NCBI GenBank assembly: GCA_029688905.1 | Contig: JARULB010000006.1 | Location: 124,001-188,000 of the forward strand | Source: Balneolales bacterium ANBcel1 | Lineage (GTDB): Bacteria > Bacteroidota > Rhodothermia > Balneolales > Natronogracilivirgulaceae | Direction of reading: 5' to 3' | Length of the DNA: 64,000 bases | Notes under the pieces: model-generated | What the model saw: the letters and a program-made list of their open reading frames with translations, nothing else | What the model was told of the DNA's origin: nothing | Database searches by the model: none | In this document: positions 1 to 64,000 of the stretch, one piece after another | Layout: every line of letters begins with the position of its first letter | How positions within the stretch are numbered: position 1 is the first letter of the stretch | Made by a program: the position numbers and the translations under genes

Positions 1-173
1 GCACAGTCTCCGGGTTCCCGCTGCACGTTCGGACAAGCCGCCAAATCAACCGGCGACACTTGCGTCATCCGTCCGTATTCCGCGGGTGAGCACCGAGAAC
101 CGCACTCCGGGTCCGACGGCATGCAACACCGTGGAACAAAATCCGGCTACCCGGACTTATTCTGAAAAATAAA

Positions 174-1388
174 TTACACCTGGTTCCGGCTTCGCTCGAC
201 TTCAAGCGCTGTCCGGATTCCCATCTCCACGCCGCGCAGTACTGCAAGGCCGCGCAGGCGTCCGATGTAGGAGTATCCCGGCGCGGAATTCATATGCAGG
301 CTTCGGAGGATATTCTGACCGTGATCGGGACGGAACGGGATCCTCAGGTCGGTTCTGCCTTCTTTATGCCGGCGCTCCTGCTCCATAATGATATTATAAA
401 TAACCTTTTCCATCGCCACATCGCCCTTCAGGTGAAGCGCTTCATGGAACGATCGCCCTTTCTCTCTGCGGACATTCCTCAGGTGCAGGAAATTGAACCG
501 GTGGCCAAGCCGCTTCACCATACCCGGAAGGTCGTTGTCCGGCCGCACACCGTAGGATCCGGTGCAGAAAGTGAGGCCGTTACAGGGAGAGTCGTATGCT
601 TCCACAATCGCCCTGGCATCGGCTTCGGTACTGACCACTCTGGGGAGCCCAAACAGGGGAAACGGGGGATCGTCCGGATGAATGGCCATCCGCACGCCGG
701 CCTCTTCGGCTACGGGAGCGATCTCCCGGATAAACGCGTGAAGATTGGCCCGCAGATCGTCTTCGGAGATACCGTCATAGGAATCCAGTATCTCCTGAAA
801 CTCTTCCGGCGTATATCCCTCTTCCGATCCCGGCAGCCCGGCCAGAATGTTTCTGGTGAGCTTTTTTGCTCCCTCATCATCCAGGCTGTTGTAATATGAC
901 TCCGCTTCCGTCAGCAGTTTCCTGTCGTATTCCCGCTCAGCGCCCTTGCGCTTCAGCACAAACAGGTCGAATGCGGCCAGGGCCGTTTCATCAAACCGGA
1001 GGCAGGTGTAACCCATGGACATTTCGTGATCCAGGTCGGTCCGGGTCCAGTCCAGTACCGGCATAAAATTGTAGCACAGCACCGGAATTCCGGCTTTGCC
1101 CATGTTGCGAACCGACTCCTTGTAATGCTCGATATAGGTGCGGTAGTCTCCGGTTCGGCGCTTGATATCCTCATGTACCGGAATACTCTCTACGACCGAC
1201 CATTTCAAACCGGCATCATCGATCATCGCCTTGCGTTTTTCCAGCTCTTCCAGCGTCCAGACCACGCCGGTCGGCCGATGATGCAACGCCGTCACAATAC
1301 CGCTGACGTCCGCTTGCCGTATGGCCTCCAGGGTGATGGTGTCATCCGGCCCAAACCAGCGCCATGTTTTTTCAAACTTCACATTCAT
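174..1388 (-). CDS. uxuA: Mannonate dehydratase UxuA
   Basis: Cytoplasmic enzyme that dehydrates D-mannonate to 2-keto-3-deoxy-D-gluconate, the last shared step of glucuronate and galacturonate breakdown before KDG kinase. The 404-residue product has the usual family length and begins with the family's typical MNVKFEKTWRWFG. It also carries the YNFMPVLDWTRTDL segment and, near the C-terminus, RPDHGQNIL, which holds a likely metal-ligand His. The family is a metal-dependent (Fe/Mn) TIM barrel. It is the last gene visible in a minus-strand run of catabolic genes starting at dctP. KDG kinase and aldolase are not in the window and may lie beyond position 1. The ATG at 1388 gives the expected N-terminus. 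Confidence 0.95.
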   Translation of the reverse strand: MNVKFEKTWRWFGPDDTITLEAIRQADVSGIVTALHHRPTGVVWTLEELEKRKAMIDDAGLKWSVVESIPVHEDIKRRTGDYRTYIEHYKESVRNMGKAGIPVLCYNFMPVLDWTRTDLDHEMSMGYTCLRFDETALAAFDLFVLKRKGAEREYDRKLLTEAESYYNSLDDEGAKKLTRNILAGLPGSEEGYTPEEFQEILDSYDGISEDDLRANLHAFIREIAPVAEEAGVRMAIHPDDPPFPLFGLPRVVSTEADARAIVEAYDSPCNGLTFCTGSYGVRPDNDLPGMVKRLGHRFNFLHLRNVRREKGRSFHEALHLKGDVAMEKVIYNIIMEQERRHKEGRTDLRIPFRPDHGQNILRSLHMNSAPGYSYIGRLRGLAVLRGVEMGIRTALEVERSRNQV

Positions 1389-1457
1389 CGGTGGTATCCT
1401 GTCGTTCTCTGTTCACAAAAATCGCCTCAAATATCGGAAATTATGATACGCCATGCA

Positions 1458-2744
1458 TCATGAATATTCCTGGGGAGAGTACTTGGGGCACTTCTTATCG
1501 GCAAAGAGCGGTTGGAGGCGGGAGTGCCGCTGGATGCCATCCACCAGGGGGATGCTCACCCAGTCGTCGCCGATCAATGGACGCGCATAGCGAATGAAGT
1601 CGTCGGTCACATCATGCCGGTTGTCGGCGATCCACTGCTGCGGGAATTCACGCTCCGAGTTGGCGACCTGATCGAGCGGCACCTTGTCGTACCACACATG
1701 GTAGAGGTCACCCGGCATGCGCAGGATGGTGGACATGAAGCCCGATCCATCCTCTTTTGCGATCATCACCGCCTTCTGTCCCACACGGTACGCCTCTTCG
1801 AGATCGGTTACGGAGGCATAGATCATGTTGTGGCGCTGGTCGGTGCCCGGAACATTGTTACGCGCCGCGCCACGTGCCGGCAGCCCTTTCTCGTTGAGAT
1901 GGTTGACCAGCTTCTGGCCCACCGTGATTTTGCTTGCCGAGAACTGGGTGTGCCCGAAGGAGTCTTTGGTTTCACCGATATCCCCCATCGGGAAGCCCTC
2001 GCTAACGGCCACGATGGAACGCCCGAACCTGCGGACATTGTCGTTGATGGCGTCGGTCATCTCCTCCAGACTGATATTCGACTCCTTCATGAAAATCTGA
2101 AGCGGCATTTCACGATTCGGATCGGCCAGCCGTGCCGCCGCCGGGATAAAACCGATCTTGCGCCCCATAATCTGGATGACCAGCACCGGATCGGCCGGCG
2201 AGGATCCGCGGTTTTCTTCATTGGCGTTCTGAATATTCAGAGCCCAGTACCGCGCGACGCTGCCATACCCGGGGGTGTGATCGATAAGCCGGAACTCCGA
2301 GTCGCCGACATCGTTGTCGATGGTTTTTGGAACACCGACCCCGATGAGATCCAGGCCCCGCTCCTGTCCAAGTTTGGCCACCTTGTTGGCCGTATCCATG
2401 GAGTCGTTTCCGCCGATATAGAAAAAGTATCCGATATCGTGAGCTTTCAATACCTCAATGACGCGGTCAAAGTCCGCTTCCTGGTGTGGCTTAAGCTTGT
2501 AGCGGCAGGTGCCGATGGAGCCGGCGGCCGGGGTGGTTCGCAGCAGTGCGATCTCCTCCTCAGGCTGGCGCGACAGGTCGATGAGCTCCTCCTTCAGCAC
2601 CCCTTCGATGCCATGGTTACCGGCATAGACCGTCCCGAAGGTATCGGGGTAGGCACGGCAGGTTTCCACGATGGCGCGCAGAGAGTTATTTATGACCGGT
2701 GTGGGGCCGCCCGACTGGGCGACCAGTACGTTTCGGGCTTTCAT
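1458..2744 (-). CDS. Phosphofructokinase, PPi-dependent type
   Basis: Phosphofructokinase-family enzyme of 428 residues that interconverts fructose 6-phosphate and fructose 1,6-bisphosphate. The substrate-binding PKTIDND motif (residues 139-145) and the GGNDS motif (111-115) are clear. In this family Gly at the fourth GGDGS position and Gly in PGTIDND go with ATP use, while Asp and Lys go with pyrophosphate. Here Asp114 and Lys140 are present, so PPi dependence is inferred. A strong GGAGG ribosome-binding sequence (minus strand, about 2751-2755) lies just before the ATG and overlaps the stop codon of gnd, so the two genes are probably translationally coupled. A PPi enzyme is reversible and could act in glycolysis or gluconeogenesis during growth on sugar acids. 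Confidence 0.9.
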   Translation of the reverse strand: MKARNVLVAQSGGPTPVINNSLRAIVETCRAYPDTFGTVYAGNHGIEGVLKEELIDLSRQPEEEIALLRTTPAAGSIGTCRYKLKPHQEADFDRVIEVLKAHDIGYFFYIGGNDSMDTANKVAKLGQERGLDLIGVGVPKTIDNDVGDSEFRLIDHTPGYGSVARYWALNIQNANEENRGSSPADPVLVIQIMGRKIGFIPAAARLADPNREMPLQIFMKESNISLEEMTDAINDNVRRFGRSIVAVSEGFPMGDIGETKDSFGHTQFSASKITVGQKLVNHLNEKGLPARGAARNNVPGTDQRHNMIYASVTDLEEAYRVGQKAVMIAKEDGSGFMSTILRMPGDLYHVWYDKVPLDQVANSEREFPQQWIADNRHDVTDDFIRYARPLIGDDWVSIPLVDGIQRHSRLQPLFADKKCPKYSPQEYS

Positions 2745-2753
2745 GACTGCCTC

Positions 2754-4166
2754 CTATATTTTCAACCATTCGGTGTGATAGCTTCCGTCCTTGTCCACAC
2801 GCTCGTAGGTATGGGCACCGAAATAGTCGCGCTGTGCCTGCAGCAGGTTGGCACCCAGACGATCGAGCCGGTAGGAGTCGAAGTAGCTCAACGCCGAACT
2901 GAAGGCCGGGATGGGGATGCCGATCCGGGAGGCGGTGGCCACCACTTCGCGCCAGGCGTCCTGTGATTTGTGGATGGATTCCTTGAAATAGGGATCCAGC
3001 AGCAGGTTCTTCAGGTCCGGATTTTTGTCGTAGGCATCCTTGATGTGCTGCAGGAAATGGGCACGGATGATGCAGCCACCCCGCCAGATCATGGCGATCC
3101 CCCCGAAGTTGAGGTCCCAGCCGTATTCATCGCTGGCGGCCTGCATCAGGCCGAAACCCTGGGCATATGAGCAAATTTTGGAGGCATAGAGGGCATCGCG
3201 GATGGCGTTCTTGAATGCTTCGGGGTCGCCGTCAAACGATATTTTGGGTCCCTGGAGGATACCCGATGCCGCCACACGCTCATCCTTCAGGGAGGATATG
3301 ATGCGCGCGAATACGGCTTCGGCGATGGTAGGCACCGATACGCCGAGATCGAGTCCGGCACGCACCGTCCACTTGCCGGTCCCTTTCTGCCCGGCCTTGT
3401 CCAGAATCACATCGACCATGGGTTTACCGGTATCGGGATCGGTCTTGCCCAGGATATCGGCGGTGATCTCTATGAGGTATGAGTCCAGGTCGCCGGAATT
3501 CCATTCGTTAAAAGTCTGATGGAGCTGCTCTGCATCCATCCCGAGTACATGTTTGAGCAGCATATAGGCCTCGGTGATTAGCTGCATGTCTCCGTATTCG
3601 ATGCCGTTATGGACCATTTTCACGAAATGTCCGGCGCCACCCTGACCAATATGTGTCGAGCAGGCGTCCCCATCCACCTGTGCCGAAATGCGCGTAAATA
3701 TCGGCTCCACCAGTTCGTAGGCTTCTTTCTTTCCGCCCGGCATGATGGATGGGCCCTTCAGCGCGCCTTCCTCACCGCCGCTCACGCCTGTGCCGATATA
3801 CAGAAACCCTTTGGCTTCCAGTTCCTTCGACCGTCGCTCGGTATCCTGGTAATCGGAGTTTCCGCCATCGATGATCAGATCGCCCTTGTCCAGATACGGC
3901 AGCAGCGACTCGATGGTCTTATCGACCGGCGCACCGGCTTTCACCATCAGCATCACTTTGCGAGGTTTCTCCAGGGCATCGACGAACTCCTTGATCGAGT
4001 AGGTTGGCAGGATATTTTTGCCGGCGGCTTTCTCTTCCGCGAATTTCCGGGTTTTGTCCTCCGTCCGGTTATACACCGCCACGGAAAAGCCTTTGGACTC
4101 CATATTCAACACCAGGTTTTCTCCCATCACCGCCAGTCCGATCAATCCAATATCATATGTTTTCAT
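2754..4166 (-). CDS. gnd: 6-phosphogluconate dehydrogenase, decarboxylating
   Basis: Oxidative pentose-phosphate enzyme that converts 6-phosphogluconate to ribulose 5-phosphate with CO2 and NADPH release. The 470-residue protein is the standard length. It has the Rossmann start [13 protein letters not shown], the YNRT NADP-binding segment, the substrate motif [26 protein letters not shown], and the C-terminal tail [11 protein letters not shown]...HTEW typical of the homodimeric bacterial and eukaryotic type. The gene sits between a LarA-family epimerase and a PPi-type phosphofructokinase inside a hexuronate cluster. That suggests a route from sugar acids into 6-phosphogluconate, although no gluconate kinase is visible. 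Confidence 0.97.
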
Positions 4167-4284
4167 AATGTCTCAGTTTTTGGTTGTTTCAATAGTTTGT
4201 TTTGTCAAATGAAATTGTTTTTACAGGCCTGCTTCGCTGTCCGCGCATGGTCTCCGGCTGCGTCATGAGTACCGGATCATCGCG

Positions 4285-5523
4285 TTACTCTTTCAGCCGG
4301 TACAATATTTCTCCCGCCTTTTCCACGAGCAGCACACCTTCGTCTTCCCTGTTTCTCCACTGTTCGATGTCAATAGTGGCGGGATCCATATACCCGAGGT
4401 TGATTTTCTCGCACCTCTCCGGACCGATCTGCGATGCCAGCACCACATTCACATTGGGGGTCTCAATACCGTTTTCATAGGTCCCGCTGCCTTTCACATG
4501 GGTGGAGTGGGCCAGAATACCGCGTGGAATGTGGCTGAAGCGATCCATCTGCTTCATGAAATAATCCCTGACATGGTACCCGATTTCATCGATAAGCTTT
4601 CCGTGTGTGTAGGAAACCTCGGTGATATGCGGGGCATAAATGATTAAACGCCCTCCTTTCGCGATAACCGGCTCGAGCTTGTACATGCACTTCCCTGCGG
4701 TCCAGACATCCTCGTACATGGGCGGGGCCATGGAGAGCACATCGGTATAGGGGGTATCCACAAATCGGATATGTTCCTGGGCGGAAAGGTCGGCCGCTTT
4801 CTCGTACGACCGCTCCGGAGCGCCCATGAAGATGCCCTTGATTCCGCTTCCCTTGATCACCATGCTGAAACAGGTTCGGGGAAGATCAATCATCGCCGCG
4901 GCCATATCCACCACCTGCCTGACCGGCGTGTAGCGGGTCCCGATGATGTCCCTGTTGGTAATGACCGCCCCCAGCCAGTGGAAAAAATTGAGGATCTCGG
5001 GTCCGGATATACCGGGAAAGAAGTACTTGTTGCCGCCCGAAAAACCGACCACCTCATGCGGGAAGGTTGGAGCCAGTATCAGCAGATAGTCGTATTCGTA
5101 GATCAGCTTGTTGATTTTGACCACTACGTCCTCGCCGAACAGGCCGCCGGAAACCTCCTCTATTTGCGCTTTGGTGATGACGCCGATTTGCCGGAGCTGG
5201 TCGGGATTGTCCCAATGGTGGTTGTGCACCTTGTAGGACGGGACACCCTTTGCCTTGCGTCCCAGCATGTTGTCGATGGCTTCCTCCGACATGGGCTGAT
5301 GGGTACCCAAAGCCACCAGATATTCCAGTGCGGCGACCCGGTTACCGATATTCTCATGGAGCAGCCGGTAGAGCGTCGCCAGCGGAGCGGTTCGGGTGCT
5401 GTCCGGAATAATCACCAGTACCCGTTTGCCGTCAACCGGTACCTCGGCAAGGGCATCGGCAAAAAAGCTGCCCAGTTCGGCATCAGTAAGGTTTTCAGCG
5501 GAGCTGATCTTCTCTTTTACCAT
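4285..5523 (-). CDS. LarA-family nickel-pincer racemase/epimerase (possible gluconate/mannonate 2-epimerase)
   Basis: Member of the lactate-racemase LarA (DUF2088) family, 412 residues. The N-terminal PDSTRTAP motif, NHHWDNP (101-107), PHEVVGFSGGNK (155-166) and a following His at 182 are visible. His156, Lys166 and His182 keep the 10- and 16-residue spacing of LarA His174, Lys184 and His200, which hold and bind the nickel pincer cofactor; His102 or 103 matches the region of LarA His108. The catalytic set therefore looks intact. Characterised LarA homologues include racemases and a D-gluconate 2-epimerase, which would link gluconate to mannonate. That substrate would fit the neighbours uxuA and gnd but is inference. 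The cofactor genes larB, larC and larE are not in the window. Confidence 0.85.
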   Translation of the reverse strand: MVKEKISSAENLTDAELGSFFADALAEVPVDGKRVLVIIPDSTRTAPLATLYRLLHENIGNRVAALEYLVALGTHQPMSEEAIDNMLGRKAKGVPSYKVHNHHWDNPDQLRQIGVITKAQIEEVSGGLFGEDVVVKINKLIYEYDYLLILAPTFPHEVVGFSGGNKYFFPGISGPEILNFFHWLGAVITNRDIIGTRYTPVRQVVDMAAAMIDLPRTCFSMVIKGSGIKGIFMGAPERSYEKAADLSAQEHIRFVDTPYTDVLSMAPPMYEDVWTAGKCMYKLEPVIAKGGRLIIYAPHITEVSYTHGKLIDEIGYHVRDYFMKQMDRFSHIPRGILAHSTHVKGSGTYENGIETPNVNVVLASQIGPERCEKINLGYMDPATIDIEQWRNREDEGVLLVEKAGEILYRLKE

Positions 5524-5586
5524 TTCATCTTCGTGTTATGAACGTATGTGGCTGTTGATCCGGAGGAACACCGGCCGGACTCATCA

Positions 5587-6480
5587 TCATTTCCAGGGGG
5601 GTGTTTCGGGAAGGCTGGCCAGGAACTCTTCAACCAGCTGCTCTTCGTACCCGCCGGCATACGTCTCGTTTATAAAACGGTCGGCCGCTTCGTCATGGAA
5701 CTTCTTCCAGGAGGCGTCCTCACGGCCCGGCATAATCGGGTAAAACAGCGCGTTATTGGCCCGTGCGGCTTTCAGGTCACCGGGTGCGTCGCCAATCATC
5801 AGAATATGGTGCGGTTCGTATTTTCCGGATGCGGCCAGGGCAAGGTGCTCTTTTTTGGCCCCCATCTCCTGCCCGGCGATGACCCGGACAAACGAATCCA
5901 GCGCGTTCTCCGACCACTCCTTCTGGAGGGCTTCGGTCGGTGTGGCCGAAACTACCAGCATGTCCGCGAGGTCATTGAGTTTTTCGAGACTCTCGCGCAC
6001 ATAGGGAAACGGCGGCATGCCGTACACCATCTCGTCGACGGTGCGGTTGACCGCCTCGCTCCACTCAAGTGCGGTCTCCAGCTCTTCGTTGCTGCCGGTT
6101 TCAGCGATGTACTCCTTGAAGGATTGATTGCTCAGCGGCCGGCCCGAGTCGATAAACTTCCGAACCTCCGGCGCTTCGGGAATAGCCACCCCGCGTTTCT
6201 TCACATCCTCCCGATCACGGAGCAGATCGAAACCCATTACCAGGGCCGGGAACCGGTTGATACCACGCCATTTGGAGTAGAGATTGACGAATTCGGCCGC
6301 CTCTCGCGCATATTTGGATACCGCCTGAAGTTTCCAGTACCGGATGTTATTGGGGATGAAACACTCCTTGTGCTTGATCTCCATGGTATCGAAAACACAG
6401 CCGTCGGAATCGATACCGATGAAAAACTTTTTTTCGGGTTGAAGGTCGCGAAGGACGGAGTTGGGTGAGGATTGACTCAT
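5587..6480 (-). CDS. HAD-superfamily hydrolase
   Basis: Probable cytoplasmic phosphatase of the haloacid dehalogenase superfamily, 297 residues from the ATG at 6480. An in-frame extension to 6606 runs into the upstream SDR gene and is unlikely. Motif I reads DSDGCVFD (DxDGxxxD with Cys instead of the common Thr), motif II is around VSATP, motif III Lys is near KKEHLAL, and motif IV is MIGDAPGDL. A large insert between motifs I and II (YWKLQAVSKYAREAAEF and onwards) is the likely cap domain. Position in the hexuronate cluster suggests a phosphorylated sugar-acid substrate, but nothing in the sequence identifies it. Confidence 0.85.
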   Translation of the reverse strand: MSQSSPNSVLRDLQPEKKFFIGIDSDGCVFDTMEIKHKECFIPNNIRYWKLQAVSKYAREAAEFVNLYSKWRGINRFPALVMGFDLLRDREDVKKRGVAIPEAPEVRKFIDSGRPLSNQSFKEYIAETGSNEELETALEWSEAVNRTVDEMVYGMPPFPYVRESLEKLNDLADMLVVSATPTEALQKEWSENALDSFVRVIAGQEMGAKKEHLALAASGKYEPHHILMIGDAPGDLKAARANNALFYPIMPGREDASWKKFHDEAADRFINETYAGGYEEQLVEEFLASLPETPPWK

Positions 6481-6521
6481 GTTGAAATAACGGTTAACGG
6501 ATGATAGGTTCACTGTTGAAA

Positions 6522-7346
6522 TCAGACGCCGCTGAAGGCGGAGAAGCCGCCGTCCACCGGTACAACGACGCCATGAACAAATTTGGATGAAGGGGCGACC
6601 AGCCACATTACAGTCGAAACCAGGTCTTCCGGATCTCCGAAACGGCCCGCCGGGGTGTGATCCACGATGGTCTTGCCGCGATCGGTCAGGCTCCCGTCGG
6701 TTTCACTGGTGAGCAAAAACCGGTTTTGATCCGTCAGCAAAAAGCCGGGGGCAACGCCGTTGACCCGGATATCGGTGGAGTAGTTATGCGACATGTGCAC
6801 CGCAAGCCACTGCGTGAAGTTGCTCACCGCAGCTTTGGCCGCGGAGTAGGCCGGGATTTTCGTTAATGGCGTGAACGCATTCATCGACGAAATGTTGATG
6901 ATGTTTCCGCTTTTCTGTTCTGCGAAATAGATTCCGAAGACCTGGCACGCAAGGAAGGTACCCATGAAATTCAGGTCGAATACCCATTTCACCGCATCTT
7001 CGGGGAGATCGAAAAACGGTTTATCCGGACCGGTTGTGGCTGCGGGTTTGTTGCCGCCGGCTCCGTTGATGAGAATGTCCACACGCCCGAAGCGTTCGAC
7101 GGTCTTCTTTGCCGCCGCCTCGATACTCGACTTGTCCAGGACATCGGTCCTGACCGCCAGGGTCTCTATGCCTTCGGCTTCCATTTCGGCGGCCAGGGCA
7201 TCCATGGCCTCTTCCCCAATGTCCAGAAGTGCGATTTTTGCGCCGGCGCGACCGAGCGCCCAGGCCATCGAGGCACACAGTACTCCGGCACCTCCGGTGA
7301 TCGCGGCGACCTGTCCCTGTACATTAAACAACTCTGTATTACTCAT
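6522..7346 (-). CDS. SDR-family D-mannonate oxidoreductase (fructuronate reductase) candidate
   Basis: Short-chain dehydrogenase/reductase of 274 residues. The nucleotide site TGGAGVLCA (residues 18-26), NGAG (94-97), catalytic Ser153/154, Tyr167 and Lys171 (YSAAK), and the C-terminal VDGGF are all present. SDR enzymes replace the classical UxuB in several bacterial hexuronate pathways, reducing fructuronate to D-mannonate with NAD(P)H. The flanking uxaE (which makes fructuronate) and uxuA (which uses mannonate) make that the natural role. The family alone does not prove the substrate; a 2-deoxy-D-gluconate or gluconate 5-dehydrogenase activity is the main alternative. Confidence 0.85.
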   Translation of the reverse strand: MSNTELFNVQGQVAAITGGAGVLCASMAWALGRAGAKIALLDIGEEAMDALAAEMEAEGIETLAVRTDVLDKSSIEAAAKKTVERFGRVDILINGAGGNKPAATTGPDKPFFDLPEDAVKWVFDLNFMGTFLACQVFGIYFAEQKSGNIINISSMNAFTPLTKIPAYSAAKAAVSNFTQWLAVHMSHNYSTDIRVNGVAPGFLLTDQNRFLLTSETDGSLTDRGKTIVDHTPAGRFGDPEDLVSTVMWLVAPSSKFVHGVVVPVDGGFSAFSGV

Positions 7347-7596
7347 TTTCTCCTGTTATTTTTTTCCATGTTCCATCTATTATCGTGTCGCGCCCGGATC
7401 CGATTTCCGAATGCGGCTGTCCGTCACCTGCTGTTTCGGACAATGTCGGGAGCCTATGCCAATGGCCTGCTATCCCCGGCCCTATCGAATCAGGCGCCTT
7501 TCGGAGGCGAACCCGTACAGGCTCAAACCTGCCCATCAACCCGCCTTGCAAACGCGGGTTTTTCAAACATTGGGGGGCCTCCTCATAAGCTAATCA
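7347..7596. other. Intergenic region uxaE-SDR
   Basis: 250-base gap inside the hexuronate cluster. It contains a hairpin whose arms are AACCCGC (7540-7546) and GCGGGTT (7556-7562), followed on the plus strand by a short T run. No gene on the plus strand needs this terminator. On the minus strand the hairpin would sit 3' of uxaE but without a T tail, so it may be an mRNA-processing or stability element. No convincing coding sequence was seen. Confidence 0.4.
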
Positions 7597-9147
7597 TTAT
7601 GCATTTTTTTCGAATGGTGCAATGTGCCTTCGGAAGTGCCGGTACAGACATCCTTCGTACACATCTTCATTACGGGCCATCACCTGCACCATCCGGTCAC
7701 GGAAGCCCGGTGTGCCGTCTTCCCCGCGATGTGTCAGCACGGATCCGAAAGTGACATGAAACACCTGTCTTGCATTATCGTCGTCCAGCAGCTTCGGAAG
7801 TTCCTGATCGCTGTAACTTTCCGGTAAACCCATCTTGCCGGTATCTGCGGAAATATGATACGTTTTACGGTCGGTATCAAAGTGTTCGAGAGAAAACGCC
7901 AGAATTTCGCGGAACAGCTCCGTGTCGGTCATCGCAAGGGCTCGCAGAGCTTCGAGATAACTGGTCCCCGCGGTCTTGACGTGCACCTTCCCAACGTCGA
8001 GGTCACCGATCGCCTCATAGACGCGAAACTTGTCGCTGCCGGAGTGGATGCTCAGTTTGTATCCGCCGTAAGCCCCGGCAATAGCCTGGTGCAGCAGGTA
8101 CTCTTTGCGAAACTCCTCGATATCGCCTTTGTAGTCCACCCCTTTCTCAAAATCTCCACAGAACCGGGGGGCGAGGCTGACCAGCTCCACACCCAGCCGC
8201 TCAAGTTCGGAGGCAACCACCAGGTGCTCTTCCGGGGTAGTGGGATGCGGAGTTTCATCGACCGACAGTTCTACTTCGGTATCATGATCCGGGTACTGAT
8301 CCCGCATGTACCGGAACATCTCATGGGTGTGGATGACCACTTTTCCGTACTTGACCGCCGCACGCAGAATATCGGTTTCGGATGGTTTGAGCACAACATC
8401 GCCGGCAAGGGAGAGCGGCTGACTGGTATACCGTTTCATGAATCGGTCCGGGTCATCCTGCAGCTTGTCCCATGGCAGCTCCAGAAACGCCTTTTTGAGC
8501 CGGGTTTCGTCCATGGACTGGCTCTCGTTGTTCACGTGGTCGCTCGGATCGATGGTGTACATGGTGAAGCCTGCGCTGATCATCCGGTCGATGTCGGCCG
8601 TAGTCTTGAGGTGATCGGCGTCCGACCCGAAACCCTGCCGGTACCCGGTCTCGAACACCGCCCAGGTCGCCGCATCCATCACCTCCTCGGCAGATCTTTC
8701 GGTACGATCGAGTTCGCGGATAGACTGCTGTGCCAGGATCGGCTTGAAGAAGGGCTTGCTGTCCATCAGACACTGGAGATGAGCTGTTCCGGCATTACCG
8801 ATCCGGTCACCGAACCCGAAGGAGTCGGCGTTGCCGATAGTTACCGGTTTAGTAAACGGCACAAAAGCACGCAGGGCTTCGGCGTTTTGATGGTTGGTAC
8901 GGCAGGCCATAAAGCAGACATCGCCGCGCTCAATAATTTCACCGGTAAATCCGGGGGGCAGGTCGTCTCTGTCCGGCGCACCGATGATCAGCCACTTTTC
9001 CACTCCTTTTCTGGCAAGAGTCATCAACACGGGCTCTTCCAGAGTCACTGATGATGGGATGATCATGAATCCGGGCAAAATTGTTTTAATGCGACTCAGA
9101 TAACCGGTGTTCTCTTCGGTTTCGGTATTCACTTCGGGTTTGGACAT
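7597..9147 (-). CDS. uxaE: Tagaturonate epimerase UxaE
   Basis: Matches the tagaturonate 3-epimerase family, first described in the Thermotoga hexuronate pathway, which converts D-tagaturonate to D-fructuronate. Galacturonate breakdown can then enter the glucuronate branch without altronate enzymes. Family landmarks are NADSFGFGDRIGNAGTAH, TGYRQGFGSDADHLKT, FTMYTIDPSDHVN, KLSIHSGSDKF and HVKTAGTSYLEAL. The His and Asp residues there are likely metal and catalytic ligands. The ATG at 9147 gives 516 residues; an in-frame TTG at 9174 would add nine residues and abut the dctM stop, and is less likely. With the SDR and uxuA it forms tagaturonate, fructuronate, mannonate, KDG. UxaC isomerase is not in the window. 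Confidence 0.92.
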   Translation of the reverse strand: MSKPEVNTETEENTGYLSRIKTILPGFMIIPSSVTLEEPVLMTLARKGVEKWLIIGAPDRDDLPPGFTGEIIERGDVCFMACRTNHQNAEALRAFVPFTKPVTIGNADSFGFGDRIGNAGTAHLQCLMDSKPFFKPILAQQSIRELDRTERSAEEVMDAATWAVFETGYRQGFGSDADHLKTTADIDRMISAGFTMYTIDPSDHVNNESQSMDETRLKKAFLELPWDKLQDDPDRFMKRYTSQPLSLAGDVVLKPSETDILRAAVKYGKVVIHTHEMFRYMRDQYPDHDTEVELSVDETPHPTTPEEHLVVASELERLGVELVSLAPRFCGDFEKGVDYKGDIEEFRKEYLLHQAIAGAYGGYKLSIHSGSDKFRVYEAIGDLDVGKVHVKTAGTSYLEALRALAMTDTELFREILAFSLEHFDTDRKTYHISADTGKMGLPESYSDQELPKLLDDDNARQVFHVTFGSVLTHRGEDGTPGFRDRMVQVMARNEDVYEGCLYRHFRRHIAPFEKNA

Positions 9148-9174
9148 AACAGCTTTTCTTTTGTGCTTTATCAA

Positions 9175-10473
9175 TTAGAAGCCCAACAACCTGGGCAGGA
9201 ACAGGCTCAATTCTTCAAAATAGGTGACGACCATCAGGGAAAAGAGCATGGCGGCAAAAAACGGCAACAACGGCCTTACCACCTGAACAATAGAGAGTTT
9301 GGCCACACCGCATCCGACAAAAAGAACGGTGCCGACCGGCGGGGTGCAAAGTCCGACACTCAGATTGAGAATCATCATTATACCAAAATGGACGGGATCC
9401 ATGCCGAGTTCCATGACAACCGGCAGAAAAATTGGTGTGAAAATGAGTACGGCGGGCGTCATATCCATAAACACTCCGACAGCAAGCAGAGTAATATTTA
9501 TGATGACCAGGATCAGGAACGGGTTGTCGCTGAGGGTGAGCAGTCCTGCGGTGACCAGCTGCGGGATGTTTTCGTACGACATCACCCATGACATTCCCAG
9601 CGACGTGCCGATTAGCAGCGCTACGATTGCCGTGGTATTGCAACTGTCGAGAATGGTTTTCGGGAGGTCGGAGAGCTTGAGTTCCCGGTTGATGAAAGCC
9701 GCCAGGATGAAGGCGTAGAGCACCGCGATGGCAGAGGCCTCGGTGGCCGTGAAGATGCCTGCGATAATACCGCCGATGACAATCACGATCATCAGCAGGC
9801 TGGGCAGCGCTCGCCCGAATTTCCGTAACACTTCGCTCAGAGGCAGCCGGTCCGATACCGGATATTTCTTTCGAAATGCGTAGTATCCGGCGACGAACAT
9901 GATCATCAGTCCGGTGAAGGCCCCGGGAAGGTAGCCGGCCAGAAAGAGTGCGGCAATGGATACCCCTCCGCTGGCCAGGGAGTAAACGATCAGGATATTG
10001 CTGGGCGGGATGAGCAATCCTGTGGTCGACGAGGTGATGTTGACCGCCGCGCTGTATCCGCGATCGTACCCCTGCTTGTTCATCTGGGGAGTCATGAATG
10101 TGCCGACGGCGGAGGCGGCGGCTACGGCCGACCCGGATATGGAACCGAACAGCATGGCTGCTATGACATTGACATAGGCGAGTCCGCCGGGTAACATGCC
10201 AACCAGGGATTTGGCGAAATCGATTAGCCGTTCGGCAATCCCTCCCTTGTTCATCAGCTGACCGGCCAGGATGAAAAAGGGAATCGCCAGCAGCGTGAAA
10301 CTGTCCAGGCCGGTGCCCAGCCGCTGTGCTACGGTGGTCATGGCCGGTGTGACATCAACGCTTACCAGCAGTGTCAGAATCGTCGCGATGCCGATACTGA
10401 ACGCCACGGGAACCCCAATCGCCAGCAGTACCACAAATGAGATAACCAGTACGAGAATCCCTATTATTTCCAT
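9175..10473 (-). CDS. dctM: TRAP transporter large permease, DctM family
   Basis: Inner-membrane transport subunit of a tripartite ATP-independent periplasmic transporter, 432 residues with about 12 hydrophobic segments. DctM hallmarks include the N-terminal FVVLLAIGVPVAFSIG, the PFFILAGQLMNKGGIAERL motif and GSISGSAVAAASAVGTFM. It works with the DctQ and DctP proteins encoded directly upstream and couples uptake of an organic acid to the sodium or proton gradient. Cluster context predicts a hexuronate (galacturonate or glucuronate) as substrate. It is separated from dctQ by about 105 bases without a gene. Confidence 0.95.
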   Translation of the reverse strand: MEIIGILVLVISFVVLLAIGVPVAFSIGIATILTLLVSVDVTPAMTTVAQRLGTGLDSFTLLAIPFFILAGQLMNKGGIAERLIDFAKSLVGMLPGGLAYVNVIAAMLFGSISGSAVAAASAVGTFMTPQMNKQGYDRGYSAAVNITSSTTGLLIPPSNILIVYSLASGGVSIAALFLAGYLPGAFTGLMIMFVAGYYAFRKKYPVSDRLPLSEVLRKFGRALPSLLMIVIVIGGIIAGIFTATEASAIAVLYAFILAAFINRELKLSDLPKTILDSCNTTAIVALLIGTSLGMSWVMSYENIPQLVTAGLLTLSDNPFLILVIINITLLAVGVFMDMTPAVLIFTPIFLPVVMELGMDPVHFGIMMILNLSVGLCTPPVGTVLFVGCGVAKLSIVQVVRPLLPFFAAMLFSLMVVTYFEELSLFLPRLLGF

Positions 10474-10578
10474 AGCCTCTTTCGTTTAGCGTTCGGTTGA
10501 CTCCATCCGGATGCCGATCCGGCGACTCTGCCGGAAACAACGGCTCTGTTCACCGGTCCGGCGGGAGCTGTTCCGAAA

Positions 10579-11106
10579 TTATCCTGCAAGTACATCTTCC
10601 TCCTCCGTTGCATGTTCCGGTTCCACCTCCTTCCTGCGAATTCCAAGCTCCTGGAGGATAAACTCTACGGCGTAGAGTACCATGGCAATTCCGCTAAGCG
10701 GCAGTGCCAGATAGACCACCGACATGGACACCCCGAGGGCAGGAGAATACTGATCAAGCACATAGGTCAGGATTACCAGCTGAATGCCGCCGTAGACCAG
10801 CACGCTCAATGCGAAGAGCGCGATCAGGGTGTGAATTACCACGTTCAGCTTTACCCGTTGCCGCTCATTGAGTTTGAGCACCAGCAAATCAAGCGCCAAA
10901 TGCATCCTGAGCCGGTAGGCGTAGGCCGCGGCCATCAGGCCCAGCCAGATCAGCAGATAGCGGGAGAGCTCCTCGGTGAAGGTGACCGGCGCCCCGGCCA
11001 CGTATCGCATGAACACCTGAAACAACACCGCCAGCACCAGCACCGACATCAGTGCCACAGATAAACGAGAAAGAAGGTAATCAAGACCCTTAATCAATAA
11101 ATTCAT
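10579..11106 (-). CDS. dctQ: TRAP transporter small permease, DctQ family
   Basis: Four-helix membrane subunit of the TRAP transporter, 175 residues from the ATG at 11106 (a GTG lies one codon upstream). The segment MRYVAGAPVTFTEELSRYLLIWLGLMAAA is the diagnostic DctQ region, split here by the usual short loop. The charged tail (RRKEVEPEHATEEED) is cytoplasmic by prediction. The start overlaps the end of dctP by 17 bases, so the two are probably translationally coupled. Confidence 0.93.
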   Translation of the reverse strand: MNLLIKGLDYLLSRLSVALMSVLVLAVLFQVFMRYVAGAPVTFTEELSRYLLIWLGLMAAAYAYRLRMHLALDLLVLKLNERQRVKLNVVIHTLIALFALSVLVYGGIQLVILTYVLDQYSPALGVSMSVVYLALPLSGIAMVLYAVEFILQELGIRRKEVEPEHATEEEDVLAG

Positions 11107-12094
11107 CACCCAGTACCTGAATTTCTGTCATCAGTTCATATATGAGAGGCTGATTTTGCCGAATGTGTTCATAGTATGGCTGCGAGGCCTCCATAAAGGG
11201 CTCCCGATCGGGACGTATAATCTCCACACCGGCAGCTTCCACCGCCTCCAGCGCATGCCGGCTGGCCTCCTCCCACAACCGGCGCTGATGCGGCACCGAC
11301 TCCAGGGCCGCCTCACTGACAATCGCACGCTGCTCTTCATTGAGTACGTGCTCCCAGGTGTGCTCCGATATCAGCAAAATATCGGGGAGCGCGGTGTGCT
11401 CGTTGAGTGTGTAGTATCGAGAAACTTCGTAGTGCCGGGAAAGGTAAAAACTCGGGGGATTGTTCTCGGCGCCATCCACAACCCCCTGCTGCAGCGCCGT
11501 ATAGAGCTCCCCCCAGGAGATCGGAGTTGCCGATCCGCCAAGCGTGTTGATCATGCGAATGGATGAGGCACTTTCCTGAACCCGGATGCTGAGCCCGCTA
11601 AGGTCATCCGGGGTGTGGATGGGCCGGCGGGTCGTGTAAAAACTGCGTGTTCCCGCATCATAATAACAGAGCCCGACAATGCGATAGGGACGGCTGGCAT
11701 CCAGGATTCTCCGGCCGATCTCACCGTCCAGTACGGCATGCATGTGCGCGTTGTTCTGAAACAGGAACGGTACGCTGAATATGGAATACAGGGATGTAAA
11801 ACTCTCCATCACCGATGTGGAGACTTTGGTGATGTCCAGGCTTCCGATCTGAAGCAGCTCCAGTGTTTCGCGCTCGGTGCCCAGCTGCTCATTTGGGTAG
11901 ATATTTATGCGCATGCTGCCGTCGGACTTTTCATGAACCAGCTGCGCCATGTGCTCCATGCCCTGGTGCACTGGATGCGAGGAGTCCAGCCCATGGCCCA
12001 GACGGAGCACAACCGTGTCGTCTGAAGTGCCGCAACTCGTTGACAGAAGCAGAAGAAGCATGAGCGCCAGGCCGGTAATTCGGGTTCGAGTCAT
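11090..12094 (-). CDS. dctP: TRAP transporter solute-binding lipoprotein, DctP family
   Basis: Extracytoplasmic substrate-binding component of the TRAP transporter. The ATG at 12094 gives 334 residues opening with a lipoprotein signal: a hydrophobic Leu-rich stretch ending in LSTSC, so the mature protein should be lipid-anchored. DctP features include GHGLDSSHPVHQGM near the N-terminus, IYPNEQLGTERE, the conserved Arg in LSIRVQES that usually holds the substrate carboxylate, and VDGAENNPPSF. It is the first gene of the hexuronate cluster, and the promoter is expected upstream of 12100. The substrate is predicted from context to be a hexuronate. Confidence 0.93.
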   Translation of the reverse strand: MTRTRITGLALMLLLLLSTSCGTSDDTVVLRLGHGLDSSHPVHQGMEHMAQLVHEKSDGSMRINIYPNEQLGTERETLELLQIGSLDITKVSTSVMESFTSLYSIFSVPFLFQNNAHMHAVLDGEIGRRILDASRPYRIVGLCYYDAGTRSFYTTRRPIHTPDDLSGLSIRVQESASSIRMINTLGGSATPISWGELYTALQQGVVDGAENNPPSFYLSRHYEVSRYYTLNEHTALPDILLISEHTWEHVLNEEQRAIVSEAALESVPHQRRLWEEASRHALEAVEAAGVEIIRPDREPFMEASQPYYEHIRQNQPLIYELMTEIQVLGDEFID

Positions 12095-12617
12095 ATGAAA
12101 TAATACCAAAGTATACGGTTACTTTACCGATTAAGTAAGAATACTTCTTTTCTGATTGAGATACAAGAGTTGCATCCTTGCTGATGGTTTACCGGAGCCT
12201 GTTAATGCCGTGCCGGATAATACTGTCACCGCTACGGGTAACGGTATCGGAACACCCGAATAGCCTGGACAAAACCGACCGTTCTGCCGGTTTTACATGC
12301 GTCCGGTAAACGGCAGGTACAGAATAAGCCATATCACAGAAACCTTCTGAACCCCAGGCGGGAAACACTCGTAATTATCCGGGATGGCGAGAATCCGTCA
12401 ACAGTATAAAGACGCAACGGCTTCGGATTTGCGCCACATGAGAAATCCGAAGAATTGCAGTTTACGGAGCGGGTGCTGCCCGGCGAATCCGGATTAATTC
12501 GCTTCGAAATTCTCCCTCAGGGATGGGCTGTGGACGATACCACCGGAAGAGGCATAACCGTGTCGTTATTGAAGCAGCGGGGATGGGTCATATGATGTGA
12601 AGGTGGGGCAGGCGCAT
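12095..12617. other. Intergenic region between the hexuronate cluster and groEL
   Basis: About 520 bases with no convincing complete gene. The part next to dctP is AT-rich and should hold the hexuronate promoter. It contains short inverted repeats, for example CGGT(6)ACCG at about 12116-12129 and AAGTA(4)TACTT at about 12136-12149, which are possible operator half-sites but not recognised as any named box. A plus-strand open frame without an ATG lies at 12410-12595 and is listed separately. Confidence 0.4.
12410..12595 (+). pseudogene. Possible decayed gene remnant
   Basis: An open plus-strand frame runs from just after a stop at 12407-12409 to a TGA at 12593-12595. It has no ATG. The encoded string includes RVLPGESGLIRFEIL and reads like a structured beta-rich protein, but I do not recognise a family. 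It could be the 3' remnant of a degraded gene or simply a chance frame in this GC-rich DNA. Confidence 0.25.
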
Positions 12618-12658
12618 AAAAAAAACCCGATACCCCTGAAAAAAAAGAAGTATCGGGT
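12618..12658 (-). terminator. Intrinsic terminator of groES-groEL
   Basis: Perfect inverted repeat ACCCGATAC (12625-12633) and GTATCGGGT (12650-12658). On the minus-strand transcript it is followed by a run of eight U (plus-strand A run 12618-12625). It lies about 150 bases after the groEL stop. Confidence 0.85.
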
Positions 12659-12806
12659 CAAGGTGATATAACCTTATGCAAGGCTCGGGTTGGGCCAGGC
12701 ACAGTGTCGGCCGGCTCTGATGCAGAGACGGGCCGCAGGCGGTGTCAGGTAAACCCGGCACCGGGCCGGGTCCCTGAACCGCAACTTGTGGCGTCGATGG
12801 GCACGT

Positions 12807-14462
<1,656 letters not shown>

Positions 14463-14559
14463 AGGTCAGTTTCTTTTTAAAAGTTATGGTTCTTAAAGTC
14501 TGCATCAGCCGTTCGATCGGTTCTGTGTCGCCGAGGCATCAAACGGCCTGATATACGGT

Positions 14560-14847
14560 TCAGGAAAGTACTCCAAGGATGTCGCTCTCCCGCATGATGA
14601 TCAGCTCTTCACCGTCAATTTCAATCTCGGTGCCGGCATATTTGCCGTAGAGAACCTTGTCCCCTTCCTTGACGGACATGTCGATCTTGTTGCCGTTTTC
14701 AACTTTACCGGCTCCAACAGCTACTACGGACCCGCGCTGCGGCTTCTCCTTTGCCGAATCGGGAATGATGATACCCGAGCTGGTTTTTTCTTCAGCTGAG
14801 TCGGGGCGAACCAAAACACGATCACTGAGAGGTTTGATACTTGCCAT
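14560..14847 (-). CDS. groES: Co-chaperonin GroES
   Basis: 10-kDa lid of the GroEL chaperonin, 95 residues. It carries the conserved [10 protein letters not shown] start, the mobile loop around [32 protein letters not shown]-type beta segments and the terminal ESDILGVL. First gene of the groES-groEL unit; the CIRCE element begins about 34 bases before its ATG. Confidence 0.99.
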
Positions 14848-14880
14848 GATGATTACTTGTTTAATGGTGATAGGTAATGT

Positions 14881-14907
14881 TTGGCACTCTTTGTTTCGGA
14901 GTGCCAG
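14881..14907 (-). promoter_or_regulatory. CIRCE element (HrcA operator)
   Basis: Inverted repeat TTGGCACTC - 9 bases - GAGTGCCAG on the plus strand, close to the CIRCE consensus TTAGCACTC-N9-GAGTGCTAA. It sits directly upstream of groES, where HrcA normally represses chaperonin genes. Each arm departs from the consensus at one central base (G for A on the left, C for T on the right), so those two pair; the outermost base pair is broken. No hrcA gene is in the window. Confidence 0.9.
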
Positions 14908-15137
14908 TTTTTAATCCGTGCCAATAATAAGAACTGCTGGGTTATTACGCAAGAAGCATTTTTTACATTTTAGCAGTCACTACCAACAGAGTGACAACAG
15001 TGCCAGATCAACACAACGGAATCCCGATTCGTTCACAGTTTTTCCGGCTGCGCGCTCTCGTTGCGTGCTCGATATAAACCGGCATTTTGCCCGGCCGGTA
15101 TTAAGCGTATCCCCGGTATCTGGCCGAAGGCGTTCGG

Positions 15138-15956
15138 CTATTTTGAAACCTCCTGTGAAGGAACGCCTCCCTCTTGTCGATCGAGCCACTCCGCGAGCTT
15201 CACAAACACTTCCGGCTCCAGTTCTTCCGCCCTCCTTCCCGCGTCAAACCCCTCCGGGAAGGTATTGCCGAAGAGGGGTTTCAATGCGTTGGACAACTTT
15301 TTTCTGCGCTGCTGAAACGCGGTGCGCACAACCAGCTTGAACCGTCCCAGGCTCACCGGGAGGTCTCGCACGGACCCCGGATACCGCTCGTTGCCCGGCC
15401 GGTAGAAGATCACCGCGCTCTCCACTTTGGGCGGCGGATGAAACACATGGCGGGAAACCGGAAACAGCAGCTCGATCTGCCCCAGTACCTGTGCCTGTAC
15501 GCTCAGAATTCCGTAATCGCGGGTACGCGGCCGCGCCACAAGCCGTTCGGCAACCTCTTTCTGAATCATTAATACCGCGCCGGAAAACAGGTCGCCGTTA
15601 TCTATCACCCGGAACAGGATGGGACTGGTGAGATAGTAGGGCAGATTTCCCACCAGAAACGGTTTGCCCTCAACTCCGGCTGCCATGGACTCTGGCTGCG
15701 CATCCAGAAAGCTCTGCGCATGCACCGTGAGGCCGGGATACTTCTGCCGCAAAACGGTAATGGACCGTTCATCCACCTCATAGGCCGTCATATCCGGAAA
15801 CCGCTCCAGCAGCATGCCGGTCAGTGCGCCGGTACCCGGACCAATTTCCACCACACGGTCGGTATCGCCAGGGCGGACGGCCGAGACGATCTTTTCCGCC
15901 ACCTGACGGTCACGTAAAAAATGCTGCCCCAGAGATTTCTTCGGCCGTATGTTCAT
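15138..15956 (-). CDS. rsmA: 16S rRNA (adenine1518-N6/adenine1519-N6)-dimethyltransferase RsmA
   Basis: Methylates two adjacent adenines in the 3' hairpin of 16S rRNA (KsgA). The 272-residue protein opens with the family signature PKKSLGQHFLRD. SAM-binding VVEIGPGTGALT follows at about residues 35-46, and the catalytic NLPYYLTSPI (NLPY motif) is clear. The C-terminal small domain ends near EPEVFVKLAEWL. It is divergent from alanine dehydrogenase, and the 142 bases between them should hold both promoters. Confidence 0.97.
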   Translation of the reverse strand: MNIRPKKSLGQHFLRDRQVAEKIVSAVRPGDTDRVVEIGPGTGALTGMLLERFPDMTAYEVDERSITVLRQKYPGLTVHAQSFLDAQPESMAAGVEGKPFLVGNLPYYLTSPILFRVIDNGDLFSGAVLMIQKEVAERLVARPRTRDYGILSVQAQVLGQIELLFPVSRHVFHPPPKVESAVIFYRPGNERYPGSVRDLPVSLGRFKLVVRTAFQQRRKKLSNALKPLFGNTFPEGFDAGRRAEELEPEVFVKLAEWLDRQEGGVPSQEVSK

Positions 15957-16098
15957 AGATCAAAGCGTGGAGATTGTTTTCAATGCCCTGCCACCGTTTA
16001 ATTTGTAAAACGTGGCCAAGTCACGTAACTTTTTGGGATATGACAACCTTCTGTGACGAACGTTTCAGCGTTCTGTTATCCCATCAACCCGCCGGTCC

Positions 16099-17319
16099 AT
16101 GGAAATAATGAACCCCTACCAGGTTGCGCAGCAATTCGGCCTGAAGACCCTGGAAAAACCCGAAGAGCGCACCGGATCACATATCAGCATGAAGATAGGG
16201 CTCCCCCGCGAGCGATCCAAGGATGAACGGCGAATGGCGGTCACACCCGGCGGTGTCGCCGATCTCAAGGCCAACGGCCACGAGGTATTTGTCGAGGCCG
16301 GTGCCGGTGAAGACGCCCGGTTTCCCGACCATGAGTATTCCGAGGCCGGAGCCGAAATAGCCGCAACCGCCGAAGAGCTCTACAAGCGATCCGAAATCAT
16401 CCTGAAAGTGGCCCCGCCCGACGAAAGTGAGCATGAACTGCTGCAACCCGATCAGGTTGTCATCTCGGCACTGCATCTTGGCGGCACTACCGAAAAGTAT
16501 CTCAAGGAGCTGATGCGCAAAAACATCACCGGCATCGGCTTTGAGTTCATCAAATCTCCCGACAACAGTTTCCCGATTGTCCGGATGATGCACGAAATCA
16601 CCGGCTCCATGTCCATTCAGATCGCCGCCCATTATCTGGAGAACAATCAGAACGGACAGGGCATCCTTCTGGGCGGAATCTCCGGTGTGCCGCCTGCGAC
16701 GGTCGTGATTCTCGGAGCCGGCATCATTGCCGAATATGCGGCCCGTACGGCTCTGGGATACGGCGCCCAGGTGTTTGTCATGGACAATGACCTTGCCCAG
16801 CTCCGGCACCTTGAAAACTCGCTCGACCGTCGAATCATCACCGCCATGGCTACTCATCAGTATATCACCTCGGCCCTCAAGGTTGCCGACGTGGTGATCG
16901 GCGCGGCGATGGTCGAGGGGCACCGCGCACCCTGCTGGGTCACCAGGCCCATGGTGGAGGCGATGAAACCGGGCAGTGTTATTGTGGATGCCGTCATCGA
17001 CCAGGGCGGATGTATTGAGACAAGCCGGACTACCACACTCTCCGATCCCGTTTTTACAGACAGCGGCGTGGTGCATTACTGCGTGCCCAACATCCCTGCC
17101 AACGCCGCCCGTACCGCAACCACGGCTCTGAATAATCTGCTGGTTCCGTTCCTGCTGGATATCGGCGACGCCGGCGGCATCCGTGAGGCGCTGTGGACCA
17201 ACGTCAGTCTTCGAAACGGCACCTATGTTTATAAAAACCAGCTCACAAAAAAATCCCTCTCCCAGTTTTTCAACATCCCCTACCGTGATATCGAAATGCT
17301 GATCGCCAGCCGGATCTAG
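16099..17319 (+). CDS. ald: Alanine dehydrogenase
   Basis: NAD-dependent oxidative deamination of L-alanine to pyruvate and ammonia, or the reverse. 406 residues. Family motifs include IGLPRERSKDERRMAVTPGGV, the substrate Lys region ILKVAPP, GFEFIKSPDNSFPIVRMMHEI, the Rossmann VVILGAGIIAEYAARTAL, and VDAVIDQGGCIETSR. The first about 30 residues (QQFGLKTLEKPE) extend beyond the classic start at an internal ATG (16189). I keep the longer start because the extension looks protein-like, but the shorter one is possible. Stands alone on the plus strand. Confidence 0.95.
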   Translation: MEIMNPYQVAQQFGLKTLEKPEERTGSHISMKIGLPRERSKDERRMAVTPGGVADLKANGHEVFVEAGAGEDARFPDHEYSEAGAEIAATAEELYKRSEIILKVAPPDESEHELLQPDQVVISALHLGGTTEKYLKELMRKNITGIGFEFIKSPDNSFPIVRMMHEITGSMSIQIAAHYLENNQNGQGILLGGISGVPPATVVILGAGIIAEYAARTALGYGAQVFVMDNDLAQLRHLENSLDRRIITAMATHQYITSALKVADVVIGAAMVEGHRAPCWVTRPMVEAMKPGSVIVDAVIDQGGCIETSRTTTLSDPVFTDSGVVHYCVPNIPANAARTATTALNNLLVPFLLDIGDAGGIREALWTNVSLRNGTYVYKNQLTKKSLSQFFNIPYRDIEMLIASRI

Positions 17320-17543
17320 GTGCCGGATTCCGGTGTGCAACTCATTATCAGAATTACCCGTAATGAGGATCGCGCAAAAAGCCGTTGAAACCGGTCTGCA
17401 TTTGACATAATATAGAACGTTGTCTGTGCCTCTCTCCGAATAACATGAGAGGCCAATGTGGCGTACCGCATATCACGGCACTTACTCCCCGCCGAAGCAC
17501 CGGCAGGGCACGTTTCCATAGCAACCCAAATCATTACGTACTG

Positions 17544-19208
17544 ATGAAATCATTTACCACGCATTTGTGCCTGACCGGCACCCTGTTTTTTCTGATTATT
17601 TCCTGCAGCCCCGATAATGGTGAAGTACCGCTGCCGGGCCCGCTTTCCGAGGCCGATATCATGGAGCATGTGGAAGTGCTCGCCTCTGATGAATTCGGCG
17701 GCCGCGCCCCCGGTACTGTCCATGAGGAGATGACGGTTGAATACATCGCCGACCAGTTTGAACGGTTCGGCCTGGAACCCGGAATGCCCGGCGGATCCTG
17801 GACCCAGCCCGTGCCGCTGATGGCCCAGCAGACCCATCTCGCAGAACTGACCTTGTCCACCGACGGGGAGGCCCTGAACTATCTGGACGACTTCATGGCC
17901 TGGCCCGCACACGTGCAGGAGTCGGTGGAAGTCAACGAAGCCGAACTGATCTATGTCGGCTACGGAATCGAAGCCCCGGAAGAGGAGTGGGACGACTTCA
18001 AGGGAACGGATGTATCCGGCAAGGTGCTGGTTTTCAAAAACTTCAACCCCGTCACCTTTGAAGACCGCTTTGACGGCGGAAACAGGCTTTACTACGGACG
18101 ATGGACCTACAAATTTGAACAGGCGATCGCAAAGGGCGCTCTGGGAGCCTTTATCATCCATACCGACGAAACCGCCGGTTACGGCTGGGATATCGTTCGC
18201 AACAGCTGGAGCCGGGAACGTTTCTTTGTGTTTGATGATGAGGGACACAACACGGAGTTTTCAGGCTGGCTCACCCATGACCGCAGCAGGGAGCTGTTTG
18301 AAGCCGCGGGCCTTGACCTCGACGACATGCTGGCCGCCGCCGAAGACCCCGCCTTTGAGCCGGTGCCCATGCCCAATGTAACGGTTAACCTCTCCCTGCA
18401 AGCCGATTACCGCTCCATCGAGGGGCAGAATGTGGTTGGCAAGCTCCCCGGTTCCGATCCCATCCTCGCCGACGAAGCGGTGGTGTTCTCCGCCCACCAC
18501 GACCACCTGGGCATCGGCACCCCTGTTGACGGCGACTCCATCTTCAATGGTGCCTGGGATAACGCCAGCGGGGTGAGCCTGCTCATCAACATGGGCCGGC
18601 TGTTTGCCATGGAATCGGAAGAGATCCGCCGCACTCTCTATTTTGCAGCCGTAACCGCCGAGGAGTCCGGTCTGCTGGGATCGCAGTACTTCGCCGAAAA
18701 CCCGCCGGTCCACGCCGGAAAGATCTCCGCCAACATCAACCTCGACGCCACCAACATCTTCGGAAAAACCAGGGATTTCGTAGCCATCGGTTACGGGCGA
18801 TCCGATATCGATGGAATTCTGGATGAGGAGGCCCGCAGGCTCGGCCGAACTGTCAAACCGGACCCGCGTCCGGAACAGGGAATCTATTACCGGTCCGACC
18901 ATTTCTCGTTTGCCCGGCAGGGAATTCCTGCGCTTTACCCCAATCCGGGAACCGATTTTGTCGACAAACCCGACAACTTCAATGATCAGGTCGCAGAGTA
19001 TCGCGAAAAAATCTATCACACGGTACACGACAAGGTCCACGACTGGTGGGATCTTTCCGGGGCCGTTGAGGATATGAAGCTCATCTATCGGGTGGCAAAA
19101 CGCATCGCAAACGCGGACGCCATGCGGCAATGGGTTCCGGGCGGTGAGTTTGAACAGGCGCGGATTAACGCGATGGAAGAGGCCGCCGCCCTTCCGGAGC
19201 CCTACTAA
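17544..19208 (+). CDS. M28-family metallopeptidase lipoprotein
   Basis: Exported zinc aminopeptidase-like protein, 554 residues from the ATG at 17544, chosen because it opens a lipoprotein signal ending LIISC; the upstream frame would put 33 polar residues before it. A PA-domain-like region (residues about 120-270) precedes the M28 catalytic domain. That domain shows FSAHHDHLG, WDNASGVS, the TAEESGLLGS Glu pair and DHFSFARQGIPAL, which supply the two-zinc ligands and catalytic Glu. It probably trims peptides outside the cytoplasm, together with the several S9 peptidases in this window. Confidence 0.92.
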   Translation: MKSFTTHLCLTGTLFFLIISCSPDNGEVPLPGPLSEADIMEHVEVLASDEFGGRAPGTVHEEMTVEYIADQFERFGLEPGMPGGSWTQPVPLMAQQTHLAELTLSTDGEALNYLDDFMAWPAHVQESVEVNEAELIYVGYGIEAPEEEWDDFKGTDVSGKVLVFKNFNPVTFEDRFDGGNRLYYGRWTYKFEQAIAKGALGAFIIHTDETAGYGWDIVRNSWSRERFFVFDDEGHNTEFSGWLTHDRSRELFEAAGLDLDDMLAAAEDPAFEPVPMPNVTVNLSLQADYRSIEGQNVVGKLPGSDPILADEAVVFSAHHDHLGIGTPVDGDSIFNGAWDNASGVSLLINMGRLFAMESEEIRRTLYFAAVTAEESGLLGSQYFAENPPVHAGKISANINLDATNIFGKTRDFVAIGYGRSDIDGILDEEARRLGRTVKPDPRPEQGIYYRSDHFSFARQGIPALYPNPGTDFVDKPDNFNDQVAEYREKIYHTVHDKVHDWWDLSGAVEDMKLIYRVAKRIANADAMRQWVPGGEFEQARINAMEEAAALPEPY

Positions 19209-19217
19209 CATCCACGT

Positions 19218-19595
19218 ATGGGTTCCGGGGGCAACAAAGGCGAATTGAGCGAGCAGAATTTTCGGCGTATCAGCCGGATAAATATTCTGCTCGTTCCTCC
19301 CCTTTTTATCATTTTCGCCTGGCCCTATTATGTGTTGGGGATTCAGGCAGGCCTTCCGGAATTACTGCTTTTCGCTGGATCCGCCGGTTTCTCGCTGTCA
19401 TTCACCCTGACCATTCTCCACGGACATGTCACTATTGCCGTTGGCGCGCCACACCGATATAACTATCATGACTGGCTGCGAAGACACCGCTGGTCGTACG
19501 GACTGCTCATCAAACCGATCTTTTTTTCGACTCGCTTGCGGCTGTTTCTTTTGATTTTGAGTGCGGGAATTCTTATATCAGGCTTAGTACTCTGA
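19218..19595 (+). CDS. Small hypothetical membrane protein
   Basis: 125 residues, not recognised. It has three or four hydrophobic segments: around ILLVPPLFIIFAWPYYVLG, LLLFAGSAGFSLSFTLTILHGH and LRLFLLILSAGILISGLVL. A conserved-looking HGHVTIAVGAPHRYNYHDWLRRH stretch lies between them, broken by several His that could bind metal or heme. It starts nine bases after the M28 peptidase and precedes the HiPIP gene, so a joint transcript is likely. A role in electron transfer is only a guess from the neighbour. Confidence 0.75.
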   Translation: MGSGGNKGELSEQNFRRISRINILLVPPLFIIFAWPYYVLGIQAGLPELLLFAGSAGFSLSFTLTILHGHVTIAVGAPHRYNYHDWLRRHRWSYGLLIKPIFFSTRLRLFLLILSAGILISGLVL

Positions 19596-19631
19596 AATCA
19601 AACCCATAACCCGTGCAATCAGGAAACCATT

Positions 19632-19988
19632 ATGAGTAAAGATAACAGCATCAGCAGAAAAGCTTTTCTAGGGAAAATTGCCATGCTCGGCCTTGCCGGA
19701 TCCGGAGCGGGTGTATTTTTAAAAGGATGCGGAAACGGAAATGGCGAAGAGGCGGCACCGGAAGCGGCGGCCGATCCGTGCGGAGATCTTTCCGGTATCA
19801 GCGAAGCGCAGCTTCAGCTCCGGGAGACTCTGAATTATGTAGCCGAAACCCCCAATCCCGAGGAGCGATGCGACAATTGTGAATACTGGGTGGATGATCA
19901 GCACGGACCGCAATGCGGCGGTTGTACATTATTCGCCGGACCGGTTCATCCCGCCGGATGGTGTTCATCATGGGTGCCGCAGTCCTGA
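19632..19988 (+). CDS. High-potential iron-sulfur protein (HiPIP)
   Basis: Small 4Fe-4S electron carrier outside the cytoplasmic membrane. 118 residues with the HiPIP pattern: CDNC (Cys80, Cys83), GGCTLFAG (Cys98) and GWCSSW (Cys111). The leader SRKAFLGKI resembles a Tat signal with Arg-Lys in place of Arg-Arg, and the hydrophobic region ends in LKGC (Cys33). The protein may therefore be Tat-exported already folded and then lipid-anchored. In Rhodothermus-type respiratory chains HiPIP carries electrons from complex III-type enzymes to the terminal oxidase, so a similar role is likely. Confidence 0.93.
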   Translation: MSKDNSISRKAFLGKIAMLGLAGSGAGVFLKGCGNGNGEEAAPEAAADPCGDLSGISEAQLQLRETLNYVAETPNPEERCDNCEYWVDDQHGPQCGGCTLFAGPVHPAGWCSSWVPQS

Positions 19989-20093
19989 GCCTTTGCTGAC
20001 CGATAAAGCCCTCGCTCGGCCTCTTTTCGGATGAGGTGCCGAAATTCCGGCCGCGAGGCTGTATTTTCATGTGCCAGCAGTTACCGTTTTACC

Positions 20094-23009
20094 TTATTCG
20101 CCGGTATAGGGCACCCCCTTGCGAATCCAGTCCGGGGCCGGAGCGCCTTTCAGGTGGTGATCCAGATACTCCTTCATCCGCAGGAAGTAGTCCAGTTTGT
20201 TGGCGTATTGCTGCGGGTGATGGGGCTCGTTCCGGTACTGCAGGAAAATGACATCTTTCTGCAGACGCCGCATCGCCAGATAGAGCTCAATCCCCTGTTC
20301 CCAGGGCACCGCGTCGTCCCGGTCGCCGAACATGATCAACATGGGGGTGCGGATGCGGTCGGCGTAGAACACCGGGGAGTTTTCGATGTACTTGTCGCGC
20401 TTCTCCCACAGACTCCCCCCTATCCTGCTCTGTGTCTGTTCGTACTGAAACTGCCGGGCCAGTCCGCTTCCGTGCCGGATGCCGCTGTAGGCACTGGTCA
20501 TGTTGGAGACCGGCGCCCCGGCGATGATCGCGGCAAAAATGTGAGTCTGGGTCGCCATATGTGCCGCCTGATATCCGCTCCAGGAGTGTCCGTGCAGAGC
20601 TATGGCCTCCGGATCGGCGATACCTCTGTCAATCAGCATTTGGACGCCCGGCACTATGGAGCGGGTGGCGGAAAATCCGGGAATGCCGATATCGTATCGT
20701 ACATCCGGCAGGAAAACCGCATAACCGTTACTGGCGTAGAAGGGAAACCCCGGCCGGTGGTTTATCACCTGCTCATTGAAATGGTGCAGGCGGTGTGAAA
20801 ACTGCTCGTAGAAATAGACCAGTACCGGGACCGGCTCTCCTTGCGTATAATTATCCGGGGTAATCAGCACCCCGTCCAGCGGTTCTCCATCCATATCCCG
20901 CCATTGCACCAGCTCGGCGTTGCCCCAGGCGTAATTGCCGATCCAGGGGTTGGCCAGGGTGGCCTTCCTCGGAAAACGAAGCCGCCGGTCCGACACCCAG
21001 AGATCAGGAAACTCCCGGTAACTTTCCCTTGTAAACAGTATGCGTTCGCCGGATTTCGACTGGCCGACAAATTCATAGCGCCATGGCCCTTCCAGAAAGC
21101 GCTCACATCCCTCCCTGCCGATTCGCACGCCGTAAAAGCCATACTCTTTATTCCGTTCATTAAAACTGCGAACCAGCAGATGTTCATTGCGCAGAAACGC
21201 GTCATGTTCCGGCGAACTGGCTGCGATCCGGAACTGTCTCTGCAGCCTTCGCCCTTCACCCGCTGTCAGGTTCAACGCTTCCCTCGAGCGGGTGTCGATC
21301 TGCCAGATATCGTATTTGTCATAAATCACCACTGCGCGGTCACCTTCCACCCAGCCTGCCATACCATAACTGTTCGGTGGATGGGGTGCATCATGATCTT
21401 CATCGGCAAAAGACACTCCGAGCGGCTCGGTCAGGTTATGGATGATGTTTCTGTCGGCGTCATACAAATGCCAGTGCTCCGATTCGTAAAACAACACATA
21501 ACGACCGTTGGGCGAGAGAGAAACCGGGGCTGAGCGCAACCGGTCGATCACCTCCTGGCGGGAGCCGTCCCGGAGGTTGACCATATAGTAGTCGCTGTAC
21601 CAGCCGTCCCAGGTGATTTCGCGTTTATAGGGCCGCGGATTGCGACCCAGGGCATAGCGGCCATTATCCACCGGCGTCACGTACGGCACCCGGTCATCCG
21701 CCAGTTCCACCAGCCGGTTCCGGTCAAAATGGTAAACCACCAGATAGGTGTGATCCCGCCGCTGCTCCCATGTCTGCTTCTCGTGGGGTTTGATCAGTGG
21801 ATCACGTCCGTGCCACACGTCCACTTCCGCCTCTGCCAATATGGTATCCCTGTCGGTAACGGTACTCTGTTCCTCCTTTTCCCGATACAGGCTGTGCCGA
21901 TACATGGTCACGGGCTGCCAGCCGAAAAAGAGGCGATTGCCATCCCTGGACCAGGTCAGCTCCGAGTGTAGCGGCACCACCCGGTCGTCCCCGAACACGT
22001 TTGACGCTGCAATCCGGTCAAGGCGCCAATCCGGCCCGTTCCATACATACAATTCTGCCGGTGATGGATTTCCATAACCATCTTCGCGACTGTACAGAAA
22101 CGCCAACCGGCTCTGCTTTTCGTGCCAGGTAAATCCGTCGTATACAGCGTTTTTTTGCCGGTGTACGATGCGGGCCGCGAGCGAATCGGCCTGAAGGTCC
22201 ACGGCAAGCAGGGCGTTGGTATCTCCTGCGGAATCCACCACCGCATACACCATTCGTGTGGAGAGGCTGTCTACCGAAAAAGAGCGAACGCCATCAGCAT
22301 GGAACAGACGGCGGCGTGTTTCAGAATCAGGTGCATGGTTTTCGCGGGATGGCTGGAATTCATCCGGTCTGTTTTCATCGCTTGATGAATCAGCTTCATC
22401 CGATGATTTGTCACCGTTCGGTGTAATTGGATCACGCGGTGTGTTCCGGTCGGGCCGGTTTTGCAGAAAGGCATCATCCAAAAGGGAATAAACCGAGAGA
22501 GTGCCGCCCGGTGGCGTTCGCTCTCCGGGTTTGTCGGGCTGATCCGGATCGGGCCGGGTCATTACCATCAGCCAGCGGCTGTCCCTGGAAAACCGGGCCT
22601 CTTCCACATTGCCGAACCGCAGGGTGTCGGAGCGGTCGGTACGCACTACCACCAGGCTGTCGGGTTGTGAGTTCTCCGTCAGGCGTTCCCTCCAGGGTTT
22701 ATGGATGCGTGCCATCATCCATCGGTCGTCATCCGAAATCCCGGGGGAGGTGCCCCGTTCCAGGCGGATCAGCTCCTCGCCCAGTTCATCGATAAGCAGG
22801 GCCGTACCGTCACCGCGATCCGGCGTAGCCTCATAGATCACAAACTGTCCGCTAAGGGACAATTCCGGGTTGACGATCTGCCGGAATTTCATGATATCCT
22901 CGACCTCCATGGCCCGGCCCTGTGCCCGGATGTCCGTCACGCCGGACACCAGCAGCAGAATCAGAATTCCGGCGGCCTGCAGATGTTTCAGCGAAGCCAG
23001 GTTTGCCAT
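20094..23009 (-). CDS. Exported S9-family prolyl oligopeptidase-like peptidase
   Basis: Large serine peptidase, 971 residues from the ATG at 23009, which gives a good signal peptide (LQAAGILILLLVSGVTDIRAQ). In-frame starts further upstream place about 50 polar residues before the signal and are unlikely. The N-terminal two thirds resemble a beta-propeller. The C-terminal alpha/beta-hydrolase has the nucleophile in GHSWSG (about residue 806), Asp in FGDRDDAVP and His in NEPHHPQQY. A poorly conserved insert with many Asp, Ser and Glu lies at about residues 170-240. Probably degrades peptides in the periplasm or outside. Confidence 0.9.
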   Translation of the reverse strand: MANLASLKHLQAAGILILLLVSGVTDIRAQGRAMEVEDIMKFRQIVNPELSLSGQFVIYEATPDRGDGTALLIDELGEELIRLERGTSPGISDDDRWMMARIHKPWRERLTENSQPDSLVVVRTDRSDTLRFGNVEEARFSRDSRWLMVMTRPDPDQPDKPGERTPPGGTLSVYSLLDDAFLQNRPDRNTPRDPITPNGDKSSDEADSSSDENRPDEFQPSRENHAPDSETRRRLFHADGVRSFSVDSLSTRMVYAVVDSAGDTNALLAVDLQADSLAARIVHRQKNAVYDGFTWHEKQSRLAFLYSREDGYGNPSPAELYVWNGPDWRLDRIAASNVFGDDRVVPLHSELTWSRDGNRLFFGWQPVTMYRHSLYREKEEQSTVTDRDTILAEAEVDVWHGRDPLIKPHEKQTWEQRRDHTYLVVYHFDRNRLVELADDRVPYVTPVDNGRYALGRNPRPYKREITWDGWYSDYYMVNLRDGSRQEVIDRLRSAPVSLSPNGRYVLFYESEHWHLYDADRNIIHNLTEPLGVSFADEDHDAPHPPNSYGMAGWVEGDRAVVIYDKYDIWQIDTRSREALNLTAGEGRRLQRQFRIAASSPEHDAFLRNEHLLVRSFNERNKEYGFYGVRIGREGCERFLEGPWRYEFVGQSKSGERILFTRESYREFPDLWVSDRRLRFPRKATLANPWIGNYAWGNAELVQWRDMDGEPLDGVLITPDNYTQGEPVPVLVYFYEQFSHRLHHFNEQVINHRPGFPFYASNGYAVFLPDVRYDIGIPGFSATRSIVPGVQMLIDRGIADPEAIALHGHSWSGYQAAHMATQTHIFAAIIAGAPVSNMTSAYSGIRHGSGLARQFQYEQTQSRIGGSLWEKRDKYIENSPVFYADRIRTPMLIMFGDRDDAVPWEQGIELYLAMRRLQKDVIFLQYRNEPHHPQQYANKLDYFLRMKEYLDHHLKGAPAPDWIRKGVPYTGE

Positions 23010-23160
23010 ACCGGCTGCAAAGGACGGAAAATGGCGGCCTCGCACGGGTTGTTTCACCTGGGACAAGTCCGGTATGCGGTTGCCGCAAACCGGGGCACCA
23101 TCTCTGCTGTCGACATGGGTCACATCCACACTATTTAATTTGTAATACATATCCTGTAAA

Positions 23161-24909
23161 TCAGCCCGTGAGATCACGGATTCGTTTCATAAAAAACTTC
23201 CTGCGTCCTTCGGTCGGCCTGCCTTCATTGTACATTTTCCAGAACAGTTTCTCGGCTTCCATCGTACCGATCAAAATGATTTTCTGGTCGTCTTTGAGTT
23301 CGTGTTCCGGCTCCGGTTGCAGTGTTATTTCTCCGTCTTTCTCAATCCCGACGATGGTGCAGCCGGTCTGGTCGCGAATCTCCAGATCTCTGATAAGTTT
23401 ACCGCGAAGCTTTTTGGGGGTGCTGACCCGAAACACATTAAGCCCTTCCGCCAGCATCACCACCTCTCCGCGCTGCAGGAAGTTGAAAATGGCATTGGCA
23501 CCCATGGTAGCGTACGACAGGGTGAAATCGGCACCGGCACGACGCAATGTCTGCTGGTTGCGGTCGAGCGTTGCCCGGGAAATAATCTGAAGGTCGGGCC
23601 GCAGTCTTCGACAATAAAGGGTCAGATAAATATTGGTGTCGTCTTCATTGGGGGTAATGATCACCGTATGCGCCTTGTCGATATCGGCCTTTTTAAGCAC
23701 CTTCAAGTCGGCGGCATCACCAACAATCTGTACGCTTTTGAATTTTCCGATATGCGCGGATTTTTCAACTATTTTGAAAGGAATGCGTCGTTCCTTTAGC
23801 GACCGGGCCACCACTTCGCCGACTCGTCCTCCGCCAAGCACTACTACCGGGGCATCGGTGGCGTGATAGATGCCCAGGAGTTCGTCATATTTCCGCAGGC
23901 TGTCGATCCTGCCTACCATCACCAGAATGCTTTTACTCTCTATCCGGGTATTGGATTTGGCAATGCGGAATTTGCCCCGTTCCCAGATTCCGACGACATT
24001 CACGCCCGTGAGTTCCCGAAGCCGGGTTTCTGTCAGTGTTTTCCCCACCAGCGGGGTATCCATGGCCGGAGCTTCGGCAACAATCAGCTCCTGGAAGCGG
24101 CCGATGACATGCACCCGGGCGCTTCCGCTTACCACCCGGCGCACCAGCGACTGTCCCATCATTTCGGCCAGGTTCAATACCAGGTCGCTTCCCGCCAGCT
24201 GCAGGATATCGACGGCTTCATCGGTGTGCGTAAACGTGACAATTGGTACCGATTCGGTCAGTTCCCGAATGGTGAACGTGACATTGGTATTGACCCGCTC
24301 ATTATCATTGGCAACCACCATCGCAGCCTTTTCGACACGGACTTTGTGCCAGGTCTCCGGATCGTCCACCGCACCGTGGATCACGTTATATCCCAGGTCA
24401 CTGATATCCAGCGCCTCGTTGAGGTCCGGCACAATGATCCAGTAGTCATAGTCGAACGTTTTCAGTTTATCGATGAAAGCGACCGCCACCGCGTTGTAGC
24501 GAGTGAGAATGATGTGATTGCGGGTTTCTGTCGGCAGGGATTTCGGTGCGCGAGCCTGAGCCTGGGCCTCCAGCCAGGGCGCGTAAAAAAACTGGATAAA
24601 GGTAAATGGGAGCATCACCAGAAGAAAGACCACACCGCTGACCAGAACCACACTGGAGAATATCCGACCGACATCGGAAGTGAACACAATATCACCGAAG
24701 CCGAGCGTGGACATGGTAACCAGTGTCCAGTACAAGCCGGAAATCCAGCTGTGGCTTTGGCCTTCATAGTAGGAGATCACCTGAAAAAAAGCGGCATACA
24801 GGAAAATCACCGCAACCAGAAGGGCCACAAACAGCAACAGCCTCTTGAAGTTGGTTCGTGTCGACTTTCTGTCAAAGAAATGATGCAGATACGATTTTTT
24901 GGCAGTCAT
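23161..24909 (-). CDS. Two-helix potassium channel with two RCK (TrkA) domains
   Basis: 582-residue membrane protein. Two transmembrane helices flank a pore loop with the filter TMSTLGFGD (TLGFGD, residues 68-73), a variant of TVGYGD. Two cytoplasmic RCK units follow, each TrkA_N plus TrkA_C. The second has a normal dinucleotide motif (VVVLGGGRVGE, from about residue 353), while the first reads HIILTRYNAVAVAF and lacks the glycines, so it probably does not bind NAD. Gated K+ flux, regulated by nucleotides or ions, is the expected role, which suits a salt-exposed organism. Confidence 0.93.
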   Translation of the reverse strand: MTAKKSYLHHFFDRKSTRTNFKRLLLFVALLVAVIFLYAAFFQVISYYEGQSHSWISGLYWTLVTMSTLGFGDIVFTSDVGRIFSSVVLVSGVVFLLVMLPFTFIQFFYAPWLEAQAQARAPKSLPTETRNHIILTRYNAVAVAFIDKLKTFDYDYWIIVPDLNEALDISDLGYNVIHGAVDDPETWHKVRVEKAAMVVANDNERVNTNVTFTIRELTESVPIVTFTHTDEAVDILQLAGSDLVLNLAEMMGQSLVRRVVSGSARVHVIGRFQELIVAEAPAMDTPLVGKTLTETRLRELTGVNVVGIWERGKFRIAKSNTRIESKSILVMVGRIDSLRKYDELLGIYHATDAPVVVLGGGRVGEVVARSLKERRIPFKIVEKSAHIGKFKSVQIVGDAADLKVLKKADIDKAHTVIITPNEDDTNIYLTLYCRRLRPDLQIISRATLDRNQQTLRRAGADFTLSYATMGANAIFNFLQRGEVVMLAEGLNVFRVSTPKKLRGKLIRDLEIRDQTGCTIVGIEKDGEITLQPEPEHELKDDQKIILIGTMEAEKLFWKMYNEGRPTEGRRKFFMKRIRDLTG

Positions 24910-25251
24910 ATGCAGAAAAGGTCAGAAAAGATGTATGGCCGAAGACCGGTGTGCCGGAGCCGGGACACCTGATTCGCGACAGGGCCGGGCAATTCCGGAG
25001 TGTGGGGAAATGTTCACGTTTTCATTATCTTTAAGCCGTCGCGATTACCCGATTTTCGAAACATTCACGGAAATTGATCCGCGAATGCAAAGGTAAGAAT
25101 ATATCCAGTGAAAGTCGTAATAATCGATGCCCTTTGAAGCGGTTACACCGGCAATGACTGTTGCGGATATAACGAAAACCGGTATTCCAATGTTCACCGA
25201 AGGCATCCTGAGACCCTCCCGGGTCATCTTCATTTATAACCTCTGCAAGCC
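24910..25251. other. Intergenic region, divergent promoters
   Basis: About 340 bases between the potassium channel gene (minus) and the deiodinase-like gene (plus). It should carry both promoters. A 62-codon minus-strand frame at 25045-25233 has a hydrophobic stretch, but I see no family match or context that supports it. Confidence 0.4.
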
Positions 25252-25920
25252 ATGAGTCACAATGTCAATTTTCTGCCGCTTGAGTACCGTAAACCCTCCG
25301 AACAGGAGCTGCTGAAGCGGTCACGGGAGTTTCTGCTATTAATGAAAAGACGCCGTACTGTCCGGGATTTTTCGGAGGAGCCGATACCCGACGAGGTGGT
25401 CATGAACTGCATTGAAGCGGCGGGCACCGCTCCTTCCGGAGCGCATATGCAACCCTGGCATTTTGTAGTGGTGAGGGATGCCGGGATAAAGAAGCAAATC
25501 CGGGAAGCCGCCGAAAAGGAGGAGCGCATGAATTACGAACTTCGCTTTTCCGGTTCTATGAAAGAGGATATCGCCCGGCTGGAGACCAATTTTGAGAAAC
25601 CTTACCTTGAGAAGGCTCCGGTACTGATAGCCGTTTTCAAGGAATCCTACCGGGTGGATGAGAATGGCGTCCGAAAAAAGAATTACTATGTGAACGAATC
25701 GGTCGGTATCGCTACGGGCCTCCTCATAACCGCACTGCACAATGCCGGACTGGTTGCCCTCCCTCATACTCCCAGCCCCATGAAGTTTCTCAACACCATA
25801 CTGAAACGGCCCTCCAACGAAACTCCCACCGTCCTTTTTCCGGTGGGATATCCCGCCGATGACATCAGCGTACCCGATCTCAAACGAAAACCGCTCAACG
25901 AAATCGTTACCGTTTACTGA
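25252..25920 (+). CDS. Nitroreductase-superfamily flavoprotein, iodotyrosine deiodinase-like
   Basis: FMN-dependent cytoplasmic reductase, 222 residues. RRRTVRDF (33-40) and PSGAHMQPWHF (61-71) form the FMN site. The middle of the protein matches the active-site lid of iodotyrosine deiodinase: Glu91 and Tyr95 in EERMNY, and Lys116 in NFEKPYL. Their spacing (4 and 21 residues) is that of the mammalian enzyme's Glu, Tyr and Lys, which hold the zwitterion of halotyrosine. The C-terminal PVGYP...VPDLKRKPL is also typical. Reductive dehalogenation of halotyrosine is therefore the best prediction; the physiological substrate in bacteria is uncertain. No obvious partner genes nearby. Confidence 0.85.
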   Translation: MSHNVNFLPLEYRKPSEQELLKRSREFLLLMKRRRTVRDFSEEPIPDEVVMNCIEAAGTAPSGAHMQPWHFVVVRDAGIKKQIREAAEKEERMNYELRFSGSMKEDIARLETNFEKPYLEKAPVLIAVFKESYRVDENGVRKKNYYVNESVGIATGLLITALHNAGLVALPHTPSPMKFLNTILKRPSNETPTVLFPVGYPADDISVPDLKRKPLNEIVTVY

Positions 25921-26030
25921 GGTGGTACCGGCAAACCGGAAGCGGCAAATGACCGGTTCGCCGAAAGTATGTTTTATTGATATTAACAACTGTTGCATTC
26001 CATTGACAGCATTCACCCCGGCTATCCGCC

Positions 26031-26366
26031 ATGTCCGACCATCCGACAAACCCTTCCGATGAACCCGTTGAATACCCGATTGACGGAGAGCTGGATCTGC
26101 ACATCTTTCCGCCTTCGGAAGTACGCGAGCTGGTGCCCGAATACCTCAGAGCCTGCCGGGAGAAACATATCCTGACAGTCCGGATCATTCACGGGAAAGG
26201 AACCGGGACTCTGCGGCGCCTGGTGCATGCCGTGCTGGAGGCCATTCCGTGGGTCAACCACTATCATCTGGCCGGGCCGGGCGGCGGTACCTGGGGGGCA
26301 ACCATCGCCTACCTGGATCCTCCGCAATCCTCCAACCATCCGGAAAAAGCGGCGACTGACGCTTAA
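26031..26366 (+). CDS. Smr-domain protein
   Basis: 111-residue stand-alone Smr (small MutS-related) domain. LDLHIF (22-27) and the HGKGTGTLRRLV motif are the signature, and the domain ends near GGTWGATIAYL. Smr domains bind or nick nucleic acids and, in stand-alone form, have been tied to endonuclease activity and ribosome rescue. It lies about 110 bases after the deiodinase-like gene on the same strand; a functional link is not evident. Confidence 0.9.
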   Translation: MSDHPTNPSDEPVEYPIDGELDLHIFPPSEVRELVPEYLRACREKHILTVRIIHGKGTGTLRRLVHAVLEAIPWVNHYHLAGPGGGTWGATIAYLDPPQSSNHPEKAATDA

Positions 26367-26527
26367 TCTGAAAAAAAACGCCGTTAATCCGGCATGTTAG
26401 ACTGCACGCCTCTCAACCCGGAATGCACCCTGTCACCCCCTTTAATATCGAAATCCGGTGCCACGGTCCGGATTCATTTCCCGCCGCGGCAAACCTGAAG
26501 CTCAATTTGGAGTAACCGAACGAACCT

Positions 26528-27133
26528 TCACGGACACCGCCAGTAGCTCTTCCAGGTATTATCCTCCCATTTGAATCCGGCACGGAATTCACCTTCGGGG
26601 TGAAGCTGAAGCCAATCCATACGGTTGATCTCCACGGTGACAACCCGGAAGTTGGGTTCTCCCAAATTGACCTCTTCCATGCCGGTTGAGGAATCCCGCA
26701 CCGCTTCGGGCCAGACATCATCCGGATCGGAGACAATGGTGCCCGGCGGATACTTCACCGAATAGATTCGGCGTTCGGCGGCGGTGGTATGCTTCCATTC
26801 GTCTGCATGCAGTTCGCTATCAGGGGCGTGAATTTCCGCTTTTCCCTCCATTTGCAGCTGAATCCGGTTTTTGGAGTCATAAACCAGCCAGCTGGTATCA
26901 GGACATCTCTCCATATCCAAAACTTTACGCGATCGCCGGTCGGTATGGAACAAAATAATCCGGCTCGATACAAACACTTTTCTGAGCACCACCATACGCT
27001 GAAGCGGCTTTCCCCCCGAAACAGTCGCGAGAACCGGAAACCGAAACGGATGCCCCTTTCTGTAATCACGCGCCTCCAAAAGGCTTCTCCAGATGTCTTC
27101 CCTGATCTCTTCAAGCGAGCTAAATCGTTTCAT
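26528..27133 (-). CDS. Pyridoxamine 5'-phosphate oxidase-family flavin-binding protein
   Basis: 201 residues with the split-barrel FMN-binding fold of the PNPOx family. The N-terminal part has FPVLATVSGGKPLQRMVVLRKV and LFHTDRRSRKVLDMERCPD, the FMN phosphate-binding strand and loop. The C-terminus (DWLQLHPEGEFRAGFKWED) resembles the substrate-side strands of Alr4036/PdxH-like proteins. True PdxH activity is doubtful because the canonical PNPOx C-terminal signature is not obvious. Isolated on the minus strand. Confidence 0.85.
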   Translation of the reverse strand: MKRFSSLEEIREDIWRSLLEARDYRKGHPFRFPVLATVSGGKPLQRMVVLRKVFVSSRIILFHTDRRSRKVLDMERCPDTSWLVYDSKNRIQLQMEGKAEIHAPDSELHADEWKHTTAAERRIYSVKYPPGTIVSDPDDVWPEAVRDSSTGMEEVNLGEPNFRVVTVEINRMDWLQLHPEGEFRAGFKWEDNTWKSYWRCP

Positions 27134-27398
27134 ATATCCATCCCCGCAGGGCTTGCTATGTTCATATCAGGTACCCCGGCAAATTCTTTTCTGTATATCT
27201 CCGACCCAGGGGCACTTTTAATAAAAAATATCGGTTGATTCGGACTCTTGCAACTTTGTGCATAAATCATTTATAATTAACTTATTAGAAGTGGTTGGAT
27301 TTGATGCGTGGCGGGGGTTGATGACTGGAAGCTTAACCACAGGAGAGCTTACCCTGAAAACCACGGTATGGGACTGATTATAACAGGAGTTTACAGCT

Positions 27399-27911
27399 AT
27401 GCCTGATGACTTTAAAAATATCAGCCGAATTGACCAGCCATCCAAAAATACTTTTGGATGGTTTGTACGAATCCGGCGTGACGGGAACCGGATCAGCCGG
27501 TTCTTCAGTGACGGGAAGTTCGGCGGCAGAGAACAGGCGCTCGCTTCGGCACGGGATTACCGCGACAGCAACCTGTCCAAATGGGAAGGGTTTGCCAAGA
27601 ACCATGACCGGACCATGCATCTCGGCAAAGAGAGCAATATCGGATATCCGGGTATCAGCTATTGTGTAAAAACGAAAAAGCGGAACAACTCGATTCATAA
27701 AGAACATGTCTTCCAGGTTTCCTACTCACCGGAGAAGGGTGTCCATAAAAATAAATCCTTCTACATCCCCAAAGCGCGGAACAAAAGGGAGTTTAAAAAG
27801 AACTATGAGCGAAAGCTCAAGGAAGCCATTACTTTTCGCGACGAACAGATGATCAGGATCTACGGGGCGAGATACGTCAATTACAAAAAACGGCGTAATA
27901 ACGGAGGATAA
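27399..27911 (+). CDS. AP2/ERF-like DNA-binding protein with two repeats
   Basis: 170-residue basic protein. Residues about 15-58 match the bacterial AP2-like fold: FGWFVRIRRDG, RFFSDGKFGGREQALASARDYRD (strands, then helix). A second, more diverged copy runs from IGYPGISYCVKTK through FQVSYSP to FKKNYERKLKEAITFRDEQ. Two AP2-like units in tandem suggest recognition of a longer or two-part DNA site. Unlike most bacterial AP2 domains it is not fused to a homing endonuclease. An AGGAG sequence precedes the ATG. Target genes are unknown; the region upstream is AT-rich. Confidence 0.75.
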   Translation: MPDDFKNISRIDQPSKNTFGWFVRIRRDGNRISRFFSDGKFGGREQALASARDYRDSNLSKWEGFAKNHDRTMHLGKESNIGYPGISYCVKTKKRNNSIHKEHVFQVSYSPEKGVHKNKSFYIPKARNKREFKKNYERKLKEAITFRDEQMIRIYGARYVNYKKRRNNGG

Positions 27912-27970
27912 AGGGGGCGTTTTTTTATACCTTTGGATACCCGTTTCCACCCACGCAATATCCCCTTCCG

Positions 27971-29314
27971 ATGAACCTGGTATCCATTCTAATGCTGCTG
28001 CTCGGCATCACATCGGGCGCACTTTTCGTTTTTTTCCTGCTGAGGCGCGACGCTGCGGCCAAACAAAATCGCATACAGGAACTGCTTGACGAACAGGCCC
28101 GGCTCTCCGAGGAGGTTTCGCGTATGGAAGAGCGCAGCGACAGCCGGCAATCCCGCATTGACACGCTCGAACAGGAGCGCCGTGATCTGGAACTGCGCAA
28201 CACCGGTCTCCACGAACAACTTACGGAAGCCAAAACCACCAACCGGCATCTGCAGGAGAAGCTGGACTCGTTTAAAAAGGAGATCGCCGAAATCCAGGAG
28301 TCGTACAAAGACCAGTTCAAGGTACTGGCCAACGAGATACTGGAGGAGAAAAGCAAACGGTTCAGTGAACAGAATCGGACCGGCCTGGAGCAACTGCTCA
28401 CACCCCTTGGCGAAAAAATCAAAAGCTTCGAGAAGAAGGTGGAGGACACCTATAAAGAGGATGTCCGCGACCGTATTTCGCTGAAAGAGCAGATCGCCCA
28501 GCTCAGTGAACTCAACAGTAAAATGACCGAGGAAGCGGGGAATCTGACTCGCGCTCTCAAAGGAGAAACCAAATCGCAGGGCTCCTGGGGTGAAGTGATT
28601 CTGGAACGGATTTTGGAAAAATCCGGCCTGCAGAAAGACCGTGAGTATGTGGTTCAGCCCTCTTTCAGCGATGACGGCAAGCGCAGGCAACCCGATGTGG
28701 TTGTCCATCTGCCCGACAACAAACAGCTGGTCATCGATTCCAAGGTCTCACTGGTCGCTTTCGAAAAATATGTCTCCGCCGACGACGAACAGGAGCGCTC
28801 CAAAACCGCCCAGGAACACATCCGGTCGGTGCGACGGCACGTACGTGACCTGAGCGACAAAAATTATCAGAATCTGTATGGCATCAACAGTCCCGATTTT
28901 GTACTGCTTTTCCTGCCGATTGAGCCGGCGTTCGGCCTGGCGATTCAGCTCGATCCCGAATTGTACAACGACGCCTTCGACAAGAATATCGTGATCGTCT
29001 CTCCAACAACGCTTCTGGCCACGCTGGCCACCATTTCCAATATCTGGAAGCAGGAATACCAGAACCGGAATGCCATGGAAATCGCCGAGGCGGGCGGACG
29101 CCTGTACGACAAGTTCGTCGGCTTTGCCGAGGACCTCACCGACCTCGGAAACCGGATTTCCCAGACACAGAAGAGCTACGATGGGGCCATGAACAAACTC
29201 AGTGACGGCCGGGGCAACCTCGTCAGACAGGCCGAACGACTGCGTGAACTTGGGGCACGTGCCAGCAAAACCCTGCCGGCCTCGCTACAACCAGACCCCG
29301 ATTCCGACGATTGA
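27971..29314 (+). CDS. rmuC: DNA recombination protein RmuC
   Basis: 447 residues: an N-terminal membrane anchor (MNLVSILMLLLGITSGALF and following), a long coiled coil (residues about 30-150) rich in Glu, Arg and Leu, then the RmuC nuclease-like domain with GSWGEVILERILEKSGL, VIDSKVSLVAFEKY and the C-terminal VGFAEDLTDLGNRI. RmuC limits inversions at short repeats and has a restriction-endonuclease-like fold. Its stop is six bases from the stop of the convergent sensor kinase gene. Confidence 0.96.
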   Translation: MNLVSILMLLLGITSGALFVFFLLRRDAAAKQNRIQELLDEQARLSEEVSRMEERSDSRQSRIDTLEQERRDLELRNTGLHEQLTEAKTTNRHLQEKLDSFKKEIAEIQESYKDQFKVLANEILEEKSKRFSEQNRTGLEQLLTPLGEKIKSFEKKVEDTYKEDVRDRISLKEQIAQLSELNSKMTEEAGNLTRALKGETKSQGSWGEVILERILEKSGLQKDREYVVQPSFSDDGKRRQPDVVVHLPDNKQLVIDSKVSLVAFEKYVSADDEQERSKTAQEHIRSVRRHVRDLSDKNYQNLYGINSPDFVLLFLPIEPAFGLAIQLDPELYNDAFDKNIVIVSPTTLLATLATISNIWKQEYQNRNAMEIAEAGGRLYDKFVGFAEDLTDLGNRISQTQKSYDGAMNKLSDGRGNLVRQAERLRELGARASKTLPASLQPDPDSDD

Positions 29315-29320
29315 ATTTGC

Positions 29321-32300
29321 CTATCTGCGTCCCGTAAAAAAGGATTCGTTTGCAACAGAAGAGTCGGAGCCGGTGTTGGCAGGCATGGTTAGCGGCAACC
29401 TGATGGTAAACGTGGAGCCCTTCCCTTTTTCGGTTTGAAGCTGGATGGTCCCCTGGTGGTAGGCTACCAGATTTTTGACAATAAACAGGCCCAGGCCCGA
29501 AGAACCTTCGCCGCCCGTTGGCTGGGAGGATAGACGCTGAAATTCTCCGAATGCCTTCTTTTTATCTTCATCCGAAAAACCCTGGCCATTATCCGATATT
29601 TCGATCAGCATTTCGCCGTCTCCGGAAAACCTGCGAATACAAAGGGATATGCGTCCACCACGCTGGGTATATTTGATGGCGTTGGCCAGCAGGTTCTCGA
29701 TGATACTGCGCAGGCTGCTTTTGTCACATTCCAGATAGCAGTTCGGGGGGACATCCGCCTCCAGGGTTTGCGATTTTGTCCGGCTAAGCACACGAAAATC
29801 CCGAATAATCGCTTCGCACAACTCCGATAAATTGACTTTTTCGTAGTTGACCTCCAGTTCGTTGCTGCTGATCCGCTTGAAGTTTACCAGATCTTCCAGA
29901 AGCCGCATAATGCGTCCGCCCGCCGACTGAATAAACGAGCTGTATTCCAGTACCGACTCCGGATCGTTGCTTTCGCTCTTCAACAGGTCACAGTAACCCA
30001 TGATGACCCCCACCGGGTTTCTGAGATCATGCGCCACAACACTCATAAAACGCGACATGGTCTGGTTTGCAAACTCCAGTTTTCCCTTTTCATCGCGCAA
30101 TTCAATCGTCCGGTCGCTGACCAGCTTTTCAAGCTGACGATTTTTGCGACGCAGATACCAGGTGCGCCAGTACAGCAGCAGATAGATTGCCAGCGCCAGG
30201 CCCAGGGCATAGATTACATAGGCAACGCGGCTCAGGTACCAGGGTGGGTGGATGGTTATGTGCAGCTGCCCCTCTTCGCCCACCAATCCGTTCCGGTTTA
30301 TGGCCCTGACCCGGAATACGTATTCTCCGGCGGGCAGATTGGTGTACTCCCTGAAATTCAATTCGTGCACATCCGACCAGTCCTCGTCGAATCCCTCCAT
30401 CCACACCTGAAAAAAGACGGTACCGGAATAGACAAAGGTGGGAGCCGCATAGGTCAGGCGCAGGCTGTTCTTTTCATAGGGCAAGTCGAGTGATTGCAGG
30501 TTATCCTGCTCCGAAAAGCGTTGTCCAAGAGCCGAGTAAGTCCGGATCACATTTCCGTCACGGTCATGGACACTTCTGACCGCGCTCCGAAATCCGACTC
30601 CGTAACGGTCCGGCAGTGATCGGTCCAGCATGATCAGCGACTCATCACCACCCATCCAGATTTTGCCATCGGTATCGGCAAGCATGCTGTACAATCCGAT
30701 GAACAATCGTTGTGGAAGGATGATATCATCCAGATTCCAGGCACCGGGTTCTTCGCCCCCGGGATCATCCTGCTCAAGCAACACCAGTCCTCCCGGTCGG
30801 TAAAGCCATAAATCGCCGCTGCCGTCCCGGGCATCCTGATGTCGAAATACCTGCTGATCATCCTCGGGAAACAGTTCCCTGACGCCGGGAACCAGTTCGA
30901 ATATATTTGGCGGGATGGAGTCGGCTTCGTGATACCGATCGTATGTCTCGGAGAGGTGAAACAATCCGATACCCGATGAAAGGGCCCAGGAACCGTCCGG
31001 CATGTGACCCATGAAATGTTCGCGCTCCGATACGGCGGGATACTCCGTTGTGTGAAAACGGCGTATCTGCGGCTGGTCAGCGTGTGGGTCTGTTCTGATA
31101 TCCACCCGAATGATATCCTCAAAACGGTTTCCCAGCCAGAGATAACCATGGCGGTCTTCAGCCATGAACCGGATATCAGCCCGTTCCAGTGGCAGTGCGG
31201 TGACCCGGAATGCGTTGTCAAAATCAGATCGCCGGTAGGCTTCGGGGTCGATGGTGATGGCGAAAATGCCGTTATCGGCGCCGGCAAAAAGGGTATTGGA
31301 ATGACGTTTTGAAGCGTACAGGCTGTAAATGCGCTGACCACTGCCGCTCCCAGCTATCGCTTTCTTTCGGCCATTCACAAGAAGAGAGAGAGAGTCTTCG
31401 GGTCCGGCAATCAGCAATCCGTCGGCCGGAGTTCCGATCACCTGTTCAACCGTCATCAGATCCCAGGTCTGACCCTCCTCGGCCGCCTCCACCTTCTTCA
31501 GCCGGTTCCTGCGAACCAGAACGTTATCATTGGACGGTGGAATCTGACTCGCATCTCCACGGCCGGTGACGGCCTGAATCATATAGAATAATCCCTGGCT
31601 GGTTCCAACAAAAAGTGTGTCCTGCTTGCGGGCAAGGGAGAGCGTCGCCCCTTCCAGCCCGAGTTCGTTGTCCCAGTAGCGCAGCGGACGGCCGTACTCA
31701 AAACGGGTTATGCCGTTGTTGGCGAGTGCCCAGAGTCCGCCTTCCCGGTCTGTGCCCAGGCCGATAATCAGATTGGTGCGCAAACCGTCATCCTCGGTCA
31801 ATTGATCGAGGATGGTGCCTTCCGGACTGATTATGATAATACCGGCATTGATTGTGTTGATGGCAATCATACCGTCGTCTGTACGCAAGGCACCATAAAG
31901 CCGGATGCGGGAGAGATGGGTATCGAGACCGGTATCCAGGGGTTCTGCCTCGAAAGTCCATCGCGCCGTTCCGATTTTTTCCGGGGCAAACGGTATCACA
32001 TTGACGGAACCGTTCTTATCATCTTCCGTTGCCGGGGAGTCATCCGTATGATTCGCCGGGTCCGGGCCGCCCATTTCCTGCTCAGAGTGTTTTTTAACAT
32101 GGAGATGGTAAAAGCCGCTCTCCTGGTGTCCGGCAAAAGCCGTTGCGTCCGACAGTTGCACCAGCAGTGAAAGCCGCCCGGCGGGTTGATCGGACTCAAT
32201 GACCAGAGCCAGCCGGTCGTCCTCAACCGTAAGCAACCCCAGCTCCGGGTGATTTATCAGCGGCCGTCCATCAAAGGTGAACAACCGGCCGAAGTTGGCG

Positions 32301-32857
32301 TTCTCACCGGATTCCCAAATTGTGAGTGTCTGGAAGTCCCATTGAAGAAGGAAATCGTTGGCGTTGAATATGACTCCCCCGTCGATGCTATACACATCCC
32401 AGACATTGTTGATCGCGATATTGTCAGGAACAAGATGCATGAGAGAGTGGTACTCCGGCCGGCCAAGCGAATCGGGTTCCAGATAACCAATTTCGTTGAG
32501 ACCGCTGACATAGATACGGCCGTCGTCACCAAATGTCAGGCTGCGCGCCGGGCGCTGGCGATTCAGTTCCACCAGATTCCAGTCACTTCCATCGTAAATA
32601 AGCACACCGGAGCTGTTGGCTATGTAGATGAACCCGTCATCATCCTGAAGCATATCCCAGTTCTGAGGCGCTCCCTGGTAATCGTGCCCCGACCAGGTCT
32701 GCTCATAAATCTGTCCCCGAACATCAGGAACAGCTGATAGCATCCCCAAATCCAGGGCTGCGGCCTGCTCTTCAGTGAAAAGGACAACTCCTGCAATAAG
32801 AATGCAGAAGCCGGCTTTCAATGGAAGCATCCGGTGTTTGTTATTGTCTGGCGCCAT
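29321..32857 (-). CDS. Propeller-type sensor histidine kinase
   Basis: 1178-residue membrane sensor. An N-terminal signal or anchor is followed by a very large periplasmic region of two-component-propeller repeats (to about residue 790), a Y_Y_Y domain ending in NLPAGEYVFRVRAINRNG, a transmembrane helix (about 885-905) and a coiled-coil linker. Then come the HisKA dimerisation helix with the phospho-acceptor in VVAHDLRNPVG (His at about 943) and the HATPase domain with ENLLANAIKYT, EISDNGQGF and GLGLFIVKNL. Unlike the hybrid systems of gut Bacteroides it has no receiver or AraC domain, so it must phosphorylate a separate regulator. None is next to it. The ligand is unknown, possibly a carbohydrate. 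Confidence 0.94.
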   Translation of the reverse strand: MAPDNNKHRMLPLKAGFCILIAGVVLFTEEQAAALDLGMLSAVPDVRGQIYEQTWSGHDYQGAPQNWDMLQDDDGFIYIANSSGVLIYDGSDWNLVELNRQRPARSLTFGDDGRIYVSGLNEIGYLEPDSLGRPEYHSLMHLVPDNIAINNVWDVYSIDGGVIFNANDFLLQWDFQTLTIWESGENANFGRLFTFDGRPLINHPELGLLTVEDDRLALVIESDQPAGRLSLLVQLSDATAFAGHQESGFYHLHVKKHSEQEMGGPDPANHTDDSPATEDDKNGSVNVIPFAPEKIGTARWTFEAEPLDTGLDTHLSRIRLYGALRTDDGMIAINTINAGIIIISPEGTILDQLTEDDGLRTNLIIGLGTDREGGLWALANNGITRFEYGRPLRYWDNELGLEGATLSLARKQDTLFVGTSQGLFYMIQAVTGRGDASQIPPSNDNVLVRRNRLKKVEAAEEGQTWDLMTVEQVIGTPADGLLIAGPEDSLSLLVNGRKKAIAGSGSGQRIYSLYASKRHSNTLFAGADNGIFAITIDPEAYRRSDFDNAFRVTALPLERADIRFMAEDRHGYLWLGNRFEDIIRVDIRTDPHADQPQIRRFHTTEYPAVSEREHFMGHMPDGSWALSSGIGLFHLSETYDRYHEADSIPPNIFELVPGVRELFPEDDQQVFRHQDARDGSGDLWLYRPGGLVLLEQDDPGGEEPGAWNLDDIILPQRLFIGLYSMLADTDGKIWMGGDESLIMLDRSLPDRYGVGFRSAVRSVHDRDGNVIRTYSALGQRFSEQDNLQSLDLPYEKNSLRLTYAAPTFVYSGTVFFQVWMEGFDEDWSDVHELNFREYTNLPAGEYVFRVRAINRNGLVGEEGQLHITIHPPWYLSRVAYVIYALGLALAIYLLLYWRTWYLRRKNRQLEKLVSDRTIELRDEKGKLEFANQTMSRFMSVVAHDLRNPVGVIMGYCDLLKSESNDPESVLEYSSFIQSAGGRIMRLLEDLVNFKRISSNELEVNYEKVNLSELCEAIIRDFRVLSRTKSQTLEADVPPNCYLECDKSSLRSIIENLLANAIKYTQRGGRISLCIRRFSGDGEMLIEISDNGQGFSDEDKKKAFGEFQRLSSQPTGGEGSSGLGLFIVKNLVAYHQGTIQLQTEKGKGSTFTIRLPLTMPANTGSDSSVANESFFTGRR

Positions 32858-33092
32858 ACCCGGTTTATCATACCCAATGCATTAAAACATAAGTTGAGAA
32901 TAACAAACTTGCGCATAAAGAGGAAGAAAAAAACACCGAAATTGCCTTGAAATATTGTCATTTTTTGCTCAATACCCGTGTTATCCTGCCACAAATAAGT
33001 AACTGCGTGAAATCAAACCCGTGGCAGAAACACTCGATCTTAAGGTGGTGATCACGTATTTTCCATACCTGACTTTCCCCAATACCTGACCG

Positions 33093-33329
33093 ATGAAACG
33101 CATCATTATTGACATAGAGATAAAAAACGTGATCGAAATCGTCAAGAAACGCAAGGGGCGCATGGCCGCGTTTCTCGCAAAATATTTTGTGCGGGAGGAG
33201 GCGATTCACGACGAGGTGGAAGCGCGGGTTGTCGGAGAGATCCAGAAAACCCTGGAAAAAAACATCGGAATCAGGCTTCACGAGGAGGGAATCAAGGCGC
33301 GGGTAACCATCCGCAAGGAAAACCCCTGA
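33093..33329 (+). CDS. Small conserved-looking hypothetical protein
   Basis: 78 residues, unrecognised. It is rich in Lys, Glu, Ile and Val with alternating strand and helix character (IIIDIEIKNVIEIVKKRKGR, then AAFLAKYFVREEAIHDEVE, then IRLHEEGIKARVTI). Amino-acid composition and codon pattern look real, and it is preferred over the 150-codon antisense frame covering it. No operon partner: the flanking genes face the other way. Confidence 0.6.
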   Translation: MKRIIIDIEIKNVIEIVKKRKGRMAAFLAKYFVREEAIHDEVEARVVGEIQKTLEKNIGIRLHEEGIKARVTIRKENP

Positions 33330-33479
33330 GGGGCTTGCCAGCCGGCAAAGGCGGTATTCTCCGGCTTCCGACGTGCCGCCATTTGTGCGATAAGTTCCCC
33401 CCGTAATCACCCCCCGCAGTACAGTGATTATCCGGCAGCCACAGGATCACTGTAACCGGTGGAAGAAGCCGTAACCGTA

Positions 33480-35480
33480 TCAGCGTATTGTGCCGTCCCC
33501 TTTCACGTAGCGATCGAACCAGTCGACGACCCGCTCCATGAAGTCGATACGGTGCGCCCGTTCGACGAGGCCATGTGGCTGTCTGGGATACATCACCAGT
33601 CCTGTTGGAATGTCGTTAAGCCGCAGGAACTGATGCAGCTGGATGGACTGCTCGGGATGGACGCGGTCATCTGCCATTCCGTGCGCTACCAGAATGGGCG
33701 TATTGGCGTTTTGCAGGTGCGCGATGGGAGAACGGTCCCAGTTGAGGCCATGATTCTCAAACCACCATAGGTCCCAGTGGGTAATGGACATTTCGTGCGG
33801 GATGTCGGTGGTTCCCATGAACGAGATCCAGTTGGAGAGGCCGGCAAAAGTGATTGCCGCCGCAAAGCGATCGGAGTATCTGGTTCCGGCCCAGGCCGAG
33901 AAGTAGCCACCGTAGGAGGTACCGGAAATGCCTACCTTCCTCGGATTAACCACCCCATCGTAGGCCAGGTGGTCGATTCCGCGAATCACATCCTCGAACT
34001 CCTTGCCGCCGAGGTCGCGGTGATTGGCCATGGTGAATGCCGACCCGCGGCCCCCGCTGCCGCGATAATTGGGTTTGAGCACCACATATCCGTGAGAGGC
34101 GAGCACTTGCGCCGGGTACAGCGGACGTGTATTCCATCCGTCCAGGCTCACTCCTTCCGGTCCGCCGTGAGGCAGAATGGCCAGCGGATAGCTCTCTCCA
34201 TCCTCGTAACCCACCGGGTAGGTGAGCACACCTTCAATCAGCAGGCCGTCGGGACCTTCCCAGGTGATCGTTTCCTGCCGTCCCAGCGTGAGGTTGTCCA
34301 GAAACGAATTGTGCCGGGTGAGGCGCTCCCAGCCGGTGCCATCAAGAGTGTGGAGATACACCTCTGACGGATGATCGCGCCGGTGTACTGATGCGGCAAA
34401 TGTTTCTCCGGAACTGTCGAAGCTAACGGATCGGAACACCTCCAGGCCATCGCCGGCCAGAAGCACCGCATGCCCTCCTGACGCCGGAATCTCACGCAAC
34501 GTGGTGCGTGTCCCTTCCACGGCAACAAAACGGAGAGTAACATCGTCTTTCCAGGCGAGCCATTCAATTGTTCCTTCGTAGTTTTCCGGGGTTATGTCTA
34601 TCGGCGTGTAATCGCCGACATCCAGCACGTAAAGTCTCTGCGGGAGGGGATCGTTTAACGCTTTCGCTGCCAGAAAGGCGAATTGCCGGCCGTTTGGTGA
34701 CCAGCGCAGGGGTCCGACTTTACCCTGGCTTTCGGCCAGCATATCCAGTGAACCATCCTCCCGGTCCAAAACGAGGATTTCGCTGAACATCATCTCATCG
34801 TCAATACCCGTTCCATGCGTGGTGCGCACCGCCAGATGCCGCCGGTCCGGTGCCCATTCAAAATCCCAGACGGTCATGTTGTCCGGCGTAGCGGCCTGGG
34901 CCTCTCCATTTTCCTGAATCCAGAGCCGCACGTGGCGCTCGTCCTCTCCATAGACATCCATATCAAAGCCCTGTTCGCGCCGCTCCCTCACTTCCCGGGG
35001 CCAGGGACTTCTCATGGTGTAGGCCAGAATCGACGGGTCATCCGAAAAGGAGTACGCCATGACCCCTTCCGGAGCGCTGGTGTGCTTTTGAAGGCCTCCG
35101 TCAACGATATCCAGGGAATAGACCTGTGGACGATCGTGATGGTCCGTGTCGGTCATGCGGAATGCAATGCGCCGGCTGTCGGGCACCCAGGAAACGGAGG
35201 ATACGCTTTGTGGCGCGGCGATAAGCTGGCCGGATTCGCCGGTCCGGATATCCAGAACATGCAGCTCCTGGTAGTCGCCACCGATCTCATCCTCCGCCGA
35301 ACGGGGCTTTCGGAGGGTATAGACGACATGGTTCCCCTGGTCATGCATCAGTACCTGTCCCACATGCTCAAGGGAAGCTACTTCCTCCGGTGTGATCTGC
35401 GCACGGGATTCTCCGGCAGTTGCGGCGAATAACAGGAAAGCCAGGACGATGGTGAAGCGGGTGGGGTATGATCGGGTCAT
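33480..35480 (-). CDS. Exported S9 peptidase (acylaminoacyl-peptidase/dipeptidyl-peptidase type)
   Basis: 666-residue serine peptidase with a signal peptide (IVLAFLLFAATAGESRAQ). A beta-propeller (residues about 30-400) precedes the alpha/beta-hydrolase domain with LPHGGPEG oxyanion region, nucleophile GTSYGG (about residue 521), Asp in HGMADDRVHPEQS and His in RQPHGL. Probably removes dipeptides or acyl amino acids from peptides outside the cytoplasm. One of three S9 enzymes in this window. Confidence 0.93.
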   Translation of the reverse strand: MTRSYPTRFTIVLAFLLFAATAGESRAQITPEEVASLEHVGQVLMHDQGNHVVYTLRKPRSAEDEIGGDYQELHVLDIRTGESGQLIAAPQSVSSVSWVPDSRRIAFRMTDTDHHDRPQVYSLDIVDGGLQKHTSAPEGVMAYSFSDDPSILAYTMRSPWPREVRERREQGFDMDVYGEDERHVRLWIQENGEAQAATPDNMTVWDFEWAPDRRHLAVRTTHGTGIDDEMMFSEILVLDREDGSLDMLAESQGKVGPLRWSPNGRQFAFLAAKALNDPLPQRLYVLDVGDYTPIDITPENYEGTIEWLAWKDDVTLRFVAVEGTRTTLREIPASGGHAVLLAGDGLEVFRSVSFDSSGETFAASVHRRDHPSEVYLHTLDGTGWERLTRHNSFLDNLTLGRQETITWEGPDGLLIEGVLTYPVGYEDGESYPLAILPHGGPEGVSLDGWNTRPLYPAQVLASHGYVVLKPNYRGSGGRGSAFTMANHRDLGGKEFEDVIRGIDHLAYDGVVNPRKVGISGTSYGGYFSAWAGTRYSDRFAAAITFAGLSNWISFMGTTDIPHEMSITHWDLWWFENHGLNWDRSPIAHLQNANTPILVAHGMADDRVHPEQSIQLHQFLRLNDIPTGLVMYPRQPHGLVERAHRIDFMERVVDWFDRYVKGDGTIR

Positions 35481-35585
35481 GGTGATGGGTTGTAAGGTGT
35501 CGGTTGATGCCGGACAGATACCGCATCCGGTTATCCTGCTGATACATGCATGTATCCGGCCTCATAGCCGGCCGGAGTGGGGGCT

Positions 35586-36239
35586 TCAGGGCCGGTACTC
35601 CTCACGCAATTTGTCTCGGAACAATGATTTGAACTTGTCGATCTTGGGACGAATCACCACCTGGCAGTATCCCTGGTCGGGATTGTTTGCAAAAAAGTTC
35701 TGGTGATAGTCTTCGGCCTGGTAAAACGCGTCAAACGGCGTGATTTCGGTGACGATCGGATCATCGAAAATATCCGATTCATCCAGCTTGCCCTTGTAGT
35801 ATTCGGCCCGTTCACGCTGATGGTCGTTGTGATAGAAGACCACGGAGCGGTACTGCGGTCCCACGTCGGCACCCTGGCGGTTCAATGTAGTAGGGTCGTG
35901 GGTGCGCCAGAAAATCTCCAGCAGCGCATCGTAACTGACCAGCTCGGGGTTGTAGGTAATCTGAACGGCTTCCGCGTGACCGGTTTCTCCGGTTTTCACG
36001 ACCCGATAGGAAGCTTCGTCCTTTCTTCCGCCGGAATAGCCGGAGACTACCGAGGTCACACCATCGACACGGCTGAATATCGCTTCCACGCACCAGAAGC
36101 AGCCCGCGCCGAATGTGGCTTTTTGCTCATTTGCCATTATTGCATCTGTTGAGGTAATACGGGCACCGGCAATATCGGCGAAAAACAAGGCCGTCAAAAG
36201 TACCAGTGCCACTGTAAGTTGTTTGATGATTGCTTTCAT
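35586..36239 (-). CDS. msrA: Peptide-methionine (S)-S-oxide reductase MsrA, exported
   Basis: Repairs oxidised methionine in proteins. The 217-residue product has a predicted signal peptide (VALVLLTALFFADIAGA), so it acts in the periplasm. The catalytic Cys47 is in GCFWC, with SGYSGG, GHAEAVQ and a resolving Cys near the C-terminus (GYCQVV). No MsrB domain is fused. The export and the neighbouring exported peptidases suggest an envelope quality-control role. Confidence 0.95.
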   Translation of the reverse strand: MKAIIKQLTVALVLLTALFFADIAGARITSTDAIMANEQKATFGAGCFWCVEAIFSRVDGVTSVVSGYSGGRKDEASYRVVKTGETGHAEAVQITYNPELVSYDALLEIFWRTHDPTTLNRQGADVGPQYRSVVFYHNDHQRERAEYYKGKLDESDIFDDPIVTEITPFDAFYQAEDYHQNFFANNPDQGYCQVVIRPKIDKFKSLFRDKLREEYRP

Positions 36240-36270
36240 GAAGAAATCGCAAGCCGGGCAAACCAGCCTA

Positions 36271-36621
36271 TCAGGCCTGGGGGGGCTCCTCTTGTCCCTC
36301 GCCCGGCGAACCGAACCGGAACTGATTGGAGAACGAGGTCTTCAGCTCTTCGAGGTCATCCTGGCTGACCAGCTCGTTCATCTCCTTGACGCCCACTTTC
36401 TGAATCAGATTGAAAATCATGCGGTTGAAAATCATCTGATGGGCCATGGATGTGATCTGCATGAGCTGTTCCTGGCCGATCTGCTGATTGGACAGTTGCA
36501 GTTTGTTCATAATCGGTTCCAGAACCGTATGCGCCATTTTGGCCAGCTGCTTTTCCAGTTCCTGTGCCTGTTCGTTTTTCTTGCTTGTTATCTCTTTTCC
36601 GTCCTGATCTACTAACTTCAT
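36271..36621 (-). CDS. Hypothetical helical protein
   Basis: 116 residues, not recognised. No signal peptide or membrane segment. It is Gln-, Met- and Leu-rich and probably all helical (EQAQELEKQLAKM, then QLMQITSMAHQMIFNRMIF), with an acidic Gly/Pro-rich tail (GSPGEGQEEPPQ). It starts 31 bases upstream of msrA on the same strand, so co-transcription is likely. It could be an adaptor or ribosome/chaperone-associated protein, but nothing shows this. Confidence 0.65.
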   Translation of the reverse strand: MKLVDQDGKEITSKKNEQAQELEKQLAKMAHTVLEPIMNKLQLSNQQIGQEQLMQITSMAHQMIFNRMIFNLIQKVGVKEMNELVSQDDLEELKTSFSNQFRFGSPGEGQEEPPQA

Positions 36622-36708
36622 GTAATTAACTGTTTATTTGTGATTTACTATTAGGCTACCGGAAGCGGCCAAAACAGGAACCAGCCCACAGTTCCCTGCC
36701 GGCAACAC

Positions 36709-39285
36709 TCATTCGAAACGAAATTCATGAGGCGGCTCGGCATCCAGCAGATGACGTACAAAAAAGTCCCAGGTTCGCCGGACCATATATCTTTCGTTGG
36801 CAAACCCGTGATCTCTGTTGGGCATAACAATCAAATCGAAATCTTTGTTCTCTTCTATCAGTTCATTGATAAAAAGGAGCGTCATGTTGGGATGGACGTT
36901 ATTGTCCATGGTTCCGTACGAAAGCAGCAGCCTGTCTTCCAGCTGGTCCGCTTTCGTCCAGATCGCCTGCGTGGCAAACGTGTCATCCCCGTTATTTATG
37001 ATCCGCTGGCCCTGATATTTTTCTCCCCAGTAGTAGGTGTAGCCGCGGTTGTCCAGGTTTCCGGCACTGGCCACGCCCGCCTTGAACACGCCGGGGTGGT
37101 CCAGCAGGGCGCTCACTGTGGCGTATCCGCCTCCGGAGTGGCCATAGATCCCTGCCCGGCTGTCATCCAGCCAGTCGTAGCGTTCCGCAAGCTGCCGGAT
37201 GGCGGCGATCTGATCCGGAATGCCGTTATCGCTCATATCGCCATACCAGGCGGTGTGAAATGATTTTGAGCGCAGCGGCGTACCGAGGGCATCCAGCTGG
37301 ATGACCACGAAGCCGAGTTCGGCAAGGGCGTGCACCTGCCCACGACGGGCCGCCGCAAAACTGCGCGTGCCGACGCTGCCGACCTGCGGACCCGGATAAA
37401 TATTGATGACAACCGGATAGCGATTCGCCGGGTCGAATCCGGACGGTTTGTACATTACACCATGGAGATCGGTTTCTCCGTCCCGGGCCAGGGTCACAAA
37501 GGGCTCGGGAAGAGTCCAGGGGGATTCAAGCAATCCGGTGATATCGGCTTCGGCAACCGTCATTACCACGGCTCCGGTTCCGTCACGGACCACCGTAACC
37601 GATGGCTCACGGAACGAGGAGTACTCATCCACAAAAAACCTGCCTGAGGGCGATACGGAAATGTCATGGTTGGCCGGCTCCGGTGTTAACAGCACAGGCT
37701 CGGCCGTCTGAACGGCTGGAGGCTCCACGTTATCTCCCTGCTGAGGATGGCGGCCTTCGGTGGCGGCATCATCCGCCCGATACGATCCGATATTCACCCT
37801 GTAAAGATGCGCAAGGTAAGGGTCGCGGCCCTCTTCCCTGCCGGCGGCGGTAAAGTAGATATCGCCGGAAGCCTCATCCACAACCAGCACATCGACCACA
37901 TTCCAGGCGCCTTTGGTAATCCGGGCAACCTGACTCCCGTCCCCGAGCCGGTGGAGATAGAGATGGCCCCATTCGTCGCGGCGGCTGAACCAGATGACCT
38001 CTTCGCGGTCAAACAGCACACGCCAGTTCGGGGCGCCCCGTGAAGTCAGATTCGACTCGAAAAAGGTCTCCGCCTCTTCGCTTAAGACATGGCGGACATC
38101 CCCGGTCCGGGTATCGGCGATGTAGAGGTCAACGCGCCGGTAGTCGCGCGAGGTGTTCACGAATGCCATTTGGGAGGCGTCTTCACTCCAGGCGATGTCG
38201 GCCCACTGCCCGTCGCGTTCCAGGCCGCAGCAGTTGGAGGTGCGCTGATGCGCGGGCTTGCTGTCGATCCAGATTTTGGTACGGCTCTCCACATCCAGGA
38301 TAACCCGTTCGTGCATCGGCACGATGGTGTCGCCGGGCAGCGCATAGGGCCAGGATTCGAGTACAGGCCGATCCTGCGCCGTCTCCAGCAGGTGCATCTC
38401 TGCCACGTCGCGTTCGTCGAGCCGGTAGGTGGCAATTTTCCGGGAGTCGGGCGACCAGTTCAGCACGGGACGTTCCGAATGAAACCATCCCTGGGAATTG
38501 GTGCCGAATCCATAGCGATATTCTCCGGCGGTAGTCAGCGCGAATTCCTCGCCAGTCTCCATGTCGCGTATCCAGAGGTTGTGATCGCGGATAAAAGCTG
38601 CCAGCCGTTCATCGGGGGAGAGTACACTGTTTTCGGGCTGTGATTCGCGCTCCGACTCCCGGCACCGGTAGTTGTCAAGGTCGCACTCCCAGTGTGTGCT
38701 GTTCGCCTCGAAGAGGATGGCGGACTCATCCCGTATGTAGCGGAAGGTGCGAAAAGGGAGGTCACCTGACTCGATTTCCTCATCGGCCTCGAGGAGTTCA
38801 GTGAGGGATTCGGCCAGTCGCTCGTGGTCGAATGCTGGTACCTGGTCACCGGATGCCGGATCAACAAGGAAAAAGCGGTGGCTGTTCGTGTCGGTACGGG
38901 TGCGGTACCAGAAGCGGTCGTCGTCTATCCACTGCGGAGAGATGCCACTGAAATACACTTTGGGAGCAGCATTCCAGCTCAACAGCTCTTCCGCACGACG
39001 ATAGTCCTCTTCGGTAACGGACGATGCCGGCGACGGCCTGTCGGCAGCGGCCTGATGCGCCGTGGAGCAGGCCGAAAATGATAACAGGGAGATCATCACC
39101 CCGAGAAACCCCAGCTTTCCAGCGGCGATTTGTTTTGGTATGGCCGGCAAAACGCGACTGTTCAGCCGATGCGGGAAGTTCGTCTCAATATCGGTGGATC
39201 GCGACGCGGCCGGTGAGATACGGCACAGCTGTCCGGCAGTCCGGTGTTTCACAAATATCCGGCAAAACGGAATCAATCCGGTCAT
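36709..39285 (-). CDS. Dipeptidyl-peptidase IV-type S9B peptidase, probable lipoprotein
   Basis: Full frame 858 residues. The start is uncertain. The frame opens at an ATG at 39285, but a lipoprotein-like signal (KLGFLGVMISLLSFSAC) begins only about 55 residues in, so translation may start at an internal GTG or TTG near it. A DPP4-type beta-propeller fills the first about 580 residues. The hydrolase domain has the nucleophile in GHSGGG (about residue 715), Asp in GTMDNNVHP and His in NRDHGF. It removes X-Pro or X-Ala dipeptides in related enzymes. Probably periplasmic or outer-membrane bound. Confidence 0.9.
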   Translation of the reverse strand: MTGLIPFCRIFVKHRTAGQLCRISPAASRSTDIETNFPHRLNSRVLPAIPKQIAAGKLGFLGVMISLLSFSACSTAHQAAADRPSPASSVTEEDYRRAEELLSWNAAPKVYFSGISPQWIDDDRFWYRTRTDTNSHRFFLVDPASGDQVPAFDHERLAESLTELLEADEEIESGDLPFRTFRYIRDESAILFEANSTHWECDLDNYRCRESERESQPENSVLSPDERLAAFIRDHNLWIRDMETGEEFALTTAGEYRYGFGTNSQGWFHSERPVLNWSPDSRKIATYRLDERDVAEMHLLETAQDRPVLESWPYALPGDTIVPMHERVILDVESRTKIWIDSKPAHQRTSNCCGLERDGQWADIAWSEDASQMAFVNTSRDYRRVDLYIADTRTGDVRHVLSEEAETFFESNLTSRGAPNWRVLFDREEVIWFSRRDEWGHLYLHRLGDGSQVARITKGAWNVVDVLVVDEASGDIYFTAAGREEGRDPYLAHLYRVNIGSYRADDAATEGRHPQQGDNVEPPAVQTAEPVLLTPEPANHDISVSPSGRFFVDEYSSFREPSVTVVRDGTGAVVMTVAEADITGLLESPWTLPEPFVTLARDGETDLHGVMYKPSGFDPANRYPVVINIYPGPQVGSVGTRSFAAARRGQVHALAELGFVVIQLDALGTPLRSKSFHTAWYGDMSDNGIPDQIAAIRQLAERYDWLDDSRAGIYGHSGGGYATVSALLDHPGVFKAGVASAGNLDNRGYTYYWGEKYQGQRIINNGDDTFATQAIWTKADQLEDRLLLSYGTMDNNVHPNMTLLFINELIEENKDFDLIVMPNRDHGFANERYMVRRTWDFFVRHLLDAEPPHEFRFE

Positions 39286-39332
39286 GGCAGTGGTATTTGG
39301 GTTATCAGGAAAAATGGGAGCAAGAGTTTCTG

Positions 39333-40736
39333 TCAGGGCCGGTTCGGCGGCAGGTGAATAAGCGGATCGGGCATGGCGTACTTATAGAGCATTCGCTGTT
39401 CGTCGCTCACCGTGTAGATGGCGTTATGCTGTCTGAGCACCGAGATCCCCTCCAGGTCACGGTTTCCGGCCGGTGCGGCAAACGCGGCCAGTGGCCGGCC
39501 GGTGGTATCAAGAATAAAAACGGCGCGGGCCTGGTCGCTTGCCATCCAGAGCAGGCCGGTTTCGCTGTCATAAAACAGTCCGGACAGATCGACCCCATCG
39601 CTCTCCGGATCCGCCCCGAAATCGACCGGTCTGTACTGAAGGTTGCGGGCCTCACCGTCGCCGGTCAGCTCCAGCTCGATAAAAACTCTGGGATTTTGCT
39701 TGTTTACGAGGTAGATGGTACCCGTGGAGGGGTTGACGGAGATGCCTTCGAGTCCGTCGTTGACTCTTTGCTGCTCCACCTCCACATCAAACCGTTGCAG
39801 TTCGGTACCGTCGGTCGCATACTGCACCACCTGCCTGAGGCGCTCTTCGGCGACATACAGGGTCAGGTCTCCGGGATGCTGACTGATGCCCTCCATATCG
39901 TGACCGTTCACCCGCAACTCTTCCAAAATTTGGCCGGTTTGATCCAGCCGGTAGATGCTTCCTCCGGGATCGTCGCTCACCGACCAGAAGCCGTCTCCGT
40001 CATAATCCGGACTCAACCCGGAAGGATCGCTTAACGCCAGCGAATGGTGAGACTGTAATTCGAGACGTTCGAGCAGATTCCTGTTTCCGGGAGTGGGTTG
40101 GGTCATGGGAACAAGAAACCCCTTGTGCTCTGCGCGAAATGCGGCACGCCCCATGGATATTTGCGGATGGACATCCAGCTTGTGGTAGGATACCGTATCA
40201 ATTTGCGGGGTATTGGCGGATGCGGGTCCGTAGAGGCCGATTTGGGCCCCTTCTTCCGGGAGCTGAAAGCGGGTGTGAACCGCTGATTCGCCAGAAGATT
40301 CACCGCTGGTCCAGATCAGCAGAAATCCGTCCGGCGGGATGGCGGTCTGATCCGGAATGGTGTCGATACGGTCTGAATAGACACCGCACTCCACACCGGC
40401 GATGATCCATCCGCTGACATCCACCTCTTCAAACTCCCGGTTGTGCAATTCAATCCATCCGCTGTACCCGTCGTAATCAGGATCGGCGATAATTCCGTCC
40501 TGAACGACCATAAATTCACTGATAACGACATCGCTGAATTCAAAACCGGAGTTGTCGCCGGGCTGCCCTCCACACTCAATGACGACACCGTCTTCATCCG
40601 GGTCATCGGAAACGGGATCGGAGCAGGCCAGGTGCGTGAAACCAAAAGTGAGTATAATCAGCAGAAAACGAAACAAGGTAGCGGGTGTGGATTCCAACAG
40701 AGAAGTAATTGCAGGACAGGATATATTTTTGAACAT
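39333..40736 (-). CDS. Lamin-tail-domain lipoprotein with SdiA-regulated-like propeller
   Basis: 467 residues from the ATG at 40736, preceded in frame by 16 codons that are probably untranslated. Lipoprotein signal ends FTHLACSD. Residues about 60-190 form a lamin-tail (LTD) immunoglobulin-like domain: VISEFMVVQDG, GYSGWIELHNRE, VDVSGWIIAG. The rest resembles an SdiA-regulated beta-propeller with repeated MEGISQHP, LEGISVNP and LEGISVLR motifs. Calcium-type Asp loops (DPDYDGYSG, DYDGDGFWSV) are present. Function unknown; likely a surface protein. Confidence 0.85.
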   Translation of the reverse strand: MFKNISCPAITSLLESTPATLFRFLLIILTFGFTHLACSDPVSDDPDEDGVVIECGGQPGDNSGFEFSDVVISEFMVVQDGIIADPDYDGYSGWIELHNREFEEVDVSGWIIAGVECGVYSDRIDTIPDQTAIPPDGFLLIWTSGESSGESAVHTRFQLPEEGAQIGLYGPASANTPQIDTVSYHKLDVHPQISMGRAAFRAEHKGFLVPMTQPTPGNRNLLERLELQSHHSLALSDPSGLSPDYDGDGFWSVSDDPGGSIYRLDQTGQILEELRVNGHDMEGISQHPGDLTLYVAEERLRQVVQYATDGTELQRFDVEVEQQRVNDGLEGISVNPSTGTIYLVNKQNPRVFIELELTGDGEARNLQYRPVDFGADPESDGVDLSGLFYDSETGLLWMASDQARAVFILDTTGRPLAAFAAPAGNRDLEGISVLRQHNAIYTVSDEQRMLYKYAMPDPLIHLPPNRP

Positions 40737-40834
40737 CAGATTGGTGATACCGGCTCTTTTCCCGAGGCTGCAGGAAAATGGCACAATAGGTAAAACTGCG
40801 AAACCCCTCTTTTAAAAGCAATTGAAATTGTAAC

Positions 40835-40866
40835 TTGACAAGTTGCCCGACTGTTGATTACATTTT
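40835..40866 (+). promoter_or_regulatory. Predicted promoter of the SUMT-cysH leader
   Basis: TTGACA at 40835-40840, then 18 bases, then TACATTTT at 40859-40866. This fits both a sigma70-type -35 and the Bacteroidota TAnnTTTG -7 pattern (last base differs). A near twin, TTGACA-17-TAAATTTC, stands before the second leader at 55435-55465. The transcript would start at about 40873. Confidence 0.55.
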
Positions 40867-40886
40867 AACGACACTTACTAAGTAAA

Positions 40887-40979
40887 ATGTCTACAGACAG
40901 TTACAGCATGCCCAAGACGAATTATCTGCCGATTACCATGTGTACCATGTGTTGCACACCCTCCGGAGGTAGTGGGTAG
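40887..40979 (+). CDS. Cysteine-rich leader peptide 1
   Basis: 30-codon open frame (ATG 40887, TAG 40977-40979) that ends about 165 bases before the SUMT start. Its second half contains MCTMCC, three Cys codons at 40941, 40950 and 40953, followed by TPSGGSG and the stop. In-frame ATGs at 40908, 40938 and 40947 would still include Cys codons. The GSG end is encoded by the same GGT-AGT-GG(N) stretch that can pair with the terminator, and it occurs in the same frame in leader 2. The role inferred is a ribosome sensor of charged cysteinyl-tRNA, not a functional peptide. Confidence 0.7.
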   Translation: MSTDSYSMPKTNYLPITMCTMCCTPSGGSG

Positions 40980-41038
40980 ATATCAGCTGTAACCATGTCG
41001 TGACAGACATTTCTGATGTAAAGCCCGCTGCCATCCGG
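40963..41038 (+). promoter_or_regulatory. Predicted antiterminator of attenuator 1
   Basis: Segment 40963-40976 (CCGGAGGTAGTGGG, the last codons of the leader peptide) can pair with 41024-41038 (CCCGCTGCCATCCGG). This makes 14 base pairs including two G-U pairs, with one bulged A. The partner segment contains most of the 5' arm of the terminator at 41021-41055, so the two structures exclude each other. A ribosome stalled at the first Cys codon would leave the pairing possible; a ribosome at the stop codon would cover 40963-40976 and allow termination. Confidence 0.65.
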
Positions 41039-41055
41039 TTGCGGGCTTTTTTTTT
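41021..41055 (+). terminator. Intrinsic terminator of attenuator 1
   Basis: Stem AAGCCCGC (41021-41028) with GCGGGCTT (41041-41048), a 12-base loop, and a run of nine T (41047-41055). It lies after the leader peptide and about 90 bases before SUMT, not after a gene. It closely resembles the terminator at 55248-55285. Confidence 0.85.
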
Positions 41056-41145
41056 GCCTGTCAGCGGATCCTTGCCGCAAAACCCCATCCACAAAACTGA
41101 CACCGTAACTTTCTTCATTCGATTTCCCGAATCAATCGCACGCAC

Positions 41146-42066
41146 ATGCCGATCCAAACCAGCACAACCGAAACCAACCGGAATGGCCGCAGAGCCAACA
41201 ACGAACCCGAGTCATCCGGGACCGATAACCGCCATGGTGAGCCACCGACCGTATCCGGCAGAACAGCCGGCGACAACGGCAAGATGAGGTCCGGGCATAT
41301 CCCCGGACGGGTTGCCATTGTCGGTGCCGGTCCGGGCGACCCCGAGCTGATTACCCTGAAAGCGGTGAGATTGCTGCGATCGGCCGATGTCGTTTTGTAT
41401 GACCGTCTTTGCAACCCTGACCTTCTGCATTTTACCAGGCCCGGCACCCGGAAGATATGCGTCGGCAAGCAGTGTGGAAAACCTTCCATCAGTCAGGCCG
41501 ATATCAACCGGCTGTTGATTTCCCATGCGCGAAACGGTGGCATGGTGGTCCGGCTAAAGGGCGGCGACCCGTTTATTTTCGGGCGGGGCGGTGAGGAGTG
41601 CATGGAACTGGCACAGCACGGCATTCCATTTGAAGTTGTGCCCGGCATCAGCAGTATTTCGGCTGTGCCGGCCTATGCGGGAATACCGTTGACCATGCGC
41701 AATCAGGCAACCGGATTTACGGTCATCAGCGGACACCTGCACGACGGCAGTGATTCCTACGACTGGCGAGCTCTGGCCGGTATCTCCACCCTGGTGATCC
41801 TGATGGGGCTGAAAAACCTGCACCGTATCATTGAAGAGCTGATCCGGAACGGCAAGCCGGCCGACACTCCCATTGCGCTCATCCGTTGGGGAACCACCGT
41901 GGAACAGCAGGTGATCACCGGGACCCTGGCGGACATCCCGGCTAAAACCGGGGGAGTCACATCCCCCGTCACCATCGTTATCGGCGAGGTGGTGCAGCAT
42001 ACTCGCGAGCTGGCATGGTTTCAGCCGGAGCGCGCGCACACACGCACTGTCCGGCAGCTAAGCTGA
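41146..42066 (+). CDS. cobA: Uroporphyrinogen-III C-methyltransferase (SUMT)
   Basis: Uses two SAM to methylate uroporphyrinogen III to precorrin-2, the precursor of siroheme for sulfite reductase. 306 residues. After a polar, apparently disordered N-terminus of about 50 residues, the SAM-binding VAIVGAGPGDPELITLKA begins, followed by VLYDRLCNPDLL, VRLKGGDPFIFGRGGEE, GISSISAVPAYAGIPLT and VILMGLKNL. An internal ATG at 41285 would remove the extension. It is the first gene after the predicted cysteine attenuator, followed by cysH; the dehydrogenase half of siroheme synthesis is encoded separately at 44099. Confidence 0.95.
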   Translation: MPIQTSTTETNRNGRRANNEPESSGTDNRHGEPPTVSGRTAGDNGKMRSGHIPGRVAIVGAGPGDPELITLKAVRLLRSADVVLYDRLCNPDLLHFTRPGTRKICVGKQCGKPSISQADINRLLISHARNGGMVVRLKGGDPFIFGRGGEECMELAQHGIPFEVVPGISSISAVPAYAGIPLTMRNQATGFTVISGHLHDGSDSYDWRALAGISTLVILMGLKNLHRIIEELIRNGKPADTPIALIRWGTTVEQQVITGTLADIPAKTGGVTSPVTIVIGEVVQHTRELAWFQPERAHTRTVRQLS

Positions 42067-42122
42067 CCGGCAAAGAAAACCGCCCGTTTCCGTTGATCCC
42101 GGGCAACAGCCAATACCATATT

Positions 42123-42941
42123 ATGAGCGATTATCACCATAAGCATACACGTTTGAACGAAAAAGAACGTCCGCAGGCAGGGGCACAACCGGAAAGCGGC
42201 AGCATGAGCGGCCACAGCAGGCCTTCCGGGCGTACAGATTCACAGGCCTCCCGCATATCGGATGAAGAGATCCGCCGCCTGAATACGAGATTCCGGGATG
42301 CCGGTCCGGAGCAAATTCTGCAATGGACCGTTGCCCGTTACGGCGATGATGCCGTGCTCTCTACCGGGTTCGGGGCGTCAGGAATCGTGCTTATGCACCA
42401 GCTTTCACTGGTGAAGCCGGGAGCCGCAGCGTTTTACCTGGATACCGACCTTCTGTTCGGTGAAACCTATGAACTGATTGACCGAATTCGCGAACGAATG
42501 GAGTTGAATCTGGTGCGGGTGCGGCCGGAACTATCGCTGGATGAACAGGCGGAACAATACGGCGACCGGTTGTGGGAAACGCGTCCCGACCAATGCTGCC
42601 ACATCCGGAAAGTGCTGCCGCTGCAACGCTTTCTGTCGGATAAACGGGCCTGGATCACCGGCATCCGCAGAGATCAATCCGAGACCCGCAAACACACCGA
42701 ACTGTTTGCATACGATCAGCGGCTGGATATCCTGAAAATAAACCCGCTGGCGTCGTGGCCGGAAGAAGACGTTTGGAGCTACATCCGCATCAACGATTTG
42801 CCTTACAATGAATTACATGACAAGGGATATCCCAGTATCGGCTGTTGGCCCTGCACAAATCCGGTAAGCGAAGGCGAAGACCTGCGCGCGGGACGCTGGT
42901 CGGGAACCGGGAAAACAGAATGCGGCATTCACATGAAATAA
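42123..42941 (+). CDS. cysH: Assimilatory adenylylsulfate (APS) reductase, CysH family
   Basis: Reduces activated sulfate to sulfite using thioredoxin-type electrons. 272 residues from the ATG at 42123; an upstream in-frame start would overlap SUMT. Cys158-Cys159 (QCCHIRK) and Cys241/Cys244 (GCWPCTN) form the CC...CxxC set that binds a 4Fe-4S cluster in APS-using enzymes. The catalytic Cys267 is in TECGIH near the C-terminus. STGFGASG (P-loop-like) and TGIRRDQSETR mark the substrate site. The first about 45 residues are polar and low-complexity. Siroheme from the flanking genes would serve the next step, sulfite reductase, which is not in the window. Confidence 0.93.
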   Translation: MSDYHHKHTRLNEKERPQAGAQPESGSMSGHSRPSGRTDSQASRISDEEIRRLNTRFRDAGPEQILQWTVARYGDDAVLSTGFGASGIVLMHQLSLVKPGAAAFYLDTDLLFGETYELIDRIRERMELNLVRVRPELSLDEQAEQYGDRLWETRPDQCCHIRKVLPLQRFLSDKRAWITGIRRDQSETRKHTELFAYDQRLDILKINPLASWPEEDVWSYIRINDLPYNELHDKGYPSIGCWPCTNPVSEGEDLRAGRWSGTGKTECGIHMK

Positions 42942-43002
42942 TCATGACCGATTTAAATTATATGAACTACCTCACTAAAAGAATCCGAATCAAATAAACC
43001 AA

Positions 43003-43716
43003 ATGAAAGATTTGCCAGAAACAGAGAACGGCGATAAGATTCCAGTTAATGAAGAAAATGAAGTTGAACGCTTTACTTTCTCTCTCCTTGGTAAACAAGC
43101 CTTACAGTTTTTCAATTTAGAAAAAGGTTTTTTACATACGCTAAAGCTGTTGATTATAAATCCGGGAAAGCACATTCGGGCCTATTTGAGTCATGATCGT
43201 AATCGCTTGATAAACCCATTTAAATTTTATCTATTTACTGGAACAATATTTGTTTTTATCTATCGATATTTACTTTCAGAGGAGCATTTCGAGAATAGAG
43301 TTGATTCTGAATTGGAGCAAGAAGTCTTTTTGTTCATTATTCACTACTATCACTTTTTTCTGCTGTTTGCAGTATTCTTTATCGCATTCTTTTCTTACTT
43401 GCTTTTCAAAAAAGAATCAGGCTATAACCTAATAGAAATTTTGATTTTTAATCTATATATTACGGGCATATTTTTTGCAATATCTATTATTACGTCTCCA
43501 CTGGGTGATAATTTTCAGCCTTACAGTGATATTATCATTAGCCTTATTTCTTTCTCCTATTTTATATTTGCGTACATATCATTTTTTAGGGGAGATTACT
43601 TGGAAACAACAGTTAAAACTGTATTAGCTATTATCCTTGGAATATGTACGATTATATTTTTAATTATTCTGTCAGGGTTTATCGTAGGTTTTTTGCAAGC
43701 CGTATCTCAAGCCTAA
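43003..43716 (+). CDS. DUF3667-type membrane protein, AT-rich
   Basis: 237-residue protein of the DUF3667 type, seen widely in Bacteroidota. A soluble N-terminus with FTFSLLGKQALQFFNLEKGFLHTLKLL and PGKHIRAYLSHDR, then RLINPFKFYLFTG, leads into about five transmembrane segments rich in Phe and Ile. Function unknown. The DNA is strikingly AT-rich compared with both flanks, and codon use (AAA, TTT, ATA) is unlike cysH or the siroheme gene. This points to recent acquisition between sulfate-assimilation genes. Confidence 0.85.
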   Translation: MKDLPETENGDKIPVNEENEVERFTFSLLGKQALQFFNLEKGFLHTLKLLIINPGKHIRAYLSHDRNRLINPFKFYLFTGTIFVFIYRYLLSEEHFENRVDSELEQEVFLFIIHYYHFFLLFAVFFIAFFSYLLFKKESGYNLIEILIFNLYITGIFFAISIITSPLGDNFQPYSDIIISLISFSYFIFAYISFFRGDYLETTVKTVLAIILGICTIIFLIILSGFIVGFLQAVSQA

Positions 43717-43756
43717 AAATCCAAAATCAACAATCTCATATCTAAATCACGCAAAT

Positions 43757-43912
43757 ATGATTTTTTTTCAAAAGGTAACAGATAAGTGGAACCGTCTTTC
43801 AAAAGTTAAGAAGACCGTTATATGCGCACTTATCATTATAATATTGGGTGTACTTCTATATTCAATAGGTTTCAAGATTGGCGAAGCTTTTGGTGATGCG
43901 TTTGGGAGTTAA
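43757..43912 (+). CDS. Small membrane protein
   Basis: 51-codon gene, AT-rich like its neighbour. It encodes a basic N-terminus (KVTDKWNRLSKVKK) and one transmembrane segment (TVICALIIIILGVLLYSIGF), ending GEAFGDAFGS. It starts 40 bases after the DUF3667 gene and probably forms a pair with it. Not recognised otherwise. Confidence 0.6.
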   Translation: MIFFQKVTDKWNRLSKVKKTVICALIIIILGVLLYSIGFKIGEAFGDAFGS

Positions 43913-44098
43913 AAAGCATATACCGCTATTTGAACTGTAGTAATATTCATGAACCCTAAATCTGTGGGTATAACATTGGTTACAATCTGTCAGCGGCCCT
44001 TGCTTTTGCCAAAATCACTGCTGGAAAGAATACTTGCTGCATTCTCTGAGTGCAGCGTAACCGCTGCAGGTTAAACCTGGGCCGATATTCAAATCACC

Positions 44099-44815
44099 AT
44101 GAAATCTTTTTATCCGATATACCTGACCCGGCTTGATGAGAAGAAGGTCGTGCTGCTGGGTGGTGATGAAGAAGCCGAACGTAAGCTCGATGAACTGCTC
44201 TCGTTTGGTGCGAGGGTGCATGTTTTGAGCGAAGAGATAACGGATGAAATGCGCCGATGGCATGACGGCGGGCGTTTCAAGTGGACAGCGCGGGAGTACC
44301 GCTTCGGTGATCTGGAGGGAGCCGGATTCGTGGTGGCGGCCGATTACTCCCAACAGATGGCCGAAGAAGCGGCCGGAGAGGCGAAGGAGCGCAACCTGAT
44401 TATCAATGTGATGGACAACATCCCGCTTTCCAACTCCGCGTTCGGCTCGGTGGTGCGGCGCGGCAAGCTTACCGTCTCCTTCTCGACAAATGGACTGGCA
44501 CCCGCGCTGGCGGTTCGGCTCAAGCAGAGGTTCCAGCGGGAACTGGACGAGGCTTATGGCGAATTTCTGGAGTTGGCCGAACAAATCCGTCCGTCCATTA
44601 TGGCGCTGATGCACGATTCGGAGGCCCGGAAGAAACGATGGTACGAATGGGTGGATTCGGAGGTAATCCCCCTGCTGCGTGAGGGGCGCAGAGACGACGC
44701 TTTGGCATTGACGGAACAGATATGGGGCCGGGCAATCATGAAGCGGTCGGGGTTGCGGGCGAAAGAGAAGCTGCTTGTTCGATTGTTACGGAAAGCAGCC
44801 GCTCTCTTTTCGTGA
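44099..44815 (+). CDS. Precorrin-2 dehydrogenase / sirohydrochlorin ferrochelatase
   Basis: Second enzyme of siroheme synthesis (CysG N-terminal or Met8p type), 238 residues. It oxidises precorrin-2 with NAD and inserts iron. The Rossmann start is KKVVLLGGDEEAERKLDELL, where GGDEEAERK replaces the usual GGGxVAxRK. The likely catalytic Asp is in NVMDNIPLSNSAF, and FSTNGLAPALAVRLKQR is the conserved SSGGxSP-like segment. It complements SUMT at 41146 but is separated from cysH by the AT-rich insertion, so it may have its own promoter. Confidence 0.92.
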   Translation: MKSFYPIYLTRLDEKKVVLLGGDEEAERKLDELLSFGARVHVLSEEITDEMRRWHDGGRFKWTAREYRFGDLEGAGFVVAADYSQQMAEEAAGEAKERNLIINVMDNIPLSNSAFGSVVRRGKLTVSFSTNGLAPALAVRLKQRFQRELDEAYGEFLELAEQIRPSIMALMHDSEARKKRWYEWVDSEVIPLLREGRRDDALALTEQIWGRAIMKRSGLRAKEKLLVRLLRKAAALFS

Positions 44816-44964
44816 ATCCCGCCGGTTAACCTTCAGACCACGCCTGCGGTGCGGCACGGAGGGTTTGCCGGTATTCGCACGGGGCAACTCTGCTGGATGC
44901 CGAAACGACTTATGCACCTCTTGCAGCAAGGGAATCTGCGGACAGCGGATAGCGGCGAAAATTG

Positions 44965-46380
44965 TTACTCTTGCGCTTCCGCGTACCGGTCTGCGATGCT
45001 TTCCAGTTGCTCCTGGATGCGCTCCTCCGGCCACCATTCACCGCGAATCATCACACCTGCCCGCTCACGAACTGCCGCGATATCGACCAGCGGATTGGCC
45101 TCGAGCAGAATCAGATCTGCCCGGCGTCCTTCTTCCACCGTACCGAATGCATCGGGTGTATTCAGATATCCCGCAGGATTGCGGGTTCCGGTGACCAACA
45201 CGTCGAACGGAGTGAGACCGGCTGCCACCATCATCTCCATCTCGTGATGGATGGAAAATCCCGGCACGTTGAAAAACTGGGGAGCGTCGGATCCCAGCGC
45301 GATGGGCGCGTTATGTTCATGCATCGCCTTTAGCAAATCGCGCCGGACCTGCACAAGTCGTTGTGCCGCTTCCTGCTGAAAATCGTCTCGTGCCTGAAAG
45401 TTATGCTTGGCCTCCACCCAGTGATCCAGCACACTCTGGGGCATGTAGCGCATTTCCGGCCATTGGATCATCTCTTCAGGAGCTTCCGGCGATGCCAGAT
45501 GCTCAACGAGGCTGAGCGTCGGTATATTCCAGGTACCGGCCTCAATGGTTCGTTCGATCGCCTCATGCATCCGCTCTTCATCGATCAGGTCCACAACGCC
45601 GCTCCCAAAAAAGCCGGGATTGCGATCAGCGGCGTCCGGATGCTCTTTCGCCATGAATTCAACGTAGCGGTCGAAATGATCGATGGATGCCTGATGCACC
45701 TCCAGTGCTCCCAGAAGGCCGACTTCCTCGGGGATATGGCCTCCAAACGGAATTCCTGCCGCATGCGCTTCATCCACCAGGGCCTCGTACGCATCCGCCC
45801 GAATATTTCCGATTTTGATCAGGTCGAATCCGGCTTCGACAAATTCATGCACGGCTTCGCGAGCTTCATCCGGACCCGGGATGTTATTGGGGCTGGTCCA
45901 CGGTGTGGCGGCGGTGACATGCGGTCCGGGGATTTCACCATTGTCGATCCGTTCGATAAGTTCAAGATGGTATTCGTGTCCCGACATGTTTCGCACGGTG
46001 GTCACGCCATTTGAAATATAGAGAAAAAGCATGTCTTCGGCGTATTGCGGATCATCGGGGCCGGGGATGTGTCCGTGCATTTCCGCCAGGCCGGGCATCA
46101 GGTAACGCCCGGAGCCGTCGATAACATTTGCGCCCTCGGGAATTTCGACCTGGTCGGTCGGGCCCACCGTTGCAATCTGATCGTTGCGCACAACCACCGT
46201 ATGATTTTCCAGAACCAGTTCCGTGTGCATCGGTACCACCGTCACATCTGTGAAGGCATACAGTCCGGGGATGGTGACCTCCTCTTGCTCGCAAGCCGTT
46301 AATGCAACCGCCAATAACATGACCGTCATCGTCATGGAAATCCCATACCGTTGTTGAAACAGCTTCAAAATGTTCATCAT
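44965..46380 (-). CDS. Amidohydrolase-family lipoprotein
   Basis: 471 residues from the ATG at 46380, chosen because it opens a lipoprotein signal (MTMTVMLLAVALTACEQ). Metal-dependent hydrolase of the imidazolonepropionase/prolidase-like branch: LMPGLAEMHGHIPG (HxH metal ligands), IKIGN (possible carbamylated Lys), GGHIPEEVGL, and the terminal APIALGSDAP with the metal Asp. The C-terminus (AGYLNTPDAFGTVEEGRRADLILL) is typical. Such enzymes often cleave cyclic amides or Xaa-Pro dipeptides; the substrate here is unknown. Surface or periplasmic location is predicted. Confidence 0.9.
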   Translation of the reverse strand: MMNILKLFQQRYGISMTMTVMLLAVALTACEQEEVTIPGLYAFTDVTVVPMHTELVLENHTVVVRNDQIATVGPTDQVEIPEGANVIDGSGRYLMPGLAEMHGHIPGPDDPQYAEDMLFLYISNGVTTVRNMSGHEYHLELIERIDNGEIPGPHVTAATPWTSPNNIPGPDEAREAVHEFVEAGFDLIKIGNIRADAYEALVDEAHAAGIPFGGHIPEEVGLLGALEVHQASIDHFDRYVEFMAKEHPDAADRNPGFFGSGVVDLIDEERMHEAIERTIEAGTWNIPTLSLVEHLASPEAPEEMIQWPEMRYMPQSVLDHWVEAKHNFQARDDFQQEAAQRLVQVRRDLLKAMHEHNAPIALGSDAPQFFNVPGFSIHHEMEMMVAAGLTPFDVLVTGTRNPAGYLNTPDAFGTVEEGRRADLILLEANPLVDIAAVRERAGVMIRGEWWPEERIQEQLESIADRYAEAQE

Positions 46381-46800
46381 TTCCTCCGTTCCGTTGATTC
46401 GACTTGTTTCGATTTTTACCTGGATTAATGGCACAAATCTCTGTTATACTGACACATAAGTGTTTAACAAGATTCGAACCTGTCAGAATTCCGTCACCTT
46501 TGAAACCGTCATCTGGTCAAATGCCCGGCCGCATTCATCCGAACATCACGAGTTTAAAACTGCTTGTGCCGAGCGGTCTGATTTCCTCTTAAGCCCCTGC
46601 TGCACATCCATCAGCAGGTTAAACACAGAGATTCGCAACCATACAGTGCTGTTCCAAATTGATTAGCGGCAAGCCGGCTCTCCGTACATCATTCCGGTGG
46701 ATTGTGGTGTGCAATATCCGGATTACCGATATTACAGTTAGGGTGTCAGACACATATCATGGGCACCTGCGGCACCCCTATCACTCGTGATGGCTTTATT
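46381..46800. other. Intergenic region, divergent
   Basis: About 420 bases between the amidohydrolase (minus) and the WYL regulator (plus). It contains a short inverted repeat CCTGCTG-9-CAGCAGG (about 46596-46618) without a T run. The likely promoters are AT-rich parts near 46440-46460 and 46720-46790. No gene seen; the in-frame extension of the WYL gene upstream of 46801 does not look coding. Confidence 0.4.
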
Positions 46801-47760
46801 ATGAACCGGATTGACCGACTTACCGCGATTATTACCTATTTGCAGGGTCGCAACTTCACCAGCGTTGACGAATTGTCCGGGCGATACGGAATTACCCCGA
46901 GAACCGTCTACCGTGACTTATCCGCCCTGCAGGAGGCCGGAGTCCCGCTTGGATCGGAACCGGGCAAAGGCTATTTCATCGTCAAAGGTTACCACCTTCC
47001 TCCCGTAATGTTTAACCGGGAAGAGGCCGCTTCCCTGCTGACGGCCGGACGCCTGATGCAGAAATGGGATCACACAGAGCTTGGCCGGGCCTACAGCAAC
47101 GCGCTCAACAAAATCAGGGCCATTCTGCCTCCTTCCGACAAAGAGTATCTTGAAACACTGGAACAGCACATCGCCCCGTTTCCACAAACCAATTCGCATC
47201 AGCCAAGACCGGATCTCCGATTCTTCAACATGCTCCAAAATGCCGTTATCAAACAGGTAATCGTAGAACTTGTCTATCACTCTCCTTACGGAAAAGGAAA
47301 AACGACACGACGTATCGAACCACTGGGACTTCTGGTCATGGGCGATTACTGGTACCTGGCAGGATGGTGCCAAATAAGAAACGATTACCGGACATTTCGA
47401 CTGGATCGTATGGAATCTTGTGCCCTCACAAAAAAGACATGTAGCAGTAACCACACATTAAAGGAGTATTATGAACGCCATCTTCACCGGGAAAATGAGA
47501 TTGAAGAGGTGGTGGTCCGTTTCGAGCGAGAAGTTATGCGCTTTATGGGTGATCAAAAATACTGGTACGGCTGGGCATGGGAGAAGAGCGTGCCGGATGG
47601 TGTGGAGGTGACCTTTTTGTGCAATCAATGCGAGTATATCTGTCGCTGGCTGTTGACCTGGGGGGATAGTGCAACCGTAATCCGGCCACATCGCATCCAG
47701 GAAAAAATGTATGATCTTGCCCGGGAACTGAGCCGGCATCACAACACAGAAAGGCCGTAA
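46801..47760 (+). CDS. HTH- and WYL-domain transcriptional regulator
   Basis: 319 residues from the ATG at 46801. N-terminal DeoR-type helix-turn-helix (RIDRLTAIITYLQ, then YGITPRTVYRDLSALQEAGVPL). The WYL domain in the middle contains the DYWYLAGWCQ signature and RTFRLDRMES. The C-terminal WCX region is present. WYL domains bind nucleic acids or small ligands and control stress and defence genes. It stands about 80 bases before a DinB-family gene on the same strand, which is a plausible target or partner. Confidence 0.92.
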   Translation: MNRIDRLTAIITYLQGRNFTSVDELSGRYGITPRTVYRDLSALQEAGVPLGSEPGKGYFIVKGYHLPPVMFNREEAASLLTAGRLMQKWDHTELGRAYSNALNKIRAILPPSDKEYLETLEQHIAPFPQTNSHQPRPDLRFFNMLQNAVIKQVIVELVYHSPYGKGKTTRRIEPLGLLVMGDYWYLAGWCQIRNDYRTFRLDRMESCALTKKTCSSNHTLKEYYERHLHRENEIEEVVVRFEREVMRFMGDQKYWYGWAWEKSVPDGVEVTFLCNQCEYICRWLLTWGDSATVIRPHRIQEKMYDLARELSRHHNTERP

Positions 47761-47842
47761 AAAAAAGTATGACGGGTTTGACACAGGGTTGTCAGTGGGA
47801 CCTCCTAATTTGGTTTTAACCTTTAACAAATCCTTGAAAATT

Positions 47843-48343
47843 ATGAAAAACGAGACCTTCTCAACCCATGTGATCACCCCTGAACAAATGCTGGAACACT
47901 GGCAGGGCCACCGAAACCTCACCCGCCGAGTGATTGAAGCCTTTCCCGGCGATTCGTTGTTCACCCACACCATTGGCGGAATGAGGCCTTTTTCCGAAAT
48001 GGCCGTTGAGTTGATACAGGTTGCCGGTCCGGGTATATCTGCCATTGTATCCGGGCAATGGAAAGAGTTCGGTGATATGTCGGATTTTAAGGCCGAAACC
48101 TCCCCCAAAACCAAAGATGAACTGCTCGCACTCTGGGACCGGGTCACCGAACACATCAACGAATTGTGGCCAAAGATTTCGGAAGAGCGGTTTCAGCAAA
48201 AAGAGATCGCTTTCGGGCAGTACGAAGGCGAAATCTGGTCACATCTCTGCTATTTCATCGACAATGAGATCCACCACCGGGGCCAGGCCTACGTCTATCT
48301 GCGCGACCTCGGAGTTGAGCCACCCTTCTTCTGGGAACGGTAA
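47843..48343 (+). CDS. DinB-family protein
   Basis: 166 residues from the ATG at 47843 (in-frame codons upstream run back towards the WYL gene and are not needed). Four-helix bundle of the DinB/YfiT type: MLEHWQGHRNLTRRVIEAFPGD, a middle His region, and the C-terminal HHRGQAYVYLRDLGVEPP motif with metal-binding His. DinB proteins are often metal-dependent thiol transferases (for example bacillithiol) or stress proteins. The substrate is unknown. Probably co-regulated with the WYL regulator upstream. Confidence 0.9.
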   Translation: MKNETFSTHVITPEQMLEHWQGHRNLTRRVIEAFPGDSLFTHTIGGMRPFSEMAVELIQVAGPGISAIVSGQWKEFGDMSDFKAETSPKTKDELLALWDRVTEHINELWPKISEERFQQKEIAFGQYEGEIWSHLCYFIDNEIHHRGQAYVYLRDLGVEPPFFWER

Positions 48344-48368
48344 CCATTTTTTTCTTTTTCCGAACCGG

Positions 48369-48404
48369 GTACAATCCGGAGTCTTTGCGCGCACCGGATT
48401 GTAC
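48369..48404. repeat. Perfect 11-bp inverted repeat
   Basis: GTACAATCCGG (48369-48379) and CCGGATTGTAC (48394-48404) with a 14-base loop, starting 25 bases after the dinB-like stop. There is no T run on either strand, so it is not a classical terminator; it may be an mRNA 3' end stabiliser or a protein site. Confidence 0.6.
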
Positions 48405-48456
48405 TCGCAATGCTTTTGAAAAGCTGATATTTCCTAACTATCGTTTCCCGGGGCCA

Positions 48457-48544
48457 GACGGCTCCGGGTGCCGTTATTTTCTTGCCGGGATGCTTGCCCA
48501 ACCAGCGCGCTACTTGGCCGGACGGTGCCGGGTGACGTTATATT
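48457..48544. repeat. Imperfect 24-bp direct repeat
   Basis: Two copies, 48457-48480 and 48521-48544, sharing GACGG.(2)CCGGGTG.CGTTAT with four differences by my reading, each preceded by GGCC. They lie in a 360-base stretch (48344-48707) without a gene, upstream of the repeat lipoprotein. Confidence 0.4.
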
Positions 48545-48707
48545 ACGCCCACCGGCCGCTGCATTAAACCGGTGGCATCTTGATACTGCCCTAATTACAT
48601 TACCTTAAGCAGGGTTCTCCATTTACTATTACAAACCCGTCAGCACCCCTCTGCTTTTTTTTTGACTTGTTCCGCGAAGTCTTTTTTTTACCAAAACAAA
48701 ATTATTT

Positions 48708-50390
48708 ATGACCTACCTCAACAGCGCGCTCATTTTTTTATCTGCCTTCCTGCTTATACAGTGCGACGTCACCTCGACCGGCGACACCACCGAAGATCGG
48801 GACGATGAGCAGGAAGAAGAACAGGTTACTCGTACCGTTTCCGATATTGATGGCAACGAGTATCGCACCATCATAATCGGTGAGATGGAGTGGATGGCGC
48901 ACAACCTGCGCACCACCAGTTATACTAATGGAAACAGCATCCCCACCGGACTTTCCAACGACGACTGGGCAACCACCCGTGATGGGGCCTACGCCATTTA
49001 CGACCACGAGGCGGAAAACACCGCCGGCATCGATTCACCTGAAGAGATGATTGAAATATTTGGCCTGCTTTACAACCGCTATGCCATTGAGCAGGACAAT
49101 ATTTGTCCGTCCGGATGGAGCGTTCCCTCACGCGACGACTGGCAGGAACTGATTGATTACCTGATCGATCAACACGGATACAGCAATGAAAGAGACGACC
49201 CAAAAAGCGTGGGCCAGGCTTTGAAAGTCGCCCGGCAGATCCGGCACCCTTACGGCGGTCCATACGACACCGATGAACACCCGCGATGGGAGCTTAACTC
49301 GGATCATTACGGTCTTGACCCATTCGGCTTTTCAGGTCTGCCGGCCGGACTGCGTTCTCAAACCGGAAATTATGGCAGCATCGGAACCCATGCTTTCTGG
49401 TGGAGTTTAACCGATGAAGAGCTCTCGCCCATGTCGTCTCCTTTCACCACGATGACAAGTACCCATAACTACATGGGGTACAATGCGGTAATCAACGACC
49501 GGTCGGGTTTGTCGGTGCGCTGCGTCAGAGAGGCGCCCCGCGAGGAACCGGATGAGGATAACGGAGATCATGACGATGATAACGGCGACCAGGATGATGG
49601 CGATGATAATGGTGACCATGACGATGATAACGGTGACCAGGATGATGAAGATGAACACATTACCGACCGTGACGGCAACCAGTACAAAACGGTGATCATC
49701 GACAATCAGGAGTGGATGGCCGAGAATCTGAGGGTAACCCGTTATGCCAATGGTGATGAAATTGCCACCGACCTGAATACTGATCAATGGCCGTTCACCC
49801 GTGTTACAGAGCAGGGCGCGTTCAGTATTTATCCCCATACGGGCGGACCAAGAGACGGCGATATTGAAGGCATTGATTCCGATGAAGCAATGGCCGAAGC
49901 ATATGGATTGCTCTACAACTGGTATGCTGTCACGGATCCCAGGGGCTTGTGTCCTGAGGGATGGCATGTTCCAGGTGAGCAAGAGTGGCTACGGTTGATC
50001 GAATATGTTGAAAGCCAGGGCTTTCCGAACGAATCAAGGAACACGGACGGAGCAGGGAATGCTTTGAAGTCCTGTCGCCAGGCGGGATCTCCCCTGGGCG
50101 ATAATTGCGATACCGGCCAGCATCCCAGATGGAATGAAATTGATCCTCTGATGGGCGGAAATCACTATGGCACCGATCATTTCGGATTCTCTGCGCTGCC
50201 AGCAGGCGGCCGATCCGGTAACACCGGCGGGTACTTCGAGATCGGAGCCCAGGCCCGCTTCTGGAGTGCCGATGAAAACAACGAGCTTATGGCACATGCG
50301 TTTTATCTGGCCCAGGCCTCAGGGCATGTGCCTGGTATTCCCATGGAGAAGCCCAACGGCATGTCCGTTCGTTGTGTGCGGGAAGAATAG
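48708..50390 (+). CDS. Lipoprotein with two Fibrobacter-type paralogous domains
   Basis: 560 residues. Lipoprotein signal ends LSAFLLIQC. Two copies of the Fibrobacter succinogenes major paralogous domain follow (about residues 43-275 and 322-560). Each starts D(I/R)DGN(E/Q)Y(R/K)T and contains EWMA.NLR, a LLYN.YA strand, CP.GW.VP, HYG.D.FGFS.LPAG.R and ends SVRCVRE. The linker between them is an almost pure Asp/Gly/Asn/His/Gln tract encoded by a tandem DNA repeat. Function of these domains is not known; surface display and binding are presumed. Both copies look intact. Confidence 0.92.
   Translation: MTYLNSALIFLSAFLLIQCDVTSTGDTTEDRDDEQEEEQVTRTVSDIDGNEYRTIIIGEMEWMAHNLRTTSYTNGNSIPTGLSNDDWATTRDGAYAIYDHEAENTAGIDSPEEMIEIFGLLYNRYAIEQDNICPSGWSVPSRDDWQELIDYLIDQHGYSNERDDPKSVGQALKVARQIRHPYGGPYDTDEHPRWELNSDHYGLDPFGFSGLPAGLRSQTGNYGSIGTHAFWWSLTDEELSPMSSPFTTMTSTHNYMGYNAVINDRSGLSVRCVREAPREEPDEDNGDHDDDNGDQDDGDDNGDHDDDNGDQDDEDEHITDRDGNQYKTVIIDNQEWMAENLRVTRYANGDEIATDLNTDQWPFTRVTEQGAFSIYPHTGGPRDGDIEGIDSDEAMAEAYGLLYNWYAVTDPRGLCPEGWHVPGEQEWLRLIEYVESQGFPNESRNTDGAGNALKSCRQAGSPLGDNCDTGQHPRWNEIDPLMGGNHYGTDHFGFSALPAGGRSGNTGGYFEIGAQARFWSADENNELMAHAFYLAQASGHVPGIPMEKPNGMSVRCVREE
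49557..49647 (+). repeat. Tandem 48-bp period repeat in linker
   Basis: Two 43-bp copies (49557-49599 and 49605-49647) five bases apart, nearly identical, encoding DNGDHDDDNGDQDD twice within the linker of the paralogous-domain lipoprotein. In-frame length change by slippage or recombination would alter linker length without breaking the gene. Confidence 0.85.
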
Positions 50391-50419
50391 TCCGGTTGTT
50401 GCCGTGTCTGTGCCGCAAT

Positions 50420-50463
50420 AAAAAAACGGCCGGGAGCCCCAGTCCTATCAGGCCCCCGGCCGT
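50420..50463 (-). terminator. Intrinsic terminator of the cysD-cysNC unit
   Basis: Inverted repeat ACGGCCGGG (50426-50434) and CCCGGCCGT (50455-50463), followed on the minus-strand transcript by seven U (plus-strand A run 50420-50426). It lies about 30 bases after the cysNC stop. Confidence 0.88.
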
Positions 50464-50493
50464 CCGCCACCAACCGACATGTGTTGTCTGTGT

Positions 50494-52641
50494 TTATTTC
50501 AGTTCGCGGATAATCAGAGACACCGCTTCATCCACTGGCATGGAATCCGTGTCGATGAGCAGAGCGTCTTCTCCCGGCGGTTCATGGGAGGCGTCATACC
50601 CCGTTAGCCCGCGGATTTCTCCTTTTTCTGCTTTTTTATACAGGCCCTTCGGGTCACGGGCGATCAGCGTTTCCCGGCTTGCCGTAACATGTATCTCCGT
50701 AAAACGGCTTTCGGGAAACAACGCCTTAACAGCTTCGCGATCGGCCCGATACGGCGACACGAAGGTGCAGATGACCACATTGCCATGCTCGAAGAAGAGC
50801 CTTGCCAGTTCACCGACCCTGCGGATATTTTCCCTGCGACCGGCCGGATCAAAACCCAGATCACGGTTCAGCCCGTGCCTGACCTGGTCACCGTCCAGCA
50901 GCATGGTACGGCGCCCCTCATCCCACAACGTACGCTCCAGCGCCTTTGCAATGGTCGTTTTTCCGGCGCCGGACGGACCGGTGAACCAAAGGACTCTGGC
51001 CGTGTGCCCGTTCCGTTCTTCCCGTTCGGTTCGCCCGATATTCCACGGCTCCGGGAATACCTGCCGGCTGCCCGGTGTATCCACAGAAACCCTTCCGGGT
51101 GCTTCTGCCGAATCCCTGCCAGGCCCAACCGCCTTACTCTCCGGCAATTGATCCACACTCTCCGGTGCCGTTGTACTGCTGCTGCGAATCATGCCCGCAC
51201 CGACCGTCACATTGGTATCGGGATCGATCAGTACAAAGCTGCCGGTGGCGTTGTTGAGCTTGTAGGCATCGAAAAAGACCGGCTGTGCCGTCTCCAGGCA
51301 GATCCGCCCGATTTCGTTCAAAGTAAGGGTATCGGTCTCTTCACGGTGCAGTGAATCCACATTAATCCGGTATCGGACCCCCGTAACGCGGACCGGGGTT
51401 GTCCGAGTGGTATGCATCACGAGATAGTCCTTGTCTGTTCGAAGCGGCTCCTTGTTCATCCAGCTCACTGTCGCCTCGAACCGGGTTTTAACGTTCGGGA
51501 CATTGTTCCTGCGAACCAGCATATCCCCTCTGCTGATATCAATTTCGTCGGCAATTTCCAGCACTACCGATTCCCCGGCTTTTGCCCGCTCGGCGGCTCC
51601 GTCGGGATTCTGGATGGAAACGATCCGGGAGGTTGCACCCGACGGGAGTATCTTCACCTCCTCGCCCACTTCGACCGATCCCGAGACTACCCGCCCGGCA
51701 AACCCGCGGTAATCCTGATCGGGTCGAATGACATACTGCACCGGAAATCGGAAATCATTGGGGTTCTTGCGCGAGCCCACCCGCACATGCTCCAGGTGAT
51801 GCAGCAGCGTCGCTCCCCGGTACCACGGCATCCGCTCGCCGCTGTTCACGATGTTGTCGCCGTTTAGCGCCGAAATGGGTATATAGGTGATATCATCCAC
51901 TTCCAGATTCTCTGAAAACGCCTTGAAGTCATCGGTGATTTCGTTGAACCGCTCTTCGCTGTAATCGACCAGGTCCATTTTGTTGACGGCTACCACAAGG
52001 TGCGGAATCTGCAACAGGGAAGAGAGAAACGCGTGGCGCCGGCTCTGGGTGAGCACGCCTTTCCGGGCATCGATCAGGATGATGGCAAGGTCGGCCGTCG
52101 ATGCGCCGGTCACCATATTCCGGGTATATTGCTCATGGCCCGGGGTATCGGCAATGATGAACTTGCGGCGGGGAGTCGCGAAATAGCGATAGGCAACATC
52201 GATGGTAATACCCTGTTCCCGCTCGGCCCTGAGTCCGTCGGTGAGCAGTGCCAGGTTGACCGGTCCCTCGCCCCGGTTCCGGGTGGTCGTCTCCAGCGCC
52301 TCCCACTGATCCTCGAATATCGACTTGCTGTCGTACAGCAGCCTTCCGATGAGCGTGCTCTTGCCATCATCCACACTGCCGGCGGTGGTGAAGCGGAGCA
52401 GGTCCATGTTCAGGTATGCGGGATCGACCCCATCGGGGACGGCCTCGCTCGTCAACTCCGGCCGCCCGGCATTGTTTGCATGGGTGGATGAGGATGAAGC
52501 CGATGCCTGGCCCGCGTCAGAGTGCTTCCGTTCTGCGGATCCCTTCCCGGTTTCGGTCCGGTTTATGCGGCCGGTTTCCTCTCCGGATCGCCGGTTTCGG
52601 GAGGATGTTCCATTGGTCGTAGTCTGTTTTTTGATACTCAT
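50494..52641 (-). CDS. cysN: Sulfate adenylyltransferase large subunit fused to APS kinase (CysNC)
   Basis: Bifunctional 715-residue protein. The EF-Tu-like GTPase part has TAGSVDDGKSTLIGR (P-loop), ADTPGHEQY and AVNKMDLV; with CysD it makes APS from sulfate and ATP. After a polar linker of about 60 residues comes an APS kinase domain with FTGPSGAGKTT, GDQVRHGLNRDLGF and RENIRRVGE, which makes PAPS. The start is the ATG at 52641, one base after the cysD stop, so the pair is translationally coupled. The first about 70 residues (after MSIKKQTTT) are a low-complexity Ser/Thr/Arg/Glu extension. Belongs to the unit behind attenuator 2. Confidence 0.96.
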   Translation of the reverse strand: MSIKKQTTTNGTSSRNRRSGEETGRINRTETGKGSAERKHSDAGQASASSSSTHANNAGRPELTSEAVPDGVDPAYLNMDLLRFTTAGSVDDGKSTLIGRLLYDSKSIFEDQWEALETTTRNRGEGPVNLALLTDGLRAEREQGITIDVAYRYFATPRRKFIIADTPGHEQYTRNMVTGASTADLAIILIDARKGVLTQSRRHAFLSSLLQIPHLVVAVNKMDLVDYSEERFNEITDDFKAFSENLEVDDITYIPISALNGDNIVNSGERMPWYRGATLLHHLEHVRVGSRKNPNDFRFPVQYVIRPDQDYRGFAGRVVSGSVEVGEEVKILPSGATSRIVSIQNPDGAAERAKAGESVVLEIADEIDISRGDMLVRRNNVPNVKTRFEATVSWMNKEPLRTDKDYLVMHTTRTTPVRVTGVRYRINVDSLHREETDTLTLNEIGRICLETAQPVFFDAYKLNNATGSFVLIDPDTNVTVGAGMIRSSSTTAPESVDQLPESKAVGPGRDSAEAPGRVSVDTPGSRQVFPEPWNIGRTEREERNGHTARVLWFTGPSGAGKTTIAKALERTLWDEGRRTMLLDGDQVRHGLNRDLGFDPAGRRENIRRVGELARLFFEHGNVVICTFVSPYRADREAVKALFPESRFTEIHVTASRETLIARDPKGLYKKAEKGEIRGLTGYDASHEPPGEDALLIDTDSMPVDEAVSLIIRELK

Positions 52642-52642
52642 A

Positions 52643-53566
52643 TTAAAAATACCCCTGTACTTTACGATCTTCCATGGCCGCCTCCGACCGTTTATCGTCA
52701 TGTCGGTTTCCCCGTTCGGTTACCCGGGCCGCTGCCACCTCGGCTATGATTTCCTCCATGGTGGACGCGTGTGAAAGTACCGCGCCGGTGCAGGTAGCGT
52801 CTCCGATGGTGCGAAACCTTACCACCTTATCCTCAGGCTCCTCTTCCGGATATCTTGAAATAAAATTGGTATCGGCCAGCCAGGTGCCGCGCCGATTGAA
52901 CACCTTGCGCGTATGGGAAAAATAGAGAGATGGAATGGGGATCCGCTCGGCGGCGATATACTGCCAGATATCCATCTCGGTCCAGTTGCTAAGCGGGAAC
53001 ACACGGAAGTGTTCGCCCACATTCTTGCGCCCGTTGAACAGGCTCCAGAGCTCGGGACGCTGGTTCTTGGGATCCCATTGTCCGAAAGCGTTGCGGTGTG
53101 AGAAAAACCGCTCCTTGGCGCGGGCTTTCTCCTCGTCACGACGGCCGCCGCCGAGTGCGCAATCCGCCTGATGCCGTTTAAGCGTATCCAGCAGGGTGAC
53201 GGTCTGCAGCGCGTTTCTGCTGGCCTCCGGACCGGTTTCCTCCCGTACGCGGCCCTCTCTAATGCTCTCCTCCACACTTCCCACAATCAGACGGGCGCCG
53301 GTACGCCGCACCAGTTCGTCCCGGAATTCGATCGTTTCTCGAAAATTATGACCGGTGTCGATGTGCATCAGCGGAAACGGGAACCGGCCGGGGCGAAATG
53401 CCTTGACGGCCAGATGAACCATGACAATGGAGTCCTTTCCACCCGAAAATAGCAGAACCGGACGCTCAAACTGCGCCGCCACTTCCCGCATGATGAACAG
53501 GGCCTCTTCTTCCAGTACTTTAAGGTGAGAGTTGCGCGGTGCTTCGATTTTTGTTACGTGTTGCAT
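52643..53566 (-). CDS. cysD: Sulfate adenylyltransferase small subunit CysD
   Basis: ATP-sulfurylase catalytic subunit of the PAPS-reductase-like PP-loop family, 307 residues. LLFSGGKDSIVMVHLA is the PP-loop, with HIDTGHNFRETIEFRD, GGRRDEEKARAKER and the C-terminal FRTIGDATCTGAV region typical of CysD. It works with CysN, whose GTPase drives the reaction. Preceded by the permease gene on the same strand with a 76-base gap. Confidence 0.98.
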   Translation of the reverse strand: MQHVTKIEAPRNSHLKVLEEEALFIMREVAAQFERPVLLFSGGKDSIVMVHLAVKAFRPGRFPFPLMHIDTGHNFRETIEFRDELVRRTGARLIVGSVEESIREGRVREETGPEASRNALQTVTLLDTLKRHQADCALGGGRRDEEKARAKERFFSHRNAFGQWDPKNQRPELWSLFNGRKNVGEHFRVFPLSNWTEMDIWQYIAAERIPIPSLYFSHTRKVFNRRGTWLADTNFISRYPEEEPEDKVVRFRTIGDATCTGAVLSHASTMEEIIAEVAAARVTERGNRHDDKRSEAAMEDRKVQGYF

Positions 53567-53642
53567 GGGTTGATGTTTGTATTGTTTAAGTCAGTTTTTC
53601 AGTTTCAATTAAAAAATTGCCGGACAATTGATTGACCCCGGT

Positions 53643-55118
53643 TCACACCCAAAGCCAGCTCACCATGCCGACGGTGACCGCCATCAGGATCAGGGTTACC
53701 GGAAAACCCGCCTTCATGAAATCGGTAAACCGGTATCCTCCCGGCCCCATCACCATCAAATTGGTTTGATAACCGATAGGTGACAGGAAGCTGGCCGAAG
53801 CGGCCACCGCTACAGTCACTCCCACCGCCTGTGGATCCATCCCGAGCGCCGACGACGCGCTCAGCGCCACCGGTATCATCAGTACAGCCGCGGCATTGTT
53901 GGTGACCATCTCGGTGAGCAGGTTGGTGATCAGATAAACTCCGGCCAACACCGCTATCACACCAAATCCGGAAGTTTGATGCACGACGGATTGTGCCATT
54001 ACTGTGGCCAGCCCCGTTTGCTCCATGGCAACTCCCACACCCAGTGCGCAGGCGATCACAACCAGCACGGGCACGTGCACCGCTTTGATGACCCTTCGCA
54101 GCGACAGCCTGCCGGTAGCCAGTATGGCCAGCGCGGCACCGATCACCGACCAGTGAACCGGGAGAAGGCCGCTTGCCGAGACCCCGATCATCACCGTGAC
54201 GATAACCAGTACGGGCAGTGCATTCGACCAGGTTACGCATTGCTCCCGCTCCTGTTTTGCATTTGACGACCGGTATACGCCGCTGGGGACATTCGCACCG
54301 GTTTTTGACGTTCCGGTTGCCATCGCATATCGCGTGGTGTAGACTCCGCTGGGCCAGTTGTTATCGCCCAGAGGGTTATGGAACACGAAATTTCCCTGAA
54401 AGACCCGCCGTTCGAAGAACCGGTTGCCGGCGCGTGTGACTCTGGCCTCGTTGGCCTCGTAGTAGTCGGCTGCCGGAGCACCGGCCGGATTCTCACGGTC
54501 GGGCAGCAGCCGATGGCCGATCGTCGCAAACCAGATGATAACCAGGATGGTGGCGGGAATACCGATCCATGCCAGTTGAAACATCCCGAACGGGGCGTGA
54601 CCACGATCCGACATCATCTCCGAAACAATCAGATTGGTGGAGGTGCCGATCAGGGTTATTGTGCCGCCGACAATGGCCGCATAGGACAGGGGGATGAGCA
54701 GTTTGGATACCGGGATGCCGATGCGCCCCGACCACTGCTGCAGCTGGGGAGTGAACATGGCGACGATCGGAGTGTTATTCAGGAAAGACGACATCGCCGA
54801 TGTGGATCCCATAATACGTAACAGAGTGGCACCGATTCCCCCTTTGCGTGACAACAGAAGCTTGTCCAGATGAGTGAGCAGCCCCGCCTGTCGGACTCCC
54901 TCCGCAACCACGAAAAGGGCCCCGACCGTCAAAACCGCCGTGCTGGTAAAACCGGAAACGGCCTGAACCGGAGTGATGATACCGGCGACCAGCAACAGCA
55001 GCAGCACCGCAAGAAACAGATGGTGCGGACGAATCCGGCCTTGTATCAGCAACGCAATCATCGTAACGATGCTCGCTGCGGTAAACCAGGCCTGCCAGTC
55101 GATTTGCTCTGAAATCAT
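53643..55118 (-). CDS. SLC13/DASS-type permease, probable sulfate transporter
   Basis: 491-residue inner-membrane transporter of the divalent-anion/Na+ symporter (SLC13, ArsB-NhaD/CitT) group with about 11 membrane segments. Repeat motifs SSFLNNTPIVAMF with GTSTNLIVSEM in the first half, and TEMVTNNAAAVLMIP with SPIGYQTNLMVMGPG in the second, mark the two re-entrant substrate loops. Sulfate permeases of this family usually carry central TrkA_C domains. Here the central insert is a short polar loop of about 90 residues, so this is a compact version. Position ahead of cysD-cysNC makes sulfate the likely substrate. First gene after attenuator 2. Confidence 0.9.
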   Translation of the reverse strand: MISEQIDWQAWFTAASIVTMIALLIQGRIRPHHLFLAVLLLLLVAGIITPVQAVSGFTSTAVLTVGALFVVAEGVRQAGLLTHLDKLLLSRKGGIGATLLRIMGSTSAMSSFLNNTPIVAMFTPQLQQWSGRIGIPVSKLLIPLSYAAIVGGTITLIGTSTNLIVSEMMSDRGHAPFGMFQLAWIGIPATILVIIWFATIGHRLLPDRENPAGAPAADYYEANEARVTRAGNRFFERRVFQGNFVFHNPLGDNNWPSGVYTTRYAMATGTSKTGANVPSGVYRSSNAKQEREQCVTWSNALPVLVIVTVMIGVSASGLLPVHWSVIGAALAILATGRLSLRRVIKAVHVPVLVVIACALGVGVAMEQTGLATVMAQSVVHQTSGFGVIAVLAGVYLITNLLTEMVTNNAAAVLMIPVALSASSALGMDPQAVGVTVAVAASASFLSPIGYQTNLMVMGPGGYRFTDFMKAGFPVTLILMAVTVGMVSWLWV

Positions 55119-55247
55119 GGTTTGTTACTTTTTGGGATGTGTTCGATTCATGGAGGACAGTCGGATTGAAGAATCGGGGCGGGGGATCGTCAGGTTTTCA
55201 GGCCTTTCCGGAGACCCTTAGGATGGCTCCGTTGCCGATTTGCGGGC

Positions 55248-55285
55248 AAAAAAAAAGCCCGCGACCTGATGAGGCAGCGGGCTTT
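55248..55285 (-). terminator. Intrinsic terminator of attenuator 2
   Basis: On the minus-strand transcript: AAAGCCCGC (55285-55277), 14-base loop, GCGGGCUUU (55262-55254) and a U run (plus-strand A run 55248-55256). It stands about 130 bases upstream of the permease start and after leader peptide 2. Its arms and the loop start UGCC match the terminator at 41021-41055. Confidence 0.85.
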
Positions 55286-55335
55286 CGGAACACTCGTTGA
55301 TCCTTAAGATCAGAGCATACAACAACCACTACCTC
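55271..55335 (-). promoter_or_regulatory. Predicted antiterminator of attenuator 2
   Basis: On the minus-strand RNA, GAGGUAGUGG (55335-55326, inside the leader peptide frame) can pair with CCGCUGCCUC (55280-55271). This gives ten contiguous pairs with two G-U, and beyond one mismatch four more pairs are possible (55337-55340 with 55269-55266). The partner contains the 5' arm of the terminator. The motif and its in-frame position match attenuator 1. Confidence 0.62.
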
Positions 55336-55399
55336 TCCAGCGGGGCATCATACAGCACATACAGAGACAAATATGGCTATGGATCGGGTTGGTTGTCAT
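55310..55399 (-). CDS. Cysteine-rich leader peptide 2
   Basis: 29-codon open frame, ATG at 55399, TGA at 55312-55310, about 190 bases before the permease start. It contains six Cys codons: four clustered in CLCMCCMM and two in CCML at the end. GSG, encoded by GGT-AGT-GGT, lies between them, in the same frame as in leader 1. The shared pattern C.MCC...GSG on opposite strands at two sulfate-assimilation units is what makes this frame credible. The extra Cys pair after GSG is a difference from leader 1. Confidence 0.7.
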   Translation of the reverse strand: MTTNPIHSHICLCMCCMMPRWRGSGCCML

Positions 55400-55434
55400 A
55401 AGTATTGAATTATCAATCATTTTTGGTGATGCGA

Positions 55435-55465
55435 GAAATTTACACCATCTTCGAGTTCATGTCAA
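55435..55465 (-). promoter_or_regulatory. Predicted promoter of the permease-cysD-cysNC leader
   Basis: On the minus strand TTGACA (55465-55460), 17 bases, TAAATTTC (55442-55435), seven of eight positions of the Bacteroidota TAnnTTTG pattern. It lies between the gamma-glutamyltransferase stop and leader peptide 2, and parallels the promoter at 40835-40866. Confidence 0.6.
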
Positions 55466-55490
55466 ACAAAAAGTTTGGCGTTTTAAAAAA

Positions 55491-57041
55491 TCATACCACA
55501 CGGGCAACACCACCCCGCCGCGGATCGCCTACTCCGTGAAAACCGTCGGGTCCGGATGACACCGAGTGCGTGCCGCCGAAGAAAAGATTGGACTCCCCCC
55601 AAATCTTGTGGGCGGGCCAGGCGTTCAGTACCGGTTCAAGCGCCGTGAGGTCAAAGCCATGTTCCACCGACAGGAACTCTTTTTCACAGTGTATGCGCGG
55701 ACTGTTAACCGCCTCTTCCAGCGACATGCCGTAATCCGTCACATTCAGAATCACCTGGAGGATGGCGGTGCGCAGCCGGTTGGAGCCGCCGGAACCCAGG
55801 GCAAACACCGTACCATCGGACCTGTTCAGAATGGCCGGGGCCATCATGGAGGTGATGCGGGAATTCTCCGGCCAGGAACCGAAGCCCATCGGATGCAAAT
55901 CCTCCTCTCCCAGCATGTTATTCATCATAATGCCGGTGCCGGGAATCAACCGTCCGCACCCTTCGCCGTTGCTGGTGGTCAGACTGGCGGTATTGCCCTC
56001 CCGGTCCATTACACTGATGTGAGTGGTTCCCCTGGAGAATCGAAGTCTCTCCCGAATCTGACGCCGAAAAGCTTCCATATACTCCTGATCCAGCATCTCT
56101 TCACCGGGCGCGGCCATATTGCGGTTCATCAGAAAATCGAGCCGGGCGGCGTCGGTCTGTTGCTGCACTGCCGCCAGGGTCAGCAGATGTTCCGCAGAAC
56201 CAAAAGGGCGTGTGTCCGGAGTTGACTCCTCCAGCAGTTTGAGTGCAAACGCGATGAGCGTACCGCCCGAACTCGGACCGGGATTGATTGCCAGACCGCC
56301 ACCCCTATACCGGATGTTCAGCGGCTTCCTCCGCGCTACCCGGTACGATTCAAAATCGGCCAGGGTGACATGCCCCCCCTTTTCGCGTCCCGCGTGATCC
56401 ACCAGGCGGGCGATCTCCCCGTTATAGAAAAACTCCTCCCCCTCTTTTACGAGCTGCTCCAGACAGTCCGCGAAATCGGGCAGCTTCAGCACATCGCCCT
56501 CGGCAAGCAGCTCCTCGCCGCCATGCACACGGGCGTACCGTTTCATGGCCGCCTTTGACGCGCGGAAAACCGGACTCACGACATCGATGATATACGCCTG
56601 GAACCGGTTCATCTCCACACCGAAGCGGGCCAGCCGTACGGCCGGTTCAATCAACCGCGACATGGGCATGGAACAGAGGTCACGGTGGATGGCATAGAGG
56701 CCCCGGACCGTTCCGGGCGTCGCGAACGAGCCCATCCCAATGTGAAACTCCTGCCGGGTCTCACCGAAGTCCGCCGTGATGGGGAAAAACTCCACGTCCT
56801 CCGGCGGCCGGCGTTTACGGGGGGTCTGCACAAAAAAATCATACAACTGCTGGTCACCTCCGGATGTCTGCGACAGAAGAAAACCACCCCCGGCCAGAGA
56901 GGTAAGCACCGGCTCGGCCACACAGGCGGCAAGATGCGCGGCAACTACCGCGTCAAACGCATTCCCTCCATCCTTGAGCATCTCTTCGGCGGCGCGTACC
57001 GTTTCCGGGTGGCCCGCTGCAATTACACCATTGGCCTTCAT
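55491..57041 (-). CDS. Gamma-glutamyltransferase-family protein
   Basis: 516-residue Ntn-hydrolase of the gamma-glutamyltranspeptidase family, which cleaves gamma-glutamyl bonds (for example in glutathione) after self-processing at a Thr. The N-terminal DGGNAFDAVVAAHLAACVAEPVLTSLAGG region is typical. The processing site is in RGTTHISVMDREGN (nucleophile Thr at about residue 340), followed by NMLGEEDLHP and GSGGSNRLRTAI. No signal peptide is visible, so it may be cytoplasmic, unlike classical Ggt. The gene lies just upstream of leader 2 on the same strand. Confidence 0.92.
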   Translation of the reverse strand: MKANGVIAAGHPETVRAAEEMLKDGGNAFDAVVAAHLAACVAEPVLTSLAGGGFLLSQTSGGDQQLYDFFVQTPRKRRPPEDVEFFPITADFGETRQEFHIGMGSFATPGTVRGLYAIHRDLCSMPMSRLIEPAVRLARFGVEMNRFQAYIIDVVSPVFRASKAAMKRYARVHGGEELLAEGDVLKLPDFADCLEQLVKEGEEFFYNGEIARLVDHAGREKGGHVTLADFESYRVARRKPLNIRYRGGGLAINPGPSSGGTLIAFALKLLEESTPDTRPFGSAEHLLTLAAVQQQTDAARLDFLMNRNMAAPGEEMLDQEYMEAFRRQIRERLRFSRGTTHISVMDREGNTASLTTSNGEGCGRLIPGTGIMMNNMLGEEDLHPMGFGSWPENSRITSMMAPAILNRSDGTVFALGSGGSNRLRTAILQVILNVTDYGMSLEEAVNSPRIHCEKEFLSVEHGFDLTALEPVLNAWPAHKIWGESNLFFGGTHSVSSGPDGFHGVGDPRRGGVARVV

Positions 57042-57535
57042 TCCATTACCTCAAATTTCACACTTTCGGACACGCCCGTCGCACCGGCCGGGGGCCGCGT
57101 CATGTCCATTATTCGACTTCCGGCTCTGTTCGAACACAGAAACCTGCAAAAAACGAAAGCAGACATTTCCCCCATGACACTCAAACGAAATTCTGGACAG
57201 GCCGTTACAACACCGGGAATACTTTTGTCATGCGCCGCTGTACATCCCGCAGAATACGTACGACGCCATCAGGTTTCAGAGATAACCATTCTGGCGGAGA
57301 GATACAAGCTGCAGGGGTGAAAGTACGGATACCGCGATAAAATCAACCGAAGAAACGTGCGCTCCGCTGAACAGCAGCAAATCTGCCGAAAAACGGAGAG
57401 CCCTATTAATACAGATGCAGGCAGCCGCGTCTTCTGTATGGGTCCGCCGATAACAGAAAAACAGGCAGGTTGAGCCTTCTTCAGTCAGATGTCTGAAGAA
57501 TTCGTTTGTCGTTTGTCCTTTGAACTTTGGCAGAT
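57042..57535. other. Intergenic region upstream of the GGT gene
   Basis: About 490 bases between the GGT-family start and the terminator of tRNA-Asn. Only shadow frames were seen; no repeat, RNA or protein signal was recognised. Confidence 0.4.
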
Positions 57536-57575
57536 AAAAAAAATGCGAACCCGGAAGATCTCCGAATTCGCATTT
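57536..57575 (-). terminator. Terminator of tRNA-Asn
   Basis: AAATGCGAA (57541-57549) and TTCGCATTT (57567-57575) form a stem. On the minus strand it is followed by eight U (plus-strand A run 57536-57543), just after the 3' end of the tRNA. Confidence 0.8.
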
Positions 57576-57579
57576 TGTG

Positions 57580-57651
<72 letters not shown>

Positions 57652-57700
57652 GTGGCAGAAATTTTCTTGTTTTCACAAGAATTCTAATATAAGAAGCCTT

Positions 57701-58462
57701 TTACCTTTGTGTCAAATCCAAAACCGATTTGGGGTAAAAAACTTTTTCAAGGAACAGCCCCCCGGCTGGAGCAAGCGCAATATTATCGATTTCCATTCCT
57801 TGATTCAAGTGTTTTTTAAACCAGCTGAACTCTTTTTTACCGCTGGCAACAGAGACCATACCGCCAACAAGTGCTCGCACCATCGACCGGAGAAACCGGT
57901 TCGAGCGGATGCGATAGCAGACCATCCCCTCTCCACTCATTTCCATGTCAGATTGCAGGATGGTGCAACGGCTGTGAGGAAGGTCTTCGGTATTTCGGGA
58001 AAATCCGGAAAAATCGAGTTCGCCGTCCAGCAGCCCGGCACATCGTCTCATCGTCTTCCAGTCCAGCCCTTCGCCGGGGTACCAGGCGTACATGCGCTGA
58101 AACGGATCGGGCTGAAGCAGCAACTGATACCGGTACTGGCGCCAACCGGCATCAAACCGGGCATGGAAGTGCTCGGCAACTTCGCGGATTCCGGCAATGT
58201 AAATATCGTCCGGGAGCATCCGCCGAAGGCTGTACAAAAGCTTATCGGTCTCGACCGGAATATGGGTATCGAAGTGAGCAAACTGCTCTTCGGCATGCAC
58301 TCCCGCATCAGTCCGTCCCGACCCGTATAGCTGTACATCCTCCTGAATCACTCTGGCGGCCGCTTCTTCCACCGCCCCCTGCACGGTCGGCACATTCGGC
58401 TGCCGCTGCCATCCGTTATAGCGCGTGCCGTCGTAGCTTAGCTGTATGACATAGCGTGGCAT
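57701..58462 (-). CDS. truA: tRNA pseudouridine(38-40) synthase TruA
   Basis: Converts uridines 38-40 in tRNA anticodon arms to pseudouridine. 253 residues with YDGTRYNGWQRQ, catalytic Asp52 in GSGRTDAGVHA, and the C-terminal RSNRFLRSMVRALVGGMV. The gene follows tRNA-Asn upstream relative to its own direction but is a separate unit. Start at the ATG 58462. Confidence 0.97.
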   Translation of the reverse strand: MPRYVIQLSYDGTRYNGWQRQPNVPTVQGAVEEAAARVIQEDVQLYGSGRTDAGVHAEEQFAHFDTHIPVETDKLLYSLRRMLPDDIYIAGIREVAEHFHARFDAGWRQYRYQLLLQPDPFQRMYAWYPGEGLDWKTMRRCAGLLDGELDFSGFSRNTEDLPHSRCTILQSDMEMSGEGMVCYRIRSNRFLRSMVRALVGGMVSVASGKKEFSWFKKHLNQGMEIDNIALAPAGGLFLEKVFYPKSVLDLTQR

Positions 58463-58520
58463 CAGGCGGTGAATTTATTCAGGGCGGATTGGGGGATTAT
58501 GACATACCGCTCTGTTCCCG

Positions 58521-59293
58521 TTAAAACGAGACACGAACATGGGCCTGCACACCCTGGTGCTCCGGTCCCGGAGCCAGATGAAGTGACGCCTGCCCTCCGG
58601 TGAAGGAGCGGGCCCGGTTGAACGCGCTGACGCCGCTCAACACGCGATTGACCACCATGATGGCGGCAATGGCGGGCAGCTGCTGGTCGAGGTTATCACG
58701 CCGCGACCGCAAATCCCGATATTCGTTTTGCAACGCTTCCGATTCCCACTCCCAGCGATAAACCGGGGAGTCGGGGAAATCCTCCAGACGGTGCCAGTTC
58801 CTGGTGCGCTCCATATTCTCAATATATGCGTCATAGGACCGGTAGTTGCCTACCGCCAGCTCAAACTCCCTTCCGTAGGCGCGGATATCCACACCAGAAT
58901 ATGCCGCGGCATGGGTGTACATGTTTTTTTCGAGCACAGACGATTGGCGGTTAATTCCAAGCCAGGAGGCCAGCAGTACGACTTCAGCCGCAAGGTGATA
59001 CTGACCCATGCGCCAGTTGTCCGAATCCACATAATGGTGGCCCCATCCCGGAACGACAAAAGAGCGCAGAAGGGCACCGACGGGCGACGGGCGGTTCATA
59101 TCGTTGCCGTTGTAACTGACTTCCGATTCCATCGCCGGCAAAGCCGTCAGTGAGACTGCATATCCGTCGGCGGCATCGGGTCCGGCCGGTACCAACTGAG
59201 CCCTGGAGTCGGTAACGGTACATAAAAGCATTGCGGCAACCAGCATTGCGCCGGCAAGGGACTGTTTCGGGGGGCGTGTGATCCGGTTTCTCA

Positions 59294-59294
<1 letters not shown>
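58521..59294 (-). CDS. Exported DUF5683-like protein
   Basis: 257 residues with a signal peptide (AGAMLVAAMLLCTVTDSRAQ). The PSPVGALLRSFVVPGWGHHYV segment matches the P.WG motif of DUF5683-type envelope proteins. Two hydrophobic segments (YHLAAEVVLLASWLGI and LPAIAAIMVVNRVLSGVSAF) and a polar YRSYDAYIENMERTRNW helix follow. Function unknown. Its ATG overlaps the ccmF stop by one base, so it is probably translated with the cytochrome c maturation operon. Confidence 0.8.
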
Positions 59295-62065
<2,771 letters not shown>

Positions 62066-62071
62066 GGAAGG

Positions 62072-62467
62072 TTACTGCAGTTCGGAAAGTTCGGGGGTGA
62101 CGGCATCGTTATACTTGGACGGGCATTTGACCAGCATGTCGCGCGATACAAACGTTTCACCGCGCATCTCTCCGATTACAACGATCTGGTCTGCCTGCTC
62201 GAAATTATTGGGCTTCGGCCGCGGATAGGTCACCCGACGAGAGTTGCCCGCTTCATCGTTCATATAAAAAGAGAACGTCATGGTTTCGGTGGAAAATCTG
62301 GCGGGCCGGGTGTTGTCCCATGTACCGATGACATGGATATTGTCACCGCTAAGCGTTGCTGCCTGCTCAAAGTCGACATACGAGCTGATGCTCTGACTGA
62401 AGTTGAACATCACCAGAGAGGTGAAGGCGATAATACCGATGATTCCGAAAACAAGTCTGGGTCGCAT
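62072..62467 (-). CDS. ccmE: Cytochrome c maturation protein CcmE, Cys-type
   Basis: Periplasmic haem chaperone, 131 residues with an N-terminal anchor (LVFGIIGIIAFTSLVMF) and an OB-fold. In most CcmE proteins a His in HxxxY binds haem covalently. Here the motif is CPSKY (Cys115, Tyr119), the CxxxY form known from some Desulfovibrio and archaeal CcmE. Haem attachment chemistry therefore differs from E. coli. Six bases upstream of ccmF. Confidence 0.93.
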   Translation of the reverse strand: MRPRLVFGIIGIIAFTSLVMFNFSQSISSYVDFEQAATLSGDNIHVIGTWDNTRPARFSTETMTFSFYMNDEAGNSRRVTYPRPKPNNFEQADQIVVIGEMRGETFVSRDMLVKCPSKYNDAVTPELSELQ

Positions 62468-62581
62468 GGTTAACGTAAGCTGATCTTTGGGGTGATTTCG
62501 TATCGCTGTTGCCGTGTGGTCCGGGTCAATGGTCCGGTGCCCAGTTTGCCGGATTCACAGCAGCCAAATGGTGTTGGAGCC

Positions 62582-62836
62582 TTAGCTGCCCTCCATCCGT
62601 TTTTCGAGTTTATCGAGCTTTTTCTCAAGCCGAATCAGATAGGCGGCCAGTACAAACCATATAATAAGGCTTACACCCAGTACGACAAATATCAGGTTGT
62701 TGGATGCCATGGCCTGCATGAATACATTGCCCTGTTCCGAAGCCTGGACTCCATCCCACGACTCACCGTAGGCGGTATTCAGTGTATCGGAAACAAAAAG
62801 AAAGATGGTGATTAACAGGGAGGAAATTGCGGTCAT
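62582..62836 (-). CDS. ccmD: CcmD-like small membrane protein
   Basis: 84 residues: an N-terminal hydrophobic stretch (SLLITIFLFVSDT), a polar middle, one transmembrane helix (NLIFVVLGVSLIIWFVLAAYLI) and a charged helix (RLEKKLDKLEKRME). That layout and the place between ccmC and ccmE fit CcmD, which holds CcmE and CcmC together. Sequence similarity in this family is weak, so the call rests on architecture and context. Confidence 0.8.
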   Translation of the reverse strand: MTAISSLLITIFLFVSDTLNTAYGESWDGVQASEQGNVFMQAMASNNLIFVVLGVSLIIWFVLAAYLIRLEKKLDKLEKRMEGS

Positions 62837-62914
62837 TGGATTGAGAAACGGATGATCAGATAGAGATATTCTGAAGTTTTTCGGTGATATTCAATGTCGA
62901 AGACAGGAGGCGTG

Positions 62915-63589
62915 TCACGGGATGGTCCCTCGATCCGCCTGAAGCTCAAGCGTCCGGTACCGGTAGCGAAGCTGGATCATCCAGGCGGCCAGTCCGATAA
63001 ACCCGAGTACCGCCGGATAAAAAACCAGTCGGAGTTCGGGAGCGGTCAAATCGCTGAACGCGGGATTGCCGTCGGCGCCGGGGTGCAGACTCGGTAATTG
63101 GCGCGGAACCACATAGAGAAGAAAAGGCACGGTCGTCGCTGCGAAGACATTGTAAACGGCGGCGATTTTAGCTCGCTTTTCGGGATCATCGAAGGCGGAG
63201 CGCAGGATAAAGTAGGCCACGTAAATCATCATGGCCATTGCCGAAAGGTTCATCTTGGGTTCGGCGAATGTCCACCAGGTACCCCAGGTAAAACGGGCCC
63301 ACAGCGAGCCGGTAAGGAGTCCGCAGATGCCGAACAGCAGCCCGATCAGGGTAGCCGATTCGGCAAGCGTATCCATGCGAATGTTATTGCTCGCGAGATA
63401 GCGGATACTGAAAACCAGCCCGGCACCGAAAACGACCGTCATGGTAAACCACATCGGCACATGAAAAAACAGGTTCCGGGTCGTTTCGTAGAGGATGGGC
63501 ATGTCGGGGATGCGGATCAGGAACGCGGCTACGAGTACAACGGTCATCCACAAAAGAACAACATATTTCCAGATGGAGAGTCCGGGCAT
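62915..63589 (-). CDS. ccmC: Haem exporter/transfer protein CcmC
   Basis: Six-helix membrane protein that presents haem to CcmE, 224 residues from the ATG at 63589 (a TTG five codons upstream is less likely). Haem-ligand His residues are in FFHVPMWF and SLHPGAD. The WWD-type motif is TWGTWWTFAEPKMN, in which the usual Asp after Trp is absent, as in other Bacteroidota-type CcmC. First gene of the ccm cluster. Confidence 0.92.
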   Translation of the reverse strand: MPGLSIWKYVVLLWMTVVLVAAFLIRIPDMPILYETTRNLFFHVPMWFTMTVVFGAGLVFSIRYLASNNIRMDTLAESATLIGLLFGICGLLTGSLWARFTWGTWWTFAEPKMNLSAMAMMIYVAYFILRSAFDDPEKRAKIAAVYNVFAATTVPFLLYVVPRQLPSLHPGADGNPAFSDLTAPELRLVFYPAVLGFIGLAAWMIQLRYRYRTLELQADRGTIP

Positions 63590-63759
63590 GATAAACGTGA
63601 GCAATTACTTACATAACTTTGCTGACCCGGCTGATTCTTCCGAATTCCTGAATAGCCGGTCAATTAGGGCTAAATTACAAAAAAAACAGAACCGGGACTA
63701 CGAAAAAGCGAATTTCCCCCGGACCGTAATTGTTGTATTAGCATTAACGGAGAAACCAT

Positions 63760-64000
63760 ATGACTACTGGAAAAAATTCCGGCCTCGCTGAAAATGTCTT
63801 TCGCCTGAAACCCGACCGCCGGCTGTTTCTTGTGCCGATCGTGCTTGGAATCCTGCTGGTACCTCTGTTAGGATTGGGAATCTGGGTTTTGTACCGATAC
63901 CATCAGAAGTGGAAACGGATAGCGTACCGGATCACCGATCATGAGGTAACGCTTCAGGACGGCGAACACGAAACGATCATTCCCGTTGCGGAGATCGAAT
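63760..64000 (+). CDS. Membrane protein with PH-like (bPH2) domain, 3' truncated by window end
   Basis: The first about 80 codons are visible, from the ATG at 63760. A charged N-terminus (NVFRLKPDRRLF) is followed by one transmembrane helix (LVPIVLGILLVPLLGLGIWVLY), then YRITDHEVTLQDGEHETI-IPVAEIE, which resembles the start of a bacterial PH domain (DUF304/YdbT type). Such proteins are membrane anchored and of unclear function. The gene continues past the window. Confidence 0.65.
   Translation, partial: MTTGKNSGLAENVFRLKPDRRLFLVPIVLGILLVPLLGLGIWVLYRYHQKWKRIAYRITDHEVTLQDGEHETIIPVAEIE

Follow-up and report, generated by a model that had tools for sequence, protein, structure and literature searches.

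The window analyzed here, a stretch of 64,000 nucleotides from Balneolales bacterium ANBcel1, carries on its minus strand a sulfate-assimilation unit composed of a CitMHS/DASS-type anion permease gene (53643..55118; PF03600, E=1e-58), cysD, which encodes the small subunit of sulfate adenylyltransferase (52643..53566; TIGR02039 above cut-off), and cysNC, which encodes the large subunit of this enzyme together with APS kinase (50494..52701; NF004035 above cut-off). Between a gamma-glutamyltransferase gene and this unit, on the same strand, lies a short leader in which the first-pass annotation had described, at 55248-55465, a TTGACA-17 promoter, a 29-codon frame containing CLCMCC and an in-frame GGT-AGT-GG stretch. 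All of these are present.

Read along the minus strand, the leader begins with a -35 element, TTGACA (55465-55460), and a -10 element, TAAATTTC (55442-55435), both identified by direct reading and by a promoter scan; together they form a TTGACA-17-TAAATT promoter with a 17-nt spacer, which is the top promoter-like match of the 500-nt region (10/12). The leader ORF (55399-55310), of 29 codons plus TGA, reads MTTNPIHSHICLCMCCMMPRWRGSGCCML, and its MTT start is common to several relatives; an alternative in-frame ATG upstream, at 55420, would lengthen it by seven codons to 36. The regulatory Cys codons, TGT-CTC-TGT-ATG-TGC-TGT (CLCMCC), occupy 55369-55352, and the antiterminator element GGTAGTGG, region 2 of the switch, follows in frame at 55333-55326. 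A short spacer after the leader frame leads to the terminator (55285-55248), AAAGCCCGC...GCGGGCTTT and then nine T, laid out as AAAGCCCGCTGCC-TCATCA-GGTCGCGGGC plus the T-run. Its 5' arm AAAGCCCGCTGCC (region 3; 55285-55273) is common to the terminator and the antiterminator, and its 3' arm GGTCGCGGGC with the nine T (55266-55248) constitutes region 4. The permease gene starts about 130 nt beyond the T-run. The pairing proposed earlier between 55335-55326 and 55280-55271 is correct: the helix of region 2 reaches 55335, and the two segments form a complete 10-bp helix, GAGGUAGUGG/CCGCUGCCUC, with two G-U pairs. A possible region 1 is the start-codon segment TATGACAACCAAC (55400-55388), whose predicted partner is TGGTTGTTGTATG (55328-55316).

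A sister leader with the same parts, also recognized in the first-pass annotation, is found about 14 kb away on the plus strand (40835-41055), in front of SUMT-cysH. Its promoter, TTGACA-18-TACATTTT, spans 40835..40866; the leader ORF, MSTDSYSMPKTNYLPITMCTMCCTPSGGSG followed by a stop, spans 40887..40979; the element GGTAGTGG lies at 40968..40975, with a duplex of its own of -28 kcal/mol; and the terminator is at 41020..41055. The genes that follow on the plus strand encode uroporphyrinogen-III C-methyltransferase (SUMT; 41146..42066), (P)APS reductase (cysH; 42015..42941) and, further downstream in the same direction, a CysG N-terminal-type siroheme synthase (44099..44815). A gene for a DUF3667 protein (43003-43716) is located between cysH and the siroheme synthase gene. 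The leader is absent at the sulfite/nitrite reductase gene of this genome; the only NIR_SIR match is a single 737-residue frame on another contig (G000:C7:26466-27758; L254, L255), which is missed by the usual sulfite-reductase model.

In the 3.3-Mb genome, the joint pattern GGTAGTGG-N20..110-AAGCCCGC occurs exactly twice, both times at these leaders, and its backward reading does not occur at all. The earlier argument that chance is unlikely is borne out by this count and by the relatives that carry such leaders, but the description of the two copies as independent occurrences does not hold, because they are near-identical; the case against chance therefore rests on the relatives. For these, we used cysD and cysH as anchors in 129 Balneolales genomes and scanned the surrounding regions for Cys-rich frames ahead of terminators. 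Leaders of the same plan were found before most cysD/cysH units of the window's family, the cys units of close relatives included, as well as before cysH-type units in another family, whereas the cysD units of most Balneolaceae fetched have no such leader. The TTGAC-17..20-TAnnTT promoter precedes 13 leaders of the family, including both copies in the window.

A covariance model was built from 21 leaders, with the terminator helix as its sole structure, and run over whole genomes; the starting leaders had been picked near cys genes, whereas the genome-wide search was not so restricted. In the 129 Balneolales genomes, many of them fragmentary, the top score class comprised 41 matches of at least 55 bits, distributed over 31 genomes. 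All 41 precede sulfur-acquisition genes rather than unrelated ones, as the first-pass annotation had envisaged for such a search, and 20 of them, the sister leader among them, lie outside the training set. In its own genome, the model ranks the two leaders first, at 104 and 57.6 bits, ahead of a third match at 32 bits (L250) that was rejected, as it has no Cys frame. The units preceded by strong matches are permease-cysD-cysNC, SUMT-cysH-cysG, sulfite reductase-SUMT-cysH, a 3-mercaptopyruvate-sulfurtransferase-like gene followed by sulfite reductase-SUMT-cysH, and a sulfurtransferase with a transporter of the Sulf_transp family. Just under the 55-bit class are Cys leaders before cysH alone (L059, L060), together with those of L093, L101 and L106 described below. 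Matches of 43-51 bits were rejected as a specific class: they are a mixture of leaders before trpE, a plain terminator (L096), other Cys leaders and opposite-strand matches on symmetrical terminators, so specificity was counted only from 55 bits upward. In the other 116 genomes of the class, no match was found at E <= 1e-5, a threshold to be read with the roughness of the model's E-values in mind.

Several leaders have features of their own. In L093 (442-568, plus strand), a Cys leader with a diverged element and arm precedes sfnG-msuE, the genes for dimethylsulfone monooxygenase and its FMN reductase. Cys- and Met-rich leaders with terminators stand before genes for 1100-residue TonB-dependent receptors in L101 (3709-3832, minus strand) and L106 (408-535, plus strand), which suggests that outer-membrane uptake of a sulfur compound may be under the same control. 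Two Fodinibius leaders (L051, L073) have a short inverted repeat of the ATGAC...GTCAT type right after the promoter, possibly an extra 5' hairpin. In the genome represented by L037, the two leaders have an identical, uncommon arm, GCCTGCTGCC, a hint that the two copies have changed in concert.

One alternative is that the hairpin merely terminates transcription of the gene upstream and that the ORF arose by chance. The T-run does lie only about 230 nt past the end of the gamma-glutamyltransferase gene on the same strand, and many terminators have a similar sequence, as the weak model matches illustrate; however, that gene is separated from the hairpin by a promoter, the Cys codons and the element, two families have leaders of this plan, and high scores are reached only before sulfur genes. 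We consider this explanation extremely unlikely.

A further feature of these leaders is the alternative pairing of the element with the terminator 5' arm. In 29 of 29 leaders, the strongest upstream partner of the arm is an element of the GGTAGTGG type. In an alignment of 48 rows, fitted to the terminator without regard to this pairing, 95.5% of the element/arm pair cells are intact, compared with 28-68% when the segments are slid by 1-3 columns; two of the 48 rows are opposite-strand matches on symmetrical terminators and weigh against the pairing. None of 500 shuffles attained the covariation score of the same rows, and in three pairs both partners have changed; when the arms were reshuffled among the leaders (46 rows), none of 20,000 rearrangements attained the observed mean pairing energy. 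The clearest case is L081, which swaps both sides (arm CAACGCTCTC, element GAGAGTGT), while L064 and L087 combine GATAG with CTATC. Owing to the high conservation of the helix, covariation counted strictly by column is modest. In the Fodinibius-type leaders L073 and L074, the element is identical to a portion of the terminator 3' arm.

The placement of the parts is conserved as well. Nearly all leaders have a Cys doublet; in each of the 21 that were measured, 12-19 nt separate it from the element downstream, and the stop codon follows 9-30 nt past the first base of the element. Between the leader ORF and the first gene, nearly all aligned leaders have a hairpin followed by a T-run. The nucleotides of the element are kept even where they fall in another reading frame (L043, L057, L077, L084, L089) or behind the stop codon (L053, L054, L109), which indicates that the element acts as RNA and that selection is on the RNA. 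Further upstream, the start-codon segment ATGACAACCA is predicted to pair with TGGTTGTTGTATG, where the element ends; in most of the 10 leaders of the permease-cysD type, the best upstream partner of this stretch lies at the same place. Paired changes occur in two of them (AAAACCA/TGGTTTT in G128; GACCA/TGGTC and AACTC/GAGTT in G124), and this is suggestive of a protector (1:2) pairing.

The leader thus described combines a codon run for the end product, an intrinsic terminator, a mutually exclusive alternative pairing, a characteristic codon placement and pathway genes downstream, the features of a leader-peptide attenuator. From these parts and their arrangement, from the conservation of the alternative pairing and from the confinement of strong matches to sulfur genes, we infer that it is very probably a ribosome-mediated transcription attenuator. 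By sensing charged Cys-tRNA, it would control the uptake and activation of sulfate, and the sister copy would do the same for siroheme and PAPS-reductase genes. RNA polymerase would begin at the TTGACA/TAAATT promoter, with a ribosome trailing on the 29-codon leader. When Cys-tRNA is ample, the ribosome would reach the stop codon or its vicinity and mask the GGUAGUGG element, so that the terminator hairpin could form and transcription would end ahead of the permease gene. When Cys-tRNA is scarce, the ribosome would stall on CLCMCC, upstream of the element (by 12-19 nt in the family), and the free GGUAGUGG element would capture the 5' arm CCGCUGCC while the 3' arm has yet to be transcribed, leading to read-through. 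Pairing of the leader start with the end of the element may hold the switch off when no ribosome is present.

With a standard footprint, a ribosome stalled on the Cys doublet would not mask the element, and a ribosome at the stop codon would cover it wholly or in part. Given an element-to-stop distance of 9-30 nt, coverage by the terminating ribosome may be incomplete in some leaders. Full-length equilibrium folding favors the terminator in nearly all cases, whatever the position of the ribosome, and simple ribosome masks do not separate the stalled from the finished state for the two leaders of the window; the decision, and with it antitermination, must therefore presumably be kinetic. Two Cys codons just past the element have no clear place in the attenuation model; the protector pairing with the start-codon segment, if it forms, would also explain this second Cys pair.

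The identity of the sensor is addressed by a set of weaker model matches. Ten of them (L092, L095, L097-L100, L102-L105) precede trpE, as judged by gene products that share 72-100% identity with a protein scoring above the TIGR00564 cut-off. These leaders carry WWW in place of the Cys run; nine of the 10 have GGCAGTGG or AGCAGTGG 15-17 nt later, and their terminator arm is CCCACTG or CCCGCTGCC. On these grounds, we interpret them as a tryptophan attenuator on the same chassis, a natural codon swap. Since the codon run tracks the pathway, with Cys before sulfur genes and Trp before trpE, the run itself is taken to be the sensor, and this is the strongest argument for that role.

The same observation bears on whether the leader might encode a functional small cysteine-rich peptide that binds metal or takes part in redox chemistry. 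The CLCMCC...CC arrangement could indeed bind metal, but outside the Cys run the length and sequence of the peptide vary widely, the element nucleotides are kept across frames and behind the stop codon, and trp operons have Trp codons at the same place; we therefore give almost no credence to this explanation. As little can be said for a riboswitch or T-box that binds cysteine, O-acetylserine, SAM or uncharged tRNA. The structure of the leader and its place ahead of sulfur genes would be in line with such a device, but an Rfam search of 35000-64000 placed no family at the leader, returning one tRNA and two matches far below gathering scores, one of which overlaps the sister terminator on the opposite strand, and a large conserved aptamer is absent from the leader alignment.

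Attenuation by a leader peptide, the reading we prefer, is of a classic kind. Leader-peptide attenuators of the trp/his type are known from Proteobacteria and some Firmicutes (PMC2965389), and the leaders described here share with them a short ORF with a run of codons for the end product, mutually exclusive antiterminator and terminator structures, and pathway genes downstream. They differ in responding, as proposed, to a Cys signal, in preceding sulfate-assimilation and sulfur-scavenging genes, and in their Balneolota host; moreover, the element resembles the terminator 3' arm, and the possible protector pairing involves the leader's own start codon. Another, not necessarily homologous, counterpart is the uORFC-8-2 motif before cysS in Rhodobacterales, for which ribosome-mediated attenuation has been predicted (PMC8632094) and which likewise combines a uORF bearing tandem Cys codons with a predicted intrinsic terminator. 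However, that motif governs cysteinyl-tRNA synthetase in Alphaproteobacteria and its first stem itself holds Cys codons, whereas the leader of the window belongs to Balneolales and stands before sulfate-assimilation genes, not cysS. In the literature we found, the only predictions of a cysteine version that includes an intrinsic terminator concern cysS leaders of Alphaproteobacteria, and we found no description of a cysteine attenuator of this kind in Balneolota.

Mycobacteria offer another parallel and, with it, a rival mechanism. Their polycysteine leaderless uORFs (Canestrari et al. 2020, as presented in PMC13236596 and PMC9094748) are likewise Cys-rich, lie before genes of the cysteine pathway and are cysteine-responsive, and in those accounts they are described as acting by translation attenuation; in addition, candidate leaders in Actinobacteria lack terminators, with none reported for Mycobacterium (PMC1262725). 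By analogy, the uORF of the window might govern the ribosome-binding site of the first gene, the hairpin being incidental. Unlike the mycobacterial and Actinobacterial leaders, those described here have a conserved terminator: nearly all contain a GC-rich hairpin with a T-run, the conserved alternative pairing uses the 5' arm of this hairpin, and in the window the T-run lies about 130 nt ahead of the permease start. Translational control of this type is thus very unlikely compared with transcription attenuation.

Enteric bacteria govern the same pathway by sulfur status through the activator CysB. The first-pass annotation had proposed attenuators rather than a CysB-type activator, and this proposal fits the present genome: in contrast to CysB systems, the only LysR-type effector domain found in it sits in an OxyR-like protein. 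The proposal is qualified by the partial coverage by leaders and by a group of 12 among 44 leaders, all from Balneolaceae genomes (L054, L057, L059, L060, L064, L077, L084, L087, L088, L089, L091, L109), that have an upstream palindrome, AAAGCGCTTT, and no TTGAC-TAnnTT promoter. The palindrome lies 160-225 nt ahead of the model start and occurs in 19 copies in 1.57 Mb of fetched DNA. It is perhaps an activator or repressor site, and given the missing TTGAC promoter a DNA-binding regulator may also act on those leaders.

A scan of 84,980 genomes for the leader pattern, regardless of gene context, returned 113 stretches, most of which were rejected as chance matches within coding sequence. Outside Balneolota, five stretches have an in-frame Cys run with a matching terminator. 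Two Acidobacteriota-type leaders precede cysM (L142, L205), and a third (L201) precedes the same gene order, presumably headed by the same gene. The remaining two are from Omnitrophota: L207 stands before an oscA-like gene (a match below the family cut-off), with a CymR/IscR-like Rrf2 gene upstream, and L219 stands before a similar small gene, judged by eye.

Taken more broadly, these observations raise the prospect of one exchangeable Balneolales chassis in which only the codon run is varied, with cysteine attenuation rather than a CysB-type activator as the main sulfur control of the window's family, and with similar switches in Acidobacteriota, ahead of cysM, and in Omnitrophota, ahead of oscA-like genes; we regard this wider picture as about equally likely to be right or wrong. 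Our confidence is just as evenly divided over how the chassis would be built, namely around an element that mimics the 3' arm of the terminator, placed at a near-fixed distance past the codon run and possibly closed by the start-codon pairing.

A conserved family of leaders before whole sulfur-acquisition units would provide a concrete sulfur control system for Balneolota. The family predicts which operons respond to cysteine, and its natural chassis is suited to a Cys-to-Trp codon swap. The covariance model, in turn, may be useful to annotate the sulfur regulons of uncultured relatives.
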